This document shows, piece after piece, positions 1-64,000 of a stretch of 64,000 nucleotides of DNA. The stretch comes from Candidatus Rokuibacteriota bacterium (GTDB lineage Bacteria > Methylomirabilota > Methylomirabilia > Rokubacteriales > CSP1-6). Under the pieces are notes generated by a model. The model worked only from the letters and a program-made list of their open reading frames with translations. It was not told the DNA's origin and searched no databases. How positions within the stretch are numbered: the first letter of the stretch is position 1; each line of letters starts with the position of its first letter. A program made the position numbers and the translations under genes. The stretch spans positions 62,001-126,000 of the forward strand of contig JACPIQ010000068.1 in the NCBI GenBank assembly GCA_016188005.1. The letters run 5' to 3'.

Positions 1-1
1 C

Positions 2-301
2 TACATCGGCCGCATCTGGTACACGTACCCGATCAACGGTCTGGGCGCAGGCGACTTCACTTGCACCGTGGTGGGCGACTCCTTTATCATCCGGGACGGT
101 CGAATCGCGGGTCCGCTCCGTGCCAACGTCATCCGGATCAACGACAACATCACGCGGCTGCTCCAGAGCATCGTCGGCATCGCCAGGGACGCCAAGGGCA
201 CGCTCGTCTGGGCGGCCGACGAGGTCGTGTACGCTCCCGAGATCGCCGTGAGCGGCGTCCACGTCGACGAGATCTCGAGCCCCATGGAGGTGTTCGACTG
301 A
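2..301 (+). CDS. TldD/PmbA-family protein, C-terminal end (partial)
   Basis: Open at the left edge; about 99 residues are visible, ending at a TGA that overlaps the next ATG. The fragment carries the end-of-family pattern GDF...GDSFIIRDGRIAGPL...IRINDN, which matches the C-terminal barrel of TldD/TldE-type proteins (compare GD..RGAVGLWIENGEI.YPV and SGKFVFSASEAYLIEQGRV in the two full-length homologues at 22074-24844). The HExxH metal-binding part, if there was one, lies outside the window. It is the first gene of a run with the two transketolase subunits (ATGA-type overlap), so it may be co-transcribed with them. The family call is fairly sure; the substrate is unknown. Confidence 0.7.
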   Translation, partial: YIGRIWYTYPINGLGAGDFTCTVVGDSFIIRDGRIAGPLRANVIRINDNITRLLQSIVGIARDAKGTLVWAADEVVYAPEIAVSGVHVDEISSPMEVFD

Positions 302-1197
302 TGGCCAGGCCCGACCTCGCGCGGCTCCAGCAGCTCGCCCGGGAATGCCGCGTCCAGATCCTGCGCATGCTCACCCACGCCGGCTCGGGCCACCCCGGCG
401 GCTCCCTCTCCGTGGCCGATATCCTGGTGACGCTCTACTTCCACCGCATGCGCTACGACCCCGCGCGCCCCGGCTGGGAGGAGCGCGACCGGCTGGTGCT
501 CTCCAAGGGACACTGCGTGCCCGCCCAGTACTGCTGCATGGCCCGGGCCGGCTTCTTCCCCGAGAGCCAGCTCATCACCCTCAGGAAGCTGGGGAGCCCG
601 CTGCAGGGCCATCCCGACCGCGTGATGCTGCCGGGCATCGAAGCGGCCACGGGCTCGCTCGGCCAGGGGCTCTCCATTGCCGTCGGCATGGCGCTGGGGC
701 TCAAGCTCGGCGGCAAGGCCGCGCGCGTCTACTGCGTCGTGGGCGACGGCGAGATCCAGGAGGGCCAGGTCTGGGAGGCCGCCATGTCGGCGCCCCAGCT
801 CGGCCAGCCCGCCCATGCACTGGACAACCTCTGCGTCATCGTCGACTACAACAAGATCCAGCTCGACGACCACGTGAGGAATATCCTCGACCTCGAGCCC
901 CTGGTGGACAAGTGGAAGTCCTTCGGCTGGCCGGTTCTCGACATCGACGGCCACGACTTCGCCCAGATCGACAAGGCGCTGGACCACGCCGAGGCCATCA
1001 AGGGCAAGCCCACTTTCGTGGTGGCCCACACCGTGAAGGGCAAGGGCGTCTCCTTCATGGAGGACGAGCCCGAGTGGCACGGCAAGGCGCCCAAGCCTGC
1101 CGAGGCGATCCGGGCCATCGGCGAGATCCTCGGCGACCCGCTGCCCGCCTGGGCCCAGGCGGTCGTGGGCGAGATCGAGCGCCTGGAGAAGCGGTGA
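301..1197 (+). CDS. Transketolase, N-terminal (TPP-binding) subunit
   Basis: 298 residues, the usual size for the N-terminal half of a split transketolase. It binds the thiamine diphosphate pyrophosphate and Mg: H-A-G-S-G-H-P-G-G near residues 27-35, SKGH near 67, and GDGEIQEGQVWEA near residues 149-161, with the N of DYNK as a further metal ligand. The reaction is ketol transfer between sugar phosphates in the non-oxidative pentose phosphate pathway. The ATG overlaps the upstream stop (TGATG), and its own TGA overlaps the ATG of the C-terminal subunit, so the two subunits are translationally coupled. Acting as one half of a heteromeric enzyme is known for this family. It could also serve a DXS-like or other ketolase role, but the split pair is most often annotated as transketolase. 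Confidence 0.9.
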   Translation: MARPDLARLQQLARECRVQILRMLTHAGSGHPGGSLSVADILVTLYFHRMRYDPARPGWEERDRLVLSKGHCVPAQYCCMARAGFFPESQLITLRKLGSPLQGHPDRVMLPGIEAATGSLGQGLSIAVGMALGLKLGGKAARVYCVVGDGEIQEGQVWEAAMSAPQLGQPAHALDNLCVIVDYNKIQLDDHVRNILDLEPLVDKWKSFGWPVLDIDGHDFAQIDKALDHAEAIKGKPTFVVAHTVKGKGVSFMEDEPEWHGKAPKPAEAIRAIGEILGDPLPAWAQAVVGEIERLEKR

Positions 1198-2123
1198 TGG
1201 CGGCCAAGGCCTCGCGCGCCGCCTTCGGGGAGGCCCTCCTCGAGCTGGGCGCCACGGATGAGCGCATCGTCACCGTCGACGCCGACCTCTCGAAGTCCAC
1301 GATGACCGCGAAGTTCGCGAAGGCCTACCCGTCACGCGCCTTCAACGTCGGCATCGCCGAGTCCACCATGATCGGCATGGCGGCCGGGCTCGCGCTCACC
1401 GGCCGCGTCCCCTTCGCCTGCTCGTTCGCCTGCTTCCTCGTGGGGCGCTTCGAGACGATCCGCGTCTCGGTGGCCTACACGCAGGCCCCCGTCAAGCTCG
1501 TGGGCACGCATGTGGGCGTTGCCATCGGGGAAGACGGCTACACGCAGATGGGGCTCGAGGACATCGCCTGCATCCGCGCGCTGCCCAACATCCCCATCGT
1601 CCAGCCCGCCGACGAGCTCGAGACCAGGCAGGCGGTGGCCTGGGCCGTGGGGCATCCGGGCCCCGTGTACCTGCGGCTCACCCGGCAGAGCCTGGAGCCG
1701 GTCCACGAAGACGGCTACCGGTTTCGCTTCGGGCTGGCCGAGGTCTTGCGCCCCGGCCATGACGTCACCATCGTGGCCTCGGGCGGCCCGCTCTGGAACT
1801 GCCTCGAGGCCGCCGAGCGGCTCGCCGCCCAGGGTGTCGTCGCGGAGGTGGTCAACGTGGCGACCATCAAGCCGCTGGATGAGGAGACGATCCTGGGCTC
1901 GGCGGGAAAGACGGGACGGGTGGTCACGGTCGAGGACCACGGTGTGCATGGCGGCCTCGGCGGCGCCGTGGCCGAGCTGCTCGGCGAGGTCATGCCCACC
2001 CCGCTCCGGCGGCTGGGCGTGACGGGCTTCGGCGAGTCAGGCGACCCGAGGGGGCTCTACGCCAAGCACGGGCTCGATCCCGACGGTATCGCGGAGAGCG
2101 TCCTCAAGTTCCTCCACCGCTGA
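1197..2123 (+). CDS. Transketolase, C-terminal (pyrimidine-binding) subunit
   Basis: 308 residues. The N-terminal two thirds is a transketolase pyrimidine-binding domain with the catalytic Glu in the segment NVGIAESTMIGMAAGLA (about residues 45-61). The rest is the C-terminal Rossmann-like transketolase domain (VEDHGVHGGLGGAVAELLGE). It partners with the product of the preceding gene to form a complete active site at the subunit interface. The start ATG shares one base with the previous stop. The next gene is on the opposite strand, so the plus-strand run ends here; no strong terminator is evident in the 60-bp gap. Confidence 0.9.
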   Translation: MAAKASRAAFGEALLELGATDERIVTVDADLSKSTMTAKFAKAYPSRAFNVGIAESTMIGMAAGLALTGRVPFACSFACFLVGRFETIRVSVAYTQAPVKLVGTHVGVAIGEDGYTQMGLEDIACIRALPNIPIVQPADELETRQAVAWAVGHPGPVYLRLTRQSLEPVHEDGYRFRFGLAEVLRPGHDVTIVASGGPLWNCLEAAERLAAQGVVAEVVNVATIKPLDEETILGSAGKTGRVVTVEDHGVHGGLGGAVAELLGEVMPTPLRRLGVTGFGESGDPRGLYAKHGLDPDGIAESVLKFLHR

Positions 2124-2183
2124 CGGGTGGCGGGCGCGCGGCGTCCGCTGCGCCCGAGCAAGGCAGCGGCAGGCCAGTGTCCA

Positions 2184-2855
2184 TCAGGGGCGGTAGCCCT
2201 TGGCCGTGAGCGTGGCCTCCACGCGGGCCCGATGCTTCCGCTCCCAGGCCTCCAGCGTCTCGGCCGCATCCGCGGAGGCCTTGGCCTGGGCGCGCGCCAG
2301 CACCTCGGCGGCGCGGACACCGGGCACCACCACGATCCCCTCCTCGTCGGCCACCACCACGTCGCCCGGGCCCACGTGCACGCCTCCGCAGGTGATGGGC
2401 GCGTTGATCTGGCCTGGCCCTTCCTTGCCCCCCGGGATCGGTGACACGCCGCGGGCGAAGAGCGGGAAGCCCCGGGCCCGGGACTCGGCCACGTCCCGGA
2501 TGACGCCGTCGATCACGAACCCCTGCACTCCGCGCCCCTGGGCCACCGCGCACACGTTGCCGCCGGCGACGGCCATCTCCTGGTCGCCCGCCTCGACCAC
2601 GATCACGTCCCCGGGCTCCGCGAGGTAGATGGCGGCGTGGAGCATGAGGTTGTCGTGGCGCGCCGTCCGCACGGTGAAGGCCGGACCGGCGATGCGCGGC
2701 ACCTCGGGCCACAGCGGCCCGATGCCGATCCGCATGACGCGGCCGAGCTCCAGCACGTCGGCCAGCGTGGTGGGGGAGAGGGCGCGGTAAGCGCGCAGCA
2801 CGTCGGCCGGCGGGCGGGGGATGTCGATCCGGATGGCGGAAGGAATCGTGGTCAC
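2184..2855 (-). CDS. RraA-family protein (HMG aldolase/oxaloacetate decarboxylase-like)
   Basis: 223 residues, family-typical length. The RraA fold core is visible: the glycine-rich GGN (about 98-100) followed by QGRGVQGFVIDGVIRD, where the Arg-Asp pair binds pyruvate and the divalent metal in class II HMG/CHA aldolases. Older annotations call such proteins dimethylmenaquinone methyltransferase or RNase E inhibitor. For a solitary gene outside gammaproteobacteria, an aldolase or decarboxylase acting on 4-hydroxy-4-methyl-2-oxoglutarate-like acids is more likely. The gene ends close to the convergent transketolase and starts 3 nt after the stop of the ABC permease, so it may be the third gene of that transcript. 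The substrate is unknown. Confidence 0.8.
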   Translation of the reverse strand: MTTIPSAIRIDIPRPPADVLRAYRALSPTTLADVLELGRVMRIGIGPLWPEVPRIAGPAFTVRTARHDNLMLHAAIYLAEPGDVIVVEAGDQEMAVAGGNVCAVAQGRGVQGFVIDGVIRDVAESRARGFPLFARGVSPIPGGKEGPGQINAPITCGGVHVGPGDVVVADEEGIVVVPGVRAAEVLARAQAKASADAAETLEAWERKHRARVEATLTAKGYRP

Positions 2856-2858
2856 GGG

Positions 2859-3686
2859 TCACTCCGAGAGTTTGAGGAGAAGGCCGGTGCGACGAGCGCG
2901 CGTGATGGCGGCGGCCAGCGCCCAGTGCGCGAGCGCCACGTAGAGGAGGGCCAGGGCGAATCCCTTCGCCAGCGGGTCGCTGAACTGGGGGTCGAACCCA
3001 TAGCCCGCCCGGAACGCATCCAGGAAGTACGTCAGCGGGATCGCGGCCGAGATGGCGGCCACCCAGCCAGGGAGCACCGAGATCGGGTAGTAGATCCCCG
3101 CCAGCATGACGATGAGGTTCACGGCCGCCCAGGCGGAGGTCTCGGCCCGCGTGCCGAAGAGCAAGACCAGCGTGCAGACCAGGAGCCCGATGACGAGGGC
3201 GCAGAGGAAGCAGCCGGCCAGGAACGCGGCGAGGCTCCTCGCGCCACCGCCCAGGAAGTCGAAGCCGAAGGCGCGGCTGCCGATGGCGGCCATGAGCCCG
3301 AAGACGACGAGGCCGCGCGCCACCCCCACGAGCCAGGAGCCCAGCGCCAGGTGACGGATGCCGACCGGGGCGAGGAACTGGTGCTTCATCGACTTGGACC
3401 AGATGTCGAAGAGCACGGCATAGGCCACGTCGAGCTGGCAGACCTGCACGGCCGAGAGCGCCACGGTGCCGGAGAGGATGAAGGCGGTCATCTCGGGGGT
3501 CAGCGAGAGGAAGCGGGTCAGGAGCCCGTGCGAGACCATGGCCACGCCGGGCCAGAAGGTCAGCTCGAAGAGGAAGAAGACGTTCCGGCGTGCCATGATC
3601 ACGTTGCGGCAGGCGAAGGCCCAGGTCCGCGTCCACTCCGCCCGGAGCCCATCGGCGTGCAGCGCAGGCTCGCTCACGCTCGCCAT
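2859..3686 (-). CDS. ABC-2 type transporter permease
   Basis: 275 residues from the ATG at 3686. Six hydrophobic segments follow a short cytoplasmic N-terminus (TRTWAFACRNVIMARRN), as in ABC-2 permeases of the drug or polysaccharide exporter type (NodJ-like). It pairs with the ATPase immediately upstream. The reading frame stays open to a TTG at 3776 through a tandem 43-bp repeat; I chose the ATG at 3686 because the repeat-encoded residues look non-homologous. A GTG at 3677 (VSEPALHADG) is another possible start. The cargo cannot be told from the sequence. Confidence 0.8.
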   Translation of the reverse strand: MASVSEPALHADGLRAEWTRTWAFACRNVIMARRNVFFLFELTFWPGVAMVSHGLLTRFLSLTPEMTAFILSGTVALSAVQVCQLDVAYAVLFDIWSKSMKHQFLAPVGIRHLALGSWLVGVARGLVVFGLMAAIGSRAFGFDFLGGGARSLAAFLAGCFLCALVIGLLVCTLVLLFGTRAETSAWAAVNLIVMLAGIYYPISVLPGWVAAISAAIPLTYFLDAFRAGYGFDPQFSDPLAKGFALALLYVALAHWALAAAITRARRTGLLLKLSE

Positions 3687-3779
3687 TCTCCCGTATCCGC
3701 TCGCCTCGCCTTCGGCTGCGGCTCGCCCGTCAACGGTATCCGCTCGCCTCGCCTTCGGCTGCGGCTCGCCCGTCAACGG
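3667..3779. repeat. 43-bp tandem duplication embedded in a dispersed ~62-bp repeat
   Basis: Positions 3694-3736 and 3737-3779 are two identical 43-bp copies. The segment 3667-3728 also matches 58345-58407 at roughly 85-90% identity by eye. The array overlaps the last codons of the ABC ATPase gene and the start region of the permease, so it lies at the ATPase-permease junction and lengthens the spacing between the two. Confidence 0.85.
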
Positions 3780-4711
3780 TTGAGCTCAACGAAGACCTCT
3801 TCGAGATCGGGCTCGCACACCTCGCATCCCCGCACCACCACCCCCTGCTCGTGGAGCCACCGCAGGAGCTCCGGCAGCCGCTTGTCGGCCGCATCCACCG
3901 CGCACTCGATATGGTCCTCCCGCAGCCGGCACTCGAGCACCCCCGGCAGCGAGGACAGGCCGGCGGGCTCCAGCGGGTCCAGCCTCAGCGCAATGACCTC
4001 CCCCAGCCTGATCTGGCGCTTGAGCGCGTCCGGGGCGCCCTGGGCCAGGATGCGCCCGGCCTTGATGAAGGCGACGTCGTCGCAGAGCTCTTCGGCCTCC
4101 CGCATGTAGTGGGTGGTGAGGATGATCGTGGTCCCCCGCTCCCGCCTCAGGCGGGCGATCTGGGCGCGGATCCTGATGGACACGTCCGGATCGAGCCCCA
4201 GCGTGGGCTCGTCGAGGAAGAGCACTTCCGGCTCGTTGAGGAGCGCCTTGGCGAAGGCCAGCCGCTGCTTGAGCCCGGTGGACAGCTCGTTGTACTCCGT
4301 CTTGCGGTGTGAGGTGAGCTCACACAGCTCGATGAGCTCTTCCACGCGCCGTCTCAGGGCGCCGCCCGAGAGGCCGTAGAGCCTGCCGTAGAACATGAGC
4401 ACTTCTGCCGGCCTGAGACTCCAGACGAAGGAGGCATTGCCGCTGGCCATGTTGAGCCGGCGGCGCACGGCCAGACTCTCCCGCACGACATCCATGCCGA
4501 GCACGCTGGCCGACCCCGCATCAGGCAGGAGCAGCGTCGCCAGGATGGAGAGCAGCGTGGTCTTCCCGGCCCCATTGGGCCCGAGCAGCCCGAAGATGGC
4601 CCCGCGGGGGACTTCGAGGCTCACCCCCCGGAGCGCCTCGGTGCGCCGGCGATGAAACCAACCCGTTTTGAAGGCCTTCGTCAGGCCGCGCGCCTCCACG
4701 GCGGGCATCAC
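3773..4711 (-). CDS. ABC transporter ATP-binding protein (ABC-2 exporter)
   Basis: 312 residues. Walker A GPNGAGKTT near residues 44-52, signature ELSTGLKQRLA (the canonical LSGGQ reads LSTGL), Walker B EVLFLDEPTLGLD, and switch His in TTHYM. A C-terminal extension of about 80 residues (DUF4162-like) is typical of ABC-2 drug or lipid exporter ATPases. It energises the permease at 2859-3686. Two starts are possible, GTG at 4711 or ATG at 4708. The GTG lies exactly 6 nt after a TACGAT -10 box, so a leaderless GTG start is plausible. The final codons fall inside the tandem repeat. Confidence 0.88.
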   Translation of the reverse strand: MMPAVEARGLTKAFKTGWFHRRRTEALRGVSLEVPRGAIFGLLGPNGAGKTTLLSILATLLLPDAGSASVLGMDVVRESLAVRRRLNMASGNASFVWSLRPAEVLMFYGRLYGLSGGALRRRVEELIELCELTSHRKTEYNELSTGLKQRLAFAKALLNEPEVLFLDEPTLGLDPDVSIRIRAQIARLRRERGTTIILTTHYMREAEELCDDVAFIKAGRILAQGAPDALKRQIRLGEVIALRLDPLEPAGLSSLPGVLECRLREDHIECAVDAADKRLPELLRWLHEQGVVVRGCEVCEPDLEEVFVELNR

Positions 4712-4717
4712 CGGGCC

Positions 4718-4729
4718 ATCGTACCACCG
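4718..4729 (-). promoter_or_regulatory. Extended -10 promoter, probably leaderless (ABC exporter)
   Basis: On the minus strand the sequence reads GGTGGTACGATGGCCCG directly before the GTG of the ATPase gene: TGn-TACGAT, then 6 nt, then the start codon. An almost identical string precedes the cyclase gene at 44050. The geometry leaves no room for a Shine-Dalgarno leader. Confidence 0.5.
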
Positions 4730-4825
4730 CGGCCCGGGGGGCGGGCGGCGGGCGCCCGTTGCTTCTCGGGCCCGTGTGCCCGGGGACGACCCATCGCCCT
4801 CCGCTCCGGAGACCCCCCCTCGGGT

Positions 4826-4854
4826 TTGAAGCGCCCCGGTTGATCTGGTAGAAC
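4826..4854 (+). promoter_or_regulatory. Sigma-70-like promoter for the Rieske gene
   Basis: TTGAAG (4826-4831), a 17-nt spacer and TAGAAC (4849-4854), followed 6 nt later by the GTG start at 4861. This predicts transcription beginning at or next to the start codon, so the mRNA would be leaderless. Confidence 0.55.
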
Positions 4855-4860
4855 CGGAGC

Positions 4861-5217
4861 GTGGATGCCCAGGAGGAGCCCACCGCGTGGCGGTGTCAGG
4901 CCGCTGCCCTGGCCCCAGGCCAGACCGCGACCTTCCGCCTGGAGCGCAACGGGAAGGCGGTGCACGGCTTCGTCGTGAACCACGCCGGCTGCCACCACGC
5001 TTACGTCAACCGCTGTCCCCATGCAGGCACCCCGCTGGACCTCTGGCCCAACGAGTTCTGGACCGAGGACGGCCGGCACCTCGTCTGCGCCACTCACGGT
5101 GCCATCTTCGGCCCGGACACCGGCGTCTGCCTCGACGGCCCCTGCCCCGGTGACCGGCTCGAGCGCCTCCCCGTCGAGCGCGATGGAGATACGCTGGTGA
5201 TCTCATGTCCGACCTGA
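4861..5217 (+). CDS. Rieske [2Fe-2S] domain protein
   Basis: 118 residues, a single Rieske domain. The cluster ligands are C-P-H (CPHAGTPLD, about residue 52) and C-x2-H (CATHGAIFGPDTGVC, about 79), the usual CxH...CxxH arrangement. This is the size of soluble Rieske ferredoxins that feed ring-hydroxylating or other oxygenases, although no oxygenase lies beside it. The GTG start is supported by a promoter 6 nt upstream. Its end overlaps the next gene by 13 bases, so the Rieske, SnoaL-like and GNAT genes form one transcript. The redox partner is unknown. Confidence 0.85.
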   Translation: MDAQEEPTAWRCQAAALAPGQTATFRLERNGKAVHGFVVNHAGCHHAYVNRCPHAGTPLDLWPNEFWTEDGRHLVCATHGAIFGPDTGVCLDGPCPGDRLERLPVERDGDTLVISCPT

Positions 5218-5630
5218 CCCCGGACGAGGAGATGGCCGAGGTCGAGGAGGCCAACAGCCGCTTCTACCGCGCCGTCGAGAGCCTGGCCATCACCGAGATG
5301 GACAGGATCTGGTCCCGCGGCGACCACGTCCGCTGCATCCACCCGGGCTGGGGGCCCCTCGAGGGCTGGGAGGCGGTGCGGCAGTCTTGGCAAGCCATCT
5401 TCAAGGACAGTCCCGAGATGAGCTTCACGCTCGCGCACGTCCAGATCCGGGTCGGCGGCGACATCGCCTGGGTGACCTGCACCGAGAACATCCTCTCCCA
5501 GGTCCGCGGGAACATCGGCGTGACCACGGCGCTCGCCACCAATGTCTTCGAGCGCGAAGGCGGCGACTGGCTCATGGTGCTCCATCACGCCTCGCACATC
5601 CTGACTGGCGCCCCGCCGGGGGAGGCCTGA
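5205..5630 (+). CDS. SnoaL-like / NTF2-fold protein
   Basis: 141 residues. N-terminal helix (EEANSRFYRAVESLAITEMDRI) followed by the HPGWGPLEGWEAVRQSW segment and beta strands ending in WLMVLHHAS, the pattern of the SnoaL_3/DUF4440-type NTF2 fold. Members are small enzymes (isomerase or hydrolase-like) or binding domains; function cannot be assigned. It overlaps the Rieske gene start-to-stop by 13 bases, and its TGA shares a base with the following ATG, so all three genes are coupled. Confidence 0.7.
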   Translation: MSDLTPDEEMAEVEEANSRFYRAVESLAITEMDRIWSRGDHVRCIHPGWGPLEGWEAVRQSWQAIFKDSPEMSFTLAHVQIRVGGDIAWVTCTENILSQVRGNIGVTTALATNVFEREGGDWLMVLHHASHILTGAPPGEA

Positions 5631-6253
5631 TGCCAGGGGCAATCCTGGGCACCCGGAGACTCCGGCTGCGCCCCTTCACCGCCGAGGATGCGGAGGCGCA
5701 TGCGCGGCTGTACGCCGATCCCGAGGTGACGCGGTATCTCGGGGGCGCGAGTGCCATCGCCCAGACGCCGGGCGAGCGCTCGGCCCGCACCCTGGAGGCG
5801 TTCGTGCGCCACTGGGCGGAGCACGGCTTCGGGGTCTGGGCCGTGCTGGAGCGCGAGAGCGGGCGCCTGATCGGCCAGTGCGGGCTCAAGTACCTTCCGG
5901 TGGCTCCCGTGACGGCGCCGGAGGTGGAGATCCTCTACGCCCTCGAGCGCCGTTGCTGGGGCCGCGGCCTCGCGACCGAGGCGGCCGGCGCCGCGCTCCG
6001 CCACGGCTTCGTGACGCTGCGGCTGCCGCGCATCGTCGCCGTGACCCGCCCGCAGCACCGCGCCTCGCTCGGCGTGATGGGCAAGCTCGGCATGAGCTGC
6101 CACGGAAGCGTGGAGGTTTGCGGGATCCGGGCCGTGCTCTACGCGCTGTCGCGGGAGACCTACCTCGCCCGCCGGGACGCCCGCCGCCCTGGCCCCGCTA
6201 CGCCGACAGCGCGACGAGCAAGCGATCCACGGAGCGCTCGAGGCAGCGGCTGA
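5630..6253 (+). CDS. GNAT-family N-acetyltransferase (RimJ/RimL-like)
   Basis: 207 residues. It opens with the TxRLxLRPF motif (GTRRLRLRPFTAEDAEAHA) typical of RimJ/RimL-type acetyltransferases. The acetyl-CoA loop is RRCWGRGLATEAAGAAL (the Q/RxxGxG/A element, with GRGLA). It transfers an acetyl group from acetyl-CoA to an amine, often a protein N-terminus or small molecule; the target is unknown. The last ~18 codons overlap the convergent phosphatase gene by 56 bases, and this tail looks like antisense of that gene rather than conserved domain. Confidence 0.82.
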   Translation: MPGAILGTRRLRLRPFTAEDAEAHARLYADPEVTRYLGGASAIAQTPGERSARTLEAFVRHWAEHGFGVWAVLERESGRLIGQCGLKYLPVAPVTAPEVEILYALERRCWGRGLATEAAGAALRHGFVTLRLPRIVAVTRPQHRASLGVMGKLGMSCHGSVEVCGIRAVLYALSRETYLARRDARRPGPATPTARRASDPRSARGSG

Positions 6254-6680
6254 TCTCGTCGCGGCAGGCGCGGAAGCTCTCCTCCCCCTGCGTGGCCGGA
6301 TCGGCGATGTCGCCCTCCTCGCCGGCCAGCTCGCGGAGCGTGAGCACCGGCCGCCCCCGCGCCTCGGCGAAGCCCTCCACCATCCGCTTCTGCTGCAGCG
6401 TCATCGTCACGATGAGGTGCGCCTCGGCCAGGAGATGGCGGTGCCGCTTGAGATCCGTGGACGCCAGCTCCTCCTCGCCCAGCTCGATGCCGGCCTCCCT
6501 GAGCACGAGCCGCGCATCCAGAGAGGGCACCATGCCGTCCCGCGCATAGGGAGCGATGCCTCCCGACCGGATGCGGACCCCCGCCAGGGCATCACGCCCG
6601 GCCAGCAGCCGCTCGAGGAGCAGCTGCGCCATCACGCTGCGCGCGGTGTTGGCGTGGCAGACGAGGAGGATGGTCCTCAC
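6198..6680 (-). CDS. Low-molecular-weight protein-tyrosine phosphatase / arsenate reductase-like
   Basis: 160 residues. The P-loop C-x5-R-S is at the N-terminus: VCHANTARSVMAQ, Cys9 to Arg15. The general acid Asp is expected in the DIADPATQG segment near residue 130, close to the DPY/DP motif of LMW-PTPs. The fold is shared by LMW tyrosine phosphatases and thioredoxin-type ArsC, and both roles remain possible; no ars genes are nearby. The GTG start overlaps the stop of the upstream SDR gene (GTGA), so it is the last gene of that operon. Confidence 0.8.
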   Translation of the reverse strand: MRTILLVCHANTARSVMAQLLLERLLAGRDALAGVRIRSGGIAPYARDGMVPSLDARLVLREAGIELGEEELASTDLKRHRHLLAEAHLIVTMTLQQKRMVEGFAEARGRPVLTLRELAGEEGDIADPATQGEESFRACRDEISRCLERSVDRLLVALSA

Positions 6681-7669
6681 CGTTCCTCCCGGGGGGACCG
6701 CCAGAAGCGCACGCCCCCGCCCAGATCTTTCCACTCGGTGGGCGGCCGCTCGTCGAGGGTCTGGCCGAACGCCGTGCCTGGAGGCAGCTCGAGATCGCTC
6801 CCCAGCGTGCCGGGAAAGAGGGTGGCCAGCTCCTCGGGGGCCAGCCGGCGATCGGCCGCCAGCCGCCTCACCGCCTGCGGCTGGGCGAGCAGCGTGTAGC
6901 CGTAGCCGAAGGAGTGGAAGACCTGGCCATTCACCCCGGCTCCGGCGTCGCTGGCCAGGTAGACCACCAGCGGCGCCACGTTGTCCGGATCGCGCTCCGT
7001 GCCGGCGGCCATCTGGCTCGGCCACTTGCCGGTCTCGGCGAACACCTTCTGGCCGCGCGGCGTCGAGTCGATCATCCGCGTCGCCCCGCTCGGGAGGATG
7101 GCATTGGCCGTCACGCCGTACTTCGCCATGGCGTTGGCCGTGGACCAGGTGAGCCCGATGATCCCGGCCTTGGCGGCGGCGTAGTTGGGCTGGCCCGGCG
7201 AGCCCAGCGCCGAGACCGACGACATGCTGATGATGCGCCCGCCCTGCTGCTGCCGCATGGCGATGGTGGCGGCACGCGTGCAGTTGAACGTGCCCTTCAG
7301 GTGCACGGCGACCACGACGTCCCACTCGGCCTCGCTCATGTTGAAGATCATGCGGTCACGCAGGATGCCGGCCACGTTGACCAGGATGTCGATGCGCCCC
7401 CACGCGTCGATGACCTGCTGGACCATGGCGGGTCCCTGCTCGGAGTCGGCCACCGACCCGTAGTTGGCCAGCGCCGTGCCACCCTGCCGCCTGATCTCCT
7501 CCACCACCTGGTCCGCCGGCCCCCGCTCGACGCCCTCGCCGGCGAGGCTCGCGCCGAGGTCGTTGACGACGACCCGGGCGCCGGCCGCGGCCAGGGCGAT
7601 GGCGATGCCGCGGCCGATGCCGCGGCCGGCCCCCGTCACCAGCGCCGTCTTGCCGTCGAGCATTCCCAT
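6677..7669 (-). CDS. SDR oxidoreductase, HSD17B4/hydroxyacyl-CoA dehydrogenase-like
   Basis: 330 residues. Classical SDR with GAGRGIGRG cofactor loop (about 12-20), NDLG after beta 2, NVAG, catalytic Ser in MSSVS and YAAAK (Tyr/Lys). The segments VVNDLG, ILRDRMIFNMSEAEWD and VHLKGTFNCTRAA resemble the (3R)-hydroxyacyl-CoA dehydrogenase unit of multifunctional enzyme 2. A roughly 70-residue C-terminal extension beyond the SDR core is present. It probably oxidises a hydroxyacyl-CoA or related alcohol using NAD(P). It lies between the hydrolase and the phosphatase genes in one minus-strand run. Confidence 0.8.
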   Translation of the reverse strand: MGMLDGKTALVTGAGRGIGRGIAIALAAAGARVVVNDLGASLAGEGVERGPADQVVEEIRRQGGTALANYGSVADSEQGPAMVQQVIDAWGRIDILVNVAGILRDRMIFNMSEAEWDVVVAVHLKGTFNCTRAATIAMRQQQGGRIISMSSVSALGSPGQPNYAAAKAGIIGLTWSTANAMAKYGVTANAILPSGATRMIDSTPRGQKVFAETGKWPSQMAAGTERDPDNVAPLVVYLASDAGAGVNGQVFHSFGYGYTLLAQPQAVRRLAADRRLAPEELATLFPGTLGSDLELPPGTAFGQTLDERPPTEWKDLGGGVRFWRSPREER

Positions 7670-7682
7670 GGCCCTGCGCTCC

Positions 7683-8450
7683 TCAGGACAGCGAGTCGAG
7701 GAACTCCGCCAGCACCCGGTTGAAGGCCTCCGGCTGGGCCAGGTTGGAGGAGTGCCCGGCGCCGGCGATGACCTCGAGCCGGGCGCCCGGGATCTTCTTG
7801 GCCATGTACTCACAGGGGGCGAGGAAGGGGGTGTCCTCCCCGCCGACGATGATGAGGGTGGGCACGCCGATGCCCGGCAGGGAATCGATGATCCGGGAGT
7901 CCTGCTGGGCCAGCATGCCCCGCGCCGCATGCGCCAGCCCCTGGGCGGAGCGGTGGTGGCGCATGGCCTCCTCCATCTCGCGGCTCCGGCCCCCCAGGGC
8001 CGCCAGGCCGCGGGCCTCGAGATCCTGGGCCCGCCTCTGCGCCTGCTGGTTCCACTCCTCCCGCGCGGCCGGCTTGCGGAAGCCGGGCCCCGAGTCGCAG
8101 ATGACCAGCGCGCGGACCATCTCGGGATGCGCCAGGCGGAAGGCCAGCGACATGGTGCCGCCGAGGGAGAGCCCGCCCACCACGGCCCGCGCCTGCCCCA
8201 GGTGCTGGAGGAGCGCCCGCATGTCCGCCACGGTGAGCGCGTGCGAGTACTGCGCGGGGTCGGCGGGGCTGTCCGTCTGCCCGTGGCCGCGCATGTCCCA
8301 GGAGATGATCCGGTAGCGTTCCCCGAGAGCCTGCCGCTGCCCCTCCCACATCCGCCCGGTGGCCGAGTAGCCATGGGTGAGGAACACGGCCGGCCCGTGG
8401 CCGCCGTCCTGGTACTCGATCTGGATGCCGTTGAGCGCCGCCTTCGCCAT
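7683..8450 (-). CDS. Alpha/beta-fold hydrolase
   Basis: 255 residues. Oxyanion HGYS, nucleophile elbow GLSLGG (Ser near 95), acid Asp in GGEDTPF and His in GAGHSSN: a complete catalytic triad. Overall it is close to 3-oxoadipate enol-lactonase or carboxylesterase-type enzymes. The start ATG is followed by AKAALNGIQIEYQ, the usual N-terminal strand pair. The gene sits 13 bp upstream of the SDR gene and 20 bp downstream of the selenoprotein gene. The substrate is unknown. Confidence 0.82.
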   Translation of the reverse strand: MAKAALNGIQIEYQDGGHGPAVFLTHGYSATGRMWEGQRQALGERYRIISWDMRGHGQTDSPADPAQYSHALTVADMRALLQHLGQARAVVGGLSLGGTMSLAFRLAHPEMVRALVICDSGPGFRKPAAREEWNQQAQRRAQDLEARGLAALGGRSREMEEAMRHHRSAQGLAHAARGMLAQQDSRIIDSLPGIGVPTLIIVGGEDTPFLAPCEYMAKKIPGARLEVIAGAGHSSNLAQPEAFNRVLAEFLDSLS

Positions 8451-8470
8451 GGCTGTCTCCCTCGTGTCGT

Positions 8471-9517
8471 TCACCCGGGCAGCGGGCGGTAGTACGCCTT
8501 CCCCGCCCCCACCCACTCCTGCAGCATGGCGCGGAACCCCGGCCCCATGGGATCGATGCCGCGGATGGGCATCGTGCCGCGCCGGATCGTGAAGTTGTGC
8601 GGCGCCAGCTCGCCGGCCCGCACGAAGTGCCGCTCGGCCGCCTCGGCGCGCCCTCGCCCGACGAGCCAGCGGCCGAGACCGAACTCGGCCCGCGCCTGCT
8701 GGTCGTCCGGGCCCGGCATGGCCTGGAGCCGTCGGACGTCCCGCGCACCCATGACGGGCGCCTCGCCACGGACCCAGCCACGGAGCAGGCCCAGATGGCG
8801 GGCCGCCTCGATCCCGGTGATGTGACGAAAGGTGTCGCTGCCGAAGGTCACGTCGTTGGGCCGGACGATGCGCCCCGCCTCGTCGATCCAGACTCCCGTG
8901 GGGACATTCACCATGTTGTACAGGTCGGCGACGCGATGCTCCACGTCGATGAGCGACGGGTGCGTCGGCCGCGCCGCCTCGATCCAGGGCCGCGCGTCTT
9001 CCGGGCTCCGGTCCAGCGCGACGGAGATCACGACGAAGCCGTACCCGTGGAGCTCCTCGTACAGCGCCTGCCAGACCGGCAGGTCGAGCCGGCACCCTCA
9101 CCACGAGGCATACGCCACAAGGAAGACCTTGTCCCCGCGGTGCTCGGAGAGCGAGTGCGGGCGGCCGTGGAGGTCGGGCAGGCTGAACTCCGGGGCTTCG
9201 AGGGACGCCAGAGCGCCGGCCCGGTCGGCCGCGGAGGCGCCGAGATAGGCCGCCCGCTCCGGGAGCTCCAGCGCCAGCGGGCGGTCGAGGAGGCCCGCCA
9301 GCTGATCGAGCGCGATGCCCTCGGCCACGGCGCAGGCGGCCCCGGCGGGAAGCGGCACACAGAGCCCTTCCCGGCACAGGCCCTGCGACTCGAGCCGCCA
9401 GCCGAGGGCCTCGACGGCCTGCGGAGGGAGCCTGACGCCGCCAGCTCCGACCCAGGCTGGCACCACGACGGGCCGGCCGTCGTCGAGAAGCGTGAAGTCG
9501 CGCTCAGGCCCGCTCAC
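8471..9517 (-). CDS. Selenocysteine-containing thioredoxin-like (AhpC/ResA-type) protein
   Basis: 348 codons in one continuous frame if the TGA at 9098-9100 is read as selenocysteine 140. Residues 1-139 end FLVAYASW; then U-G-C-R-LDLPVWQALYEEL follows in the same frame, exactly where a thioredoxin fold has its redox motif. Downstream are VVISVALDRSPEDARPW and the cis-Pro segment NVPTGVWID (about 200), then a helical, TPR-like C-terminus. A hairpin with a GGUCU loop begins 14 nt after the TGA (see SECIS). It is probably a peroxiredoxin or thiol reductase; two more cysteines (C48, C53) lie near the N-terminus. GTG start. Without read-through both halves would be non-functional. Confidence 0.8.
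9067..9100 (-). promoter_or_regulatory. Bacterial SECIS element after in-frame UGA
   Basis: On the mRNA the UGA (9100-9098) is followed after 14 nt by the stem CCUGCC / GGCAGG (9083-9078 and 9072-9067) closing a GGUCU loop (9077-9073). The loop thus begins 20 nt after the UGA. From memory, the E. coli fdhF SECIS also has a GGUCU-type apical loop about 18 nt after the UGA. SelB recognition is inferred. Confidence 0.75.
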
Positions 9518-9541
9518 GCTCGCCGCCTCGCGGCGGTGACG

Positions 9542-9579
9542 ATGCTGCCGGCGCCGCGCTCGATCGTGCCCGGCAGCAT
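9542..9579. other. 10-bp inverted repeat between NUDIX and selenoprotein genes
   Basis: ATGCTGCCGG (9542-9551) and CCGGCAGCAT (9570-9579) form a perfect 10-bp stem with an 18-nt loop in the 72-bp gap upstream of the selenoprotein gene. There is no T-tract, so it is not a standard terminator. It may be a processing or regulatory hairpin, or an operator. Confidence 0.4.
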
Positions 9580-9589
9580 ATGGCCTGGG

Positions 9590-10210
9590 TCAGCGCCACG
9601 CCCAGACCGGCTGCTCGAGGTGATCCACCCGCGTCGCCCGACCGTGCACGACGACCTCCCGCAGCTGGTACAGCACCGCGGCGGTGGGCGCGTGGATCCA
9701 CTTGCCGAGCACGGGCATCTGGATCACGGGCCGCTCGCTCTCGGGAATCCGCAGCAGCCGCGGGCTGTCGGTGCCCTCGAGGTCGTCGAGGGGGATGCGA
9801 TGCACGGAGGCGACCTCGGCTGGGCTCGGCGCGAGCCCGGCCACGCGGCCCGCCCAGACCACGACCGGCGTGATGACGAAACCCGAGCGCGTGGGGTAGT
9901 CATCGAGCAGGCCGAGCACGGAGGCCCGGCTCCGGCGGAGCCCGACCTCCTCCATGAGCTCGCGCAGCGCCGCCCGCTCGGCGCTCTCCCCGGCCTCGAT
10001 CGCGCCGCCAGGCAGCGCCCACTGCCCGGCGTGGTCGCGGAGGGCGGCGGCCCGCCGCGTGAGGAGGAAGCACGCTCGCCCGTGGATGTCGTCCAGCAGC
10101 ACCACCGCCACGGCAGCCGCCCGGAGACCGTTCCCCCCATAGGCCCGCCGGTCGAAGGCGGCGAGGTGGAGCCGCGCCCGCGCCCGGAGCTTCGCGTCGA
10201 AGGCTGGCAT
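9590..10210 (-). CDS. NUDIX hydrolase, CoA-pyrophosphatase-like (NudL type)
   Basis: 206 residues. The NUDIX box GGAIEAGESAERAALRELMEEVGL (about 72-95, fitting G-x5-E-x7-REUxEExGU) follows a TRRA...QWALPGG lead-in resembling coenzyme A diphosphatases, and the C-terminal half is long, as in the NudL group. It probably hydrolyses CoA or acyl-CoA to phosphopantetheine and 3',5'-ADP. The ATG overlaps the stop of the aldolase gene by one base, so the two are co-transcribed. Confidence 0.8.
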   Translation of the reverse strand: MPAFDAKLRARARLHLAAFDRRAYGGNGLRAAAVAVVLLDDIHGRACFLLTRRAAALRDHAGQWALPGGAIEAGESAERAALRELMEEVGLRRSRASVLGLLDDYPTRSGFVITPVVVWAGRVAGLAPSPAEVASVHRIPLDDLEGTDSPRLLRIPESERPVIQMPVLGKWIHAPTAAVLYQLREVVVHGRATRVDHLEQPVWAWR

Positions 10211-11001
10211 CAGTAGGCCGGGAGCTTCCCCACCGTCACGCCGGACTTGCGGACGGCGGCCACCTCCTCGGCGGCCTTCGCCGCCAGGAAACGGCTGTCG
10301 CTGGCGAGCGTCACGAACTGGTAGCCGACGGCGATCATCCGGAGCGCGTAGGCCGCCGTGCTGTTGTGGATGCCGGCGACGACGCCGTGGCGCTTGCACG
10401 CCTCGACGATCTTCAGCTGCGCCTCCACCACCGGTGGGTCGGTCTGGTCCAGCCGGGGCTTGCAGCCCAGCGCGAGGCTCAGGTCGGAGGGGCCCACGTA
10501 CACGGCGTCCACGCCGGGAACGCTCAGGATCTCGTCCAGATTCTGCACTGCCTCGGCGGTCTCGATCATCGGCATGACGATGACGTCGTCGTTGGCCCGA
10601 TCGCCGTAGTCGGCACCTGCGTAGATGGACGCGCGCACGGGCCCCCAGCTCCGGAACCCTCGCGGGGGGTACTTGCAGGCGCCGACGAGCGCCTCGGCCT
10701 GGGCCCGCGTGTTGATCATGGGGCAGATGACACCGTAGACCCCGGCATCGAGGATCTTCATGAGCCGCCCGGGGTCGTTCCACGGCACCCGGGCCAGCGG
10801 CATCACCGGCGTCGTGGAGATGGCCTGGAGCATGGTCACCGCCGTCTGGTACTCGATGACCCCGTGCTGCAAGTCCACCGTGAGGGAGTCGAACCCCTGG
10901 TGGGCCATGACCTCGGCGGAGAAGGAGGCGGGGATGGACAGCCAGCCGTTGATCACCGCCTCCCCCCGCGCCCAGATCGATTTCAGCCTGTTCTCTCTCA
11001 C
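10210..11001 (-). CDS. HpcH/HpaI-family aldolase
   Basis: 263 residues, family-typical. Class II pyruvate aldolase features: the acid-base segment VDLQHGVIEY, Arg in LARVPWNDPG, metal-binding Glu in MIETAEAV and Asp in VGPSDLSLALG. It cleaves or forms 4-hydroxy-2-oxo acids (2-keto-3-deoxy or 2,4-dihydroxyhept-2-enedioate type) with pyruvate as nucleophile. I chose the GTG at 11001 because a GGGGGAAG Shine-Dalgarno lies 6-8 nt upstream; the longer reading frame to 11103 has no family similarity. The natural substrate is not evident. Confidence 0.85.
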   Translation of the reverse strand: MRENRLKSIWARGEAVINGWLSIPASFSAEVMAHQGFDSLTVDLQHGVIEYQTAVTMLQAISTTPVMPLARVPWNDPGRLMKILDAGVYGVICPMINTRAQAEALVGACKYPPRGFRSWGPVRASIYAGADYGDRANDDVIVMPMIETAEAVQNLDEILSVPGVDAVYVGPSDLSLALGCKPRLDQTDPPVVEAQLKIVEACKRHGVVAGIHNSTAAYALRMIAVGYQFVTLASDSRFLAAKAAEEVAAVRKSGVTVGKLPAY

Positions 11002-11109
11002 GGCACTTCCCCCGGCATGTGAATGGTGGAGAGGCAGGCACCAGGATACATCAGAAACCCCCACACGGGACGCGGCTCGCCTCGCGCGAGAGGACGCTCG
11101 CATCGGAGG

Positions 11110-12663
11110 TCAGCGCCGCCGCAGGAGGAGGTGCGGCCCGTCTTCGGCCACCACGACGTAGCGGTAGTCGGGTGCGCCGAGCGAGAGCCTGATCCGCACC
11201 GTGCGCTCCTCGCGGACCATGGTGGCCCCCGGCAAGCTCCGCCAGGGATACGTCGTGGCGTTCACCAGCACGTGATCGCTCTTCTCGAGGCCCATGGGAA
11301 AGACGAAGACGAGCGGGCGCATGGCGAGATGCGGCACGTAGGGGTCCTGGGCCGACACCGCGGCGCCGGCGGGCACCTTCGCCAGGAGCCGGTGGGCGGC
11401 CCGCTGCTCGGGCGTCGGCCAGAAGCGGTACACGGCGAGCTGGTTCGCGGTCCGCGAGGCCAGGGCCAGGCTCGCCACCATTGCGACAACGAGCACGGCC
11501 GCGGGCAGGCGCCCGGGACGGCGCGCGGCAAGCCGCGCATAGCCCGCCACCGCAGCCACGAAGAGGAACGGCAGCACGAAGGCCTGGTACTGGGTGCGGT
11601 GGTGGAAGAGGACGGGATCGCGGCTCAGAAGATTCTGGGCGAGCCCGGGCAGCGCCCCCACCGCCGCGAGCGGCGCTGCCAGCGGCAGCAGTCCGAGCGG
11701 CGCCACGAGCGCCCCCAGATAGACGAGGCGCTGGAGCGTGGCGAGGCGCGTGACGGTCCGAATCGGATGCAGCAACACGGTGGAGAGGATCTCGGGGAGC
11801 GAGCGCCCCAGGTGGTCGTAGCGCCAGAGGTGGCTGTAGGCCTCGCCCCGGTAGCCCGGGATCAGCCAGCGCACCTCCACGAGGAGGATGCCGAGCGCGC
11901 CGGCGGCCATGCCGGCGCCCCAGAACCAGAGACGGCGCGCCAGCGCCACCCACAGCCCGAGCCCGACCACCGCGATGGCTGCGTCCTCCCGGCACAGGAG
12001 CGCCAGCCCCGCGGCGCCGCAGGCCCACAGCGGCCGCTCCGCCTCCACCGCCCAGACGGCGGCCAGCAGCAGCGGGATCACCAGCGCCGCTGCGTGGAAG
12101 TCGCGCACGTTGATGCCGTGGAGTGACGGGTTCACGAGGTAGAGGACGGCGAAGGCGGCCGCGGGCCGCTCATCCCCGAGCCGCCGGCGCGCGATGCCGA
12201 ACACGGCCACGGCGCCCAGCGCCAGGAGCACCGACTGGGCGACGAGCAGCGCCACCGCGCCCGGCGCCACCCAGAAGGCCGGCACGAAGAGGTACATGAT
12301 CGGCGAGAAGTGGTCGCCCCAGGCATGCATCTCGGGCAGGCTCACCCGCGGGCCGCGCCCGCCCGCGAGGTTCCACACGAGCTGCACGTAGTAGCCCAGG
12401 TCGAGGGCATGCGTCAGGAAGGTGTTGTGGCGCGTGACGGTGACGAACGAGAAGAGGAGGCCATAGGTGGCCACCCCGACGGCCACCACGCGTCGTGGCC
12501 GCCACGCCGGGATCGTCCAGGGCCTGACGAGCAGCCGCAGCGACACCACGCCGAGGATGGCCAGGACGATCTCCTCCGGCCGCCACCAGGGGAAGAGCAG
12601 GGCGCCGAGGAGACCGGCTCCGAGGGACAGCGCCAGGAGATCCAGGAGGCGGGCGGACGTCAA
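11110..12663 (-). CDS. DUF2079-family polytopic membrane protein
   Basis: About 517 residues with 10-12 hydrophobic segments. Family marks are visible: ALDLGYYVQLVWNLA after the second membrane segment, MHAWGDHFSPIMYLFVP, GINVRDFHAAALVIP, CREDAAIAV and HHRTQYQAFVLPFLF, which match DUF2079 predicted membrane proteins (GT-C fold-like). Such proteins are thought to use polyprenyl-linked sugars in envelope or protein glycosylation. The TTG at 12663 is used as start since it lies just past the stop of the overlapping GT2 gene; the true start is uncertain. It forms a run with the GT2 and methyltransferase genes upstream. Confidence 0.75.
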   Translation of the reverse strand: MTSARLLDLLALSLGAGLLGALLFPWWRPEEIVLAILGVVSLRLLVRPWTIPAWRPRRVVAVGVATYGLLFSFVTVTRHNTFLTHALDLGYYVQLVWNLAGGRGPRVSLPEMHAWGDHFSPIMYLFVPAFWVAPGAVALLVAQSVLLALGAVAVFGIARRRLGDERPAAAFAVLYLVNPSLHGINVRDFHAAALVIPLLLAAVWAVEAERPLWACGAAGLALLCREDAAIAVVGLGLWVALARRLWFWGAGMAAGALGILLVEVRWLIPGYRGEAYSHLWRYDHLGRSLPEILSTVLLHPIRTVTRLATLQRLVYLGALVAPLGLLPLAAPLAAVGALPGLAQNLLSRDPVLFHHRTQYQAFVLPFLFVAAVAGYARLAARRPGRLPAAVLVVAMVASLALASRTANQLAVYRFWPTPEQRAAHRLLAKVPAGAAVSAQDPYVPHLAMRPLVFVFPMGLEKSDHVLVNATTYPWRSLPGATMVREERTVRIRLSLGAPDYRYVVVAEDGPHLLLRRR

Positions 12664-12670
12664 GGGGCGA

Positions 12671-13465
12671 TCAGGGGCTGCGCGGCCGCGCGGCCTGGTC
12701 CGGCAGCCGCGTGTACCGCCCGCGAAGCGTCTCGAGACGGCGCGAGCGCTTGACACCCGAGCGGTGGAGAAGGTAACGCGTCACGACCCAGAGGATCTTG
12801 AGGCCGTACACGCACGAGTCGTAGAAGCCCGCCGAGGAGGCCTCCGGGAAGTAGCGGACCGGGACGGAGATCTCGGCGATCCGGAAGCGACCGGCCACAA
12901 CCTGGGCGATGATCTCCTGGTCGAAGACGAAGCCGTCGGAGTTCATCCTGAAGTTCACGGCCTCCAGCGCCTCCCGGTGAAAGGCGCGGTAGCCCGTGTG
13001 GTACTCCGACAGCTCGATCCCGAATGCCCGGTTCTCCACCCAGGTCAGGACGCGGTTGGCCACGTATTTCCACCAGGGCATGCCCTGCTGGACGGCGGAG
13101 CCTGCGCCCTTGAGTCGCGAGCCCAGGACGAGCTCTGCTTCGCCGCGGACGATGGGCGCGATGATCTCGGGTAGAAGCGTCGGATCGTACTGGTAGTCCG
13201 GATGCACCATCACCACGATGTCGGCCCCGGCCCTGAGCGCCTCCGTGTAACAGGTCTTCTGGTTCGCCCCATAGCCGTAATTCCTGTCGTGGACGAACAC
13301 CTCGAGCCCCAGCTGCCGCGCGATCTCGCGGGTGGCGTCCGTGGAGCCATCGTCCACTAGGATCACCAGGTTGACGGAGTCCTTCGGCAGCTCCTCGTAG
13401 GTCATCCGGAGCGTGCGCCCGGCGTTGTAGGCCGGCATCACCACCACGACCTTCGGCGGGGGCAT
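12671..13465 (-). CDS. Family 2 glycosyltransferase (dolichyl-phosphate-mannose synthase-like)
   Basis: 264 residues. GT-A fold with VVVMPAYNAGRTL at the start, VDDGSTDAT (nucleotide-binding Asp pair) near 37 and MVHPDYQYDP (DxD-like) near 86. Only one or no membrane anchor is visible, so it is a soluble or membrane-associated transferase charging a lipid carrier with sugar. Its ATG overlaps the stop of the methyltransferase gene, and it runs directly into the DUF2079 gene. Together these suggest a small glycan-modifying cassette in which this enzyme supplies the polyprenyl-P-sugar used by the DUF2079 protein (inference). Confidence 0.85.
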   Translation of the reverse strand: MPPPKVVVVMPAYNAGRTLRMTYEELPKDSVNLVILVDDGSTDATREIARQLGLEVFVHDRNYGYGANQKTCYTEALRAGADIVVMVHPDYQYDPTLLPEIIAPIVRGEAELVLGSRLKGAGSAVQQGMPWWKYVANRVLTWVENRAFGIELSEYHTGYRAFHREALEAVNFRMNSDGFVFDQEIIAQVVAGRFRIAEISVPVRYFPEASSAGFYDSCVYGLKILWVVTRYLLHRSGVKRSRRLETLRGRYTRLPDQAARPRSP

Positions 13466-14151
13466 CAAGGGGCCTCTCGCAGCCGGCACTCGGCGACGAA
13501 CTGATAGGCGAGCCCGCCGGGCCACACCCGCGCGGCAGCGGCAGCCAGCCCGTGCAGCGCCTCGAGCCAGGCGCCGTGCAGCCTCTCGGGAATCACGAGC
13601 GGCAGCGGCACCGGCGTGACCCGGAGCGCCCGCACCTCCAGTCCAGCCCGGGCCAGGAGCGCGAGGAAGGTCTGCCGGGTGAAGAACCGCAGGTGGCTCC
13701 CGTCGAGGATGCCGCGGTCCGCGTACTCGAAGCGTCCGAAGAGGAGCGACAGACGAATCCAGAGGTGGGCCACGTTGGGCACCGACGCGACGACGCTCGC
13801 GCCGGGCGTGAGGAGCCCGTGGAGCCGGCGCATCACCCCGAGGGGGTCGCTCAAGTGCTCGAGCACGTCACCGTACACGGCGGCCTCGAAGGGCCCGCCC
13901 ACGGCAGGCGTCTCCCGCTCGAGGTCCACCACGACAACCTCCCGGCACCTCCCGCGGGCGGCAGCCGCCCTGCCCGGGTCGCGCTCGAGGGCCGTGACCT
14001 GCCAGCCGCGTGCCGTGAGCCGCTCCGCCAGAAACCCATCGGCGGCCCCGACGTCCAGCAGCCGCCGGCCGCCGCCCTCCCCGAGCACAGCCAGGATCAG
14101 CGCGTGACTCGAGTAGCGATCGTCCTTCAGCCGGTACGCGACCGAGCTCAC
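13465..14151 (-). CDS. Class I SAM-dependent methyltransferase
   Basis: 228 residues from the GTG at 14151. SAM-binding motif I LLDVGAADGFLAERL (about 30-44), acidic residue LERDP, and motif IV AAVYGDVLEHLSDP, typical of Methyltransf_11/23 enzymes. Its position at the head of a glycosyltransferase run suggests methylation of a sugar or lipid carrier. The longer open frame upstream (to 14358) is arginine- and proline-rich and shows no similarity, so it was not used. Confidence 0.8.
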   Translation of the reverse strand: MSSVAYRLKDDRYSSHALILAVLGEGGGRRLLDVGAADGFLAERLTARGWQVTALERDPGRAAAARGRCREVVVVDLERETPAVGGPFEAAVYGDVLEHLSDPLGVMRRLHGLLTPGASVVASVPNVAHLWIRLSLLFGRFEYADRGILDGSHLRFFTRQTFLALLARAGLEVRALRVTPVPLPLVIPERLHGAWLEALHGLAAAAARVWPGGLAYQFVAECRLREAP

Positions 14152-14561
14152 TGAAGCCGCCCTGGCACGACGGCGAGCAGCGCGGCCGGGCGCCGCCGCT
14201 CCAGCGGGATTCCGGTGAGCACACTGCCCGGCGAGCGGGCCCCTCAGGCGCCGCTGCCGACCACCGTCACGTGGGCTGCCTCGGGTCGGTGGGGTCGAAC
14301 ATGGGAATAGCCATGGCTCTGCCGTCCTTTCCCGGGTGGGCCGCGGCGCCGCCGACAAGTGCTGACGGGCCGTCCGGCGTGGGCGCAGGGCGGATTACCC
14401 GCCGGCCGGGCGCTGCGCCCACGGCCAGGATATCATCCGGCCCCGCGACGGCATGAACCACTTTGCCTTCGGCGCCCGCCGGTCAGGCGGCGGGGAAGCC
14501 CGGCCCTAAGCGCGTCCCGGATCGCGGTCGCTCGCTCGAACCGGGCAGCCACGGCTCCCCG
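14152..14561. other. Intergenic region with a strong structured segment
   Basis: About 410 bp without a convincing gene; short open frames here are compositionally odd. It contains a nested inverted repeat: CGTGGGCGCAG (14378-14388) pairs with CTGCGCCCACG (14413-14423), enclosing a smaller GGCGG/CCGCC hairpin. It lies between the PEP-CTERM gene terminator and the methyltransferase gene, so it may include the 5' leader and promoter of the methyltransferase-GT2-DUF2079 run. No known riboswitch class was recognised. Confidence 0.5.
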
Positions 14562-14598
14562 AAAAAGGTGAACGGCGGCCTGGGCAGCCGCCGTTCAC
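14562..14598 (-). terminator. Rho-independent terminator of the PEP-CTERM vWA gene
   Basis: A perfect 12-bp stem, GTGAACGGCGGC with GCCGCCGTTCAC (14568-14579 and 14587-14598), has a 7-nt loop and is followed on the minus strand by CC and five T residues. It begins about 28 bp past the vWA stop codon. Confidence 0.85.
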
Positions 14599-14625
14599 TG
14601 TCTCACAGCCTCGACAGTTGCTGCT

Positions 14626-15354
14626 TCAGGCTCGGCGACGCATGATGCCCAGAACCAGGAGCCCCAGCCCCATCAGGATCACCGCGGCGGGCCCAGGTAC
14701 GCTGCCGCCGCCTTCCTCGATGATCTCCGCCACCTTCGTGGTCGTGAAATTGGTGAAGAACGGACCGGGATCGCTACGGAAGTCAAGGATGTTGAACGCA
14801 AGCCCGCCATTGGCCAGGGCCAGGGCGGCATAGTAGCCGAGGTCGTCATCGCCAGGATTGCGGATGACGTTGATCAGCTCGTTCGCCGCGGTTGCGGCCA
14901 GGTCCGCAGCCAGCGCGGGACGATTGCCAGCCACGTCGTCGTTCTCGTCAGTGATCAGGATGATGTTCCTGACCGTGGTGGCGCGGAAGCTGGCGCCGAG
15001 AGCGACCTGGATCGCCGCCGAGCCGTCCTCGGTACCGCCGCCGGTGGCGCCGAGCAGGCTGAACGGGCTGCCCGGCGCGGTGAAGGTGGCGAAATCGGTG
15101 ATGTCCTGAATCAGCGATGCCGCGCCGCCGAAGCGCACGGCCGCATAGCGGGCGTCGATGCCATTGCTGGTCATGACCGTGTCGAACTCGAGGATCCGCG
15201 CCTTGACCTCCGCGATGTCACCGCCCATCGAGCCGGAGGTATCGATGACCCACACGACGTCGGCGAGGATGGCTGCCTGGGCGACGCCACCGGCAAGCAA
15301 AACGGCCAGGGTCACGGCGACGGAGACGGCGAATCGAGACGCTCTCACTCTCAT
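14626..15354 (-). CDS. Secreted von Willebrand factor A protein with PEP-CTERM sorting signal
   Basis: 242 residues. N-terminal Sec signal peptide (residues 1-27, hydrophobic core VTLAVLLAGG, cleavage near AQA). The vWA domain has the MIDAS motif DTSGS (about 38-42), the distal Thr in GGTEDGS and Asp in ITDEND. The C-terminus is a PEP-CTERM tail: VPGPAA, a 14-residue hydrophobic stretch and RRR at the end, the recognition signal for exosortase and export through the EPS machinery. The ATG has a GGGAGG Shine-Dalgarno. It has its own terminator and a candidate sigma-54 promoter, so it is probably monocistronic. GC content is lower than in its neighbours. No exosortase gene is seen in the window. 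Confidence 0.85.
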   Translation of the reverse strand: MRVRASRFAVSVAVTLAVLLAGGVAQAAILADVVWVIDTSGSMGGDIAEVKARILEFDTVMTSNGIDARYAAVRFGGAASLIQDITDFATFTAPGSPFSLLGATGGGTEDGSAAIQVALGASFRATTVRNIILITDENDDVAGNRPALAADLAATAANELINVIRNPGDDDLGYYAALALANGGLAFNILDFRSDPGPFFTNFTTTKVAEIIEEGGGSVPGPAAVILMGLGLLVLGIMRRRA

Positions 15355-15430
15355 GGCATCCTCCCGAGAAGCCGGATTCGAAGGCGACACACCCAATTGC
15401 TTCTTCCACTTTTTCTTGCTCTGAAAGAAT

Positions 15431-15446
15431 TGCATGACGCAGGCCA
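15431..15446 (-). promoter_or_regulatory. Candidate sigma-54 (-24/-12) promoter
   Basis: The minus strand reads TGGCCTGCGTCATGCA, fitting TGGCACG-N4-TTGCA at 13 of 16 positions (counting the N4 as matches), with exact GG-N10-GC spacing. It lies about 77 bp upstream of the PEP-CTERM vWA start. PEP-CTERM/EPS genes in other bacteria are often under the PrsK/PrsR-sigma-54 system, which makes it plausible. Confidence 0.45.
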
Positions 15447-15591
15447 TCACATGACGAACCCCACATATCAACAAGTTACGAATATCGCCCTCAAGCACCA
15501 CGCGAGGCATGTAAAGAACGCCGACACTCCGCTCTCGAGGCGGACAGCTCCGTGCGTGCCCCGGGGCGCTTACACCTCTTCGGGGCGGCCG

Positions 15592-17325
15592 TCAGGGCCG
15601 GTTGGAGTACAGCCAGCGACCGCCTGCCTCGACCAGGCGGTGGACCTCGGCCGGAGGTAGCTCGCGCACGGCACTCCGCTCCGGGCTCACGGCCGAAAGG
15701 AGGAAGACTCGCTGCCCCCCCCGCCACGCCTGGGCCAGCCGCGAGGCGTCCCAGAAGAGCTCCCACGCCTCCGGGAAGGTCGCGCCAAAGGCGAGGGTGG
15801 ACTGCAGCCCGTTGACGATCTTGACGGGACGCCCCAGGGCCAGGAGCCACGAGGCGCTGTTCTCCAGGGCCCCCTCATGGGCGAGCACATCCGAGGGGCC
15901 CGCCCGCAGCGCGATCGCCTCGGTCATGATGCGGACCGAGCGGCTCCTGGCGAAGAGCGCGAAGCCCTCGACGGTGACGGGCAGGAAGGCGATCATGGCG
16001 GCCAGCAGCGCGCCCAACCCGACCATCGGGCGCCGCAGGGCGAGGCCCCCCAGAGCACCGACGCCCCCCAGCCCGAAGATCAGCGCCAGGGAGCCGAAGA
16101 CCGGCCGGAGCCGCTCGAGGGATATGAAGGGCATCTCTTGCCCGCCCCGGGCGGCCATGTTCCGGGCCGCCAGGTCCACCGTGAGCGGCGCGCCGCCGGG
16201 AAGCGCCAGCCACCCCTGCCAGGCCAGGGCTGAGGCGGCGGCCAGCGCCAGGAGCAGGACCGCCCCCGGGAGCAGCAGGATCCGCGGCGCCGGCGCTCCC
16301 GGCGCTCCGTCCAGAACGTCCTCCCAGAGCTTCGCCACGAGGAGGGCCATGGCCGGGAAGGCCGGGAGCCCGTAGTGGGGCAGCTTGAACGGCGACAGCG
16401 CGAAGAAGCCGAGGACCACGACCGTCCAGAGCGCCAGCAGAAGCCACGGCCGCGCGCGGACATCGTCCTTCGGATCGCGCAGGCCCCGCCACAGCGCCCA
16501 CGGCAGCGCGAGGCTCCACGGGAAGAACCCGGCGGCCGTCACCCCCAGGAACTCCAGCGCCGAGAGCGGCACGTCCTCGTCGGGGAAGACGCGCCGGCGC
16601 GCGAAGTTGAGGAGGGGATTGTCCACGACCGTGTACCAGAGGAATCCGCGGTTGGCCCACTCCACGAGCACGTACCACGGCACGGCAACGGCCAGGAAGA
16701 GCGCCACGCCGGCCCAGGGCACGAAGCGTCCGCGCACGTGGTGGTCGCGGACCAGCAGCAGGAACAGCCCGATGACGGCCACAGGGCCGATGGCCCCCAG
16801 GACATCCTTGGCGAGGATCGTCAACCCGAGGCTCGCGTAACAGACGAGCAGCGCCGCCCTGCCGCCCCGCGCATAGACCTCGATGAAGGCGGCGAAGACC
16901 ACCATGATCAGGAAGACGAAGAGCAGGTCCGGCTTGACCAGCCGCGCGAAGAGGAAGAGCTCGAGGTTGGCCGCCACCACGAGCCCTGCCACGAGCCCGA
17001 GCCGCGTGGAGCCCAGTCGCATGCCGAGCCAGGCCGTGACGACGGCGACGCCGATGGCCGGCAGGGCCGACGGCAGGCGGGCCGCGCCCTCGCTGAGGCC
17101 CAGCGCGGAGAACACCCCCGCCATGAGCCAGTAGAGGAGCGCGGGCTTGTCGAAGTAGCGCACGCCATTGACGTGGGGAGTGATCCACTCCCCGGAGCGG
17201 AGCATGTCGCGGGCGATGGCGGCGTGGAACCCCTCGGGCGGGTCCACGAAGGGCGCGCTCCCGAGGCCGCCCAGGAACAGGGCGGCGGCGACCAGGGCGA
17301 CACCGAGCAGGACGTGCTTGCTCAT
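15592..17325 (-). CDS. ArnT/PMT-family (GT39/GT83) membrane glycosyltransferase
   Basis: 577 residues with about 11-12 hydrophobic segments. The first periplasmic loop carries the acidic pair FVDPPEGFHAAIARDML and GEWITPHVNGVRYFDKPALLYWL, the signature of lipid-A aminoarabinose transferase-like GT-C enzymes (Asp/Glu catalytic base, DKPALLYWL). RLVKPDLL and LSPFKLPHYGLPAFPA also fit. It transfers a sugar from a polyprenyl-phosphate donor to a lipid or protein on the outer face of the membrane. It stands alone between the PEP-CTERM gene and cinA. The acceptor is unknown. Confidence 0.85.
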   Translation of the reverse strand: MSKHVLLGVALVAAALFLGGLGSAPFVDPPEGFHAAIARDMLRSGEWITPHVNGVRYFDKPALLYWLMAGVFSALGLSEGAARLPSALPAIGVAVVTAWLGMRLGSTRLGLVAGLVVAANLELFLFARLVKPDLLFVFLIMVVFAAFIEVYARGGRAALLVCYASLGLTILAKDVLGAIGPVAVIGLFLLLVRDHHVRGRFVPWAGVALFLAVAVPWYVLVEWANRGFLWYTVVDNPLLNFARRRVFPDEDVPLSALEFLGVTAAGFFPWSLALPWALWRGLRDPKDDVRARPWLLLALWTVVVLGFFALSPFKLPHYGLPAFPAMALLVAKLWEDVLDGAPGAPAPRILLLPGAVLLLALAAASALAWQGWLALPGGAPLTVDLAARNMAARGGQEMPFISLERLRPVFGSLALIFGLGGVGALGGLALRRPMVGLGALLAAMIAFLPVTVEGFALFARSRSVRIMTEAIALRAGPSDVLAHEGALENSASWLLALGRPVKIVNGLQSTLAFGATFPEAWELFWDASRLAQAWRGGQRVFLLSAVSPERSAVRELPPAEVHRLVEAGGRWLYSNRP

Positions 17326-17367
17326 CGGCGTGACGGGGGGCGCGCAGAAGGGGAGCGGCCGGGATCC

Positions 17368-18099
17368 TCAGCGCTGGACGCGGACGACGGCGTCCGACGG
17401 CAGCTCGCCGAGCAGCTCCGCGACGGCGCGCTCCATCAGCTCGCGGTTCTTGGACTCGAGCGTCACCTTGACCTTGTACTCCGGGTTCGAGAACTCCGGG
17501 TAGGAGCCGAGCATCAGGTCCGGGTGCCGTCGCAGCAGGTCGTTGAGGTAGTCGGCCAGGGTGCCCTCGCCCATGTTGACGAAGACGGCGGTGAGGAAGA
17601 AGGGCGGCTCGCGGAAGCGCTCCTTCAGCGCCTCGAACTTCTGGCGGAAGATTTCCGGGACCCCGGGCAAGATGTAGATGTTCCGGATGCCGATGGCCGG
17701 GAACCTCAGCCGGTCTCCTGCCTCGAGTTCCGCGCCCTGGGGCACCTCGGCCATCTTGAGCCTCGCGTCAGTGAGCCGGTCCTGGTAGAAGCCGCGCAGG
17801 AGCTCCACCAGACGCGGATCGCGGACGACAGGCACGCCCACGGCCCGGGCCACCCCCTCGATGGTCACGTCGTCGTGCGTCGGCCCCACGCCGCCCGAGG
17901 TGAAGACCACGTCGAAGGCCCGGCTCTGCGCGGTGACCTCGGCGGCGATGAGATCCGCCTCGTCGGGGATGACGGAGATCCTGCGGACCGTCACGCCGAG
18001 CGCCCGCAGCTCACGGCAGAGGTACGACGCGTTCACGTCCGCCACCTTGCCGGAGAGGAGCTCGTTGCCGATGAGGACGATGCCGGCGGTCTTCGCCAT
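17368..18099 (-). CDS. CinA-like molybdopterin-binding domain protein
   Basis: 243 residues, a single MoaB/MogA-fold domain as at the N-terminus of CinA: AGIVLIGNELLSGKVADVNASYL at the start, then FTSGGVGPTHDDVT (about 71-84) and LPGVPEIF (about 148). It lacks the C-terminal amidase (PncC) domain of full-length CinA, so it is the stand-alone COG1058 type. Proposed roles include ADP-ribose pyrophosphatase activity in NAD turnover. A TAGGAT box lies 8 nt before the ATG, suggesting a leaderless mRNA. It is divergent from the FabL-like gene. Confidence 0.85.
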   Translation of the reverse strand: MAKTAGIVLIGNELLSGKVADVNASYLCRELRALGVTVRRISVIPDEADLIAAEVTAQSRAFDVVFTSGGVGPTHDDVTIEGVARAVGVPVVRDPRLVELLRGFYQDRLTDARLKMAEVPQGAELEAGDRLRFPAIGIRNIYILPGVPEIFRQKFEALKERFREPPFFLTAVFVNMGEGTLADYLNDLLRRHPDLMLGSYPEFSNPEYKVKVTLESKNRELMERAVAELLGELPSDAVVRVQR

Positions 18100-18107
18100 G
18101 GCGATCC

Positions 18108-18113
18108 ATCCTA
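18108..18113 (-). promoter_or_regulatory. -10 box, leaderless cinA promoter
   Basis: Minus strand: TGC-TAGGAT, then 8 nt, then the ATG of the CinA-like gene. It has the same extended -10 form as the other start-proximal boxes in the window. No clear -35 is visible. Confidence 0.4.
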
Positions 18114-18163
18114 GCACGGGCGCGCGCGGGCGCAGTAGGCCCTCCCGCGGAGAAGATGGTAAA

Positions 18164-18994
18164 ATGGCCGCCGCGATGACCGACGAGGCCACCCGCATCT
18201 CCCTCCGCGGCTGGGCGCTGATCCTGGGCGCCTCCTCCGGGTTCGGCGCGGCCACGAGCCTGGCCCTGGCGCGCGCGGGCCTCGACATCTTCGGCGTGCA
18301 CCTGGACCGCAGGAGCACTCTGGGCAACGTCGAGCGCATCGTGGGAGAGATCCGCGCGCTGGGCCGCGAGGCTCTCTTCTTCAACGCCAACGCGGCGGAT
18401 GAGGAGAAACGGGCGGAGGTCGCCGCCACCATGGAGGGGGTTCTCAGGGAGCGCGGCCAGCTGGCCCAGCTCCGCGTCATGCTCCACTCCCTGGCCTTCG
18501 GCACGCTCAAGCTCTTCATCACCGACCCCATGAAGGAGGCCGTCACCAAGTCGCAGATGGACATGACGCTGGATGTGATGGCCCACAGCCTCATCTACTG
18601 GGCGCAGGAGATCGTGGGACGCGGCCTCATGGCCGACGGCGGCCGGATCTTCGCCATGACCTCTTCCGGTGGCACCCGCGTCCTGCCCTTCTACGGCCCT
18701 GTGTCCGCGGCCAAGGCCGCGCTCGAGTCCAACATCCGCCAGCTCGCGGCGGAGCTGGCCCCCCGCGGCATCACCGCCAATTCCATCCGCGCGGGCGTGA
18801 CGGCCACGCCCGCCGCCAGGAAGATCCCGAACTACGAGCAGTTTTCCCAGCGGGCCGTCGCCCGGAACCCGCACCGCCGGATGACCACGACGGAGGATGT
18901 CGCGCGCGCCATCGTGGTGCTGTCCCACCCGGACACGTACTGGATCACGGGGAACGTCATCGGCGTCGACGGTGGCGAAGAGATCACCGGCTAG
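18164..18994 (+). CDS. Enoyl-ACP reductase-like SDR (FabL/FabI type)
   Basis: 276 residues from the ATG at 18164; a second in-frame ATG at 18176 gives MTDEATRISL and is equally possible. The cofactor loop GASSGFGAAT (about 24-33) is a classical SDR type rather than the FabI GxAxxxSxGxA form. The catalytic region reads YGPVSAAKAALES (Tyr-x6-Lys), the spacing of enoyl-ACP reductases, as in Bacillus FabL. It probably reduces trans-2-enoyl-ACP in fatty acid synthesis with NAD(P)H. GGAG of the leader lies 11 nt upstream. The next gene, uppP, starts 26 bp after the stop. Confidence 0.78.
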   Translation: MAAAMTDEATRISLRGWALILGASSGFGAATSLALARAGLDIFGVHLDRRSTLGNVERIVGEIRALGREALFFNANAADEEKRAEVAATMEGVLRERGQLAQLRVMLHSLAFGTLKLFITDPMKEAVTKSQMDMTLDVMAHSLIYWAQEIVGRGLMADGGRIFAMTSSGGTRVLPFYGPVSAAKAALESNIRQLAAELAPRGITANSIRAGVTATPAARKIPNYEQFSQRAVARNPHRRMTTTEDVARAIVVLSHPDTYWITGNVIGVDGGEEITG

Positions 18995-19020
18995 GTGCCG
19001 TTCCCAGGCCCCGGCCGGCC

Positions 19021-19800
19021 ATGACCTACCTCCAGAGCGCGGTGCTGGGGATCGTCCAGGGGCTCACCGAGTTCCTGCCTGTCTCCTCCTCGGGCCACCT
19101 CATCCTGGTCCCGCTCCTGCTCGGCTGGCAGGACGAGGGGCTCGCCTTCGACGCGGCCATCCACCTCGGCACGCTCCTGGCGCTGCTGGCCTACTTCCGG
19201 CGGGATCTCGCGCAGATGGCGCTGGGGACCGATCGGCGGCTGGCCGTGCTGCTCGCCGCCGCCACCGTCCCGGCGGGGGTGGCCGGTCTCCTCCTGGGCC
19301 GAGCCATCGAGACGCGGCTCCGCAGTCCCATGGTGGTCGCCGTGTCCCTCATCGCGTGGGCAGTCGTCATGTGGATCGCCGACCGTCGGGCCTCGCGGCG
19401 CGGGCAGGTCGCCGGCGCGCCGGCACAGGTCGGGTGGCTGCCGGGAATGGCCGTCGGCTTCGCGCAGGCGGTGGCGCTGATCCCCGGAACCTCGCGCTCC
19501 GGCATCACCATCACGGCCGGGCTCTTCGCGGGCATGAGCCGGGTCACCTCCGCGCGATTCGCCTTCCTGCTCAGCATCCCCATCACCGCGGCGGCGGGCG
19601 GCTACAGCGCGCTCAAGCTCGTCAAGCGGGGGCTCGATCCGACGCTCCTGGGCCCCCTCGGCATGGGGGTCCTCGCGTCTTTCCTCGCGGGGCTGGCAGC
19701 CGTCTGGTTCCTCGTCAACTTCCTGCAGCGCCGCTCGCTCCTGCCCTTCGTCATCTACCGCTGCGCCCTGGGCATCCTGATTCTGTGGGTGTTCCTCTGA
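19021..19800 (+). CDS. uppP: Undecaprenyl-diphosphatase UppP (BacA)
   Basis: 259 residues, seven to eight membrane segments. Both diagnostic motifs are present: LTEFLPVSSSGHLILV (E and PxSSSxH, about residues 17-32) and the phosphate-binding PGTSRSG near residue 160. It removes the terminal phosphate from undecaprenyl diphosphate at the outer face of the cytoplasmic membrane, recycling the lipid carrier for peptidoglycan and surface glycans. The ATG at the start of the alignment (MTYLQSAVLGIVQGL) fits the family N-terminus. The gene lies downstream of the FabL-like gene and upstream of a small helical protein gene. Confidence 0.95.
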   Translation: MTYLQSAVLGIVQGLTEFLPVSSSGHLILVPLLLGWQDEGLAFDAAIHLGTLLALLAYFRRDLAQMALGTDRRLAVLLAAATVPAGVAGLLLGRAIETRLRSPMVVAVSLIAWAVVMWIADRRASRRGQVAGAPAQVGWLPGMAVGFAQAVALIPGTSRSGITITAGLFAGMSRVTSARFAFLLSIPITAAAGGYSALKLVKRGLDPTLLGPLGMGVLASFLAGLAAVWFLVNFLQRRSLLPFVIYRCALGILILWVFL

Positions 19801-19812
19801 GAGCCCGGTCCG

Positions 19813-20244
19813 GTGCAGACCGCCGTCGTGCTCCACAAGGAAGGATTCGACGGACCCGCCGGTCTCGGTGAGCTCTACGGACGGGCGGCGCGGCTGGCGG
19901 CGCTCGAGGCGCAACATCGCGCCGCCGTCGAGGCCGCAGTCGCCGACTATCGGGCCCAGGCTGCCGTGCGGGGCTACGCTGCGGCGGTGCCCGACGGCCG
20001 CCACCTCATGGAAGCACGCCTGCAGGCCGCCCAGGCCCGTTACGAGCTGGCGATGAGGGCCTTACAGGCGATCCAGGCGGAGGCGCAGTCCATGCCCCCC
20101 GTCACGGCGGAGCTGGCGCGGGCGGTGAGCGAGATCACGGCGGCACTCACGGGGCACGTCTCGATCGAGGCATCCCCCTGGGGGCCGCAGATCAGGGCGG
20201 CGCTGGAGGCCTACGAGCCGCAGGCGGCGGCGCCGCCGAGGTAG
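19813..20244 (+). CDS. Small helical protein of unknown function
   Basis: 143 residues from a GTG 12 bp after uppP. Alanine-rich amphipathic helices occupy most of the length (ARLAALEAQHRAAVEAAV, EARLQAAQARYELAMRALQ), giving the look of a short helical bundle or coiled coil. There is no signal peptide or membrane segment. A distant resemblance to YlbF/YmcA-type proteins is possible but not convincing. The stop overlaps the convergent hydrolase gene by 34 bp. The function is not assigned. Confidence 0.5.
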   Translation: MQTAVVLHKEGFDGPAGLGELYGRAARLAALEAQHRAAVEAAVADYRAQAAVRGYAAAVPDGRHLMEARLQAAQARYELAMRALQAIQAEAQSMPPVTAELARAVSEITAALTGHVSIEASPWGPQIRAALEAYEPQAAAPPR

Positions 20245-20966
20245 CGAAGCAGCCACTGGCGGCTGCGCTCGAGGGCCTGGAGCCGGTGCGCCGGCTCCGA
20301 CAGCCGGTGGTCGGCGCCCTCGATCAGGCACAGCTCCCTCGGCGGCCGGGCCCGCTCCAGGAGCGCGCGGCCATGGGCCGCAGGCACGACCTCGTCGCTG
20401 CCGCCCTGGATGACGAGGAGGCGCTCCACGCCCGCCGGGGCCTCGGCGTGGCGGCCGGCGCGCACCTCGGCGATGAGGGCCGGGCCAGGCCCGGGCGCCG
20501 CGGTTCCCCCTTGCGCCGCCAGATCGTGGAGGCTCGCGGGGGCATTCCACGTGACGACAGCGCGCGCCGTCTGCTGCCTCGCCGCCACCCAGAGCGCGAC
20601 GAAGCCGCCGAGGCTCGAGCCGAGGAGCCCGAAGCGACCGTTCAGGCCCGGATGGCGCCTCAGATGGCCGAGCACGGCCTCGAGGTCGGCGATGCGCGTG
20701 GCGATCGTCGCATCCTGGTAGGCGCCGCCCGACTCGCCGCTGCCGCGGAAGTCGAAGCGCGCCACCGCCAGGCCCGCGGCCGGCAGCTCCCGCCTCAGCA
20801 GAAGGTACTTGTCGCTGTCCTTGGAGGCGCCCATCCCGTGGCAGGCCACGACGCAAGGGCTCTGCCCTGCGGGCCGCATGCGGTGGAGCACGCCGACCAC
20901 CTCCGCGCCCCCCACGCTGAGGGTGAAGCGCTCGGCCGTCACTCCCGCGGCCAAGCCCAGCTCCAC
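20211..20966 (-). CDS. Alpha/beta hydrolase (acyl-peptidase/FrsA-like)
   Basis: 251 residues. HGMGASKDSDKY (oxyanion region), FDFRGSGESGG, nucleophile GSSLGG (Ser near 117), acid Asp in QGGSDEVVP and His in GADHRLSEP give a complete triad. The HGMGASKDS plus RGSGES pattern is typical of serine aminopeptidase S33-like or ferulic-esterase-like cytosolic hydrolases. The substrate is not known. It is convergent with the small helical gene and followed upstream by a 100-bp gap before the TatD-like gene. Confidence 0.8.
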   Translation of the reverse strand: MELGLAAGVTAERFTLSVGGAEVVGVLHRMRPAGQSPCVVACHGMGASKDSDKYLLLRRELPAAGLAVARFDFRGSGESGGAYQDATIATRIADLEAVLGHLRRHPGLNGRFGLLGSSLGGFVALWVAARQQTARAVVTWNAPASLHDLAAQGGTAAPGPGPALIAEVRAGRHAEAPAGVERLLVIQGGSDEVVPAAHGRALLERARPPRELCLIEGADHRLSEPAHRLQALERSRQWLLRYLGGAAACGS

Positions 20967-21070
20967 GCAGAGAAATCCCCCACGCCGCTCAAGCGGGTCC
21001 AGATGCGAGGGGCGGCGGAGGCGACGAGCGACAGAGCCAGCGCAGCGAACGGGCCCTTCTCAGCGGCGGC

Positions 21071-21831
21071 CTAGGCCCAGATGAGGTCGAAGAGCTGGCA
21101 GGTATTGACGGAGAGCCGGTACATGGTGTCCTCGACGGGCAGTCGCTTGATCTTGGCCACCTCCTCGGCCACGCGCGAGGCGAGCCAGGGCCCGGAGGCG
21201 ATGGTCTCGAACTCCTCTCCACGAGCAGCGAGTCCAGCGGCACCCACTCCACCAGCTCGCGGTCGCGCTGCCGGTAGACCACCTCCGGCGTCACCGAGAC
21301 GAGGTACCCCGCGTCCAGGATGGCACGCGTCACCTCGCGGGGGGCCTTGTGCCAGTGGAACACCGCGCGCTCCACCCCCGCGGCCTTGAGCGCCTCGAGC
21401 GCGCCCACCGCGGCGCCGTGCGGGGCGTGCACCACCGCCGGCAGGTCGAATCGCGTGGCGAGGGCGAGCAGCCGCCCCAGCCGTGCCCGTCCCCGTGCCA
21501 TGAGTGAGGCGGCGTCCGCGGCCCTGACCAGGTTGTACCAGGGGAGCCCCACCTCCCCCAGCGCCACGAGCCTGGAATGGTTCGCGATCACCTGCGCCTC
21601 GACCCTGGCCAGATCCTCGTCGGTGAGATGGGCCCATTCCGGGTGGAAGCCCAGCGCGGGCCACACCGCCTTGCCGTTGGCCGAGACGGTCTCCAGCGTG
21701 CGCTCGTTGCTCCGCGGGTCGCAGCCCACGGCCACGACTCCCCACACGTCGGACTCGAGCGCGCGGGACAGGGCCGTCCGGACGTCGGAGAAGGCGGCGT
21801 CATGCAGATGGCAGTGGCTGTCGACGATCAT
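21071..21831 (-). pseudogene. TatD-family metal-dependent hydrolase, frameshifted
   Basis: The N-terminal part starts at the ATG 21831 with the DSHCHLH metal motif, continues through LGFHPEW, GEVGLPWYN and VVHAPHGA, and reaches PLDSLLVE. The matching C-terminus (EFETIASGPWLASRVAEEVAKIK and onwards to TAG at 21071) lies in another frame. A single missing base near 21212-21220 explains the break; the read-on frame turns into Arg/Pro/Ser-rich nonsense ending at 20989. TatD-like proteins are 3'-5' exonucleases or metallo-hydrolases. It may be a real loss or a one-base assembly error. The ATG overlaps the end of the tandem-repeat reading frame upstream. Confidence 0.75.
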
Positions 21832-22052
21832 TTGGGTTCAACATGCCTTGCGGCATGTTGACCGTGGGCCAGATGGTCGCGGCACCCCCCGAGGACACCC
21901 ATCGGACTGCGCGCCCCATGCCTTGCGGCATGTTGACCGTGGGCCAGATGGTCGCGGCACCCCCCGAGGACACCCATCGGACTGCGCGCCCCATGCCTTG
22001 CGGCATGTTGACCGTGGGCCAGATGGTCGCGGCACCCCCCGAGGACACCCAT
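21828..22052 (-). CDS. Possible small repeat protein (three 25-residue units)
   Basis: A 74-codon frame starting with ATG 8 to 12 nt after a GAGGGAGGGGAG purine tract and 22 nt after the tldE-like stop. Its TGA overlaps the ATG of the TatD-like gene (ATGA). The product would be three copies of MGVLGGCRDHLAHGQHAARHGARSP-type units rich in His, Arg, Gly and Cys. Good start signals and coupling argue for translation; the 75-bp identity argues for a recent DNA repeat. No family is recognised. Confidence 0.3.
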   Translation of the reverse strand: MGVLGGCRDHLAHGQHAARHGARSPMGVLGGCRDHLAHGQHAARHGARSPMGVLGGCRDHLAHGQHAARHVEPK

Positions 22053-22053
22053 G
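21843..22053. repeat. 75-bp tandem repeat, 2.8 copies
   Basis: Copies start at 21843, 21918 and 21993, with the third cut at about 61 bp. The copies look identical. Each unit begins with a small palindrome, ATGCC-TTGC-GGCAT. The period is 25 codons, so frames stay open on both strands. It lies between the TldE stop and the TatD-like start. Confidence 0.9.
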
Positions 22054-22073
22054 GGCCGGCTCCCCTCCCTCTC

Positions 22074-23411
22074 CTACGAGCCCGCCACCACCATGCGGCC
22101 GATGAGGAGCGTCGGCGACGCGGTGCGGTCGCGGAACACGAGGTCATTGCCCACACCCTCCACGGCGTGGAACATGTCCACCAGATTGCCGGCGATCGTG
22201 ATCTCCTCCACCGGATAGGTGATCTCCCCGTTCTCGATCCAGAGCCCGACGGCGCCGCGGGAGTAGTCGCCCGTGACGCCGTTGACGCCGAAACCGATGA
22301 GCTCGGTGACATAGAGCCCGCTTCGCACGCTCCGGATGAGCGCCTCCGGGCTCGCCGCCCCGGCAGCGAGATAGAGGTTGGTGGTGGATACCGAGACACC
22401 GCTGCCGTCGCGCGCGGCGTGATGGGTCGAGGCCAGGCCGAGCTTGCGGCCGGTGTAGGTGTCCAGCAGGTAGGAGGCGAGCACGCCCCTGTCCACGACG
22501 ACGGTGCGCCGCACCGGGAGCCCTTCTCCGTCGAAGGGACGGGAGCCGAGCGCTCTCGGCCGCGTCCCGTCGTCCACGACGGTCACCGACGGGGCGGCCA
22601 CGGCCTGCCCCAGCCGGTTCACGAGGAAGGAGGCGCCGCGGTAGAGCGCGGGCCCGGAGGCCGCGCCGGCCAGGTGGCGGACGAGGCTCGCCGCCGTTTC
22701 CCGGTCGAAGATCACCGGCACCTCGGCGGTCTTCACCGGGCGGGCCCCCAGTCGGCGGAGGGCCCTGCCGGCGGCTGTCCGGCCGATCTCCTCCGGCGCG
22801 TCCAGCGCAGCGCGTTTGCGCGCGACGTGATACCAGGAGTCGCGCTGCATCTCCCCGCCGCTCGAGGCCACCGGGGCCACCGACAGGCTGAAGGAGGAGG
22901 CCCCGTACTCTCCAGCGAAACCGTGGCTCGTCGCATAGGCATAGCGCGCCCGGTGATCCGCGAAGTCACCGCCCTCCGAGTTCGTGATCCGCGGGTCGGC
23001 CTCCAGCGCCGCCTGCTCCGCGCGGCGGGCCAGATCGATCTTCTCCTCGGGCGAGAGATCGTGCCCGGTCGGATCGGCGAGGTCGAGATCGGGCAGCGGG
23101 GCGCGCGCGAGCTCGGCGGCATCGGGGAGCCCCGCCAGCTCATCCGGGCTCGTGATCCGCGCCAGCGACACCGCCTCCTCCACCAGTCCCGCGACGGAGC
23201 CGCGGCTCAGGTCCGACGTGGAGGCGGCGGCCACCGACTGCCCCACGAACACCCGGAGCGCCAGGCGCCGCTCGCGGGCATGCTGGACCGTCTCCACCTG
23301 GCCGAGGCGGACCTGGGCGGAGAAGGACTGCTCCTCGACCACGAAGGCGTCGGCCGCAGAGGCCCCCTTCGCCGTCGCGCGGCCGAGGAGGTCAACGAGG
23401 AGATCGAGCAT
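22074..23411 (-). CDS. TldE/PmbA-like metalloprotease-family protein
   Basis: 445 residues. The TldD/PmbA fold is seen throughout: VETVQHARERRLALRVFVG near residue 40, VTVVDDGT..RALGSRPFDGEGLPVRRTVVVDRGVLASYLLDTYTGRKL (substrate-side barrel), and ending GDYSRGAVGLWIENGEI. It lacks the HExxH metal site, which is the TldE subunit pattern; the catalytic partner is the adjacent TldD. In E. coli TldD/TldE degrade unfolded peptides and mature microcin B17. Its ATG overlaps the tldD stop by one base. Confidence 0.88.
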   Translation of the reverse strand: MLDLLVDLLGRATAKGASAADAFVVEEQSFSAQVRLGQVETVQHARERRLALRVFVGQSVAAASTSDLSRGSVAGLVEEAVSLARITSPDELAGLPDAAELARAPLPDLDLADPTGHDLSPEEKIDLARRAEQAALEADPRITNSEGGDFADHRARYAYATSHGFAGEYGASSFSLSVAPVASSGGEMQRDSWYHVARKRAALDAPEEIGRTAAGRALRRLGARPVKTAEVPVIFDRETAASLVRHLAGAASGPALYRGASFLVNRLGQAVAAPSVTVVDDGTRPRALGSRPFDGEGLPVRRTVVVDRGVLASYLLDTYTGRKLGLASTHHAARDGSGVSVSTTNLYLAAGAASPEALIRSVRSGLYVTELIGFGVNGVTGDYSRGAVGLWIENGEITYPVEEITIAGNLVDMFHAVEGVGNDLVFRDRTASPTLLIGRMVVAGS

Positions 23412-24844
23412 CAGACGTGGGTTCCGCCGACCGTCATCCCGTCGATCCGGATCGTGGGCAGCCCCACGCCCACCGGCACCGACTGCCCGTCCTTGCCACA
23501 GGTGCCCACGCCCTCGTCCAGCGCGAGGTCGCGCCCCACGCGGGAGACCCGCGTCAGCGCCTCGGGCCCATTGCCGATGAGCGTGGCGCCCTTGACCGGC
23601 GCCGTGACGCGACCCTGCTCGATCAGGTAGGCCTCGCTGGCCGAGAAGACGAACTTCCCGCTCGTGATGTCCACCTGCCCGCCGCCGAAGTTCACGGCGT
23701 AGAGTCCGCGCGGGACGGAGCGGATGATCTCCTCGGGGTCGTCCTGGCCCGCCAGCATGAAGGTGTTGGTCATGCGCGGCATGGGCGGATGCGCGAAGGA
23801 CTCGCGGCGGCCGTTGCCGGTGGGCTGCATCCCCATGAGGCGCGCGTTCAGGAGATCCTGCATGTAGCCGACGAGGACCCCCTTGTCGATGAGGACATTG
23901 CGCCCCGTCGCGGTGCCCTCGTCGTCCACGTTGAGCGAGCCACGCCGATAGGCCATGGTCCCGTCGTCCACCACGGTCACGAGCTCGGAGGCGACCTTCT
24001 GACCGAGGCGACCGGAGAACGCCGAGGTCCCCTTCCGGTTGAAGTCACCCTCGAGGCCGTGCCCCACGGCCTCGTGGAGCAGGATCCCCGGCCAGCCCGG
24101 GCCCAGCACCACGGTGAGCGTGCCTGCCGGGGCGTCCACCGCCGCCAGCTTGAGCACCGCCTGGCGGGCCGCCTCCGTCGCGAAGCGCCGCCAGCGCTCG
24201 CCTTCCAGGAAGAAGTCGAACGGGACCCGTCCCCCGCCGCCGAAGGTGCCGATCTCGCGCCTTCCGTCGTCCTCCGCGATCACGGTGACGTTGAGCCGGG
24301 TGAGCGGCCGCACGTCTCCCACGGTGAACCCCGACGGCATCGCCATCAGGACCACGACCTCCTCGCTGCCCAGGCTCGCGATGACCTGGCGCACGCGCGG
24401 GTCCCAGGCGCGGGCCGCGGCATCCACGTTGCGCAGCAGCTCGAGCTTGCGGCCCAGTTCGGCGGCGATGGGCGGCTCGGCGAGGCTGTAGAGGTCGTGT
24501 GGCTGGCGGTGGCCGACCGGGACGACGGCCGAGGCCCGCGCATTCGCCGCGATGGCCCGGGCCTGGCGTGTGGCCTCTTCGAGGGTGGAGAGCGAGATCT
24601 CGTCGGTGTGGGCGTAGCCGGTCCGCTCTCCGGACTGGGCGCGGACCCCGGCCCCCTGGCTCACATGCCTCGCGGCCTTCTTGACGGCCCCTTCTTCCAG
24701 GGTGACCTCCTCGGAAACCCGATACTCGAGGTAGAGGTCAGCGTGGTCGACCCCGCCGGCCAGACTCGAGCCTAGCAGCCGGTCCATGGCGGACGGCGTC
24801 AGTCCGAACCTGTCCTCGAAGAATCTCTCTGGATGCGCCAGCAT
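23411..24844 (-). CDS. tldD: TldD zinc metalloprotease subunit
   Basis: 477 residues. The metal motif HEAVGHGLEGD (HExxxH form) lies in GPGWPGILLHEAVGHGLEG near residues 250-268, followed by FSGRLGQKVAS and VVDDGTMAYRRGSLNVDDEG, all diagnostic of TldD. The C-terminal AVNFGGGQVDITSGKFVFSASEAYLIE fits as well. It works as a heterodimer with the TldE-like product of the overlapping next gene. A TGG-TAGCAT box and a CCAGGAG Shine-Dalgarno precede the ATG. Known role: proteolysis of peptides, including peptide natural-product maturation in some bacteria; no peptide precursor is evident apart from the repeat frame downstream. Confidence 0.93.
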   Translation of the reverse strand: MLAHPERFFEDRFGLTPSAMDRLLGSSLAGGVDHADLYLEYRVSEEVTLEEGAVKKAARHVSQGAGVRAQSGERTGYAHTDEISLSTLEEATRQARAIAANARASAVVPVGHRQPHDLYSLAEPPIAAELGRKLELLRNVDAAARAWDPRVRQVIASLGSEEVVVLMAMPSGFTVGDVRPLTRLNVTVIAEDDGRREIGTFGGGGRVPFDFFLEGERWRRFATEAARQAVLKLAAVDAPAGTLTVVLGPGWPGILLHEAVGHGLEGDFNRKGTSAFSGRLGQKVASELVTVVDDGTMAYRRGSLNVDDEGTATGRNVLIDKGVLVGYMQDLLNARLMGMQPTGNGRRESFAHPPMPRMTNTFMLAGQDDPEEIIRSVPRGLYAVNFGGGQVDITSGKFVFSASEAYLIEQGRVTAPVKGATLIGNGPEALTRVSRVGRDLALDEGVGTCGKDGQSVPVGVGLPTIRIDGMTVGGTHV

Positions 24845-25147
24845 TTCCGTTTCCGCGGGACTCCTGGAAGGACTTCATGCTACCACCGGGATTCTTGCAG
24901 ACTCCCAATTTATTGCGGCGCTCTGGCTCACTCCGCCGAGCCGTCCCTGTCGATCAGCCGACGCCTGGCCAATCACGCACTTGAGTCACCCTCGCTCAGT
25001 CACGCCTTCATGATCGGCCCTGCCCACGCCGGGAGCCGCGAGCGCCCCCGCCGAGACCGACGCCGAGACCGGGAAGACCGGCCGAACCCCGGAGAGGGGC
25101 ACTGCGCCGCCCGAGGTCGGCGCGGCCCGGTGCTATACTGCCGCCCG
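24845..25147. other. Divergent intergenic region (tldD / CPBP)
   Basis: About 300 bp. On the minus strand TGGTAGCAT (revcomp of 24877-24885) is the likely -10 for tldD. On the plus strand TGCTATACT ends at 25139, 8 nt before the CPBP start. The middle part, 24895-25015, is less GC-rich than its surroundings and holds no recognisable gene. Confidence 0.5.
25134..25139 (+). promoter_or_regulatory. -10 box, leaderless CPBP promoter
   Basis: TGC-TATACT followed by 8 nt and the ATG at 25148, with no Shine-Dalgarno between. A convincing -35 is not seen at 17 nt. Confidence 0.4.
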
Positions 25148-26554
25148 ATGGGTCAGCCGGGACTCGAGCTCGCTGACGACGCTCGGCCCCCGGGGCCCGC
25201 GGCGCCGTACTTCTCTGGCTGGCACACGCTCCTCTGCTCGGTCCTGGTCAGCGTTCTCGTCGTGATCTACGCCTGGCCCTGGCCCGCCTTCCCGCTCCTT
25301 CAGCTCGACCATCCCGAGGAATCCCTCGAGCGCCTCGTGTCGAGCGAGATGGACCTCCGTGCCGCGCTGGAGGGCGCGCCTGCCTGGGGGCGCGCCCTCT
25401 ACGCCCTGGCGGCAGGACCTGGCGAGCCCGTGGAGGAATCCATCGTGTGGTACGAGGAGCTTACCGACACACTGGACGCTCCCCGCGCCGAGATCTATCG
25501 CCAGATCCTCCTGGCCGAGGCGGGGCGGTTGCCGGCGGCGGACCCGACCCTTGCCTCCGCGGCGTGGATGAGGGCGGCCCACGGACAGGAGCCGCCGGAG
25601 GCCGACGTCGGGCGCGCGGTGATCGCGGAGATCCGCGAGCGCCTGCCGGAGAACTGGTTCGCCGACAGGCTCGTGGCGCGCGTGGCTTCGAGGATCGGCG
25701 ACGGCGCTATCCAGGCGCAGGCCGAGTCGGCCATCGCCAAGCGCGGCGCTGCTCTGCTCCGTCGCTTCCTGCTGCTCGCGGTGGGTCAGGCGCTCCTGCT
25801 GGCGCTGGGCCTGGCAGCCCTCGCCCGGCTCGCCACCCGCCGTCCGGCAGCCGCCATCGGCGAGGCGCCGCTGCCTCCCCGGTGGCCGGTGCGCGACGGC
25901 TACGCCCTCTTCGTCCGCGGCGCTCTCGGCCTGCTCGGAGTGGGCGTGGTTGCCAGCCTCCTCCTGCCCGACGGGAGCCCGGCCCTTCGGCTGGCCGGCT
26001 TCGCTGCGGGCCTCCCCATGCTCTGGTGGGCCTGGCACTACCTCAGGGCCGCGGGAGGCAGTGCCGCCACTGCCTTCGGGCTCCGGCTGACGCCGGGCGG
26101 CGGAGGGCATCTCGTCACGGTGACCTGCGCGCTGATCGGGCTGGGGATCGCGGGCGATCTCGGCATCGCCGGCGCCGCGGGAGCGCTGGGCCTCCGCACG
26201 CACTGGGCCGATGGATTTCCCGAGGAGATCCTCTGGGATCCCCCCTGGCTCGTCGCCGCCGGCGCCCTCGACGGAGGGGTGTGGACGCCGATCGTCGAGG
26301 AGATCGCCTTCCGCGGTGTGCTCTTCGGCACGCTGCGGAGCGCCGCGGGAGTGATGCCGGCCGTGGTGGCCAGCGCCGCCATCTTTGCCGCGGCGCATGG
26401 CTACGGCCCCGCGGGCTTCGCCTCGGCGCTCTGGAGCGGGATCCTCTGGGCGGCGGCCTACGAGCGGACCAGGAGTCTCGTGCCGGGCCTGCTGGCGCAC
26501 GGAGTGAACAACGTGACGGTGACCGTCACCTACCTGTGGCTCTACCGAGTCTGA
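25148..26554 (+). CDS. CPBP-family intramembrane metalloprotease
   Basis: 468 residues. One N-terminal membrane anchor (LLCSVLVSVLVVIYAW), then a ~160-residue helical extracytoplasmic part, and a C-terminal block of membrane segments with the CPBP/Abi (CAAX protease) motifs: EEIAFRG (about residues 381-387), AAIFAAAHGYGPAGF and HGVNN near the end. These are the Glu-Glu, His and His/Asn residues of the active site. The family includes prenyl-protein proteases and bacteriocin-immunity proteins; the target is unknown. The long N-terminal helical domain is unusual for the family. Confidence 0.85.
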   Translation: MGQPGLELADDARPPGPAAPYFSGWHTLLCSVLVSVLVVIYAWPWPAFPLLQLDHPEESLERLVSSEMDLRAALEGAPAWGRALYALAAGPGEPVEESIVWYEELTDTLDAPRAEIYRQILLAEAGRLPAADPTLASAAWMRAAHGQEPPEADVGRAVIAEIRERLPENWFADRLVARVASRIGDGAIQAQAESAIAKRGAALLRRFLLLAVGQALLLALGLAALARLATRRPAAAIGEAPLPPRWPVRDGYALFVRGALGLLGVGVVASLLLPDGSPALRLAGFAAGLPMLWWAWHYLRAAGGSAATAFGLRLTPGGGGHLVTVTCALIGLGIAGDLGIAGAAGALGLRTHWADGFPEEILWDPPWLVAAGALDGGVWTPIVEEIAFRGVLFGTLRSAAGVMPAVVASAAIFAAAHGYGPAGFASALWSGILWAAAYERTRSLVPGLLAHGVNNVTVTVTYLWLYRV

Positions 26555-26583
26555 TCCCCCTGGCCCGCCGCAATCCCAATCCG

Positions 26584-27918
26584 TCAACGCGCCCCGTCGA
26601 AGAGCTCCGTGCGCGCCACGCTGCGCTGGAAGGCCAGGTATTCCTCCTTGGTCATGCGCGGCTTGAAGCCCGCCAGGATCTCGCGGGCGGCCTCCGCTTC
26701 GCCCCAGAGGAGATCCACGGCCATCAGCGCCAGCTGCTTGGCGGGCTCCACGTAGGCCAGGCGCTGATCCGCGATGGCGTAGTCGGCCCCATGCCCGCTC
26801 CCTGTGGCCCCGCCCATGTACGGGTGCAGGGCCGGCATCACATGCGAGATGTCCCCCATGTCGGTCGACCCGCTACGGTGGCCGGCCTCCGTCACCTGGT
26901 GGGCCCCGAGCAGCGCGCTGGCGTTGGCCACGAAGTGTCTCGCCATGCCCGCGTGGTTGAAGAGCGGCAGGTAGCCCGGCAGCGTCTCGATCTCCACCTG
27001 TGCCCCCAGCGCCAGCGCCCCTGCCCGTAGCGCGCGGTCCACGCGACGGTTGGCATCCAGGATGGCCTCCACGGTCTTCCCGCGCACGTACGTCTCGATG
27101 CGCACCTCGGCCGGGATCACGTTCACCTGGCTGCCGCCATGCGTGATGATCGGGTGGACGCGGATCGAGTCCTCGTCCCTGAAGGTCTCGCGGATGGCGT
27201 TGATGGCCGCCAGGCCGATCTGCGCCGCGTAGAGCGCGTTGATCCCGTTCTGCGGCGCGCTGCCGGCATGCGCGGCGCGCCCGAGGTAGCGCACGGTCTT
27301 GACGATGCAGCCGTTGTTGGAGGCCGCCACGCCCGCCCTCCTCATCTCCGGCTGCGAGGTGGTGTGGATCATCATGGCGAGGTCCACGTCGTCGAAGTGC
27401 CCGAGGCGGAGCAGCTCGGGCTTGCCGCCCAGAAACTCCAGGCGGCCCGCGCGCGCCTGTCCGACCCGCCACTCCACGTCTCCGTACTCCTCGGCGGGCA
27501 CGGCGAAGAACACCACGCGCCCGGCCAGGTGATCGAAGGCGCGGGCGTCGACGAGCCCCATGGCGGCGCCGAGCAGCCCCGCCACCTGGGCATTGTGCCC
27601 GCAGGCATGCGCAGCCCCGGTCCCGGGGTCGGCCACGGGGTGCCCGGCCACCACGAGGCCGTCGAGCTCTCCCAGCAGCGCCAGCGTCGGCCCGCCCCTG
27701 GCCCCCCGCCGCTCGGCCCTCACCCCGGTCAGCGCCAGTCCCCCGCGTGGCGAGAGGCCGATCTCCTGCAGCGTCTCTTCCACGAGGCGCGCCGTCTTGA
27801 CCTCCTTGAAGCCGAGCTCGGGGTGATGCCGAATGGTCTCGCCCGCGCCGATGATCTGCTCCGCCCGGCGGTCGACGGCATCGCAGACGCTTCGCTTGAC
27901 ATCCTCACGGCTCGGCAT
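26584..27918 (-). CDS. M20-family amidohydrolase (aminobenzoyl-glutamate hydrolase-like)
   Basis: 444 residues. M20D features: RHHPELGFKEVKTA, ACGHNAQVAGLLGAA (first zinc ligand), AEEYGD (Glu pair), a bacterial dimerisation domain around RYLGRAAHAGSAPQNGINAL, and a distal His in GATGSGHGADYA. It is close to AbgB-type or indole-acetyl-amino-acid hydrolases that cleave N-acyl amino acids. The ATG at 27918 follows a GGAG. It is the last gene downstream of thiO, 17 bp away, and a direct link to thiamine salvage (formylaminopyrimidine hydrolysis is done by other families) is only speculative. Confidence 0.85.
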   Translation of the reverse strand: MPSREDVKRSVCDAVDRRAEQIIGAGETIRHHPELGFKEVKTARLVEETLQEIGLSPRGGLALTGVRAERRGARGGPTLALLGELDGLVVAGHPVADPGTGAAHACGHNAQVAGLLGAAMGLVDARAFDHLAGRVVFFAVPAEEYGDVEWRVGQARAGRLEFLGGKPELLRLGHFDDVDLAMMIHTTSQPEMRRAGVAASNNGCIVKTVRYLGRAAHAGSAPQNGINALYAAQIGLAAINAIRETFRDEDSIRVHPIITHGGSQVNVIPAEVRIETYVRGKTVEAILDANRRVDRALRAGALALGAQVEIETLPGYLPLFNHAGMARHFVANASALLGAHQVTEAGHRSGSTDMGDISHVMPALHPYMGGATGSGHGADYAIADQRLAYVEPAKQLALMAVDLLWGEAEAAREILAGFKPRMTKEEYLAFQRSVARTELFDGAR

Positions 27919-27935
27919 GGTGGCTCCTCTCCGCG

Positions 27936-29069
27936 CTATCGGCCGGGGTGAAAGAAGCGGTCGGGGAGGAACGGCAAGAGCAGGGCCGGCACCCGCCCCG
28001 TGAGCACGCACTCGCTCACGAGCTGCGCCGTGATGGGCGCCAGCAAGATGCCGTTCCGGAAATGGGCGGTGGCGACGAAGAGCCCCTCCACGCCGGGCCA
28101 GGGGCCGAGAATCGGCAGGCTGTCCGGCGCCCAGGGACGGAAGCCGCACCACGACCTCAGCAGCGGGCGCTCGCCGGCGGCCGGAACCAGCGCCACGGCC
28201 TCGTCGATGAGGTGCTCCAGGGCCTCGTCGGTGACCTCCCGGGCGAAGCCCACGTGCTCCACCGTGGCGCCCACGAGGCACTCGCCCGACGGGCGGGGGG
28301 CAAGGTACACGCTCCGGCCGTGGACGGCATGCCCCAGGAGCGCGGGCGAGTTCGACACCGAGAGGATCTGGCCGCGCACGGGCGTCACGGGCAGGGCGTC
28401 GCCCGGCGAGCCCGGGCCCCGCGGGAGCGAGAGCTGGCCCGACCAGGCCCCGGCCGCCAGCAGCACCGCGTCGGCGCCGAGCCGGGCGCCCCCCGCGACG
28501 ACCCCGCGGGCGCGGCTCCCCTCCACCAGGATCTCGCTCACCTCGATGCCGCTCCGGATCACGACGCCGCCGGCCGCGGCCGCCTGGGCATAGGCCGCGA
28601 TGAGGCGCTCGTTGTTCACCCAGTGATCGCCCCCGACGAGGAGGGCCGCCTCGATGCCGGCGTCGAGCGCCGGCTCCCGCTCGCGCACGGCGGCGCCCTC
28701 GAGCAGCTCGACGTCGAACTCCCGCGCCACGGGCCATGTGGTCCGGTCGCGCGCGGCCTCCACCTCGGCATCACCCACCAGCGGATACAGCGTGCCCGCG
28801 GTCATGTGCTCGACGTCCATCCCGGTGGCGCCCTGGAGCTCGGCCACCACGGCCGGATAGAGCCGCCAGCTCTCCACCGCGAGCCTCTGGAAGGGCCCCG
28901 GCTCCCGTGACTCGCCGAGGGGGGCCAGCAGACCGGCCGCGGCCCCCGAGGCCTCACTGCCCGGCGTGTCCCGCTCAAGCACGGTGACGCGGCAGCCCCC
29001 CTTGGCGAGCATGTAGGCCGTGGCGCAGCCGATGATGCCGCCGCCCACGACGAGGACCGAGGGCGGCAT
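27936..29069 (-). CDS. thiO: Glycine oxidase ThiO
   Basis: 377 residues. N-terminal FAD-binding Rossmann motif VVGGGIIGCATAYMLAKGG, then SEASGAAAGLLAPLGE, the signature of the DAO/ThiO family, and a C-terminal GFRPWAPDSLPILGP plus TAHFRNGILLAP. It oxidises glycine to dehydroglycine (iminoacetate), which the ThiG-ThiS system uses to form the thiazole ring of thiamine under aerobic conditions. Its ATG overlaps the stop of thiE, and it is in order with thiE, thiG and thiS, which supports the specific call over a general amino acid oxidase. Confidence 0.92.
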   Translation of the reverse strand: MPPSVLVVGGGIIGCATAYMLAKGGCRVTVLERDTPGSEASGAAAGLLAPLGESREPGPFQRLAVESWRLYPAVVAELQGATGMDVEHMTAGTLYPLVGDAEVEAARDRTTWPVAREFDVELLEGAAVREREPALDAGIEAALLVGGDHWVNNERLIAAYAQAAAAGGVVIRSGIEVSEILVEGSRARGVVAGGARLGADAVLLAAGAWSGQLSLPRGPGSPGDALPVTPVRGQILSVSNSPALLGHAVHGRSVYLAPRPSGECLVGATVEHVGFAREVTDEALEHLIDEAVALVPAAGERPLLRSWCGFRPWAPDSLPILGPWPGVEGLFVATAHFRNGILLAPITAQLVSECVLTGRVPALLLPFLPDRFFHPGR

Positions 29070-29686
29070 CAGACGCGCCCCAGCACGTCCAGGAAGGCTT
29101 CCGTCGCCTCAGCTGGACGCTCGGCGGCGAGGATGGCGGAGATGACCGCAACGCCGGCGGCGCCGGCCCGAAGCGCCTCACGGGCCCGGACGGGCGTGAT
29201 CCCGCCGATGGCCAGCACCGGCACCGTGGAGCCGGCGGCCACGGTGGAGAGCGCCGCCAGCCCCTGGGGCGGCCCATAGGGGCGCTTGGACGGGGTGTCC
29301 CACACCGGCCCGAACACGAGGAAGTCGGCCCCCTCCCTGGCGGCCTCCCGCGCCTCGTCCAGGCCGTGCACCGAGGCCCCCATCAGGAAACCGGAGGGGG
29401 CGATGGCGCGCAGCGCTGCAACGGACAGCGAGTCATGGGTGCGCTGGACACCATCGGCTCCGATCGTCAGCGCCACGTCGGCGCGATCATTGATCAGGAG
29501 CCGCGCGCCGTGCCGCCGCGTGGACTCGCGCAACGGCCGCGCGAGCTCGAGCAGGTCGCGCACCGGAAGGTCCTTCTCGCGCAGCTGCACCGCGCGAAGC
29601 CCCGCCCCCAGGCACTCCTCCACCACCTCCAGCAGCGGTTCCCGGCACTGGCGCCGGTCGGTGACGAGGTACAGCGCGAACTCCAT
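29069..29686 (-). CDS. thiE: Thiamine-phosphate synthase ThiE
   Basis: 205 residues. TIM-barrel with LYLVTDRRQC at the start, VQLREKDLPVRDLLELA, LLINDRADVAL and GPVWDTPSKRPYGPPQGL, all standard ThiE positions for the pyrophosphate and pyrimidine sites. It joins hydroxymethylpyrimidine diphosphate to thiazole phosphate to give thiamine phosphate. It sits between thiG and thiO on the minus strand. The related regulator TenI lacks some of these residues; the LREKD and ND pairs here favour a real synthase. Confidence 0.9.
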   Translation of the reverse strand: MEFALYLVTDRRQCREPLLEVVEECLGAGLRAVQLREKDLPVRDLLELARPLRESTRRHGARLLINDRADVALTIGADGVQRTHDSLSVAALRAIAPSGFLMGASVHGLDEAREAAREGADFLVFGPVWDTPSKRPYGPPQGLAALSTVAAGSTVPVLAIGGITPVRAREALRAGAAGVAVISAILAAERPAEATEAFLDVLGRV

Positions 29687-29740
29687 CAGCGCGGGCCATT
29701 CACGAGCGCGGGCCGGCGATCGGGTTCATGCACGACGCGC

Positions 29741-30526
29741 TTAGCTGGTGCTCCAGTCTGGCACGCCCTCGATGGGAGAGGAGGCCGTGGCGTAGAGCTT
29801 CTTGCCGATGCGGCCTGCCTTGAAGGCCAGGCGCCCGGCCTCGACCGCGAGTTTCATGGCCGTGGCCATGGCGACAGGATCCTTGGCCGAGGCGATGGCG
29901 GTGTTCATCAGGACGCCGGCGCAGCCGAGCTCCATGGCGATGGCCGCGTCCGACGCCGTGCCGACGCCGGCGTCCACGATCACCGGCAGCGTCACCGCCT
30001 CCAGGATGAGCTTGATGTTGTACGGATTGCGGATGCCGAGGCCCGAGCCGATGGGGGCGCCCAGCGGCATCACCGCGACCGCCCCTGCATCCTCGAGCTT
30101 CTTGCAGGTGACGGGGTCGTCGTTGGCATACGGCAGCACGCTGAAGCCGTCGCGGGCCAGCGTGCGTGTCGCCTCCAGGAGCCCCTCCACGTCCGGGAAG
30201 AGCGTGCGCGAGTCGCCGATCACCTCGAGCTTCACGAGCGTGCCGAGCCCGGCCTCGCGGGCGAGATAGCAGGTCCGGATGGCCTCGTCGGCCGTATAGC
30301 AGCCCGCCGTGTTGGGCAGGAGCGTGTAGCGCTTGGTGTCGATGTAGTCCAGCAGCGACTCTCCCTGCCCCGGCAGGTTCACGCGCCGGACGGCGACGGT
30401 GACGATCTCCGCGCCCGAGGCCTCCAGGGCCTCCCGCATGTTCTCGAATGAGGTGTACTTGCCGGTGCCGACGATGAGCCGCGACTTGAACTCCTTGCCG
30501 CCCAGCCAGAGCGATGTGTCATGCAT
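29741..30526 (-). CDS. thiG: Thiazole synthase ThiG
   Basis: 261 residues from the ATG at 30526, preceded by AGGAGA. TIM-barrel: [44 protein letters not shown], the Schiff-base lysine in VKLEVIGD, and [18 protein letters not shown]. It forms the thiazole phosphate from deoxyxylulose phosphate, dehydroglycine (from ThiO) and ThiS-thiocarboxylate. The upstream 120 bp contain a short repeat related to the one near ilvD. No THI-box riboswitch was found before thiS or thiG. Confidence 0.95.
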
Positions 30527-30550
30527 GACTGTCTCCTGTTCACGCGGGAC

Positions 30551-30583
30551 GGGCACCCGGGCTCTCGCCCGCCCATCCCCGCC
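30551..30583. repeat. Short repeat shared with 55374 and 55462
   Basis: The string GGGCACCCGGGCTCTCGCCC and the following bases match the start of each 88-bp unit upstream of ilvD with only a few differences. Here it occurs as one truncated copy in the thiG leader. Confidence 0.6.
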
Positions 30584-30649
30584 GGGCTCCCCCGCTCGAT
30601 CAGCCCTGCGCGTTTCGACACACGCGATCAGCCGCCCTTCGATCGCAGG

Positions 30650-30850
30650 TCAGCCGCCGCCCATGGGACGGACGATCTCGACCTTGTCGCCATCGCGCAG
30701 CGCCGTGTCACCGTACACCGTCTTGGCGAGGACCTCTCGGTTCAGTGCCACGGCCGTGTACTCGCGGCGGATCCGCAGATGCTCCAGCAGCCCCTCGACG
30801 GTGAGGCCATCGGACAGCTCCATCGGCTGACCGTTCACCGTGACTCGCAT
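30650..30850 (-). CDS. thiS: Sulfur carrier ThiS
   Basis: 66 residues. Ubiquitin-like beta-grasp sequence MRVTVNGQPMELSDGLTV, AVALNREVLAKT and the C-terminal GDKVEIVRPMGGG, ending in the Gly-Gly needed for adenylation and thiocarboxylate formation. It delivers sulfur to ThiG. It lies 15 bp downstream of the DUF255 gene and upstream of thiG, so the thi genes may share a transcript with it. The thiF adenylyltransferase is not in the window. Confidence 0.93.
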   Translation of the reverse strand: MRVTVNGQPMELSDGLTVEGLLEHLRIRREYTAVALNREVLAKTVYGDTALRDGDKVEIVRPMGGG

Positions 30851-30865
30851 GCGGCGGCGCTTGGA

Positions 30866-32874
30866 TTATACCGTGCCCTCGAGCCGTCGGGCCAGGTCGG
30901 CGGGGTCGGTGGTCGGCGCTTCGCACACGTAACGACGACAGAGGTACGCGGTGGGCCTGCCTTCCACGCTGCCGCGCTGCGAGAGGAGCGGGAGCCCCTC
31001 GAGGCCCTCTGTCCCGTCGGCCGCGCCGGCCACGACGCGGTTGGGCAGGTAGCACCCGAAGACGGCCTCGAGCAGCGGCCCCGCCACCCGGCCTCCGCCG
31101 CCGGGCGGCCAGCGGAGCGCGACCTCGGCCACGGGCCCCAGGTGAAAGTCCAGCGCCGAGAGATAGCGGCCGAACCCCGCGGGATGACGCGCCATGAGCT
31201 CCCCCAGGGGACGCAGCGCCTGGAGCGCCTGCCGCTCGTAGCGCTCTTCGCCGAAATGGAGCGCCAGGCGCAAGAGCCACTCGATGGCCGTGGAGGAGCC
31301 GGAGGGCACGGCGTTGTCGAAGAGGTTCCGCGGCCGCACCACGAGGGCCTCGTGGTCACTGCCGGTGTCGAAGAAGGTCTCGCGGCCGGCGTCCCAGAAG
31401 AGGGCGAGCGCCGCCTCGGCCAGCCGCCGCGACTCGTCGAGCCAGGGCCTGTCGAAGGTGGCCTCGTACACCGCGAGCAGGCCGAGCCCCACCATGGCGT
31501 AGTCCTCGAGATAGCCGCGGAGCCGGGCCTCCCCGTTCCGCCACGAGCGGAGCAGCCGCTCGCCGTCCCGCATCGCCGTCGTCAGGAACGCGGCCGTGCG
31601 CACGGCGGCCGCCACGTAGTCGGCACGCCCCAGCGCCCGCCCCGCCTCGGCGAAGGCGGCCAGCGCGAGGCCATTCCACGAGGCGAGCACCTTGTCGTCG
31701 AGTCCGGGGTGGACGCGGCACTCCCTCACCGCGTACAGCCGCCGACGCGCGGCGCCCACGAGGGCGGCCAGACGCTCGGGCGTCACGCCGAGCCCCGAGG
31801 CCACCTCGGCAGGCTCGCGGGGCACGAAGAGGATGCTGCGCCCCTCGAAGTTGGGGCCGTCGTCCACGCCCCAGTAGGCGCAGGCCGCCCGCGCCGTCTC
31901 GGCGTCGGGGAGCGCCGCGCGGATCTCCTCCGGAGTCCAGACGAAGAACTTCCCTTCCACCCCTTCGGAGTCGGCGTCCTGCGCCGAGAAGCACCCGCCG
32001 GCGGGGTGCGCCATCTCGCGCAGGAGATAATCGAGCGTCTCCTCCGTGACCCGGCGGTACTCGGGATCGCCCGTGGCGAGCCAGCCGTGGAGATAGAGGG
32101 AGGCGAGCTGGGCGTTGTCGTAGAGCATCTTCTCGAAGTGCGGGACGAGCCAGCGGGCGTCCACCGAGTAGCGGTGGAAGCCACCGCCGATCTGGTCGTA
32201 CATCCCGCCGCGGGCCATGGCCGTGAGGGTGCGCGTCACCATCTCGAGCGCCCGCGGGTTCCGCGTCCGCCGCCAGAAGCGCAGCACGGACTCCCAGATC
32301 ATGGGCTGGGGGAACTTCGGCGCCTGGCCGAGTCCCCCGTGCCGCTCGTCGAAGTCGCGCGAGAGGCCCTGGTAGGCGTCGAGCAGGATGTCGTCAGTGA
32401 GGAGGCTCGCGGACTGGCGCAGGCGCTCGCCCTGACGCATCTGCTCGATGAGCTGCTGGCCCGTGGCGACCACCTCGTTGCGGCGGTCGCGATAGGCCTC
32501 CGCCACGCCCTCGAGCACCCGCGGGAAGGCGGGCATGCCGTGACGGTCCTCGGGCGGAAAATAGGTCCCGCCGTAGAACGGCACGCCCTCGGGGGTGAGG
32601 AACACGGTCATGGGCCAGCCGCCGCGCCCCGTCATGGACTGCACGGCCTGCATGTAGATCTGATCCACGTCCGGCCGCTCCTCGCGGTCCACCTTGACGT
32701 TGACGAAGAGCTCGCGGAGTAGCCCACCGAGAGCAGGATGGGCCTGTCCTCGCGCCGCGCCCGCTCGAGAGCCTCCGCGCCCCAGGGATACCAGTCCACC
32801 GGGTTGTGGGCGTGCTGGAGCAGATAGGGGCTCGTCTCGCGGCTCAGCCGATTGGTGTGCGCGGGCTCGCTCAC
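30866..32874 (-). pseudogene. DUF255 thioredoxin-domain protein (YyaL/SSP411-like), broken by a deletion
   Basis: The N-terminal piece from ATG 32874 reads [25 protein letters not shown] and ILLSVGYS, then meets a junction at 32716-32725. On the other side, in another frame, [24 protein letters not shown] continues through the whole (alpha/alpha)6-barrel part to 30866 (about 615 residues). Family members have a stretch of about 20 residues between these points, including the CHWCHVM redox motif; it is missing here. GGGCTACTCC at the junction fits both GYS and GLLR, so a microhomology deletion is likely. The 608-residue downstream frame could start at a GTG (32692) as a thioredoxin-less product. 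Normal function of the family is unclear. Confidence 0.82.
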
Positions 32875-32969
32875 CGACGGTCTCCGCTGCTGCCTGGCGA
32901 CCTACGGTCGATACGGGAATGCGGTCCCGGCGGGGCTCGGAGGCCGGGCGTGGCGCGATTCCACCAGAG

Positions 32970-34037
32970 TCATTGGACGAAGGGGAGCGCGGCCACTCGG
33001 GCGGGCAGCTGCGCGTCGCCGGCCGCGACCGTCAGGGCGGTGCCCGGGTCCAGGTGCTCGCGCCGCACGTACCCGAGCGCGATGGGCGTCCCGAGCGCGA
33101 GCGACCGCACCGCCGAGGTGACGCGGCCGATCTCCGTCCCGTCGACGAGGATCCGGGCCCCGTGCGCCGGCACGCGCTCACCCTCGAGGATGAGCCCCGC
33201 GAGCGCGCGGTTGACATGGCCCCGATACTTCACCCGGGCGACCACCTCCTGGCCGATGTAACAACCCTTGGTGTAGGACACGAGGTGCTCGAGGCGCGTC
33301 TCGGGCAGGATCACGGTCTCGTCCACGTCATGCCCGTAGAGCGGGATGCCCGCCTCCACCCGGAGTACTTCCCAGGCCTCCACCCCCACGGGCCGGGCGC
33401 CGGCCGCGACGAGCGTCTCCCAGAGCGCGGCGCCGGCCGCGGCCGCCGTCCAGCACTGGAAGCCGGCGGGGGCCCCCTCGGCCCTGTGAATGATGCGCGC
33501 GGCCGTCTCGCCGAGCGTCACCTCGGCATGAGCGTATGGGGCGAGGGTGAGGGCGCCGCCTGCCAGCCGCTCGAGCAACGCTCCCGCCCCCGGGCCCTGG
33601 AGCGAGAGCACGCTGAAGGCCTCGTCCGCCGGCTCGAGGGAGGCCTTCTCCGAGATCAGGAAGTGGTCGATGACCTGGAGCGTCTTCTCCGTGCTCCCCG
33701 GCGGCAGTTCCAGCAGCAACCGGTCCTCGAGGGCGTAGACGGAGAGGAGTGACATGACCTTGCCGTGGGCGTCGAGGAGGGCCGCCGGACACCCCTGCCC
33801 TGGCTTCAGCCCCTTGATGTCGTTGCTGAGCATCCCGTGCAGGAAGGCCGCCCGGTCGCGCCCCGTGACGGCGGCCTTGCCCACCGGCGAGCGGTCGGCG
33901 AGCCCGGCGCCCTCGCGCACGGCGCGGTACTCGAGCGCCGGATCGCCGTAATGGGCCGGCAGGAGCCAGCCGCAGCTCTCCCGCATGACGGCGCCGTGGC
34001 GCGCATGGGTCTCGGCGAGCGGCAGCGTGGTCGGCAC
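32970..34037 (-). CDS. ygfZ: YgfZ/GcvT-like folate-binding protein
   Basis: 355 residues from a GTG at 34037. GcvT-fold: AHYGDPALEYRAVREGAGLADRS, FLHGMLSNDIKGLKPGQGC, and the hallmark KGCYIGQEVVAR (K-G-C-Y-x-G-Q-E) near residue 250, which separates YgfZ/CAF17 from true glycine-cleavage T proteins. YgfZ with tetrahydrofolate assists synthesis or repair of Fe-S clusters in certain enzymes, including MiaB and radical SAM proteins. The gene is divergent from the Fe-S glycosylase mutY-like gene; about 70 bp separate them. Use of the ATG at 34088 would lengthen it by 17 residues. Confidence 0.88.
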   Translation of the reverse strand: MPTTLPLAETHARHGAVMRESCGWLLPAHYGDPALEYRAVREGAGLADRSPVGKAAVTGRDRAAFLHGMLSNDIKGLKPGQGCPAALLDAHGKVMSLLSVYALEDRLLLELPPGSTEKTLQVIDHFLISEKASLEPADEAFSVLSLQGPGAGALLERLAGGALTLAPYAHAEVTLGETAARIIHRAEGAPAGFQCWTAAAAGAALWETLVAAGARPVGVEAWEVLRVEAGIPLYGHDVDETVILPETRLEHLVSYTKGCYIGQEVVARVKYRGHVNRALAGLILEGERVPAHGARILVDGTEIGRVTSAVRSLALGTPIALGYVRREHLDPGTALTVAAGDAQLPARVAALPFVQ

Positions 34038-34109
34038 GCCCTCATTCTTGACGCGCCTCCGGGGGATGTCAACTTGCAGGGCCCGCACGACTCGGTCACA
34101 CTAGGCGGC

Positions 34110-34811
34110 GTGCGCACGCCACCCCGGCCGGATCCGGACGTCCGCCGCCGCTTCCAGCGCCGGCTGCTCGACTGGTACCGCCGGCATCGCCGGGACCTTC
34201 CCTGGCGCCGGACCGACGATCCCTATCACATCCTGGTCTCCGAGATCATGCTCCAGCAGACCCAGGTCGAGCGCGTGGTCCCGAAGTACCGCGAGTTCCT
34301 CCGGCGCTATCCGACGCTCACGCGGCTGGCCCGGGCGCGTCCCGCCGCCGTGAGGCGGACCTGGTACCCGCTCGGCTACAATGTCCGGCCAGTCCATCTC
34401 CAGGGGATCGCGCGCGAGTCCGTGGCCCGCTACGGCGGCCGCCTCCCCGACGACGGCGTCGCGCTACGCGCCATGCGCGGCATTGGCCGCTACACCGCGG
34501 GCGCCATCCTCTCCTTCGCCTTCGGCCGGGACGCCGCGGTCGTGGACACCAATGTACGGCGAGTCCTCGGCCGGATCTTCCTCGGCCCCCGGCGCCTGCG
34601 CCGGCTGCGGGGCGATCGCGCTCTCTGGCACCTCGCCGAGGCGCTCCTGCCCCCGGGGCGGGCGTATGACTGGAACCAGGCCCTGATGGACTTCGGGGCC
34701 ACCTGGTGCACGCCGCGCGCGCCGCGGTGCCCGCGCTGTACGATGAGAGGCTTCTGCGCGAGCTACCCGCAGGACGGCGTGCCCAAGGGGAGAGGCCATG
34801 GGATCCCTTGA
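34110..34811 (+). CDS. MutY-like A/G-specific adenine glycosylase, short form
   Basis: 233 residues. HhH-GPD fold: LPWRRTDDPYHILVSEIMLQQTQV with the catalytic Glu, the helix-hairpin-helix MRGIGRYTAGAILSFAFG, the catalytic Asp in VVDTNV, and the Fe-S loop C-x6-C-x2-C-x5-C (CTPRAPRCPRCTMRGFC). It removes adenine (or possibly another base) mispaired with oxidised guanine. It ends right after the Fe-S domain and lacks the C-terminal NUDIX-like 8-oxoG recognition domain of standard MutY (about 350 residues). VDTNV and the short length leave a mismatch glycosylase of the Mig type possible. Its end overlaps the SDR start by 14 bp. Confidence 0.82.
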   Translation: MRTPPRPDPDVRRRFQRRLLDWYRRHRRDLPWRRTDDPYHILVSEIMLQQTQVERVVPKYREFLRRYPTLTRLARARPAAVRRTWYPLGYNVRPVHLQGIARESVARYGGRLPDDGVALRAMRGIGRYTAGAILSFAFGRDAAVVDTNVRRVLGRIFLGPRRLRRLRGDRALWHLAEALLPPGRAYDWNQALMDFGATWCTPRAPRCPRCTMRGFCASYPQDGVPKGRGHGIP

Positions 34812-35544
34812 GGGGAAGGTGGCGCTGGTGGCGGGTGGCGGCACGGGCGTCGGGCGGGCGACGGCGGAGCACTTCGCGGCGGAGGGCGCGAGGGTCGTGG
34901 TCTTCGGGCGCAGGCCCGAGCCCCTCGCGCAGACGGTCGAGGCCATCGTCGCGGCCGGCGGCACCGCCACGGCCGTGGCGGGAGACGCGGCGAGCGAGGA
35001 GGATGCCCGACGGCTGGTCGCGGCGGCCGAGCGCGAGTACCATGCCGCGGACATCCTCGTCAACTGCGCCGCCGTGCGCCTGCGCGCCCCGCTCGTCGAG
35101 ATCAGCGCCGCCGACTTCGCCGAGGTGCTGAGGATCAACCTGGTCGGCGCCTTCGTCCTCACCAAGGCCGTCGTCCCCGCGATGCGGCGCCGCAGGGGGG
35201 GCAGCATCGTCCACCTCGGCTCGGCGCTGGGGACCGTGGCGGCGCCGGACTTCTCCCCCTACGTGGCCTCCAAGGGCGGTCTCCACCTCTTCGCACGCGC
35301 CGCCGCAGTGGAGCTGGTGCAGGACGAGATCCGCGTCAACGTCGTGGCCCCGGGCACCATCGACACCCCCATCGGCCAGGGCGTCCCGGAGTTCCGCCGC
35401 CATCTCCTCAAGCACCGCATCCCCATCGGGCGGGCCGGCCACATGGGCGACATCGCTGCGGCCTGCCTCTACCTCGCCTCGGATGCCTCGCGGTACGTCA
35501 CCGGTGCCATCCTCGCCGTGGACGGAGGCTGGACCGCCTCGTAG
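34798..35544 (+). CDS. SDR-family oxidoreductase
   Basis: 248 residues, classical SDR. GGGTGVGRATAEHF (cofactor loop, about 13-26), NCAA, catalytic Ser in LGSALGTV, YVASK (Tyr-x3-Lys) near 158, and the PGTIDTP motif, ending VTGAILAVDGGW, as in 3-oxoacyl-ACP reductase-like enzymes. NAD(P)-dependent; the substrate is unknown. The ATG lies inside the end of the mutY-like gene, so it is co-transcribed. A palindrome begins 7 bp after its stop. Confidence 0.85.
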   Translation: MGSLEGKVALVAGGGTGVGRATAEHFAAEGARVVVFGRRPEPLAQTVEAIVAAGGTATAVAGDAASEEDARRLVAAAEREYHAADILVNCAAVRLRAPLVEISAADFAEVLRINLVGAFVLTKAVVPAMRRRRGGSIVHLGSALGTVAAPDFSPYVASKGGLHLFARAAAVELVQDEIRVNVVAPGTIDTPIGQGVPEFRRHLLKHRIPIGRAGHMGDIAAACLYLASDASRYVTGAILAVDGGWTAS

Positions 35545-35550
35545 GTCGTA

Positions 35551-35601
35551 GGGGTCAGGTCTTGCAATCCAACATCGTGTCGTAATGCAAGACCTCACCC
35601 C
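35551..35601. repeat. REP-like palindrome overlapping the mutT-like start
   Basis: Left arm GGGGTCAGGTCTTGCA (35551-35566) and right arm TGCAAGACCTCACCCC (35586-35601) pair at 15 of 16 positions around a 19-nt centre. The left arm is repeated exactly at 63901-63916. This looks like a dispersed REP/RAYT-type or MITE-derived element. Confidence 0.75.
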
Positions 35602-35971
35602 GGTCGTGGCGGCGGTGATCGAGCGCGCCGACAGGCTCCTCATCACGCGGCGCCCCGAGGGCTCGCACCTGGCGGGGCTCTGGGAGTTCCCCGGCGGCAA
35701 ACCACACGTGGGCGAGAGCCTGGAAGATGCGCTGCGACGGGAAGCCCGGGAGGAGCTGGGCGCCGAGGTCACGGTCCTGGACAGGCTGGACACGATCGAC
35801 TGGGCCTACCCTGACAAACGCGTGCGGCTCGTCTTCTTCCGCTGCACGATGCAGGGCGAACCCCGGGCCCTCGAGGGCCAGGAGATGGCCTGGGTCGCGC
35901 GCGCGGATCTCTGCCGCTACGACTTCCCGGCCGCGGATGCGGCTCTGATCGCGCGTCTCAGCGGACGATGA
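35585..35971 (+). CDS. MutT-like NUDIX hydrolase (8-oxo-dGTP diphosphatase-like)
   Basis: 128 residues. Starts MQDLTPVVAAVIERADRLLITRR and carries the NUDIX box GGKPHVGESLEDALRREAREEL G (about 37-59, fits GX5EX7REUXEEXGU), preceded by LAGLWEFPGG, the pattern of MutT and the MutY C-terminal domain. It sanitises oxidised nucleotides or acts on related pyrophosphates. The first codons lie in the right arm of a repeat palindrome, so the element supplies the start; an internal GTG (VVAAVIE) could be the original one. The end overlaps the convergent TRAP permease by 14 bp. Confidence 0.83.
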   Translation: MQDLTPVVAAVIERADRLLITRRPEGSHLAGLWEFPGGKPHVGESLEDALRREAREELGAEVTVLDRLDTIDWAYPDKRVRLVFFRCTMQGEPRALEGQEMAWVARADLCRYDFPAADAALIARLSGR

Positions 35972-37853
35972 CGGGCGCCGGGGTGTCCCGGCGCCAGGCC
36001 GCGTAGCCGACGATGGCCCCGTAGAGCGCGAGCCCCGCCAGCTGCAGCGCCAGCGTCCGCAGCACCAGGAGCGCCGCCGCAACCGCGCAAAGCCCCCTGA
36101 GCCAGCCGGACATCGGCCCCCAGGCATGTCCGACCACCACCGACGCCACGGCGATCGCCGAGATCCCGGCGAAGCCCGACATGAGCAGCACCTGCGCCCA
36201 CTCCCCCGCGAGCAAGAGCTCCGGGTGGTAGACGAAGGCAAAGGGGACCAGGAACCCGGCGACGCCCAGGCGGAAGGCCTCGACGCCGGTGCCGAACATG
36301 TCCGAGCCTGCGATGTTCGCCGCAGCGAAGGCGGTCACGGCATCCGGCGGCGTGAGATCGGAGAGCACCGCGTAGTAGAAGACGAAGAGGTGCGCCGCCA
36401 GGAGCCCCACGCCCAGGTTGCCCATGGCGCCGGCGCCCACCGTCACCGCGATGACGTAGGCGGCCGTCGTCGGGATCCCCGTGCCGAGGATGGAGACCAC
36501 GACGAAGACCAGGATCATCGCGATGACGAGGATGCCCTGCGCGGCCTGCACCACCACGCCGCCGAAGGCCAGCGCAGCCCCCGTCCGTGTGAGAACGCCC
36601 ACGATCATCCCCGAGCCCGCCAGGGCCACGGCGATGGTGCCGGCGCTGAAGGCGGCCTCCACCAGCGCCTCCCAGCACTTCTTCGGCGTCATCCAGGTCC
36701 GGCGGTCCAGGAACGACAGCACGAAGGTGGCGGCGATGGTGTAGAAGGCGGCGCCCGTGGGCGAGTACCCCTGGGCCAGCAGGTACACGATGAGCCCGAA
36801 GGGGACCATGAAGTAGGCGCGCCGGAGCACCGGCCGCCAGGACGGCAGCTCGGAACGCGGCACCGGGCGCAGCCCGAAGCGGAGCGCGAGGAAGTGGACC
36901 ATGGCGAAGAGCCCGACATAGTAGAGGATGGCCGGGATGGCGGCGGCCTTGATGATCTCGAAGTATGAGATGCCGGTCACCTCCGCCATTATGAAGACAC
37001 CGGCGCCCATCACCGGGGGCATGATCTGCCCCCCGGTGCCCGCGATGGCCTCGATGGCCGCCGCGGACTTGGCCGAGTAGCCGCCGCGCTTCATGAGCGG
37101 GATCGTGAAGGAGCCGGTGGCGTAGACGTTGGCCACCGTGGAGCCGGAGATGGTGCCGAAGAGCGCCGAGCCGATCACGGCGATCTTCGCGGGCCCCCCG
37201 CGCGCCCAGCCCGCCAGGCGCACCGCCAGGTCGATGACGAACTCGCCCACGCCCGCCTTCATCATCACCGAGGCGAAGAGCACGTAGATGAAGAGGATGT
37301 TGGCCGAGATCCCGGTGAGAAAGCCGTACATGCCCTCGTCGCTCGCGAGGTAGACGAACTCCACCATGCGCGGCAGCGGGTAGCCCTTGAAGTGCAGGAC
37401 GCCCGGGAACCACTGGCTCGTGCCGAGATAGATCAGCGCCACGGAGATCGTGACGGCCATCCACGGCGACAGCGCGCGCCGGCACGCCTCGATGACCAGG
37501 AGGGCCATGACGATCCCGATCGCCACCTCGTGGGAGAGGACCGGCGAGGCGCCCTCCCAGCGGTGGTCGAGCCTGTCCCTGTCCCAGATGAGGTACGCGC
37601 TGGCGAGCCAGGAGGCCACTGCGAAGAGCCAGTCCGGAGCGCTGGGCCGGTGCCGGGGCGATGCCCTGCGGCACGGGAAGGCGAGGAAGACCAGCGGCAC
37701 GAGGAAGAGGAGGTGCATCGACCGCTGGACGCGCGGCTCGAAGACCCCGTAGCCCGCGGTGTAGAGATGAAAAAGGGAGGCCAGGGCAGCATACGCCCCG
37801 GCCCCCCACCCGGCGGTTCCAGATAAGCGCCTGATTATCCACCCCTCTGGCAT
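35958..37853 (-). CDS. TRAP transporter permease, fused 4TM/12TM (TAXI type)
   Basis: 631 residues. The first ~180 residues have four hydrophobic segments (DctQ-like), followed by a DctM-like part: EGMYGFLTGISANILFIYVLFAS, TISGSTVANVYATGSFTIPLMKR, GGQIMPPVMGAGVF, and SILGTGIPTTAAYVIAVTV. This is the fused permease usually paired with TAXI binding proteins. It imports an organic acid with a sodium or proton gradient. The TAXI binding protein gene lies 1.7 kb upstream on the same strand, separated by a three-gene islet. The substrate is unknown. Confidence 0.9.
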   Translation of the reverse strand: MPEGWIIRRLSGTAGWGAGAYAALASLFHLYTAGYGVFEPRVQRSMHLLFLVPLVFLAFPCRRASPRHRPSAPDWLFAVASWLASAYLIWDRDRLDHRWEGASPVLSHEVAIGIVMALLVIEACRRALSPWMAVTISVALIYLGTSQWFPGVLHFKGYPLPRMVEFVYLASDEGMYGFLTGISANILFIYVLFASVMMKAGVGEFVIDLAVRLAGWARGGPAKIAVIGSALFGTISGSTVANVYATGSFTIPLMKRGGYSAKSAAAIEAIAGTGGQIMPPVMGAGVFIMAEVTGISYFEIIKAAAIPAILYYVGLFAMVHFLALRFGLRPVPRSELPSWRPVLRRAYFMVPFGLIVYLLAQGYSPTGAAFYTIAATFVLSFLDRRTWMTPKKCWEALVEAAFSAGTIAVALAGSGMIVGVLTRTGAALAFGGVVVQAAQGILVIAMILVFVVVSILGTGIPTTAAYVIAVTVGAGAMGNLGVGLLAAHLFVFYYAVLSDLTPPDAVTAFAAANIAGSDMFGTGVEAFRLGVAGFLVPFAFVYHPELLLAGEWAQVLLMSGFAGISAIAVASVVVGHAWGPMSGWLRGLCAVAAALLVLRTLALQLAGLALYGAIVGYAAWRRDTPAPVIVR

Positions 37854-38176
37854 GCATGCTTTCGATCACAGCCGCTTCCGGGACCGAAAACCGCCCATGG
37901 CCAGGGCTTGACCCTCGAACACTCAGCTGGTGCACCGACAGCGCGCTAGGAGTGGACAGCCCCCGATCGACACCCTGGAGCCTTCCTTGTCACGGGATCC
38001 ACGCCGCTGGCTTCTCGGGGCGCTCGATCGGGACTCCCCGCGGGAACCGCAGAACCACCGCCATTGCGAGCGCTCTCTCCTGGCAGGGACCGCGGCCTCT
38101 CGGCGGTCACACCACGCGCAGCCCCTCTTGTTCCTGGCACCAACCAGGGATTCGCTGACGCTGCCCGTACCTCTGC
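37854..38176. other. Intergenic region, 323 bp
   Basis: It lies between the retropepsin-like gene stop and the TRAP permease start. Only short frames are seen, with no family resemblance. GC is lower than in the permease gene. It marks the left end of the islet; no att-like direct repeat flanking the islet was recognised by eye. Confidence 0.4.
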
Positions 38177-38602
38177 TTAGGGGGTCGCGGTCACGTAGAA
38201 TTCCTGATACCGCTCACGGAACCTAATTTGAAGGACGTTCAGGAAATCACGACCAAGCAGTGCTCTTCTAGCCTCATCAAGCATGAACGCAACCTTCAGC
38301 TGATAACGCCCGAGTTCGTCATGCGAGATGATGACATCGTGCAGGCGTGCATCATGAGAATGCCCCACCGTTGCGTCCAGCGCCAGAGGTTCGCCCTGGA
38401 GAAGCTCCAGCCCGATGAGGCTCGCAAACTCTCCCGGGAAGACGGACACCTCCGCTCCGGTGTCCACGTGTCCTACAACGTCGACCCCCAGCCCGTCATT
38501 CTGGGGGCTCTGAATCCTCACGACGAGCGCGGGGAACGACCTTCCGCGGCTGCCGGCGTCAGCGATGTAGGCGAATTGATGTCTGTAGTCGACAGACGGC
38601 AT
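38177..38602 (-). CDS. Retropepsin-like (clan AA) aspartic protease
   Basis: 141 residues. A single active-site triad D-T-G (VGHVDTGAEVSVFPGEFA, about residues 42-59) and the second structural motif ALLGRDFLNVL near 113-123 match retropepsin-like bacterial proteins, which work as homodimers with one Asp per chain. There is no signal peptide or membrane segment, so it acts in the cytosol. It starts 2 nt after the stop of the DUF5678-like gene and is the last gene of the islet. GC is clearly lower than in neighbouring genes, suggesting transfer. Targets are unknown; the two upstream proteins are candidates. Confidence 0.75.
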   Translation of the reverse strand: MPSVDYRHQFAYIADAGSRGRSFPALVVRIQSPQNDGLGVDVVGHVDTGAEVSVFPGEFASLIGLELLQGEPLALDATVGHSHDARLHDVIISHDELGRYQLKVAFMLDEARRALLGRDFLNVLQIRFRERYQEFYVTATP

Positions 38603-38604
38603 CG

Positions 38605-39105
38605 CTAGAGGCCTATATGGACGACACCCTTTGATCTCTCCTCATCAACGCGATACACAAACGGAACCTGAACACCCCTCTGTCGGGCTCCGCGCACCGC
38701 GTCCGACGGGCTCGGACCCATCGAGATGATCTCGTCGCCCTCCACAACGACCCATTTGCCCACCAGCGCGCGCAACTCATCGCGGTGTGTACGCAGCCAT
38801 TCCAGCTCCTTCTCCCGGCGACCCGACCCTGACCGAAGGGGTAGGCTGTCCATCTTCTCGCCATGGGCGACAGTGACACGAACTCTCTCACCCAAGAGCA
38901 ACGCGTCGGCAGCTACTACTTGCGCCAGCGCCCACGTACCTCCCACCGCAGGCCCCCCGATCAAGCTATTGAGCCAGGGGTGTTCTTCGACATAAGAGGG
39001 CATCACGTCGTGAACGGTACCTGAAACGCCGGACCAAGACGCGGCACCCGTCTCCGGGGGAATCGCTCCAACACCACTTGGCAGCTGAAGTTCGATCGTC
39101 GTCAT
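38605..39105 (-). CDS. DUF5678-like protein of the aspartic-protease islet
   Basis: 166 residues. The C-terminal ~70 residues (ELEWLRTHRDELRALVGKWVVVEGDEIISMGPS, then SDAVRGARQRGV) resemble DUF5678, a small domain often found beside retropepsin-like genes. The N-terminal ~90 residues (SLIGGPAVGGTWALAQVVAADALLLGERVRVTVAHG) are not recognised and contain the only hydrophobic stretch. The ATG overlaps the stop of the upstream gene (ATGA), and the retropepsin gene follows after 2 nt. The function is not known. Confidence 0.6.
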   Translation of the reverse strand: MTTIELQLPSGVGAIPPETGAASWSGVSGTVHDVMPSYVEEHPWLNSLIGGPAVGGTWALAQVVAADALLLGERVRVTVAHGEKMDSLPLRSGSGRREKELEWLRTHRDELRALVGKWVVVEGDEIISMGPSPSDAVRGARQRGVQVPFVYRVDEERSKGVVHIGL

Positions 39106-39404
39106 GTGCGGCGCCCCGCCCGTCGCGACTCCTCGATCCGTGGGAGTGCCAAGTCAAGGTACTCCTTCAGGGCCCTGGCCGCAGAGAATGTCACGATCAC
39201 GCGGGCAATGGGCTCCCGTCGCATGACGTCCTCTGTCGACGCTGGCGGAATCTCCGTCAGCCGCTCACCTGGACCAGCCATCACTTCGCGATGTGGCTTA
39301 TCAACGCGCCGCAGCTCGAGCGTGAGATCGTCCTCGGTCAGGAGTGACGTCACTATGTTCGCATAATAGGTCGGTGGCTCTTGGTGCCCACTCTCACCGG
39401 ACAT
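39102..39404 (-). CDS. Small DUF3467-like protein of the aspartic-protease islet
   Basis: 100 residues from the ATG at 39404, which has GGAGG 5 nt upstream; a GTG at 39410 would leave no spacing to that site. The pattern YYANIVTSLLTEDDLTLELRR, then EPIARVIVTFSAARALKEYLDLAL, resembles the two halves of DUF3467 (YANxV... PVARVVMSxxxAKxLxxxL). It is probably a small beta-alpha protein. It is the first gene of the islet and overlaps the DUF5678-like gene by 4 nt. The family resemblance is from memory and not certain. Confidence 0.55.
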   Translation of the reverse strand: MSGESGHQEPPTYYANIVTSLLTEDDLTLELRRVDKPHREVMAGPGERLTEIPPASTEDVMRREPIARVIVTFSAARALKEYLDLALPRIEESRRAGRRT

Positions 39405-39537
39405 GCTCACCTCCTACGCTCTCGCCGCGCTTCGTGTCTTGGGCGGTCCCTGCCTCCCCGTAGCCTGGATTCTACCTGCCCCGTGTTGAGCACGTTCCAA
39501 TGCCTTCGCAGGTTCCCCGCGTCAAGGGACTCTCACC

Positions 39538-40524
39538 CTACTTGAGCCAGCCCTTCTCCCGGTAGTACTTCTCGGCGCCCGGGTGAAGCGCCACGCCGAG
39601 GTACAGGTGCCCCTTGGAAGGGTCGTAGTCGGCGAGGCTGCCGTGGATCTTCCTGACCCGGTCCGCGTTGTCGTTGATGGTCTTGGCCAGCAGGTACGCC
39701 GTGTCGCTGGACATCTTGGCATTGACCGTGATCGTCGTGCCCATGGTCGCCGACAGCACGGGCTCGTTGGCATTGGCGGCCTTCGGGTAGGTCCCCGCGG
39801 GGATCGGCCCCTCACCGAGACCGAAGCCTGCCAGGTGCTGGAGCAAGGGCTTCGGGAAGGCCAGGAGCTTGAGGGTGCGTCCCACCGAGGCCTCGGTCAC
39901 CGAAGCGCCGGGCAGCGCCAGGAAGGTGAAGGTGCCGTCCACGTTCCTGTCCTTGAAGGCACCGGCCTGCTCCGCGTAGGAGCCACGGAAGAACTTGGCG
40001 CCCGCCGCCTCCCAGTCCTTGTAGGAGGTCTTGTAGTACTCCATCACCTTCTCGAAGACCCAGACATCAGACGAGCCGGGCTTGGAGATGGCCAGGCGAA
40101 TGGGCTTCTTGCTCTTGAAGATCTCCTCCATGGAGAGCTTGGCGAGGTCCGAGTCCACCGCGACATAGAAGTGGAAGGTATTGAGGCTCATGTTGCCGGC
40201 GAGGGCGCGGAGGTTAGGATGCTTCTTGCCCGGATACGGATCCTCGCCGCGGACGGCGGCGCCCAGGAGTGGCGGCAGCCCCATGCCGAGCTCGGCGTCG
40301 CCCTTCTCCACGAGCACCGGGTTCTGCGTGCCACCGCCGGGGATGACCTTGATGTTGAGCCCGGCCTTCTCGCGGATCAGCTCGGCCATGCCACCGGAGA
40401 TGGCGTACCAGCCGCCACCGACGGCGCCGGCCGTCCAGGTGAGGGATTGCTGGGCCGAGGCCGGGAGCGCCGGCAGCGCCAGGAGCGAGAGCGCGAGGAG
40501 CGCGGCGAGCGTGCGCGTGAGCAT
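39538..40524 (-). CDS. TAXI-family TRAP transporter substrate-binding protein
   Basis: 328 residues. Sec signal peptide (TLAALLALSLLALPALPASAQQ, cleavage near residue 24). The mature part has TAGAVGGGWYAISGGMAELI, VIPGGGTQNPVLVEKGDAELGMGL and TFTFLALPGASVTEAS, standard TAXI (TRAP-associated extracytoplasmic immunogenic) positions. It binds the solute in the periplasm for the fused permease at 35958-37853. The ATG at 40524 has an AGAGGAGG Shine-Dalgarno. The ligand class (often dicarboxylates or glutamate-like) is not evident. Confidence 0.9.
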   Translation of the reverse strand: MLTRTLAALLALSLLALPALPASAQQSLTWTAGAVGGGWYAISGGMAELIREKAGLNIKVIPGGGTQNPVLVEKGDAELGMGLPPLLGAAVRGEDPYPGKKHPNLRALAGNMSLNTFHFYVAVDSDLAKLSMEEIFKSKKPIRLAISKPGSSDVWVFEKVMEYYKTSYKDWEAAGAKFFRGSYAEQAGAFKDRNVDGTFTFLALPGASVTEASVGRTLKLLAFPKPLLQHLAGFGLGEGPIPAGTYPKAANANEPVLSATMGTTITVNAKMSSDTAYLLAKTINDNADRVRKIHGSLADYDPSKGHLYLGVALHPGAEKYYREKGWLK

Positions 40525-40540
40525 CGGAAAGCCTCCTCTG

Positions 40541-40768
40541 TCAGAACATGTTGGCCTCGGCACGCGGGGCGGCGGCGCCGAAGCGGCCGAGCGACAATGC
40601 GCCAATATCCATGCTGGACGCCCGGCCGTCAAGGACGATCTCCGCCATCAGGACGTGGCGCTGGATCTCGGCCGGCGCCAGCAGCTGGCTCCTGACGCCC
40701 GGGCACTGCTGACGCGCCACGGCCTGGCGCGAGCGCTCGAGCGTGGCGGGATCGGATGATGAGGACAT
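40541..40768 (-). CDS. Possible small protein of unknown function
   Basis: 75 codons between the racemase-like gene and the TAXI gene, in the same direction. The composition is unremarkable and no family is recognised (ATLERSRQAVARQQCPG, AEIQRHVLMAEIVLDGRASS). No good Shine-Dalgarno precedes the ATG. The gap of about 250 bp would otherwise be empty, and the 12-bp spacing after the racemase stop fits an operon. Weakly supported. Confidence 0.3.
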   Translation of the reverse strand: MSSSSDPATLERSRQAVARQQCPGVRSQLLAPAEIQRHVLMAEIVLDGRASSMDIGALSLGRFGAAAPRAEANMF

Positions 40769-40780
40769 CGGCGGAGGTCT

Positions 40781-41509
40781 TCATGCGGGACGGGGCGACA
40801 GGCCGTGGCGCACGGCCTCGTGGACCATCCGGACCAGCGTGATGATGTCGAAGACGGGTAGCCCGGTGACGGCCGCGATGTCGGCGCGGTAGGGCGGCAT
40901 GTTGGTGCATTCCAGGACGATGGCGCCCACCTCGGGGTGGGCCTCCACCAGCCGCCGCGCCACCACAAGGTGCTCCTGGCGCGCCGCCTCCACGTCGAGC
41001 TCGACGAGATCGTCCAGCAGGACGCGCGTGAACTCCTTCTCGGTCTCGAGCCCCGCTACCACCGTCGGGATCTCCGGGCCGATCCCCGCCCCCGCGAAGT
41101 GCTCGGCGCCGAGCGAGGAGCCATCCACGGTGAGGATGCCCACCGCGCGGCCCGGCCGGAGCATCCGGTGAACGAGCGGCACCAGCATCAGGCTCGAGGT
41201 GAAGACCGGCACCGAGACGGCGCCGCCGAGCTCCGGCTGGAACTTCGCCAGGAAGCCGCAATTGCTGGTGATGGCACCGACGCCCTCCCGCTCGAGGAAC
41301 TGCGCCCCCTCGATGAAGGCCGGCAGGAGCGCCTGCTGCCCCTGGCGCACCACCCGGTCCGGCGAGGCCCCGGGCACGCGGTGGTACCGGACGGGGAAAT
41401 CGAAGGTGGAGGCATTCCCCATGTCGCCGGGGATTCGCGGGAAGCGCGTGTCGAGCATGAGGATGCCTACCGAGAAGCCGTAGAGGTTCGGGCCGCCTCG
41501 AACGCGCAA
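40781..41509 (-). CDS. Aspartate/glutamate racemase-family protein
   Basis: 242 residues. Two-cysteine racemase/isomerase fold: catalytic Cys in ITSNCGFL near residue 85 and in LECTNMPPYR near residue 200. This group includes Asp/Glu and hydantoin racemases, arylmalonate decarboxylase and maleate isomerase. It lies just upstream of the TAXI gene and could modify an imported acid (inference). It starts with TTG at 41509, 2 nt after the stop of the SirB1-like gene. Confidence 0.78.
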   Translation of the reverse strand: MRVRGGPNLYGFSVGILMLDTRFPRIPGDMGNASTFDFPVRYHRVPGASPDRVVRQGQQALLPAFIEGAQFLEREGVGAITSNCGFLAKFQPELGGAVSVPVFTSSLMLVPLVHRMLRPGRAVGILTVDGSSLGAEHFAGAGIGPEIPTVVAGLETEKEFTRVLLDDLVELDVEAARQEHLVVARRLVEAHPEVGAIVLECTNMPPYRADIAAVTGLPVFDIITLVRMVHEAVRHGLSPRPA

Positions 41510-41511
41510 CG

Positions 41512-42345
41512 TCAGTTGAGCTGGGCGAGCTTCTCGCGCACCCGCCGCAGCTGGTCGCGGACCTTCTCGCCGTCTGGGGCGTTGGGGAAGTCGGTGAGGT
41601 AGCGCTCCCAGTCAGCGAGCCCGCGCCGGAAGTCCCCGAGCCTGGCGAGCGCGATCCCCCGGTCGCGCCACTCCGCGCCGGCCGCGGGCTCCAGCGCCAG
41701 GAGCCGGTCCACGATGCCCACGGCCTTCTCCCACTCCTCCCGCCGCCAGTAGAGGGCCTTGAGGTTCCGGAGCATCCGGGCCAGGAATTGGCGTCCCGTC
41801 ACCGGGGCGAAGTCGGCCTCCGTGAGGTCCACCGGGTGGCCGACGGCCCGGGCGGCCAGCTCCGCACAGGCCTCAGGGGTCAGGATGCTCCCCCCGTGGA
41901 ACGGGTCCAGGAGGATCCGCTCCTCGCCGAGCGTGACGCCCGTCACGAAGTGGCCGGGCAGCCCGATTCCCGCCATCCGGAGACCGAGGGTGCGGCCCAC
42001 CTCCATGAGGACCAGGGAGAGCGTGATGGGGATGCCCAGCCGGCGATCGAGCACATCGTTGAGGAAGCTGTTGCGCGGGTCGAAGTAGTCGTGGCGGTTG
42101 CCCCTGAAGCCCAGCTCCGCGAACAGGTGCTCGCGCAGCCGGTGGAGCAGGTGGAGGTCGGTGCACCTCCGGCACCCGGCTGCCACCTCGGCGGCGATCC
42201 CGTCGAGGCGGCGACAGTAGCGGTCGATGTCGAGGTCCGGGTACTCCGCTCGCGCCAGGACCAAGGCCGCCCGGCCGAGGTCGATCTCCCGCTCCGGCCG
42301 CTCCACCTCGGCGACCCACTCGCGGAGCGCGGGATCGCCCTCCAT
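41512..42345 (-). CDS. SirB1-family transglutaminase-like/TPR protein
   Basis: 277 residues. The SirB1 N-terminal domain has FRGNRHDYFDPRNSFLNDVLDRRLGIPITLSLVLMEV with GLPGHFVTGV (His), close to the transglutaminase-like core, though the nucleophile Cys position is not obvious. The C-terminal 80 residues form one or two TPR helices (LKALYWRREEWEKAVGIVDRLLALEP). The family function is not known. It overlaps the ferritin-like gene by one base (TGATG) and leads directly into the racemase-like gene. Confidence 0.8.
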   Translation of the reverse strand: MEGDPALREWVAEVERPEREIDLGRAALVLARAEYPDLDIDRYCRRLDGIAAEVAAGCRRCTDLHLLHRLREHLFAELGFRGNRHDYFDPRNSFLNDVLDRRLGIPITLSLVLMEVGRTLGLRMAGIGLPGHFVTGVTLGEERILLDPFHGGSILTPEACAELAARAVGHPVDLTEADFAPVTGRQFLARMLRNLKALYWRREEWEKAVGIVDRLLALEPAAGAEWRDRGIALARLGDFRRGLADWERYLTDFPNAPDGEKVRDQLRRVREKLAQLN

Positions 42346-43004
42346 CAGCAGCCCGGAGCGTGGTGGATGCCGGTAGTCCTGAGGGCCGCGGCCTGCAGCT
42401 CCTCCGCGAGTGCCAGCGTCCGCGCGGCGGCCTGTCTGGCGGCCCGCTGCGCCTCCGGGGTCGTGGCGAACCGCAACAGCAGCAAGCGGCCCAGCTCGTG
42501 GTGGAAGCGCTCGTCGGGCTCGATGATCTCCCGGTAGAGGGCGGCGGTCGAGGCGTCCCCGGCCCGCTCGCAGAACTCTATGAACTGACGGTTCTTCACC
42601 ACGGCGATGGCCTCGCGCGTGAACTGGCCGGCGGCGACGCGCTCCACGGTGGTGCCGAGGGTGTCGAGGTACCTGAAGAGCGGCCCGTACCCCTTGGCGA
42701 GGGGGTCGACGGTGCGCGGGTCGCACCCGAGCTCGCGGAGCCGGTCCCCGATCAAGCGATAGTGCCTGGCCTCGTCTCCCGCCTGCCGCGCGAAGGCCAT
42801 CTTCACGTCGAGGTCATCCGTCGCGGTGAGCCAGCGTGCGGCGATCTCCGTGGCCTCGACCTCGTTCTTGAGCGCGACCTTCAGCAGGGTGGTGACGGTC
42901 AGGTCTCCCTCCACCTCGGGGCGCAGCGTCGCCTCGGGCTCGAGACGGCGGAGCGTCGCCTGGTTCTCCTCGTCCAGGGCGAGGACGAACTCCTCGGCGG
43001 TCAT
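42345..43004 (-). CDS. Ferritin-like diiron domain protein
   Basis: 219 residues, mostly helical. Two Glu/His sets are visible: NEVEATEIAARW with AGDEARHYRLIGD, and later EIIEPDERFHHELGR, giving the ExxH-type ligands of a four-helix diiron bundle (rubrerythrin/DUF455-like). Probable oxidoreductase, peroxidase or tRNA-MiaE-like role; not resolvable. Its ATG lies inside the end of the receiver-like gene (overlap of 4 bp), and its stop overlaps the SirB1-like start. Confidence 0.75.
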   Translation of the reverse strand: MTAEEFVLALDEENQATLRRLEPEATLRPEVEGDLTVTTLLKVALKNEVEATEIAARWLTATDDLDVKMAFARQAGDEARHYRLIGDRLRELGCDPRTVDPLAKGYGPLFRYLDTLGTTVERVAAGQFTREAIAVVKNRQFIEFCERAGDASTAALYREIIEPDERFHHELGRLLLLRFATTPEAQRAARQAAARTLALAEELQAAALRTTGIHHAPGC

Positions 43005-43405
43005 GCGGGCCCCCCCGGCCCGGCCGGAGAGGGGGCCGCCAGCGGCGGCCGCCCGCCCGGATGTCCCTGCCTGAGCACCTCGCCCAGCTCCTTGGTCAGC
43101 GTCTCCTTGGTCACGACGCGGGTGCAGCGCGAGTGAAGCGGCTGCGTCTGCCGCGCCAGCGCGTGCGTCGTGAAACCCAGCACCGGGACGCGCGGCGCGC
43201 ACGCCTCGACGGCGCCGAAGAGGGCCCCGTAGTCCCACCCCGCCGTCGTGAGGTCGACGATCAGCAGGTCGGGCGGCGCCCCGGCGAGCCCCGCGCGCAC
43301 CTCGTCGGGGCTCCGGGCGAAGGCCACCTGGGTGCCGACGAGCCGGGCCGTTTCCCGGATCCGGGCGACGAAGAAGAGATCCCGCACGGCGGCGAGGACC
43401 CTCAT
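43001..43405 (-). CDS. Receiver-like single-domain protein
   Basis: 134 residues. Alternating beta/alpha pattern of a response-regulator receiver: RVLAAVRDLFFVARI, LLIVDLTTAGWDY (phospho-acceptor-like Asp near 50), PVLGFTT (Thr) and RVVTKETLTKELGEVL (Lys). The usual acidic pair after beta 1 (DD/ED) is only partly present (RD), so phosphorylation is uncertain; it may be a pseudo-receiver. Pro-rich C-terminus. The ATG overlaps the def stop (TGATG), so its synthesis is coupled to peptide deformylase. Confidence 0.65.
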   Translation of the reverse strand: MRVLAAVRDLFFVARIRETARLVGTQVAFARSPDEVRAGLAGAPPDLLIVDLTTAGWDYGALFGAVEACAPRVPVLGFTTHALARQTQPLHSRCTRVVTKETLTKELGEVLRQGHPGGRPPLAAPSPAGPGGPA

Positions 43406-43959
43406 CAATCTCCCTCTCCCGGTTCGTCATTGCCCGTCCAGTACTTGTTCCACTCGGCCAGGTGGGAGAGCGTGGAGAGGTCCTTCATCCGGTCGAGGTA
43501 AACGATACCGTTGAGGTGATCCGTCTCGTGCTGGATGACGCGGGCGAAGAACTCCTTGGCCACCACGTCGATCGGGCCCCCGTCTCGGTCGTGGGCCTCG
43601 AGCCGCACGGCAGTGTAACGGGGCACCATCCCCCGCATGTCCGGCACCGAGAGGCACCCCTCCCAGCCCTCCTCCGTCTCCTCGGTGAGGGGCGTCACCT
43701 TCGGGTTGACGAGCACGGTGAGGGGGATGCTGTCGGCGTCGGGATAGCGCGGGTTGGAATTCACCTCGATGACGCAGATCTGGACGGGCGCGTGCACCTG
43801 AGGGGCCGCCAGGCCCGCCCCGTTGTACTCCCGCATGGTCTCCACCATGTCGCCGATCAGGCGCTGGATCTCCGGCGACCGGATGTCCTTGACGGCCACC
43901 GGAGCAGCCGCCTGGCGGAGCACCGGGTGGCCGAGACGCGCGACCTTCAGAATGGCCAT
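43405..43959 (-). CDS. def: Peptide deformylase
   Basis: 184 residues. All three motifs are present: GAGLAAPQV (about 48-56), EGCLSVP (about 99-105, Cys metal ligand) and QHETDHLNG (HExxH, about 144-152). It removes the formyl group from nascent N-terminal Met in the cytosol. The start ATG has GGAGG 6 nt upstream, and a TACAAT box lies 21 nt upstream. It is the first gene of an overlapping run with the receiver-like, ferritin-like, SirB1 and racemase-family genes. Confidence 0.96.
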   Translation of the reverse strand: MAILKVARLGHPVLRQAAAPVAVKDIRSPEIQRLIGDMVETMREYNGAGLAAPQVHAPVQICVIEVNSNPRYPDADSIPLTVLVNPKVTPLTEETEEGWEGCLSVPDMRGMVPRYTAVRLEAHDRDGGPIDVVAKEFFARVIQHETDHLNGIVYLDRMKDLSTLSHLAEWNKYWTGNDEPGEGD

Positions 43960-43980
43960 GGCGCCCTCCTTCCGCGCCGA

Positions 43981-43986
43981 ATTGTA
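43981..43986 (-). promoter_or_regulatory. -10 box of the def operon
   Basis: Minus strand TTACAAT, 21 nt before the def ATG, with an AAGGAGG Shine-Dalgarno in between. It is back to back with the cyclase promoter at 44038. Confidence 0.45.
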
Positions 43987-44037
43987 ACACGGGCGCCGCG
44001 CACTCCGGAGCGGCTGAGCGGGTCTGGACAGCGGTGC

Positions 44038-44043
44038 TACGAT
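44038..44043 (+). promoter_or_regulatory. -10 box, leaderless cyclase promoter
   Basis: GGTGC-TACGAT-GGCCCT followed directly by GTG at 44050. It is nearly identical to the string before the ABC ATPase at 4711. The 6-nt gap implies a leaderless or nearly leaderless transcript. Confidence 0.45.
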
Positions 44044-44049
44044 GGCCCT

Positions 44050-47000
44050 GTGATCTGCCCGGCGTGCCAGCACCAGAACCGGCAGAGCGCGAAGTTCTGC
44101 GAGCGCTGCGGGGAGCCGCTGCCGGTCCGCTGCCCCTCGTGCGGCACGGCGCTGCGCTCCGGCGCGCGCTTCTGCGACGAGTGCGGGCACCAGCTGACGA
44201 CCGGCGGCCCGGCGGCGACAGCGGGCGCCGCACCACGCGCCCCCGCCTCGCCGGCAGACGTCGCCGACAAGCTGGCCCGCAAGATCCCAGGCTACACGCC
44301 GCGCCATCTCGCCGAGAAGATCCTCACCTCCCGCAGCGCGCTGGAGGGGGAGCGCAAGCTCGTCACCGTGCTCTTCGCCGACTGCGTGGGCTTCACCGCG
44401 CTGTCGACTCGCCTCGACCCGGAGGAGCTGCACGCGGTCATGGACGGCTGTTTCCAGCACATGCTGGAGGCCGTTCATCGTTACGAGGGCACCGTGAACC
44501 AGTTCACCGGCGACGGCGTCATGGCCCTCTTTGGCGCCCCCATCTCCCACGAGGATCATGCCGTGCGGGCGGTCGCCGCGGCACTGGCGCTCCAGGCCGC
44601 CATGCGCGGCTACGCCGAGAAGCTGCGCGCGGAGCGTGGCCTCGACTTCGCCGTGCGGATCGGGGGGAACACGGGTCCGGTCGTGGTCGGTCGGATCGGG
44701 GACGACCTCAGGATGGACTACACGGCGCAGGGGGAGACGGTGAACCTCGCGGCGCGGTTGCAGGCCGCCGCGCCCCCGGGGGGCGTGCTCGTCAGCGAGG
44801 CGACGCACCGGCTCGTGAACGGCTACTTCCTGACCGCGGACGAGGGGACCCTGGCACTCAAGGGCATCGAGCGGCCCGTCCGCGCCTTCAGCGTCGCGGG
44901 GCAGCGCACGCGGCGGGCCCGCTTCGACCTGGCGCTGGAGCGGGGACTCACCCCGCTGGCGGGCCGGCGCACCGAGCTGGCGCTGCTCCTCGACTGCTTC
45001 GAGAAGGCCCGGGGCGGGCGGGGGCACGTGGTTTCCCTGGTGGGCGAGGCGGGCGTGGGGAAGTCTCGGCTCGCCTACGAGCTCAGGCGCCGGCTCCACG
45101 ACACCCCGCTGACTTACCTCGAGGCGCACTGTCTGCCCCACGGCGGGTCGCTGCCGTTCCACGCGATCGTCCAGTTCCTCGAGGGGAATTTCCGTCTCGA
45201 GGAGGGCGAGCCCGAGGCCGCCCAGCTCGCGAAGGTCGAGGCCGGAGTGGGACGCCTGGACCCCGCGCTCGAGTGGACCATCCCCTACCTCCAGCACCTG
45301 CTCTCGCTGCCCGCCCCGGGGCTCGAGGCCGACGGCCTCGACCCCGCGCAGCGCAAACGTCGCCTCATCGAGGCCGTCAAGGCACTCACCCTCCGCGGAG
45401 CCCAGCACCGCCCGCTGCTCCTCGTGGCGCACGACCTTCACTGGGCCGACCCGAGCTCCGAGGAGTACCTCGCCTCGCTGGTGGACAGCCTGGCCGGCCA
45501 CCGCGTGCTGCTCCTCTGCACTTATCGGAGCGGCTATTCCGCGCCCTGGCAGGATCGAGCCGTCCACCTGCGGCTGGCGCTGGATCCCCTGTCGCACGAG
45601 GACACCGTGGAGATGGTGAAGGCGCTCCTCTCCGTGCCCGATCTGTCGCCGGAGCTGCGCGACCTCGTCATCAAGCGGTCCGAGGGAAACCCGCTCTTCA
45701 TCGAGGAGCTGGCCACCTACCTCCGAGATCGGGATCTGTTGTCGCCGGCGGTGCCTGCCGCCGGGAAGGGGCGGGAGCAGGGCGAGGTGGAGGTTCCCGA
45801 GACCATCCACGATCTGCTGACGGCGCGGATCGACCGCCTTCCGGAGCCGCTCAAGCGCACGGTGCAGATCGCCTCCGTGCTGGGACGCGACTTCTCCCTC
45901 TCGCTCCTCGAGGCGGTGGCACCGGCGGAGCTCGACATCCGCCGGCACCTCGCCGATCTGGTCCGGGGCGACCTCCTGCGCGAGACGGATCTCTTCCCCG
46001 AGGTCCGGTACAGCTTCTCGCACGTGCTCATCCAGCAGGTCGCCTACCAGGGCCTCCTCGTGAAGTCGCGCGCTGACCTGCACGGGAGGGCCGCAGCCGC
46101 CCTCGAGCGCCTCTACGAGGGCCGCGCGGACGAGGTCCTCCAGGAGGTGGCCGAGCACTGGGCCCGCAGCGCCGACCGCGCGAGGGCCGTCGAGTCCCTC
46201 GTGCGCGCGGGCGACCGCGCGGCGGCCCTCTACGCCTACCACGAGGCGGAAGCCTACTTCCGGCGCGCGCTGGACGCCCTCGGCCCGGAGAATGACCCGG
46301 GCCGGCGACAGGCCATCCTGGACAAGCTCGGCGACGCGGCCTTCGCCCGGGGCGGCCTCGGCGAGGCGCGCTCCCGCTGGAGCGAGAGCCTCGCGCTGGA
46401 GGAGGCGGCCGCGGACCGGCGGCGTGCGGCGGACCTCCACCGGAAGCTCGGGGCGGCGGCCTGGGCCGCCGGCGACAGGGAGGCCTCCCTGGCCCATCTC
46501 GAGCTGGGGCTGGCGGCGCTCGGTGAGGACGGGAGCCTCGAGCTGGCACGGCTGTGCCAGGAGCTGGGACGCATCCACTTCCGGCTCGGCCGTCACGACC
46601 TGGCGGTGAACTGGGCCCAGCGCGCCCTCGCTCTCGGCGAAAGCCTCGGCGCGCCGGACGTGGTATCCCACGCATGCAACACCCTGGGAGTGGCGCTCGC
46701 CCGGGCCGGCGACCTGGAGCGTGGCGCCGCGCAGGTGTCGCGCAGCCTCGAGACCGCGCTGGCCGGCCAGCTCGGCTCCGTGGCCTGCCGAGCCTACACC
46801 AACCTCGCCGTGATGTACGCGCCCCTCGACCACGGCCGCTCGGCGGCCTTCTGCCGCGAAGGGCTCGCGCTGGCCCAGAGGATCGGCGATCTCCTCCAGC
46901 AGCCGTGGCTCTACTGCGCGCTCGCCGGCGGGCACTGCACGGTAGCGGGCGACTATGACGAGGGCGTCAGGGCTGCCGAGGCGGCCGTGGAGCTGGACCG

Positions 47001-47292
47001 GCGCCTCGGGCAGCTCAACCACCTGCCGATCCCGCTGATCATCCTAGCGCAGATCTACCAGTGCCGCGGGGACTACCCGCGGAGCGGCCGTTACTACGAT
47101 GAGGCCCTCGCCGTGGCCGAGGCGGTGGGCGAGCCGCAGCTCCTCTGTCCCTGCTACGAGGGCCTCGCCACCCTGGCCGTCGAGCGGGGCGACGAGGCGG
47201 AGGCCGACCGGTGGCTCGAGAAGAGCCGTCACACCCGGGAGACGACGGGGTGGACGAGCGACACGTTCCTGCTCCTGCCTTTTCTCTGCTGA
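44050..47292 (+). CDS. Class III nucleotide cyclase with zinc ribbons, AAA ATPase and TPR
   Basis: 1080 residues. Residues 1-60: two zinc ribbons (CPACQHQNRQSAKFCERCG and CPSCGTALRSGARFCDECG). About 95-270: class III adenylate/guanylate cyclase domain with both metal Asp (VTVLFADCVGFT and FTGDGVMALFG) and GETVNLAARLQ. About 310-650: AAA/STAND ATPase with Walker A GEAGVGKSR and LLVAHDLHWADPSSEEYLASL. About 700-1080: TPR-like helical repeats. This architecture is common in soil bacteria and is presumed to couple signal sensing to cAMP/cGMP production. The GTG start is supported by a TACGAT box 6 nt upstream. Ligands are unknown. Confidence 0.88.
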   Translation: MICPACQHQNRQSAKFCERCGEPLPVRCPSCGTALRSGARFCDECGHQLTTGGPAATAGAAPRAPASPADVADKLARKIPGYTPRHLAEKILTSRSALEGERKLVTVLFADCVGFTALSTRLDPEELHAVMDGCFQHMLEAVHRYEGTVNQFTGDGVMALFGAPISHEDHAVRAVAAALALQAAMRGYAEKLRAERGLDFAVRIGGNTGPVVVGRIGDDLRMDYTAQGETVNLAARLQAAAPPGGVLVSEATHRLVNGYFLTADEGTLALKGIERPVRAFSVAGQRTRRARFDLALERGLTPLAGRRTELALLLDCFEKARGGRGHVVSLVGEAGVGKSRLAYELRRRLHDTPLTYLEAHCLPHGGSLPFHAIVQFLEGNFRLEEGEPEAAQLAKVEAGVGRLDPALEWTIPYLQHLLSLPAPGLEADGLDPAQRKRRLIEAVKALTLRGAQHRPLLLVAHDLHWADPSSEEYLASLVDSLAGHRVLLLCTYRSGYSAPWQDRAVHLRLALDPLSHEDTVEMVKALLSVPDLSPELRDLVIKRSEGNPLFIEELATYLRDRDLLSPAVPAAGKGREQGEVEVPETIHDLLTARIDRLPEPLKRTVQIASVLGRDFSLSLLEAVAPAELDIRRHLADLVRGDLLRETDLFPEVRYSFSHVLIQQVAYQGLLVKSRADLHGRAAAALERLYEGRADEVLQEVAEHWARSADRARAVESLVRAGDRAAALYAYHEAEAYFRRALDALGPENDPGRRQAILDKLGDAAFARGGLGEARSRWSESLALEEAAADRRRAADLHRKLGAAAWAAGDREASLAHLELGLAALGEDGSLELARLCQELGRIHFRLGRHDLAVNWAQRALALGESLGAPDVVSHACNTLGVALARAGDLERGAAQVSRSLETALAGQLGSVACRAYTNLAVMYAPLDHGRSAAFCREGLALAQRIGDLLQQPWLYCALAGGHCTVAGDYDEGVRAAEAAVELDRRLGQLNHLPIPLIILAQIYQCRGDYPRSGRYYDEALAVAEAVGEPQLLCPCYEGLATLAVERGDEAEADRWLEKSRHTRETTGWTSDTFLLLPFLC

Positions 47293-47304
47293 AGGAGGAC
47301 CTCG

Positions 47305-47904
47305 ATGAACACTGCGACGCTCGGTGAACGCGCTCCGGCTCTCCGTCTGCCGTCCGGCCACGGACGCGAGATCGCGCTCGACGACTACCGCGGGCGGAAC
47401 AAGGCCATCGTCTGGTTCACGAAGGGCATGGCCTGCGCCTTCTGCCGCCAGCAGATGTCCCAGCTGGCCCGGGGCTACCCGCAGTTCCGGGCGCAGGGAG
47501 CCGAGATCCTGGAGATCACCCTCTCCACTCCGGACCGGGCGCGCTTCTACGTGGACAAGTTCAAGATCCCCTTCCCGTACCTCTGTGACCCGGAGTACAC
47601 CGCGCGCCGCGCCTGGGGCCTCGAGGCCCGATCCCACTCCATGGCCTGGTACGCGAAGACGCTCTACACGGGGTTCAAGAGCCAGGAGCCGCCCAGTGAC
47701 TTCGGCGCGGTCAAGACGCCGCTCACCGATCTGCCACGCTTGATCGTCGACGACGACATGGGCTTCTTCATCGTGGACCGCGACGGCGTGGTCCGTTACG
47801 CGCTCACGGGCTCCTACGTGGGTGACGCAGGCGTCCGGCAGATCCCCGGCAACGACGAGATCATGCGCGAGCTCGAGCGCTGCGAGCAGGTGGCAGCCGG
47901 CTGA
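47305..47904 (+). CDS. AhpC/TSA-type peroxiredoxin-like protein
   Basis: 199 residues. Thioredoxin fold with AIVWFTKGMACAFCRQQMSQLARG (C-x2-C, about residues 46-49), EILEITLSTPDRARFYVDKF and PFPYLCDPEYTARRAWG, as in the redoxin/AhpC-TSA family. It differs from classic 2-Cys enzymes in having a CAFC pair instead of PxxxTxxC. Probably a thiol peroxidase or disulfide reductase in the cytosol; no signal peptide. The start has a good AAGGAGGAC Shine-Dalgarno 13 bp after the cyclase stop, so co-expression is likely. Confidence 0.8.
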   Translation: MNTATLGERAPALRLPSGHGREIALDDYRGRNKAIVWFTKGMACAFCRQQMSQLARGYPQFRAQGAEILEITLSTPDRARFYVDKFKIPFPYLCDPEYTARRAWGLEARSHSMAWYAKTLYTGFKSQEPPSDFGAVKTPLTDLPRLIVDDDMGFFIVDRDGVVRYALTGSYVGDAGVRQIPGNDEIMRELERCEQVAAG

Positions 47905-47940
47905 CCCGCGCCCGGCCGTCCCGGCTCGAGGCACGACCGG

Positions 47941-48528
47941 TCACAGGGGCTCCGCCCCGGCGAAGGTGGCACCGGCGCGCTTCAGCTCCTCGAGCGCCCG
48001 CGCTCCGTCTCCGGGCTGGATGTCCACGGCGCGGATGGCGTCCTCCAGCACCACCACCTCGAAGCCCTCGCGGAGGGCGTCCAGCGCCGTGGCCTTGACG
48101 CAGTAGTCCGTGGCGAGCCCGCCGACGAAGAGGCGCTTGATCCCGCGCGCGGCGAGGATGCCAGCGAAGGGACGGCTGTCCGGCGCCTGGCCCTGGAAGC
48201 AGGAGTAGGCGTCTTCATCCGGATCCATCCCCTTGGAGATCACGGTGGTCCCCGCCGGCAGGCGCAGGGCGGGGTGGAACTCGGCGCCGCCTGTCCCCTG
48301 CACGCAGTGCGCCGGCCAGACTCCACCGAAGGCCTTGAAGTGCCGGGTCCGCGCCGGATGCCAGTCGCGTGAGGCGAACACCGCCGCCCCGGCCCCGGCG
48401 ACGTGCGCCGCGTAGCGGTTGAGCGGCTCGACCACCCCGTCACCGTGGGGGACGGCGAGCGTGCCGCCCGGGCAGAAGTCGTTCTGGACGTCGACGATGA
48501 CGAGGGCGTCGCGGGCCGGATCGACCAT
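47941..48528 (-). other. pncA: Internal reading unit: stand-alone nicotinamidase (PncA-like)
   Basis: 195 codons starting at the ATG 48528 inside the fusion frame. The sequence upstream on the minus strand, AACAGAAAGGAGCTCACCCCC, contains a near-perfect Shine-Dalgarno at normal distance. This suggests that the ancestral gene was separate and that the free enzyme is still translated. Confidence 0.65.
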
Positions 48529-49470
48529 GGGGGTGAGCTCCTTTCTGTTGCTCTGGCGGTTGCGGAGCGCGATCGCGGCGTTCCTCCTCAGGCCCGCCGC
48601 CCGAGGGCGAAGCAGCGCCGTGCCGGCGAACCGGCGCCGGAGGGCCGCGTCGTCCATCTGGAGCAGCGCCTCGGCACCCGGGTACGGCGCTGCCGGACGG
48701 AAGGCTTCCTCGCGGGTGACGGGCGCCTTCCGGTTCCACGGGCACACGCTCTGGCAGAGGTCGCAGCCGAACTGCCACTGCCCCATGCCTGCCGCGAGCG
48801 CGGGCTCGATGGGGCCCCGGTGCTCGATGGTGAGGTACGAGATGCAGCGGCGGGCGTCGAGGAGCCGCGGGGCCGCGAAGGCCCCCGTCGGGCAGGCATC
48901 CAGACAGGCGCGGCAGGAGCCGCAGCGGTCGGGCAGTGGCGGATCGTGCACCAGCTCGGCGGTGGTGAGCAGCACGCCGATGAAGAACCAGGAGCCCAGC
49001 GACGGGCTCAGCAGCATGGTGTTCTTGCCGACCCAGCCGAGTCCGGCGCGGGCCGCCAGCTCTCGCTCCAGCACGGGACCGGTGTCCACGTAGGCGCGGC
49101 TCTCGGCGGAGGCCGCCTCGCGCAGAAGCGCGGCCAGCGCCTGGAGCCGCGGGAGCATGACCTCGTGGTAGTCGCGTCCCCACGCGTAGCGCGCCACGGG
49201 GGCCCAGGACCCGTCCGCGATCCGGCCCTGATGGTAGTTGAGCGCCACGCAGACCACGGAGCGCGCGCCGGGGAGCACGCGTCGCGGATCCAGCCGCTCC
49301 TCCAGGCGGCGCTCCAGATAGGCCATGGTCCCGGCGCGACCGGCCTCGACCCAGCGGCGTAGCTCGTCCCCGTGCGCCGGCGGATCGGCGGCACCGACCG
49401 CGACCGCGTCGAAGCCGAGGGCCAGCGCGCGCGCCTTCACGGCTGCCGTGAGCGTGGCGACCGTGATCAC
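47941..49470 (-). CDS. QueG-PncA fusion: epoxyqueuosine reductase + nicotinamidase
   Basis: 509 codons without a stop. Residues 1-314 are QueG: YVDTGPVLERELAARAGLGWVGKN (catalytic Asp), two 4Fe-4S sets (CGSCRACLDACPTGA and CDLCQSVCPWNRK) and LRRNAAIALRN, where the usual HEAT-like tail is cut short. Residues 315-509 are a full isochorismatase-fold nicotinamidase: VDVQNDFCPGGTLAVP (Asp), FASRDWHP, and the Cys in GLATDYCVKATA. QueG reduces epoxyqueuosine in tRNA; PncA converts nicotinamide to nicotinate. The internal ATG at 48528 has AAGGAG 10 nt upstream, so PncA can also be made alone. GTG start overlaps the upstream methyltransferase stop. Confidence 0.8.
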   Translation of the reverse strand: MITVATLTAAVKARALALGFDAVAVGAADPPAHGDELRRWVEAGRAGTMAYLERRLEERLDPRRVLPGARSVVCVALNYHQGRIADGSWAPVARYAWGRDYHEVMLPRLQALAALLREAASAESRAYVDTGPVLERELAARAGLGWVGKNTMLLSPSLGSWFFIGVLLTTAELVHDPPLPDRCGSCRACLDACPTGAFAAPRLLDARRCISYLTIEHRGPIEPALAAGMGQWQFGCDLCQSVCPWNRKAPVTREEAFRPAAPYPGAEALLQMDDAALRRRFAGTALLRPRAAGLRRNAAIALRNRQSNRKELTPMVDPARDALVIVDVQNDFCPGGTLAVPHGDGVVEPLNRYAAHVAGAGAAVFASRDWHPARTRHFKAFGGVWPAHCVQGTGGAEFHPALRLPAGTTVISKGMDPDEDAYSCFQGQAPDSRPFAGILAARGIKRLFVGGLATDYCVKATALDALREGFEVVVLEDAIRAVDIQPGDGARALEELKRAGATFAGAEPL

Positions 49471-50120
49471 GGTTTGCGCGCCTTGACGAGGAGGTGACTG
49501 CGCGTGAGCGTCCGGCCGCCGCCCTCGAGGAAGGCCAGGTACCGGTGCCATCGGCCGTCGGCCTTCCAGAGGTCCGCGAGGCCCACGGCGGCCGCCAGCC
49601 CCGCCTCGACGGTCTCGAACCGCTGAACCTCGCGCTCCAGCTCGACGGCCTCGGGCAGGAGCCCGCCCTCGCGCAGGACGTCGGCCATGCGCTCCTCGTC
49701 GTAGGCGAAGCGCGAGACCTTCCCCGTCTCCTGCCACTGATCCACGTGAAAGGCCACCATTGCGAGGCAGGAGCCCGACCGGAGCGCGCGCGCGGCGCGC
49801 TGGATGATGGCATCCGAGACGCAGAGGTGGGCGACGATCAGGTCGGGGTGCCAGCGGCCGTACTCCTCCTGCTCCACGTCCGCCTCGTGGAACTCCGCCC
49901 TGTGAAGCCCGGCCGCCCTCGCCCGCCGCCGGGCCTCCGCCACGAGGGAGAGATCCCGGTCCAGACCCACCACCCATCCCGCCGCCTCCGCCAGCGGGAG
50001 CGCCAGTCTTCCCCACCCGCAACCCACGTCGAGGATCCGCTTCCCCCTCAGCCCCTCTTCCTCGAGCAGCGCCCAGAACCTCGGACTGATCACGGCCGGG
50101 GCGGGCGCCTCACACGTCAT
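49467..50120 (-). CDS. Class I SAM-dependent methyltransferase
   Basis: 217 residues. Motif I ILDVGCGWGRLALPLAEAAG (about 29-48), acidic motif II VGLDRD, and DLIVAHLCVSDAIIQ as motif IV. Small-molecule or protein methyltransferase; the substrate is unknown. Its start overlaps the metH stop by 11 bases (reading GATGACGTGTGA), and its stop overlaps the queG start, so metH, this gene and queG-pncA form one transcript. Confidence 0.8.
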   Translation of the reverse strand: MTCEAPAPAVISPRFWALLEEEGLRGKRILDVGCGWGRLALPLAEAAGWVVGLDRDLSLVAEARRRARAAGLHRAEFHEADVEQEEYGRWHPDLIVAHLCVSDAIIQRAARALRSGSCLAMVAFHVDQWQETGKVSRFAYDEERMADVLREGGLLPEAVELEREVQRFETVEAGLAAAVGLADLWKADGRWHRYLAFLEGGGRTLTRSHLLVKARKP

Positions 50121-53100
50121 CGGCCTTGAAGTACCTGGCCTCCGGGTGGTGGAAGACCAGGGCCGACACGGAGGCCTCGGGGTCCATCATGAAGCCCTCG
50201 GTCAGGGTGAGCCCGATCTGCTCCGGGTGCAGCAGGTCGAAGAGCAGCCGCTGGTCGGCGAGCTCCGGGCAGGCCGGGTAGCCGAAGGAGACGCGGATGC
50301 CGCGGTAGCGGCCCTTGAGCCGCTCCTCCATGGTCAGCTCGGCCGGGTCGGGGAAGCCCCACTGGGTCCTGAGCCGGGCGTGGACGAGCTCGGCGAACGC
50401 CTCGGCGCACTCGATGGCCAGGGCCTGCAACGCATGCGCCCGCAGGTACTGGCCCGCCTCCTTCCACTCCTCCGCGCGCTCTCGCACACCAGCGCCGCAG
50501 GTCACGACGAAGAGCGCCACGGAATCGGGCTCGCCGGACTCGACGCCCCTCACGTAGTCCGCCAGGCACAGGCGCTCGCCGCCCGCCTGCCGCGGAAAAC
50601 GGAAGCGCGCCACCTCCCGGCCGCCGTCGTAGAGGACCAGAGTCTCGCCGGAGGAGCGCGCCTCGAAGAAGCGGTACAGCCCGTCGGCCCTGAGCCAGCC
50701 GCGGGCCGCCGCCTCCCGTTCGAGCTCCTCGACCATACCCAGCAGCTCCACGGCCTTCGGATCGCGCTCGGCCAGGAGGCGGGAGACAGGGCCCCGGAGC
50801 CCCAGGTGCTTGCCCAGGAGCATCTGGAGATTGAGATAGGGATAGATGTGACCCAGGGGAACCGACCGCAGCACATGGAGATCCAGATCCGGCGGGACCG
50901 GCACGGAGACAGTCCGTGAGACGGACGGGCCCGCCGGGGTCGCCGCCGCCGGGACCGGGAGGCGCGCAGCCCCCCCGGGGGTGCCGGCGCGAAGGGCCGC
51001 CTGCTCCTCGCGAAGGGCGGCGAGCAACGCTTCCCGCGTCGTCGCGCCGAAGAGGCGATTGGCGAGATCGAGCCCGTCCATGGCGTCCTTCGCGTACACG
51101 GTCGGCCCCGCGTACTCGACTGCGATACGCGTGGCGGCGAACTTCCGCGTGAGGGCGGCGCCACCCACGAAGAGCGGGACCTCGATCCCCGCTGCGCGCA
51201 GATCCTGGGCGGTGGACACCATCTGCTGCGCTGACTTGACGAGGAGACCCGACAGCCCGAATGCGTCGGGCTTGTGGCTGTGGTAGGCGGCGATCAGGTC
51301 CTCGGGCGGCACCTTGATCCCGAGGTTGATGACGCGGTAGCCGTTGTTCTTGAGGATGATCTCCACCAGGTTCTTGCCGATGTCGTGCACATCGCCCTTC
51401 ACCGTGGCCAGCACGAGGGTGGCCCGCGTGGCGCTCTCCGCGCGCTCCATCCGCGGCTCCAGGTGCGCGACGGCGGCCTTCATGGCCTCCGCCGACTGCA
51501 GCACCTCGGCCACGATGAGCTGGTTGTCGTTGAAGAGCCGGCCCACCTCCTCCATCCCTCGCATGAGCGGGCCGTTGATGATCGCCAGCGGCGCCGCCTC
51601 CCGGAGCTTGAGCTCCAGGTCCTCGACCAGCCCGTCGCGCGAGCCCTCGACGATGTAGCGGGCCAGCCGCTCGTCCAGCGGCAGCGCGCTGCCGGCCGCC
51701 CGCGCGGCCCGTGTCCGCCCACGGAAGTGAGCGACGAAGGCTCCCAGCGGATCGGCGCCGCGCATGTGGATGAGATCCTCGGCCAGCCGCCGCTCCTCCT
51801 CGGGGATGGAGGCATAGCGATCGAGCCGCTCGGTGTTCACGATGGCGTAGTCGAGTCCCGCCTTGGTGCAGTGGTGGAGAAACACGGCGTTGAGCACCTC
51901 GCGCCCCGCGTCCGGGAGCCCGAAGGACACGTTCGAGACCCCCAGGATGGTCTTCGACGAGGGGAAGCGGGCCTTGATGGCGCGGAGCCCCTCGATGGTC
52001 TCGACGGCCGACCCCACGTAGTTCCTGTCCCCGGTTCCCAGCGGGAAGACCAGGGGATCGAAGACCAGGTCGCGCTCGGGCAGGCCGAACTTTTCCGTGA
52101 GGAGCCCATGGGCGCGCTCGGCGATCCTGAGCTTGCGCTCCCGGGTCAGCGCCATCCCCTGCTGCTTGTCCTCGTCGATGCAGCCGACCACTGCCGCGCC
52201 CCCGTAGGCGCGCAGCAGCGGCACCACCCGCTCGAAGCGCTCCTCGCCGTCCTCCAGGTTGATCGAGTTCACGATGGCCTTGCCCTGGCACAGGCGCAGC
52301 GCCCGCTCGATCACGGCGGGGTCCGTGGAGTCGATCATCAGCGGCACCTTCACCTTCCGGGTGAGCCGGTCGAGGAATCGCTCCGTGTCGGCCATCTCGT
52401 CCCGGTCCGGGTTGGCGAGACAGACGTCCAGCACCTGCCCCCCGCCGCGGACCTGGGCCCTGCCGATCTCGGCGGCCTCCTCGAACTTCCCCTCGACGAT
52501 GAGCGCCTTGAACCGGCGCGAGCCGATGACGTTGGTGCGCTCGCCCACGAGCACCGGGCGCGTGTCCTCCCCTGGGTACAGCACCTCGATGCCGCTGACG
52601 GCCGCCATCAGGACGGCTGCGGGCCGGCGCGGAGGCCGCCCCTCCGCCAGCGCCGCCAGCAACCGGATATGAGCGGGAGTGGTCCCGCAGCAGCCGCCGA
52701 TCAGGTTCACCCACCCCTCGTCAACGAAGCGGCGCATCTTGAGCGCGAGGCTCTCGGGCGTCTCCTCGTAGTGGCCATGCTCGTCCGGAAGCCCCGCATT
52801 CGGGTAACAGGAGACGAAGCACGTCGCCAGCGCCGACAGCGAGCGCAGGTGGTCGGTCATGAACTCGGGGCCGGTGGCGCAGTTGAGCCCGATGGAGAAG
52901 AGATCGAGATGCTCGAGCGAGGCGTGGAGCGCCTCCACGCCCTGCCCCGCCAGCATCGTGCCCATGGGCTCGATGGTCCCGCTCACCATCAGCGGCAGCC
53001 GGGTGCCGGCCTCGTCCATGGCGCCTCGGACACCGAGGGCCGCCGCCTTCACGTTGAGTGTGTCCTGGCAGGTCTCGAGCAGCAGTGCGTCCACCCCTCC

Positions 53101-53574
53101 CTCGATGAGGGCCCGCGCCTGGAGGCGATAGCCCTCCATCACCTCGTCGAAGGTGACCCCCCCCGTGACCGTGATCGTCCGCGTGCCCGGCCCCATGGCC
53201 CCCACCACGAAGCGAGGCCGGGCGGCGCTCTCTCGCGAGGCCGCGGACTCTCGGGCCAGCCGAGCGGCCGCCAGCGTGATCTCGTGACAGCGCGCCGCCA
53301 GGCCATACTCTGCAAGCACATAGGGAGCGCAGCCGAAGGAATTGGTCGAGATCAGGTCCGCGCCCGCATCCAGGTACACCTCGTGGATGGACCGGATCAC
53401 ATCAGGACGGGTGAGATTGAGGTGCTCGTTGCACCCTTCGTAGGACGCGCCGCCGAAATCCGAGGCGCCGAGAGCACGGGCCTGGATCATGGTGCCCATG
53501 GCACCGTCGAGGACGAGGATGCGCCGCCGGCAGGCCCCCGCCAGCAGGGCGGCGCGGGAGGAACCGACCGTCAT
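50110..53574 (-). CDS. metH: Cobalamin-dependent methionine synthase MetH
   Basis: 1154 residues with the full domain order. Homocysteine domain (1-320): LDGAMGTMIQ, LNCATGPE and GGCCGTTP (zinc Cys). Pterin domain (about 340-600): VGERTNVIGSRRF, DSTDPAVIERAL. Cap and B12 domain (about 640-870): GDVHDIGKN (His ligand of cobalt) and GLSGLLVKSAQQM. Activation domain (about 920-1150): ERLKGRYRGIRVSFGYPACPE, which binds SAM. It methylates homocysteine using methyl-tetrahydrofolate. A TAGAAT box lies 6 nt before the ATG, so the mRNA is probably leaderless; no cobalamin riboswitch is seen in the 71-bp gap. Confidence 0.96.
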   Translation of the reverse strand: MTVGSSRAALLAGACRRRILVLDGAMGTMIQARALGASDFGGASYEGCNEHLNLTRPDVIRSIHEVYLDAGADLISTNSFGCAPYVLAEYGLAARCHEITLAAARLARESAASRESAARPRFVVGAMGPGTRTITVTGGVTFDEVMEGYRLQARALIEGGVDALLLETCQDTLNVKAAALGVRGAMDEAGTRLPLMVSGTIEPMGTMLAGQGVEALHASLEHLDLFSIGLNCATGPEFMTDHLRSLSALATCFVSCYPNAGLPDEHGHYEETPESLALKMRRFVDEGWVNLIGGCCGTTPAHIRLLAALAEGRPPRRPAAVLMAAVSGIEVLYPGEDTRPVLVGERTNVIGSRRFKALIVEGKFEEAAEIGRAQVRGGGQVLDVCLANPDRDEMADTERFLDRLTRKVKVPLMIDSTDPAVIERALRLCQGKAIVNSINLEDGEERFERVVPLLRAYGGAAVVGCIDEDKQQGMALTRERKLRIAERAHGLLTEKFGLPERDLVFDPLVFPLGTGDRNYVGSAVETIEGLRAIKARFPSSKTILGVSNVSFGLPDAGREVLNAVFLHHCTKAGLDYAIVNTERLDRYASIPEEERRLAEDLIHMRGADPLGAFVAHFRGRTRAARAAGSALPLDERLARYIVEGSRDGLVEDLELKLREAAPLAIINGPLMRGMEEVGRLFNDNQLIVAEVLQSAEAMKAAVAHLEPRMERAESATRATLVLATVKGDVHDIGKNLVEIILKNNGYRVINLGIKVPPEDLIAAYHSHKPDAFGLSGLLVKSAQQMVSTAQDLRAAGIEVPLFVGGAALTRKFAATRIAVEYAGPTVYAKDAMDGLDLANRLFGATTREALLAALREEQAALRAGTPGGAARLPVPAAATPAGPSVSRTVSVPVPPDLDLHVLRSVPLGHIYPYLNLQMLLGKHLGLRGPVSRLLAERDPKAVELLGMVEELEREAAARGWLRADGLYRFFEARSSGETLVLYDGGREVARFRFPRQAGGERLCLADYVRGVESGEPDSVALFVVTCGAGVRERAEEWKEAGQYLRAHALQALAIECAEAFAELVHARLRTQWGFPDPAELTMEERLKGRYRGIRVSFGYPACPELADQRLLFDLLHPEQIGLTLTEGFMMDPEASVSALVFHHPEARYFKADDV

Positions 53575-53580
53575 GCGGTC

Positions 53581-53586
53581 ATTCTA
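53581..53586 (-). promoter_or_regulatory. -10 box, leaderless metH promoter
   Basis: Minus strand TGC-TAGAAT, 6 nt, then the metH ATG. It has the same extended -10 form and spacing as the ABC ATPase and cyclase genes. Confidence 0.5.
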
Positions 53587-53645
53587 GCATCCGGCCCGCG
53601 GGCGCCCCCGGCCCCTGCGCCACGCGCCCGATCCGCCTTGGGTTC

Positions 53646-55349
53646 TCAGCCGGTGACGGCGCCCTCGGAGGCGTTGGAGACGGTCCTGGCGTACTTGTGG
53701 AAGACGCCGCTCGTGTAGCGCGGCCTGGGGGCCTTCCAGCCGGCGAGGCGCTTCTTCAACTCGGCCGCGGTGATCTCCAGGTCTACCCGCCGCTTCTTCA
53801 CATCGATATTGATCATGTCGCCGTTCCGCACCGCCGCGATGGGCCCGCGCTCGAAGGCCTCGGGCACGACGTGGGCGATCATGAAGCCGTGGGTGGCGCC
53901 GGAGAAGCGCCCGTCGGTCATGAGGGCCACCGTCTCCCCCAGTCCCGCTCCCTGCAGCGCCCCCGTGACGTGGAGCATCTCGCGCATGCCGGGGCCGCCT
54001 CTGGGCCCCTCGTAGCGGATCACGATGACGTCGTTGGCCTTGATCTTGCCTTCCTTCACTGCCTTGAAGGCATCTTCCTCGCGCTCGAACACGCGGGCGG
54101 GACCCCGGTGGCTGACCCTGGCATGCCCCGAGAGCTTGATCACGCAGCCGCCCGGCGCGAGGTTGCCCCGGAGGATGGCGATGCCGCCCGTGGGCTTCAG
54201 CGCCTGCGCCAGCGGCCTGATCACCTTCTGGCCCGCGGGCTCGCGGGCGGCGCCGATCTCCTCGCCGATGGTGCGTCCGGTGACCGTCTTCTCCTGCGTG
54301 TGGATCAGCCCGGCCTCGACGAGCCGCTTGCCCACGACCGCCATCCCCCCCGCCTCGTGCATCTCGGGGGCCGTGTAGGCGCCCCAGGGCTTGAGGTCGG
54401 CCAGCACGGGGGTCTTGCGCGACAACCTGTCGAAGTCGTCGATGGAGAGCTTGAGGCCGAATTCCCAGGCCGTGGCGGGCAGGTGGAGCACGGAATTCGT
54501 GGAGCCGCCCGTGGCCAGGACCCCGGCGATGGCGTTCTCGAAGCTCCTGCGCGTGATGAGCGAGCGTGGCGTGATCCCCTTCCGCACGTGCTCCATGACG
54601 AGCCGGCCGCACTCGAAGGCGACCTCGTCCTTTCGCGGATCCGGGGCCGGGATGCCGTTCCACCCCATGGGAGAGATGCCGAGCATCTCGTAGGCCGTGG
54701 CCATGGTGTTGGCGGTGAATTGACCGCCACACGCCCCCTCGCCCGGGCAAGCGTGGTCCTCCACGTCCTTCAGCTCCTCGGCCGAGATCTTCCCGGCGTT
54801 GTAGGCGCCGAGGGCCTCGAAGACGTCCTGGATGGTCAGGTTGCGGTCGGAGAAGGGCCCGCCCGCCCCGCAGCGCCCGAACATGATGGAGCCGCAGTAG
54901 AGCATGAGCCCGGGGATGTTGAGCCGCCCGAGCACCATCGCCATGGCGGGAATGGTCTTGTCGCAACCCGAGATGGTCACGAGGCCGTCGAAGAGGTGGC
55001 CGCGCGCCACCAGCTCCACCGAGTCGGCCACGACCTCGCGGCTTATCAGGGAGGCCTTCATGCCCTCGGTGCCCATGGTGATGCCGTCGGTGATGGCGAT
55101 GGTGTTGAGCTCGATGGGCGTGCCGCCCGCCGCGCGGACCCCCTGCATGACCTTCTCGGCGAGCTTCCGGTGGTTCCAGTTGCACGGCATCGTCCCGATC
55201 CACGCATGCGCCACGCCGATCTGCGGGCGGGAAAGATCCTCGTCCCGGAAGCCGACGGCTTTCATCATCGCCCGTGCCGGCGCGCGGTCGGGGCCTTCGA
55301 GGAGGAGGCGGCTCTTCTGGCGTGGGTCCCAGGGCTTGGTGGGCGGCAT
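53646..55349 (-). CDS. ilvD: Dihydroxy-acid dehydratase IlvD
   Basis: 567 residues from the ATG at 55349 (AAGGAG upstream). Family landmarks: [28 protein letters not shown] (Fe-S Cys), GRCGAGG and [17 protein letters not shown] (further Cys ligands), [14 protein letters not shown], and GGCVIKLSG with [14 protein letters not shown] near the C-terminus. It dehydrates 2,3-dihydroxy-isovalerate and -methylvalerate in valine, isoleucine and leucine synthesis. A sugar-acid dehydratase (Edd/XylD) is less likely because of the overall length and motifs. A tandem repeat lies directly upstream. Confidence 0.92.
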
Positions 55350-55373
55350 GTGGCTGGCTCCTTTACCTGGCGC

Positions 55374-55543
55374 GGGCACCCGGGCTCACGCCCGCCCGCG
55401 CCCGCCGCATCTTCGCTGCCGGTCACTCCCTCGCGCGGCGCCCGGCGCCGTCACCCCGCCCGGGCACCCGGGCTCACGCCCGCCCGCGCCCGCCGCATCT
55501 TCGCTGCCGGTCACTCCCTCGCGCGGCGCCCGGCGCCGTCACA
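55374..55543. repeat. 88-bp tandem repeat upstream of ilvD
   Basis: Two nearly identical copies start at 55374 and 55462 (the second ends near 55543). Each begins GGGCACCCGGGCTCACGCCC and contains GCATCTTCGCTGCCGGTCAC. Part of the unit recurs at 30551. It fills the gap between the ilvD start and the deacetylase gene stop. Confidence 0.85.
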
Positions 55544-55558
55544 GCGACGCTGGCGATT

Positions 55559-56239
55559 CTACAGCAGGTCGCGGAGCGGGACCAGGGCATAGCCCCGTCC
55601 CCGGAGCGCCTGGATGAGCGCGGGCAGCCCCTCGACGAGCCGCGTGCCCGCTCCCGCCACGCCGTCAGCGTCGTGCAGGTCGAGGATGGCCCCCGGCCCG
55701 ACACGGCGCGCGCTCGCTTCTACCTGCTGCGCCGCCGGCACGGCACGCCGGCCTTCGGTCTGCACCGACCAGAAGACGCAGGGTGTGGCCAGCCGGCGGA
55801 GCACGGGGAAGAGCGCCAGGTTGGTCAGGCCCCACGGTGGCCGGAAGAAGCGCGGGGTCCGGCCGGCCGTCTCGGCGATGGCGGCATGGCCCCGTTCGAC
55901 CTGCCGCACCGTCTCCGACGGTCCGCAGAGCCAGAGGCTCCGGTGGCTCCACGTGTGGTTTCCGAGGTCGTGCCCCTCGGCGGCGATGCGCCGGACCACC
56001 TCGGGCGCACGCCGGGCCCGCTCCCCGATCAGGAAGAAGGCTCCGTGGATCCCGTGGCGGGCGAGGATGTCGAGGACGCGGGGCGTGTGCTCGGGATCCG
56101 GCCCGTCGTCGAAGGTCAGCGCCGCGGCCCGCTCGCCCCGCCGTCCCCGCCAGATGCTCCCGAGCGTGAGGAGGTGAGAGCCCCAGGTGTAGCCCGCCCA
56201 CATCAGGGGCGGCGCGAGCAGCCAGGGGCTCGCCGTCAC
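55559..56239 (-). CDS. Polysaccharide deacetylase-family protein
   Basis: 226 residues. NodB domain: TFDDGPDPEHTPRVLDILA (Asp-Asp, about 42-60), HDLGNHTWSHRSL (metal His x2), FRPPWGLTN (R-P-P) and the C-terminal DLHDADG (His). A hydrophobic N-terminus (WLLAPPLMWAGYTWGSHLL) acts as a signal anchor. It hydrolyses N-acetyl groups on cell-wall or surface glycans outside the membrane. It starts with GTG overlapping the stop of the glycosyltransferase gene upstream and is the last gene of that run. Confidence 0.85.
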   Translation of the reverse strand: MTASPWLLAPPLMWAGYTWGSHLLTLGSIWRGRRGERAAALTFDDGPDPEHTPRVLDILARHGIHGAFFLIGERARRAPEVVRRIAAEGHDLGNHTWSHRSLWLCGPSETVRQVERGHAAIAETAGRTPRFFRPPWGLTNLALFPVLRRLATPCVFWSVQTEGRRAVPAAQQVEASARRVGPGAILDLHDADGVAGAGTRLVEGLPALIQALRGRGYALVPLRDLL

Positions 56240-57384
56240 GAGGCCCGTTCCCGGACAACGGCAGGCTGCGTCAGCACCAGGTCCACGATGCTCCGGGCGG
56301 CGTGCGGGCGCCGGTACATGCGGATCCTCTCGCGGATGTCCCAGAGCAGCACCGGGTCGCGCAGCGCAGCCGCGATGACCCGATGGAGCTGGGCCTCGGA
56401 GCTCGCCACGAGCGCCACCCCCGCCATGGCGGCGAATCGCTCGTTGCGCGCCTCCTGCCCCGGCAGCGAGCCGAAGCAGATGACGGGCAGCTCCGCGGCC
56501 AGCGCCTCGGCGAGGGTGAGCCCGCCGGCCTTGCTCACCAGGAAGTCGGCCGCCCCCATGAGCTGGCGCACGTTGTCCACGTAGCCGCACACCTTCACCC
56601 GCGTCTCGTTGCCCGCCACGAGCCGGCGCAGCCGCGCCTCGAGCGCTTCCTCGCGGCCGGTCACCACCACGGCCTGGAGCGGCTGCTCCATCTGGAGGAG
56701 CTTGCGGGTGGCGACCTCCAGCCGGCCGAAGCCGCCGCCCGAGCCATCCATGAGCAGCAGGACGGGCAAGCGCGGGGAGAGACCGAGAGCGAGCCGGGAC
56801 GCCGCGCGGTCCGTCGCCTGGGCGAACTCCGGTCCCACCGGGACTCCGGTCACCACCACTCGCTCTCGCGGCACGCCACGCGCCGTGAGATCGTGGGCGA
56901 TCTCCTCGGCGGGGACGCAGTAGCGGTCGACGTTGGGGTCGATCCACTGGGTGTGGGCCACGAAGTCGGTGAACACCGTCGTGTGGGGCGGGATCGGCAC
57001 CCCGCGGGAGCGCAGCACCGAGAGCGCGGCCACGGGGGTCGGATGGACCGAGACCACGTGGTCGGGGGCCTGGGCCAGCACGTGCCTCCTGAGCTTCCTC
57101 GCGCCGAGCCGGTTGAAGCCCATCAGGAGCGGCGAGGTGACGCTGAGCTGATCGCCGAGCCAGTACGCGGCTCCCCACAGGAGGGGGGTCCGGCGAAGCA
57201 TGGCGTAGTAGAGCCCCCGGCTCGCCCGGTCGAAGCCGGGATGCACGAGATCGTGGAAATGGTCCAGGACCCTCGCCACGGCGCCCGCGCGCCGGAACTC
57301 GTCGACCAGCGTCTGGGCCACGCGGTTGTGGCCGGAGCCATAGGAGGCGGTCAGGACCAGCACGCGGGGCGGACGCCCGGTCAT
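56236..57384 (-). CDS. MGDG synthase/diacylglycerol glycosyltransferase-like (GT28)
   Basis: 382 residues. N-terminal LVLTASYGSGHNRVAQTLVDEF (SxGxGH motif of the MGDG synthase/UgtP group), DHVVSVHPTPVAALSVL and TVFTDFVAHTQWIDP; the C-terminal half has VCGYVDNVRQLMGAADFLVSKAGGLTLAEALA, the UDP-sugar pocket of GT28. It transfers a sugar to diacylglycerol, giving glycolipids at the inner membrane face. The gene overlaps both neighbours: the deacetylase (4 bp) and a MaoC-like gene (4 bp). A membrane-lipid role for the run is inference. Confidence 0.85.
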   Translation of the reverse strand: MTGRPPRVLVLTASYGSGHNRVAQTLVDEFRRAGAVARVLDHFHDLVHPGFDRASRGLYYAMLRRTPLLWGAAYWLGDQLSVTSPLLMGFNRLGARKLRRHVLAQAPDHVVSVHPTPVAALSVLRSRGVPIPPHTTVFTDFVAHTQWIDPNVDRYCVPAEEIAHDLTARGVPRERVVVTGVPVGPEFAQATDRAASRLALGLSPRLPVLLLMDGSGGGFGRLEVATRKLLQMEQPLQAVVVTGREEALEARLRRLVAGNETRVKVCGYVDNVRQLMGAADFLVSKAGGLTLAEALAAELPVICFGSLPGQEARNERFAAMAGVALVASSEAQLHRVIAAALRDPVLLWDIRERIRMYRRPHAARSIVDLVLTQPAVVRERAS

Positions 57385-57809
57385 GGCCGAGGGCGCCGCG
57401 CCACCAGCAGGGTGAGTCTGCCGGACTGGACGATCTCGCCTCGCTGGTTCAGGATGTCCCGCTCCTCGACGATGATACCGCCCTCCCGCATGGGGCGCTT
57501 GACGAGGGTCCGCGAGCGGCTGCGGATCGTGTCGCCGATCCGCGCCGGCTGGAGAAAGCGCCACTCGAAGCCCATGAAGGCCAGGACCACCAGCGGCGGC
57601 CGAGGCACCCGCCAGCCGAGCCCCGAGGACATGCACAGCGGCAGCAGATCGGGCACTGCTCCGGGGTCGAGCGCCCTCCGGGCCTCGGTGACACCCGAGA
57701 AGAGGGCCACGTGCGCCTGGGTCAGCGTCATGCCTGGTGTCTCCAGGGGAACGCCCACCTCAACGTCCTCGAAGTAGGCCTGACGCTGATCCGGCACGAG
57801 GGCAGCCAT
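57381..57809 (-). CDS. MaoC-like dehydratase-fold protein
   Basis: 142 residues. Hotdog fold: QAYFEDVEVGVPLETPGMTLTQAHVALFSGVTE and FLQPARIGDTIRSRSRTL, with NQRGEIVQSGRLTLLVARRP at the end, the same pattern as the following MaoC-like protein. The segment that should carry the Asp/His of R-hydratases (D...H) is not clear, so it may be a binding or non-catalytic partner of its neighbour. It lies 10 bp from the second MaoC-like gene. Confidence 0.7.
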   Translation of the reverse strand: MAALVPDQRQAYFEDVEVGVPLETPGMTLTQAHVALFSGVTEARRALDPGAVPDLLPLCMSSGLGWRVPRPPLVVLAFMGFEWRFLQPARIGDTIRSRSRTLVKRPMREGGIIVEERDILNQRGEIVQSGRLTLLVARRPRP

Positions 57810-57819
57810 CGGCGTCGGT

Positions 57820-58272
57820 CTAGCCGCCCCGGCGCTGGACGGCGTGCTCGGTCTCCCCCTCCTGCACCACCTCGCCGCGCTGATTCAGCACGGTGCGCGC
57901 GATGGTCACGATCCCCGACCCGGGACCGGCGGCAGCCTTCTTCGCTGCCACGCGCGCCCGCACGTGGATGGTGTCGCCGATCTTGATGGGTCCCTTGAAC
58001 TTCCACCTGAGCCCGCCCAGCGACTCGCCGGCCCAGGCTGGCATGTCCCGGGCGAGGAGGCCTTGCTGGATGGAGAGTCCGAGGAGACCGTGAGCGATCC
58101 GCTCGCCGAAGAGCGAGGCCTTCATGTGCTCGGCGTCAGTGTGCAGCACGTTGTAGTCGCCGCTCAGCCCCGCGAAGATCACGATGTCGGCCTCGGTGAC
58201 AGTACGAGCGGGGGAGATGTACTCCTCGCCGACCCGGATGTCCTCGAAGTGCACCGTCTCTCCGACGCTCAC
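57820..58272 (-). CDS. MaoC-family (R)-enoyl-CoA hydratase-like protein
   Basis: 150 residues from a GTG at 58272. Hydratase 2 motif: VIFAGLSGDYNVLHTDAEH, followed by RIAHGLLGLSIQQGLL, giving the catalytic Asp (D-x-N-x-x-H) and His. It hydrates trans-2-enoyl-CoA to (R)-3-hydroxyacyl-CoA or a related compound, usually in fatty-acid breakdown or polyester synthesis. It pairs with the other MaoC-like gene, as in two-gene heterodimers. A dispersed repeat lies upstream; the longer frame to 58473 is repeat-derived. Confidence 0.8.
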   Translation of the reverse strand: MSVGETVHFEDIRVGEEYISPARTVTEADIVIFAGLSGDYNVLHTDAEHMKASLFGERIAHGLLGLSIQQGLLARDMPAWAGESLGGLRWKFKGPIKIGDTIHVRARVAAKKAAAGPGSGIVTIARTVLNQRGEVVQEGETEHAVQRRGG

Positions 58273-58344
58273 GAGGCGGTAGCATAGCACGCGAGCCCGC
58301 GGCCCCGGAACCGCCCAGACTCGCCGGCGGCTCCGCCTCGTCTG

Positions 58345-58407
58345 GGCTCGCTCACGCTCGCCCGGCCTCCCATATCCGCTCGCCTCGCCTCCGGCAGCGC
58401 CTCGCCC
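58345..58407. repeat. Dispersed ~62-bp repeat, second copy
   Basis: It matches 3667-3728 in the same orientation: shared blocks GGCTCGCTCACGCTCGCC and TATCCGCTCGCCTCGCC, separated by the same spacing give or take one base. It lies in the gap between the MaoC-like gene and the DctP gene. Confidence 0.8.
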
Positions 58408-58514
58408 TCCTCGCTTGACCCGACGGGGCGGGCAGGGTGTGGTATCCTCTGGCCGCCGATCACGGGCCGCCACATCGCGGCCAGGGGCGCATCCTATACA
58501 ACACGGAGGTGTCT

Positions 58515-59609
58515 ATGGAAGGTCGCAGACGGTTCATCCTGAAGGGGGCCGCGCTCGCGGCCGCCGGCGCCGCCACGGCGGTGAATGCCCCCAACGTCAT
58601 CGCCCAGCCGAAGTTCCAGTGGCGCCTGTCCACCACCTGGCCCCCGGCGCTCGACGTGCTCCAGGGCGGCGCTCAGCGCTTCGCCAGAATCGTCGACGAG
58701 ATGAGCGGCGGTCGGCTGAAGATCCAGGTCTTCGCCGCCGGGGAGCTGATGCCGGCCTTCGGCTGCTTCGACGCAGCCTCCCAGGGGACCATCGAGGCCT
58801 TCAACGCCGCCCCCTACTACTGGGCAGGCAAGGAGCCGGCCCTGCAGTGGTTCTCCGCCGTCCCCTTCTCCTTCAATCCCCAGGCGCAGATGAACTGGTA
58901 CATCCACGGCGACGGGCTCAAGCTCTGGGAGGAGATCTACGCCACCTTCAACCTCGTCCCCCGCCCCGGCGCCTCCACCGGCTGCCAGATGGCCGGCTGG
59001 TTCAGGAAGAAGATCAACACCACTGCCGACTACAAGGGGCTCAAGATGCGCATCCCCGGCCTCGGCGGCAAGGTGGTTGCCAAGGCCGGCGGCACCGTGG
59101 TCCTGACGCCCGGCGGCGAGATCTACACTGCGCTCGAGCGCGGCACCATCGACTCCACTGAGTGGGTGGGACCCCACGACGACATGAAGCTCGGCCTGCA
59201 CAACGCGGCCAAGTACTACTACTACCCCGGGTGGCACGAGCCCGGGACCACCGGGGAGTACAGCTTCAACAAGAAGGCCTACGACTCCCTGCCCGTCGAT
59301 CTCAAGCGCATCCTCGACTACGCATGCCAGTCCATGCAGGTCCACACCTTCATGGAGTACGAGGCCAAGAACTTCATCGCGCTGCAGAAGCTCAAGACCG
59401 ACTTCAAGGGCAAGGTCGAGCTGGTGGCCTTCTCCAACGCCATCCTCAAGGACCTCAAGAAGATCTCCGACGACGTCATCAAGGAGGAGTCGGAGAAGAG
59501 TCCGCAGGCGAGAAAGGTCTACGCCTCCGTCAAGAAGTTCGAGAAGGCGCTGAACGACTGGCGCCTGCTCTCCGAAGCGGCCTACCACGCGCAGATCGCC
59601 GCCCTCTAG
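58515..59609 (+). CDS. TRAP transporter substrate-binding protein DctP
   Basis: 364 residues. Tat-like signal peptide (RRRFILKGAALAAAGAATAV, cleavage near residue 31). The mature DctP domain has WPPALDVLQGGAQRFARIVDEMSGG, KINTTADYKGLKMRIPG (with the conserved Arg for carboxylate binding) and LERGTIDSTEWVGP. The set resembles the mannitol/keto-acid TakP-type branch. GGAGG lies 6-10 nt before the ATG. It faces the DctQ-DctM permease genes convergently; a terminator separates them. Confidence 0.92.
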   Translation: MEGRRRFILKGAALAAAGAATAVNAPNVIAQPKFQWRLSTTWPPALDVLQGGAQRFARIVDEMSGGRLKIQVFAAGELMPAFGCFDAASQGTIEAFNAAPYYWAGKEPALQWFSAVPFSFNPQAQMNWYIHGDGLKLWEEIYATFNLVPRPGASTGCQMAGWFRKKINTTADYKGLKMRIPGLGGKVVAKAGGTVVLTPGGEIYTALERGTIDSTEWVGPHDDMKLGLHNAAKYYYYPGWHEPGTTGEYSFNKKAYDSLPVDLKRILDYACQSMQVHTFMEYEAKNFIALQKLKTDFKGKVELVAFSNAILKDLKKISDDVIKEESEKSPQARKVYASVKKFEKALNDWRLLSEAAYHAQIAAL

Positions 59610-59632
59610 CGGGCGACGGCGAGAGCAGCCGG

Positions 59633-59666
59633 GGGGGGCGGAGCCCGAGGGGCTTCGCCCCCTTTT
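59633..59666 (+). terminator. Rho-independent terminator of dctP
   Basis: A 12-bp GC-rich stem with GGGGCGGAGCCC and GGGGCTTCGCCCC arms around a GA loop, followed by CTTTTCC. The T-run supports function on the plus strand, ending dctP before the convergent dctM. Confidence 0.7.
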
Positions 59667-59672
59667 CCGTCT

Positions 59673-61016
59673 CTACCCCCGGAAGACGGTGAAGAGGGCC
59701 CGGACCAGCTGCGGGAAGGCGATGACGATGGTGAGCCCGATCAGCTGGAGGATCACGAAGGGGACCACGCCCTTGTAGATGTCCTGGGTGGTGATCTCGG
59801 GCGGGGCCACCCCGCGGAGGAAGAAGAGGGCGAAGCCGAACGGCGGCGTGAGGAACGAGGTCTGCAGGTTCACGCCGATGAGGACCCCGATCCACAGGGG
59901 GTCGAAGCCGAAGTGGGTCACGAGCACCGGGGTCAGGATCGGCACATGGATGAAGCAGATCTCGAAAAAGTCGATGAAGAAGCCCAGCGCGAAGATCACG
60001 AGCATCACGACGGCGAGCACCCCGTAGGGGCCGAAGGGCAGTCCCAGGAGGAAGTTCTGGATCAGGTGGTCGCCGTTGAGCCCCCGGAACACCAGGCCGA
60101 AGCAATTGGCTCCCACCAGGATGATGAAGGCGAGGCTCGTGATGCGCGTGGTGGTCTCCATCACGTTCCTGAGCATGGCCCAGGAGAAGCGCCGCTTGAG
60201 CATGGTGAGGATGGTGCCCCCGGCCGCCCCCACGGAGGCCGCCTCGGTGGGCGTGGCGATCCCGGCAAAGATGGAGCCGAGCACGCCGACGATGAGCGCG
60301 AAGGCCGGGATCAGCGCGATCGTCACCCGCTTGAGGGCCTCGCCCTGGAACTCCCTGAGCTCCTCGGCGGGGATGGCCGGCGCCAGCCCCGGTCTGAGCC
60401 GCCCCAGGATGACGACGTAGATGATGTAGAGGCCCACGAGGACCAGGCCGGGTAGCACCGCCCCGATGTAGAGGTCCCCGACGGACACCCCCATGATGTC
60501 ACCCAGGAGCACGAGGATGATGCTCGGCGGGATGATCTGGCCGAGCGTCCCCGAGGCGCAGATGGTGCCGCTGATCAGCCGCTTGTCGTACCCCCGGCGC
60601 AGCATCGTCGGCAGCGACACCAGCCCCATGGTGATGACGCTGGCGCCGACGATGCCGGTCGAGGCGGCCAGGATGGCGCCCACCACGATCACCGAGATCG
60701 AGATGCCCCCGCGCATCTTGCCAAAGAGGAGCGCCATGGTCTCGAGCAGTTCCTCGGCCAGCCCCGACCTCTCGAGGACCACCCCCATGAAGACGAAGAG
60801 GGGGACGGCCATCAGCGTGACGTTGGTCATGGTGCCCCAGATGCGCAGGGGAAGAATGTCGAAGAAGTTGGCGTTCAGGACGCCCAGCCCGACGCCGGCC
60901 ATGCCGAAGAAGAGCCCCGTGAACGTGAGGCTGAAGGCCACCGGGAAGCCGAAGAAGAGGAAGGCGATCATCCCGATGAACATCAGGCCGCCGAGCGTCT
61001 GGTCGAGCGGCAGCAT
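59673..61016 (-). CDS. TRAP transporter large permease DctM
   Basis: 447 residues, about 12 hydrophobic segments. VFMGVVLERSGLAEELLETM, GAILAASTGIVGASVITMGLVSLPTML, and ICASGTLGQIIPPSIILVLLGD (the conserved cytoplasmic re-entrant GxxGxxxPPS) identify the DctM family. It carries out sodium- or proton-driven import of the solute delivered by a DctP protein. The start lies 2 bp after the dctQ stop. With dctP at 58515 it forms a TRAP set, though dctP is on the opposite strand. Confidence 0.92.
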   Translation of the reverse strand: MLPLDQTLGGLMFIGMIAFLFFGFPVAFSLTFTGLFFGMAGVGLGVLNANFFDILPLRIWGTMTNVTLMAVPLFVFMGVVLERSGLAEELLETMALLFGKMRGGISISVIVVGAILAASTGIVGASVITMGLVSLPTMLRRGYDKRLISGTICASGTLGQIIPPSIILVLLGDIMGVSVGDLYIGAVLPGLVLVGLYIIYVVILGRLRPGLAPAIPAEELREFQGEALKRVTIALIPAFALIVGVLGSIFAGIATPTEAASVGAAGGTILTMLKRRFSWAMLRNVMETTTRITSLAFIILVGANCFGLVFRGLNGDHLIQNFLLGLPFGPYGVLAVVMLVIFALGFFIDFFEICFIHVPILTPVLVTHFGFDPLWIGVLIGVNLQTSFLTPPFGFALFFLRGVAPPEITTQDIYKGVVPFVILQLIGLTIVIAFPQLVRALFTVFRG

Positions 61017-61017
61017 C

Positions 61018-61560
61018 TCAGTGGATCTCTTTCGCCCGCCGCTCAGGCTCTTCCCACCCCTTCAGGACGTAGAAGTTCTTCACGGCCTGGGAGAGGCCCT
61101 GCAGGGTCAGCAGCCCGAAGCCGATGATGATCATGCTCTTCAGCAGCCAGCGCGCGGGGATGCCGCCGGGATCGGGCGAGCCCTCGTTGACCATGAAGGA
61201 GTTCCTCAGGAACGGCCAGGTCGTGATGAGGATCATGAGGCACGACGGAAAGAAGAAGATGAATAGGAAGATGAAGTCGGACTTGGCCTTCTTCCGCGGC
61301 GCCCAGCGCGAGTAGATGATGTCCACGCGCACGTGCTCGTCGTAGAGCATGGTGTAGCCGGCGGCCAGCAGGTAGCACACCGCGAACAGGTGCCACTCGA
61401 GCTCCTGGGTCCACACCGCGCTGTGGTTGAACGCGTATCGCAGAACCACGTCGCCGAACGTGACCAACACCATGGCCAGCATGACCCAGGACATCGCCCG
61501 GCCGATGTGCTCCTGGACCAGGTCGATCTTCCGCGCAAGTCTTCTGAGTGGCGATTCCAC
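61018..61560 (-). CDS. TRAP transporter small permease DctQ
   Basis: 180 residues from a GTG at 61560, preceded by GGAGG. Four membrane segments: MSWVMLAMVLVTFGDVVLRY, LEWHLFAVCYLLAAGYTML, FIFLFIFFFPSCLMIL and MIIIGFGLLTLQGLSQAV. The ELEWHLF motif after segment 1 is typical of DctQ. It forms the small membrane subunit with DctM. A longer frame to 61632 exists, but its first 24 residues are not conserved-looking. Confidence 0.88.
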   Translation of the reverse strand: MESPLRRLARKIDLVQEHIGRAMSWVMLAMVLVTFGDVVLRYAFNHSAVWTQELEWHLFAVCYLLAAGYTMLYDEHVRVDIIYSRWAPRKKAKSDFIFLFIFFFPSCLMILITTWPFLRNSFMVNEGSPDPGGIPARWLLKSMIIIGFGLLTLQGLSQAVKNFYVLKGWEEPERRAKEIH

Positions 61561-61654
61561 GCAGTCCTCCGCAGGCGTGAGACGGGTTGGCAGCCGGGGG
61601 ATGTGCGCCACGCCCCCCTCCCGTCCGGCCAAGCAGCGGCGCGGGCGGGATACA

Positions 61655-61683
61655 TTGACCGAAGGGTCAGTCGCCCCTAGAAT
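61655..61683 (+). promoter_or_regulatory. Sigma-70 promoter of mqnE-mqnC
   Basis: TTGACC (61655-61660), a 17-nt spacer, TAGAAT (61678-61683), then a leader of about 32 nt with GGGAGGAT before the ATG at 61722. It is the best-formed housekeeping promoter in the window. Confidence 0.7.
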
Positions 61684-61721
61684 CAGAGCGGCTGGTCCGT
61701 CCGATCCACCGGGAGGATAGC

Positions 61722-62825
61722 ATGCCTGTCGTGAAAGAGCGCCGGCTCCTGCTGCGAGACCGGCTGCTGGTCCCCGTCTGGGAGAAGGTCCGCGCCGGGG
61801 AGCGCCTGTCGCGGGAGGACGGCCTCCTTCTCTTCGAGAGTGAGGATCTCCATGGGGTGGGGAGCCTCGCCGACCACGTCAAGGCCCGCCGGTACGGAGA
61901 GCGGGTGTTCTTCGTGATGAACCGCTACGTCAACCCCACCAACGTCTGCGTCCTCTCCTGCGCCTTCTGCGACTTCACGCGGAAGAAAGGTGAGGCCGGC
62001 GCCTTCGAGAACTCCATCGAGGACGTGCTGGCGATGATCAAGCCGGGCACCCGCGAGGCCCACATCGTGGGAGGGCATCACCCCGACTGGCCTTTCGAGT
62101 ACTACGAGCGCCTCATCGCGGCCATCCACGCCTCCCGTCCCGAGACGCAGATCAAGGCCTTCACGGCGGCGGAAGTGGACTTCTGGTGGCGCCGCTGGAA
62201 GATCGAGCCCCGCGAGGCGCTCGCGCGGCTCAAGGAGGCGGGGCTACATTCCATGCCGGGCGGGGGCGCCGAGATCTTCTCCCGGCGCCTGCAGAAGCGG
62301 CTCAACTTCACTGGCAAGGCCGATGCCGACCGCTGGTGCGAGATCCACGGGATCGCGCATGGGCTCGGCATCAAGACGAACGCCACCATGCTCTATGGCC
62401 ACGTGGAAACGCTCGCAGAGCGCGTGGATCACCTGCTGCGGCTCAGGGAGCAGCAGGACCGCTCCGGGGGCTTCCTCACCTTCATCCCGCTGGCCTATCA
62501 GGTGGGCAACACGAAGCTCGTGCCCCGCCAGACTCCGCCGACCGACGATCTCAGGACCATCGCCATCTCCCGGCTCCTCCTCGACAACTTCCCCCACGTG
62601 GAAGCCTACTGGGTGATGCTCGGCGAAGAGACTGCCTCGCTGGCGCTTCACTTCGGCGCCTCCGACGTCAACGGCACGCTGGAGGAGGAGAAGATCGCCC
62701 ACATGGCCAAGGCCGAGAGCCCGGCGGGGCTCGCCCGCGAGCAGATCCTCCGGATGATCCGCGACGCGGGCAAGACTGCCGTGGAGCGTGACGCCCTCTA
62801 CAACGTGGTGCGGGTGTGGAGCTGA
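61722..62825 (+). CDS. mqnE: Aminofutalosine synthase MqnE (radical SAM)
   Basis: 367 residues. Radical SAM Cys motif C-x3-C-x2-C in NVCVLSCAFCDF (about 77-84), then EAHIVGGHHPDWPFEYYERLI and LHSMPGGGAEIF, typical of MqnE. It adds the adenosyl radical to 3-(1-carboxyvinyl)oxybenzoate to form aminofutalosine, an early step of the futalosine menaquinone route. A related F420 enzyme (CofH) shares the motif, but the adjacent mqnC supports MqnE. The stop overlaps the mqnC start by 10 bases. The promoter is at 61655-61683. Confidence 0.9.
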   Translation: MPVVKERRLLLRDRLLVPVWEKVRAGERLSREDGLLLFESEDLHGVGSLADHVKARRYGERVFFVMNRYVNPTNVCVLSCAFCDFTRKKGEAGAFENSIEDVLAMIKPGTREAHIVGGHHPDWPFEYYERLIAAIHASRPETQIKAFTAAEVDFWWRRWKIEPREALARLKEAGLHSMPGGGAEIFSRRLQKRLNFTGKADADRWCEIHGIAHGLGIKTNATMLYGHVETLAERVDHLLRLREQQDRSGGFLTFIPLAYQVGNTKLVPRQTPPTDDLRTIAISRLLLDNFPHVEAYWVMLGEETASLALHFGASDVNGTLEEEKIAHMAKAESPAGLAREQILRMIRDAGKTAVERDALYNVVRVWS

Positions 62826-63901
62826 GCCCGCAGGAGGCGATCCGGGAGAAGGTCGAGGCGGGCCGGCGCCTGGAGCGGGCCGAGGGCCGCTGGCTCCTCA
62901 CCGAGGCGCCGCTGCTGGACCTCGGCAGCCTCGCCCAGGCCGCCCGGTTCCGGCGCCTGCCAGAGCGCCGCGTCACTTTCGTCGTCGACTCCAACCCGAA
63001 CTACACCAATGTCTGCGTCACCGACTGCCAGTTCTGCGCCTTTTACCGCAAGCCCGGTCACCCGGAGGCCTGGACGCTGGGCGTCGAGGAGGTGCTCCGA
63101 AAGGTCGAGGCCGCTGCGCGCGACGGCGCCACGACCGTGCTGCTGCAGGGGGGTCACAACCCGGAGCTGCCGCTGGAGTACTACCTCTCGCTGGTCCGGG
63201 AGACCCGGCGGCGCTTCCCGTCGGTCACTCCCCACTTCTTCACGGCCTCGGAGATCCACACCATGGCCGGGGTGAGCGGGCTCGACGTGGCCGGAGTGAT
63301 CGGGCGCCTGAAGGAGGCCGGGCAGACCACGCTGCCCGGCGGGGGGGCGGAGGTGCTCTCCGCGCGCGTCAGGACCCGCATCGCGCCCAAGAAGGGCGGG
63401 CCCGACAGCTGGCTCGAGGTGCACCGCGAGGCCCACCGCCAGGGACTCAGGTCCACGGCCACCATGATGTACGGGCACGTGGAAGAGCCCGAGGACATCC
63501 TCGACCACTGGGAGGCGATCCGGGACCTCCAGGACCAGCACGGCGGGTTCACGGCCTTCGTACCGTGGTCGTTCAAGCCGGGACACACGCTCCTCGAGAA
63601 GTGGATCAAGCACTACCAGGGACCGAGCGCCTACCTCCGCATGCTCGCCGCCGCCCGCCTCTACCTCGACAACTTCCAGCACATCCAGGCCTCGTGGTTC
63701 TCCGGGGGCAAGCGCACCGGCCAGGTCGCGCTCTCCTGGGGCGCCGACGACTTCGGCGGGACGCTCTTCGAGGAGAACGTGCACGCGGCCGCGGACTACG
63801 TGAACCGGACCACCGTGGCGGAGATCGTGACCCTGATCCGCGAGGCCGGCTTCACGCCGGCCCAGCGCACCACGACCTACGAGATCCTCCGCGAGTTCTA
63901 G
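62816..63901 (+). CDS. mqnC: Cyclic dehypoxanthine futalosine synthase MqnC (radical SAM)
   Basis: 361 residues from a GTG inside the end of mqnE. Cys motif in NVCVTDCQFCAFYR (C-x3-C-x2-C, about 64-71), followed by LLQGGHNPELPLEYYLSL and TLPGGGAEVLS, the standard MqnC positions. It cyclises dehypoxanthine futalosine to the naphthoquinone precursor, using SAM. The pair indicates menaquinone synthesis without the classical men genes; mqnA, mqnB and mqnD are outside the window. The stop TAG supplies the first base of a repeat arm (63901-63916). Confidence 0.93.
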   Translation: MELSPQEAIREKVEAGRRLERAEGRWLLTEAPLLDLGSLAQAARFRRLPERRVTFVVDSNPNYTNVCVTDCQFCAFYRKPGHPEAWTLGVEEVLRKVEAAARDGATTVLLQGGHNPELPLEYYLSLVRETRRRFPSVTPHFFTASEIHTMAGVSGLDVAGVIGRLKEAGQTTLPGGGAEVLSARVRTRIAPKKGGPDSWLEVHREAHRQGLRSTATMMYGHVEEPEDILDHWEAIRDLQDQHGGFTAFVPWSFKPGHTLLEKWIKHYQGPSAYLRMLAAARLYLDNFQHIQASWFSGGKRTGQVALSWGADDFGGTLFEENVHAAADYVNRTTVAEIVTLIREAGFTPAQRTTTYEILREF

Positions 63902-63987
63902 GGGTCAGGTCTTGCAATCCGACACGTAGCCCTGTCCCCGCCCCTGCTGTCCGCCCGGCGGTACACGATGACGAGTACGCTGACCCC
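63901..63987. repeat. REP-like element, second copy, with distant inverted arm
   Basis: GGGGTCAGGTCTTGCA (63901-63916) is identical to the left arm at 35551. CTGACCCC (63980-63987) is the inverse of its first 8 bases. It directly follows mqnC, overlapping its stop codon. Confidence 0.6.
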
Positions 63988-64000
63988 GTATCACGATGCA

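Follow-up and report, generated by a model that had tools for sequence, protein, structure and literature searches.

A TGA-encoded selenocysteine in a ResA-like thioredoxin-fold protein of Candidatus Rokuibacteriota

Results

A single 348-residue frame reads through an in-frame TGA

A gene on the minus strand of a 64,000-nucleotide stretch of Candidatus Rokuibacteriota DNA (hereafter the window, meaning the whole stretch that was analysed) encodes a protein in which, on comparative sequence evidence, an in-frame TGA specifies selenocysteine (Sec). The gene runs from 9517 to 8471 and forms one frame of 348 residues if the TGA is read as Sec, an extent that is supported by comparison with homologues. 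It opens with a GTG start codon (9517-9515), 5 nt behind a possible ribosome-binding site recognized by eye (GAGGCGG, 9523-9529), and closes with a terminal TGA stop (8473-8471). The joined translation around the internal TGA reads ...VFLVAYASW-U-GCRLDLPVWQALYEE..., placing Sec140 at 9100-9098 within the motif YASW-U-GC-R. This translation bears out the original prediction, which had described two frames in the same phase, parted by a TGA at W-U-G-C-R and joining into 348 residues with U at position 140. The coordinates given at that stage were right; the strand had been left unstated and is minus. The observation of a TGA-encoded selenocysteine gene is confirmed, and we regard this reading as solid.

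Long accidental frames are common in a GC-rich window such as this one. Counting both strands, the window contains 134 in-frame TGAs flanked by open stretches of 80 or more and 60 or more codons, and the Sec140 TGA alone among these has a 5-bp stem with an nGUnU loop 20-26 nt downstream.

The TGA is uniform among homologues

Relatives were collected by scanning 84,980 prokaryotic genomes once, with search peptides that exclude the Sec site. The scan returned 80 relatives, of which 79 cover the site; all 79 have TGA there and none has a Cys codon. The codon context is also constant, with TGG before the TGA and GGN-TGY-(CGN/AGR) after it. These homologues are spread over Rokubacteria, Myxococcota, Actinomycetota, Pseudomonadota, Chloroflexota, Binatota and one Planctomycetia MAG. 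Residues that are invariant in the 80 aligned sequences include W139, U140, G141, C142, R143, D145, W149, D191, H194 and Y200, as well as N204, P206, W210, R219, P220 and W248. Conserved residues lie on both flanks of the TGA, and the conserved protein continues past it.

When 95 genomes of the same phylum, a set that overlaps with the one from the larger scan, were searched with a profile, 47 gave matches, and every match that covers the site has TGA; none of the three matches that have no TGA extends to it. No form with Cys at residue 140 was found among these 95 genomes, nor among 299 Pseudomonadota genomes, where the two matches obtained both carry TGA. As to whether homologues align a Cys at position 140, no close homologue was found that does so, and Cys is at the aligned position only in distant ResA-like paralogues (for example, WCPPC). 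The missing close Cys homologue does not refute the Sec reading, as the uniform TGA and the covarying SECIS element described below outweigh what a Sec/Cys pair would add.

One cultivated relative, Reyranella aquatilis KCTC 52223, has both a homologue and SelB. In a set of Reyranella-type genomes (homologues L069, L073, L077, L078, L083, L084, L086, L092, L093 and L097), the gene is flanked on one side by a thiamine-diphosphate-enzyme-like gene and on the other by isoquinoline 1-oxidoreductase subunit-like genes, with a CoxE-like gene upstream (names assigned by eye). Three homologues (L039, L102 and L106) come from records titled as Klebsiella pneumoniae MAGs; these titles look wrong, as L039 and L106 group with uncultured proteobacteria on the tree.

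A covarying SECIS hairpin follows the TGA

Downstream of the TGA lies a hairpin (9067-9083, minus strand) of sequence CCUGCC-GGUCU-GGCAGG, in which a perfect 6-bp stem (9083-9078/9072-9067) carries the loop GGUCU (9077-9073) with a covarying G9077-C9074 pair. The loop starts 20 nt past the TGA, so that stem, loop and spacing fall exactly where they had been predicted. The locus has what would be looked for in a bacterial selenoprotein gene, namely a conserved TGA and a downstream hairpin with a G in its apical loop.

Across 62 sequences, 98.8% of cells are paired when seven pairs are considered (the 6-bp stem and the loop-closing pair), as compared to 91.1% after shuffling and 35-63% when the partners are slid, and cells in which both sides have changed number 26 versus 6.2 in the control. 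The signal is strongest at synonymous sites: codons 147 and 148 have wobble bases that form G/C, C/G or A/T in 79 of the 80 sequences. Wobble complementarity of Pro-Val codon pairs is seen in 62/63 cases at the site, as against 35/107 at other places in these genes (Fisher p 1e-19, uncorrected for relatedness). On the protein tree, the loop-closing pair must have switched type 11 times or more, such that kinship alone is insufficient to explain the covariation, and pairs 18-34 and 19-33 also occur as C-G, U-G and U-A. Single-sequence folding energy at the hairpin is not significant (z -1.9 to -0.4) and was left out of the support. Rfam has no matching family at the site or anywhere in the window, and the SECIS assignment thus rests on covariation.

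A plain ORF list cuts the gene in two, as had been foreseen for standard gene calling, giving separate ORFs at 9098-9517 (139 aa) and, from an internal GTG, at 8471-9031 (186 aa). Such a division is what one would obtain if the TGA were a true stop, produced by a nonsense mutation, pseudogene formation or a sequencing error, and the two halves were remnants or two proteins. However, the same TGA recurs in 79 homologues from many phyla, whose protein sequence is conserved on either side of it, compensatory synonymous changes maintain the hairpin, and the second fragment would be left without the active site. We consider a true stop to be exceedingly improbable and read the codon as Sec.

The host genome carries the selenocysteine machinery

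The host genome is a 5.37 Mb draft that is 98% complete. It had been predicted to hold selA, selB, selC and selD elsewhere, and all four were found. A tRNA-Sec scores 69 bits (C4:43285-43378), above the gathering score; SelA matches TIGR00474 with 577 bits (L009:70-1488), and its gene lies directly upstream of selB on the same contig; SelB scores 364 bits; and SelD scores 348 bits (L107, C86:102037-102972, minus strand). SelD is itself a selenoprotein, with an in-frame TGA at AACAG-U-ASKMGPGD.

These findings also bear on whether the TGA could be read as Trp or Gly under a reassigned code. The frame is indeed open through the TGA, as such a code would have it, but TGA also terminates the same gene, tRNA-Sec, SelA, SelB and SelD are all present in the genome, ResA paralogues have their catalytic Cys at the aligned position (for example, WCPPC), and the hairpin follows 1 of the 134 candidate window TGAs, that of Sec140. 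We give a reassigned code virtually no credence, and continue with selenocysteine.

Among 57 genomes of the same GTDB family, SelB is found in 51, tRNA-Sec in 46 and the Sec140 gene in 46, making the gene a common one in its family. Four of these genomes (G021, G023, G026 and G042) have the TGA gene, but neither SelB nor tRNA-Sec was detected in them at the thresholds applied. Gaps in the drafts may explain these four cases, given that selC, selA and selB form one locus. Co-occurrence of gene and SelB in this family was considered as support and rejected as uninformative, since the gene is still present in 4 of the 6 genomes that gave no SelB match.

Other loci of the host genome also drew our attention. 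A Prx-like gene (L020, C8:346600-346941, minus strand) contains an in-frame TGA in FWTTW-U-PHC and adjoins a Cys paralogue (L019, WCPPC); it is likely to be a second selenoprotein, with L020 and L019 forming a Sec/Cys paralogue pair. A TlpA-like gene (L023, C81:31816-32160, plus strand) contains an in-frame TGA in FWASW-U-PFC with a hairpin, GAGGG-AGUUA-CCCUC, downstream and is likely to be a third. A partial SelB-like match adjoins a tRNA (L002/L010, C2:63253-64621); judging by score, this is probably an ordinary EF-Tu beside a tRNA gene and not a second SelB.

The protein is predicted to be a three-part thioredoxin-fold enzyme

Pfam assigns residues 107-217 to AhpC-TSA (PF00578, 1.1e-15), with a further match to Redoxin (6e-10) and weak matches to TPR. 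An AlphaFold2 model based on 54 homologues (pLDDT 94, pTM 0.92) is predicted to have a thioredoxin-like fold of the ResA/TlpA kind, and sequence and fold searches of the PDB both rank ResA and DsbE-like proteins highest, with the matches lying in the thioredoxin domain. The Pfam, model and structural matches agree with the AhpC/ResA-type fold and the helical tail that had been proposed for the protein, and we take this fold to be a well-supported prediction.

The model divides into three parts. Residues 1-92 (9242-9517) form an N-terminal beta-rich domain that is modeled with confidence (pLDDT 89.7) and for which a Foldseek search of the PDB gave no match (best E 0.34). It contains a CX4C motif, made up of Cys48 (9374-9376) and Cys53 (9359-9361), each of which is conserved in 37/37 sequences of one alignment and in 74/80 of another. 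The thioredoxin-like (AhpC-TSA/ResA) domain follows over approximately residues 93-235 (8813-9241; Foldseek match to ResA 2f9s, E 3e-11) and contains Cys142 (9092-9094), the presumed resolving Cys of the U-G-C motif, which is conserved in 80/80 sequences. Approximately residues 236-348 (8474-8812) form a TPR-like helical tail, which is helical in the model and in about half of the members matches TPR weakly. Inspection by eye reveals no evident signal sequence, so the protein is probably cytoplasmic.

Discussion

A proposed role for Sec140

The best explanation of the data as a whole is very probably that of a SelB-dependent Sec140 in a ResA/TlpA-type oxidoreductase with a U-x-C redox cycle. 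The decoding of UGA follows from comparative sequence evidence; the catalytic cycle, substrate, reductant and thiol-disulfide oxidoreductase role are inferred from fold and motif. We propose that SelB with Sec-tRNASec would bind the hairpin, which starts 14 nt past UGA(140), such that Sec is inserted and termination is avoided. Sec140 occupies the position of the first Cys of WCxxC, with Cys142 as its presumed partner and Arg143 at the usual place of the second Cys. The Sec140 selenolate could then attack a substrate disulfide, sulfenic acid or peroxide, and Cys142 would be expected to resolve the resulting intermediate to give a selenosulfide. Re-reduction of this selenosulfide may be carried out by the N-terminal Cys48/Cys53 pair or by thioredoxin directly. 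The TPR-like tail probably binds a partner.

It is also possible, though on balance rather unlikely, that Sec decoding is correct and that the enzyme acts chiefly as a Prx-like thiol peroxidase and less as a thiol-disulfide oxidoreductase. Sec is frequent in peroxidases, the protein matches the Pfam AhpC-TSA and Redoxin models, and UGC proteins were called Prx-like in the Global Ocean Sampling paper (PMC2398784). On the other hand, the typical peroxiredoxin motif with its peroxidatic residue, PxxxTxxC (or U), is absent around residue 140, and Sec occupies the W-C-x-x-C position of ResA/TlpA. A conserved N-V-P-T loop resembles the cis-Pro loop of thioredoxin, and the structural matches are to ResA/DsbE. 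We therefore favor a thiol-disulfide oxidoreductase.

A more speculative idea, to which we give a somewhat lower chance still, is that in this Sec-only clade the U-x-C motif is recharged within the same chain by the CX4C of the N-terminal domain, which would make the protein a self-contained selenium redox relay. Gene neighborhood was rejected as a functional clue because gene order is kept among close Rokubacteria only, where it reads HpcH aldolase, NUDIX, selenoprotein gene, alpha/beta hydrolase, SDR. Outside close Rokubacteria the adjoining genes are unrelated, and no neighbor conserved across clades was found that would point to a substrate.

Many genomes probably carry a faulty annotation of the active-site portion of this widespread enzyme, as ORF calling splits the gene and the window protein scores under the one curated model found that would rescue it. 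Annotation that relies on this model (NF041054, below) would, we infer, still split the genes of the window's clade. The strict retention of Sec with no close Cys relative makes the protein a good case for asking why selenium stays unreplaced, and the cultivated, SelB-bearing Reyranella aquatilis KCTC 52223 makes the question of Sec retention testable. Of specialist interest are the Sec-only distribution, the U-x-C motif and the invariant CX4C in a domain that has no structural match.

Comparison with known systems

The window hairpin presumably resembles the E. coli fdhF SECIS in layout. Shared with fdhF-type elements are an in-frame hairpin soon after the UGA and a small loop with a conserved G and U, whereas here the loop-closing pair varies across homologues (G-C, C-G, A-U). 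The protein has the thioredoxin domain in common with ResA, TlpA and DsbE. Unlike the CxxC of ResA, its motif is U-x-C, with the partner Cys at +2 and not +3, so that the sequence departs from WCxxC. ResA is membrane-tethered; the window protein has no evident signal sequence and, in contrast to ResA, carries an extra N-terminal domain and a TPR-like tail.

Prx-like selenoproteins with a UGC motif entered the literature with the 2008 Global Ocean Sampling study (PMC2398784). A UGC-containing TlpA family appears in a table of a 2026 review, which also mentions 63 selenoproteins predicted in one Methylomirabilota MAG (PMC13188914). The window protein shares with these bacterial Prx-like/TlpA proteins the pfam00578/cd02966 thioredoxin-like domain, the UGC motif and the Sec-encoding TGA (PMC2398784; PMC13188914). 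The 2008 set had 855 Cys homologues (PMC2398784), whereas here no close Cys homologue was found. Our literature search returned no paper naming the NF041054 motif and none specifically on Rokubacteria selenoproteins.

A closely related curated family is NCBIfam NF041054 (WAxxUGC_long, "ResA-like WAxxUGC motif-containing protein"), which matches the window protein with E 3e-72 and 243.9 bits, below the curated cut-off of 300 bits; the best stretch covers residues 37-227 and a second lies in the tail. Both have the UGC motif with Sec in a ResA-like domain and the same architecture, but the window protein has YASW before U, not WASW, and belongs to a separate clade. On a tree of 78 sequences, a W-type clade of 36 is separated from the window's clade of 42 (100/100), the latter including other Rokubacteria, Myxococcota and Actinomycetota. 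When nine homologues were scored against NF041054, those of the window's clade reached 190-272 bits and those of the W-type clade 286-360; the two above 300 bits (L065 and L068) are both of the W-type and share the hairpin. The score of 244 bits against a cut-off of 300 thus marks a sister clade that NF041054 leaves unnamed. This kind of selenoprotein is already known (NF041054; PMC2398784; PMC13188914), and the window's clade, which scores below the curated threshold, belongs to it and is not a new system.

Follow-up and report, generated by a model that had tools for sequence, protein, structure and literature searches.

Type II toxin-antitoxin modules with ribbon-helix-helix (RHH) or Phd/YefM antitoxins, for which we take the FitAB, VapBC and RelBE types as comparators, consist of two small adjacent genes with the regulator encoded first and are patchily distributed, and the locus considered here resembles them on each of these points. 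DNA-binding N-termini of antitoxin type are also common to these modules and to relatives of the locus in other genomes; the modules differ from it in that its effector would be a retropepsin-like protease of presumed toxicity, and in that its partner protein carries no recognised DNA-binding domain. A small protease gene likewise stands beside a regulator in the COG2856/ImmA and Xre/ImmR pairs, which Makarova et al. (2009) place, in the accessible text of their survey of type II systems, among toxin-antitoxin-like systems (PMC2701414); these pairs differ in combining a zinc metalloprotease with an HTH repressor, unrelated to retropepsins and to DUF5678. Membership of the locus in the ImmA/ImmR (COG2856) group was rejected, since its protease is of the D-T-G aspartic rather than the HEXXH type and its two other genes give no HTH match. 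The word "aspartyl" is absent from the available main text of the same survey.

Single-domain D-T-G aspartic proteases of bacteria, comparable to the one described here, include RimB, APRc and the RLOs in the portions of the literature available; the operon context of RimB differs, and the accessible part of the paper concerned (PMC11957791) makes no use of the term DUF. The prokaryotic single-domain clan AA families COG3577 and COG5550 are described as little known in the available text of a 2009 survey (PMC2642776). Among phage-defence candidates, PDC-M52 and PDC-M08 of PADLOC-DB have a B component that is retropepsin-like; such PDCs are unpublished putative candidates, several of them obtained via guilt-by-embedding, according to the accessible sections of PMC12988326. 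In the literature searched, whose coverage largely leaves out subscription papers and preprints, neither PDC-M52 nor PDC-M08 is mentioned and no paper brings together a retropepsin and an antitoxin. The retrieved portions of the literature on protease toxins and on RHH proteins with an aspartic protease held nothing relevant, and in the text available DUF5678 received a single incidental mention, in a plant-pathogen study, and no described function.

The locus lies in a 64,000-nucleotide window, the whole stretch of DNA analysed, which derives from a MAG related to Candidatus Rokubacteria/Methylomirabilota and in which the list of open reading frames and their translations places three minus-strand genes, A, B and C, packed together at 38177-39404. 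Gene A (39102..39404, 100 aa), defined by its reading frame, its Shine-Dalgarno sequence and family searches, overlaps gene B (38605..39105, 166 aa) by 4 nt, and B is separated from gene C (38177..38602, 141 aa) by 2 nt. A strong Shine-Dalgarno sequence, GGAGGTG, precedes the ATG of A, and none is clear at B or C, which suggests translational coupling, probably of C to B. The GC content of the islet is 0.608 against a window mean of 0.709, below that of all sliding 1,228-bp stretches of the window (50-bp steps; minimum 0.610). The islet is situated between a solute-binding protein gene upstream (39538..40524, minus strand) and a permease gene downstream (35958..37853, minus strand), which we take to encode putative TAXI-type and TRAP-type importer proteins, respectively. 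An earlier note on this DNA had described three tightly packed co-directional genes, visibly lower in GC than their neighbours and lying between two TRAP-TAXI importer genes, and the coordinates and composition agree with it.

Gene C is assigned, from its sequence and from profiles, as a retropepsin-like (clan AA) aspartic protease. Both features that mark clan AA, Asp-Thr/Ser-Gly and hydrophobic-hydrophobic-Gly, are present: the catalytic motif Asp-Thr-Gly occupies residues 47-49 (38456..38464, minus strand), and LLG at residues 115-117 opens the second retropepsin motif, LLGRDFLN, at residues 115-122 (38237..38260, minus strand). C also gives a match to PF13975 just under the cut-off (25.3 bits, 2.3e-5; cut-off 28.2) and weak matches to NCBIfam clan-AA models; the paired retropepsin of another locus (L074) exceeds the cut-offs of PF13650, PF13975 and PF00077. 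When a profile of 12 such proteins taken from DUF5678 neighbours (A4) was compared with the PDB, the best solved relative was the retropepsin domain of eukaryotic DDI1 (E 9.9e-11), and HIV-type proteases were also matched. The DDI1 domain is part of larger ubiquitin-related proteins, and we know of no DUF5678 partner for it. The structural model of C itself is poor (pLDDT 49), and its Foldseek list was uninformative.

No segment of C resembles a signal peptide: scanned over its full length, it reaches a 17-residue hydrophobicity mean of 1.44 at most, while the N-terminal peaks of seven generic Rokubacteria aspartic proteases lie at 1.96-2.69 on the same measure. Because it lacks a strongly hydrophobic segment, unlike those seven, C is probably cytoplasmic. 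Many larger Rokubacteria aspartic proteases (L061-L071) have hydrophobic N-termini and no DUF5678 neighbour, and they form a separate, probably exported group. A comparison of C between the window's own genome and one of the same genus (G000 and G002) gives a dN/dS of 0.26 over 104 codons, by which C is under purifying selection; in the same comparison, C has the larger dS, 0.85 against 0.25 for the permease. Counting the window's own genome, 3 of 99 genomes hold a clear homologue of C, and one further match among the 99 (4.3e-4) covers only 61 residues within a long frame. The genome-contig scan for relatives of C, which used two patterns from its C-terminus, returned three loci, and its named relatives are GWC2_70_16 and NC_groundwater_1099.

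The partner protein encoded by gene B is composed of an unassigned N-terminal extension (residues 1-96; 38818..39105, minus strand) and a DUF5678 core (residues 98-160; 38626..38814, minus strand) with a predicted alpha-beta-beta-alpha-beta-beta fold. The model of B has fair confidence for the core alone (pLDDT mostly 72-84), the extension being its low-confidence part (pLDDT <50). Fold searches with this model returned no Foldseek match at E <= 0.001, and the best Z score, 4.9, was obtained for model residues 1-81, in the low-confidence part, against a PII-like protein and ferredoxin-like designs. A Pfam scan of B recognised no DNA-binding domain. The description of B as DUF5678-like draws on its homologues in G087 and L007, which exceed the PF18929 cut-off; the window protein itself reaches 16.7 bits against a cut-off of 23.2, and relatives sharing 42% and 38-39% of their residues with B reach 41.7 and 36.4 bits. 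The L007 locus (4694-5419) holds a DUF5678-retropepsin pair whose retropepsin is frameshifted and which is close to the Methylomirabilota versions, on a contig titled as a Klebsiella pneumoniae MAG; the title may reflect a mislabel or a contaminated bin.

Gene A is an orphan, with no relative in the 98 genomes searched besides the window's own, and only weakly DUF3467-like. The earlier label of DUF3467-like for this gene did not survive the comparison with PF11950 (14.5 bits, below the cut-off of 25) or with the DUF3467 profile in hhalign (probability 0.6%), and the identification of A as DUF3467 is unsupported. In addition, none of 15 DUF3467 loci has a retropepsin or DUF5678 match nearby, and in the G087 islet a different gene of 208 aa occupies the place of A. 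The proposal that the three genes together form one module failed on these results, and the three-gene unit was rejected because A is not shared; the conserved unit, as judged from the genomes compared, is the pair B-C. The 208-aa protein of G087 (L006, 3829-4452) is encoded directly upstream of the DUF5678 gene, has no Pfam or NCBIfam match and starts with QLIWTGAN, similar to the start QLKWTGAN of the L007 DUF5678 protein.

To count recurrence of the pair, PF18929 was searched in 290 genomes, where it was found at 27 places in 20 genomes, and in four phyla with earlier hits, giving 51 distinct places in all; since these phyla were picked for an observed hit, and three of them contained only 5, 2 and 3 genomes, the counts are uninformative on prevalence. 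A place was scored as a pair where the sequence immediately downstream on the same strand matched the retropepsin model over 90 residues or more and contained D[TSC]G. By this rule, the pair is present at 38 of the 51 places, with gaps of -30 to 134 bp between the model matches; the remainder comprise three fragments, two places off the contig end and eight without a retropepsin. Two of the 51 places, scored as misses, lie by eye inside unrelated long proteins, an RND-type transporter (L035) and FtsZ (L127), and are probably false. The association of the protease with a partner is non-random (38/51 against 0/15 for the DUF3467 control), and the families recur in the proposed order for B and C, A forming no part of it. 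Sequences from 11 of the 38 pairs contributed to the retropepsin model A4, and those from the other 27 did not. D[TSC]G, itself part of the counting rule, occurs in 38/38 pairs, the places lacking it being two fragments; hydrophobic-hydrophobic-Gly also occurs in all 38 and xGR in 30. The earlier note had named loss of the Asp-Thr-Gly and LGRDFL motifs in homologues as a refuting condition.

The reverse search, which is biased because the retropepsin model was built from DUF5678 neighbours, yielded 25 retropepsin places at E <= 5e-14, one of them cut by a contig end, and a DUF5678 gene lies upstream in 19 of the 24 testable ones. Sequence distances among the DUF5678 proteins track those among their retropepsins, with r 0.91 over the 38 pairs, 0.85 within one phylum (18 pairs) and 0.63 outside it (20 pairs), a co-divergence that host ancestry alone could also explain. 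Alignment A9 leaves out L076, L086 and, because part of it is masked, L089, which is still included in the count of 38. One locus (L031, 745-2084; G277:C82) carries two DUF5678 genes separated by about 0.5 kb, with a retropepsin after the second only.

The N-termini attached to DUF5678 vary between lineages. In the phylum of G170, a retropepsin is present at 18 of 18 DUF5678 places, and an N-terminal ribbon-helix-helix motif in 17 of these 18 proteins, the one without it beginning at a contig end; a regular expression recognised 15 of the 17, and the other two, L034 and L076, whose Met the pattern disallowed, were identified by eye. All 15 RHH proteins scanned have a DUF5678 match, and 13 match FitA-like_RHH at E <= 0.05, one of them (L085) above the Pfam curated cut-off. 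The profile of this RHH-DUF5678 family matches RHH proteins of the CopG and antitoxin types whose structures are solved (E 2.1e-4 and 2.5e-4). The RHH fusions come from one phylum and may represent a single event, and most DUF5678 partners outside it are short proteins without a recognised DNA-binding domain. G011 belongs to the window's family; there, a DUF5678 match below cut-off (1.5e-4) follows a Phd/YefM-like N-terminus (26.8 bits, 4.6e-6; cut-off 29.8) and precedes a retropepsin. In G023 the DUF5678 protein has a TPR-like extension. At two of the retropepsin places from the reverse search, L062 (1495-2102; G221) and L129 (G141), a small antitoxin-like gene precedes the retropepsin in place of DUF5678; the G221 gene matches PADLOC PDC-M52A at 3e-4 and Unstab_antitox at 0.0077, and the G141 gene resembles it by eye.

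As regards PADLOC, PDC-M52B is matched at 2.4e-9 by the C-type protein from L018 and at only 0.013 by window C; neither A nor B of the window matches any PADLOC model at E <= 1, nor does any DUF5678 protein searched match one. An identification of the islet with PDC-M52 was rejected on these values. Because PADLOC-DB already contains retropepsin-like defence candidates, the DUF5678-retropepsin pair is ranked as a variant added to a known kind.

The gene order, the conservation of the pair, the retained catalytic motifs, the antitoxin-type fusions and the absence of the islet from G004 (see below) would be best explained if the islet were an acquired module with B and C as its core, in which the DUF5678 protein restrains a cytoplasmic retropepsin effector in a toxin-antitoxin-like manner; judged from sequence, we give this explanation about an even chance of being correct. 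B would bind and inhibit C, which would be active as a dimer; the loss or displacement of B would serve as the trigger that frees C, and the freed protease would cleave a cellular target, its toxicity leading to growth arrest or to a switch in response, much as type II toxin-antitoxin and abortive-defence modules act. In lineages where an RHH or Phd/YefM-like domain is fused to DUF5678, the fusion would provide autoregulation of the operon; in the window, this DNA-binding part would either be missing or escape recognition, its place perhaps taken by gene A or by the N-terminal extension of B. The simplest reading is that DUF5678 binds the protease, with a promoter-binding part attached to it in autoregulated operons, and that the protease is the effector, an arrangement like that of type II modules. 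Small adjacent co-directional genes, a feature of such modules, are kept as a pair at 38/51 places; a DNA-binding antitoxin domain is present in relatives (RHH, Phd/YefM-like) and unrecognised in window B. The earlier suggestion that the protease has a partner of its own in a possibly toxin-antitoxin-like unit fits the ordered pairs and the antitoxin-type N-termini elsewhere, and fails in its three-gene form. More tentatively, and with somewhat less than even confidence, DUF5678-retropepsin pairs may constitute a widespread and hitherto undescribed toxin-antitoxin or abortive-defence class with an HIV-protease-type effector, where DUF5678 would be a dedicated inhibitor carried on RHH, Phd-like, TPR-like or unassigned N-termini and elsewhere replaced by unrelated antitoxin-like partners, the window version adding gene A.

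The main rival is a switch resembling ImmA/ImmR, in which C would be a regulator rather than a toxin, cleaving the DUF5678 partner or its DNA-binding carrier and so inducing the operon or other genes. Such a role would suit the DNA-binding RHH and Phd-like N-termini that DUF5678 carries elsewhere, and COG2856 zinc proteases with Xre regulators are a described protease-repressor pair, classed as toxin-antitoxin-like in the accessible text of PMC2701414; however, many DUF5678 partners have no recognised DNA-binding domain and therefore offer no repressor for the protease to cleave, and retropepsin and ImmA are unrelated proteases, so that we regard the switch as unlikely. C could otherwise be a benign maturation protease, like RimB, to which B delivers substrate or which B helps to fold, with a role in metabolism or stress tolerance. 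Although RimB-like bacterial retropepsins have specific regulatory roles with partners, according to the available sections of PMC11957791, the patchy distribution, the insertion between importer genes and the antitoxin-type fusions are unlike a core enzyme and make a processing function quite improbable. That the genes are decaying or passenger sequences, chance neighbours sharing no function, would agree with the low GC and the insertion, both typical of foreign DNA, and with the orphan status of A, but is very hard to reconcile with the purifying selection on C (dN/dS 0.26), its kept catalytic motifs and the 38/51 recurrence of the pair.

If the toxin-antitoxin-like reading is correct, DUF5678 would be a retropepsin partner and the domain would gain a testable role, and bacterial retropepsins would be placed in a regulated context of module type. 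Toxin-antitoxin-like systems would also acquire, in a retropepsin effector, a toxin activity of a new kind, and PDC-M52 and PDC-M08 would be tied to a broader family.

A phage or plasmid origin of the islet was considered and found no match in the records searched: window C matched neither plasmid nor phage records, plasmid records likewise gave no match for one retropepsin and two DUF5678 proteins from other genomes, one DUF5678 protein had none in phage records, B and A of the window had none in viral contigs, and seven proteins had none in PHROG at E <= 0.01. A comparison of close relatives at the importer genes had been proposed in the earlier note. In G004, of the same family, the orthologous importer genes (permease 80% and binding protein 77% identical) adjoin and the islet is absent, so the islet was probably acquired; in G002, of the same genus, C is present and adjoins the permease at a contig end, which falls within C itself. 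In G007, also of the same family, the same importer gap of about 2.1 kb carries a prepilin-like gene in place of the islet, and the gap may therefore be a repeated insertion site. This prepilin-like gene lies at 534-1133 of L108 (G007:C123), between the same two importer genes.
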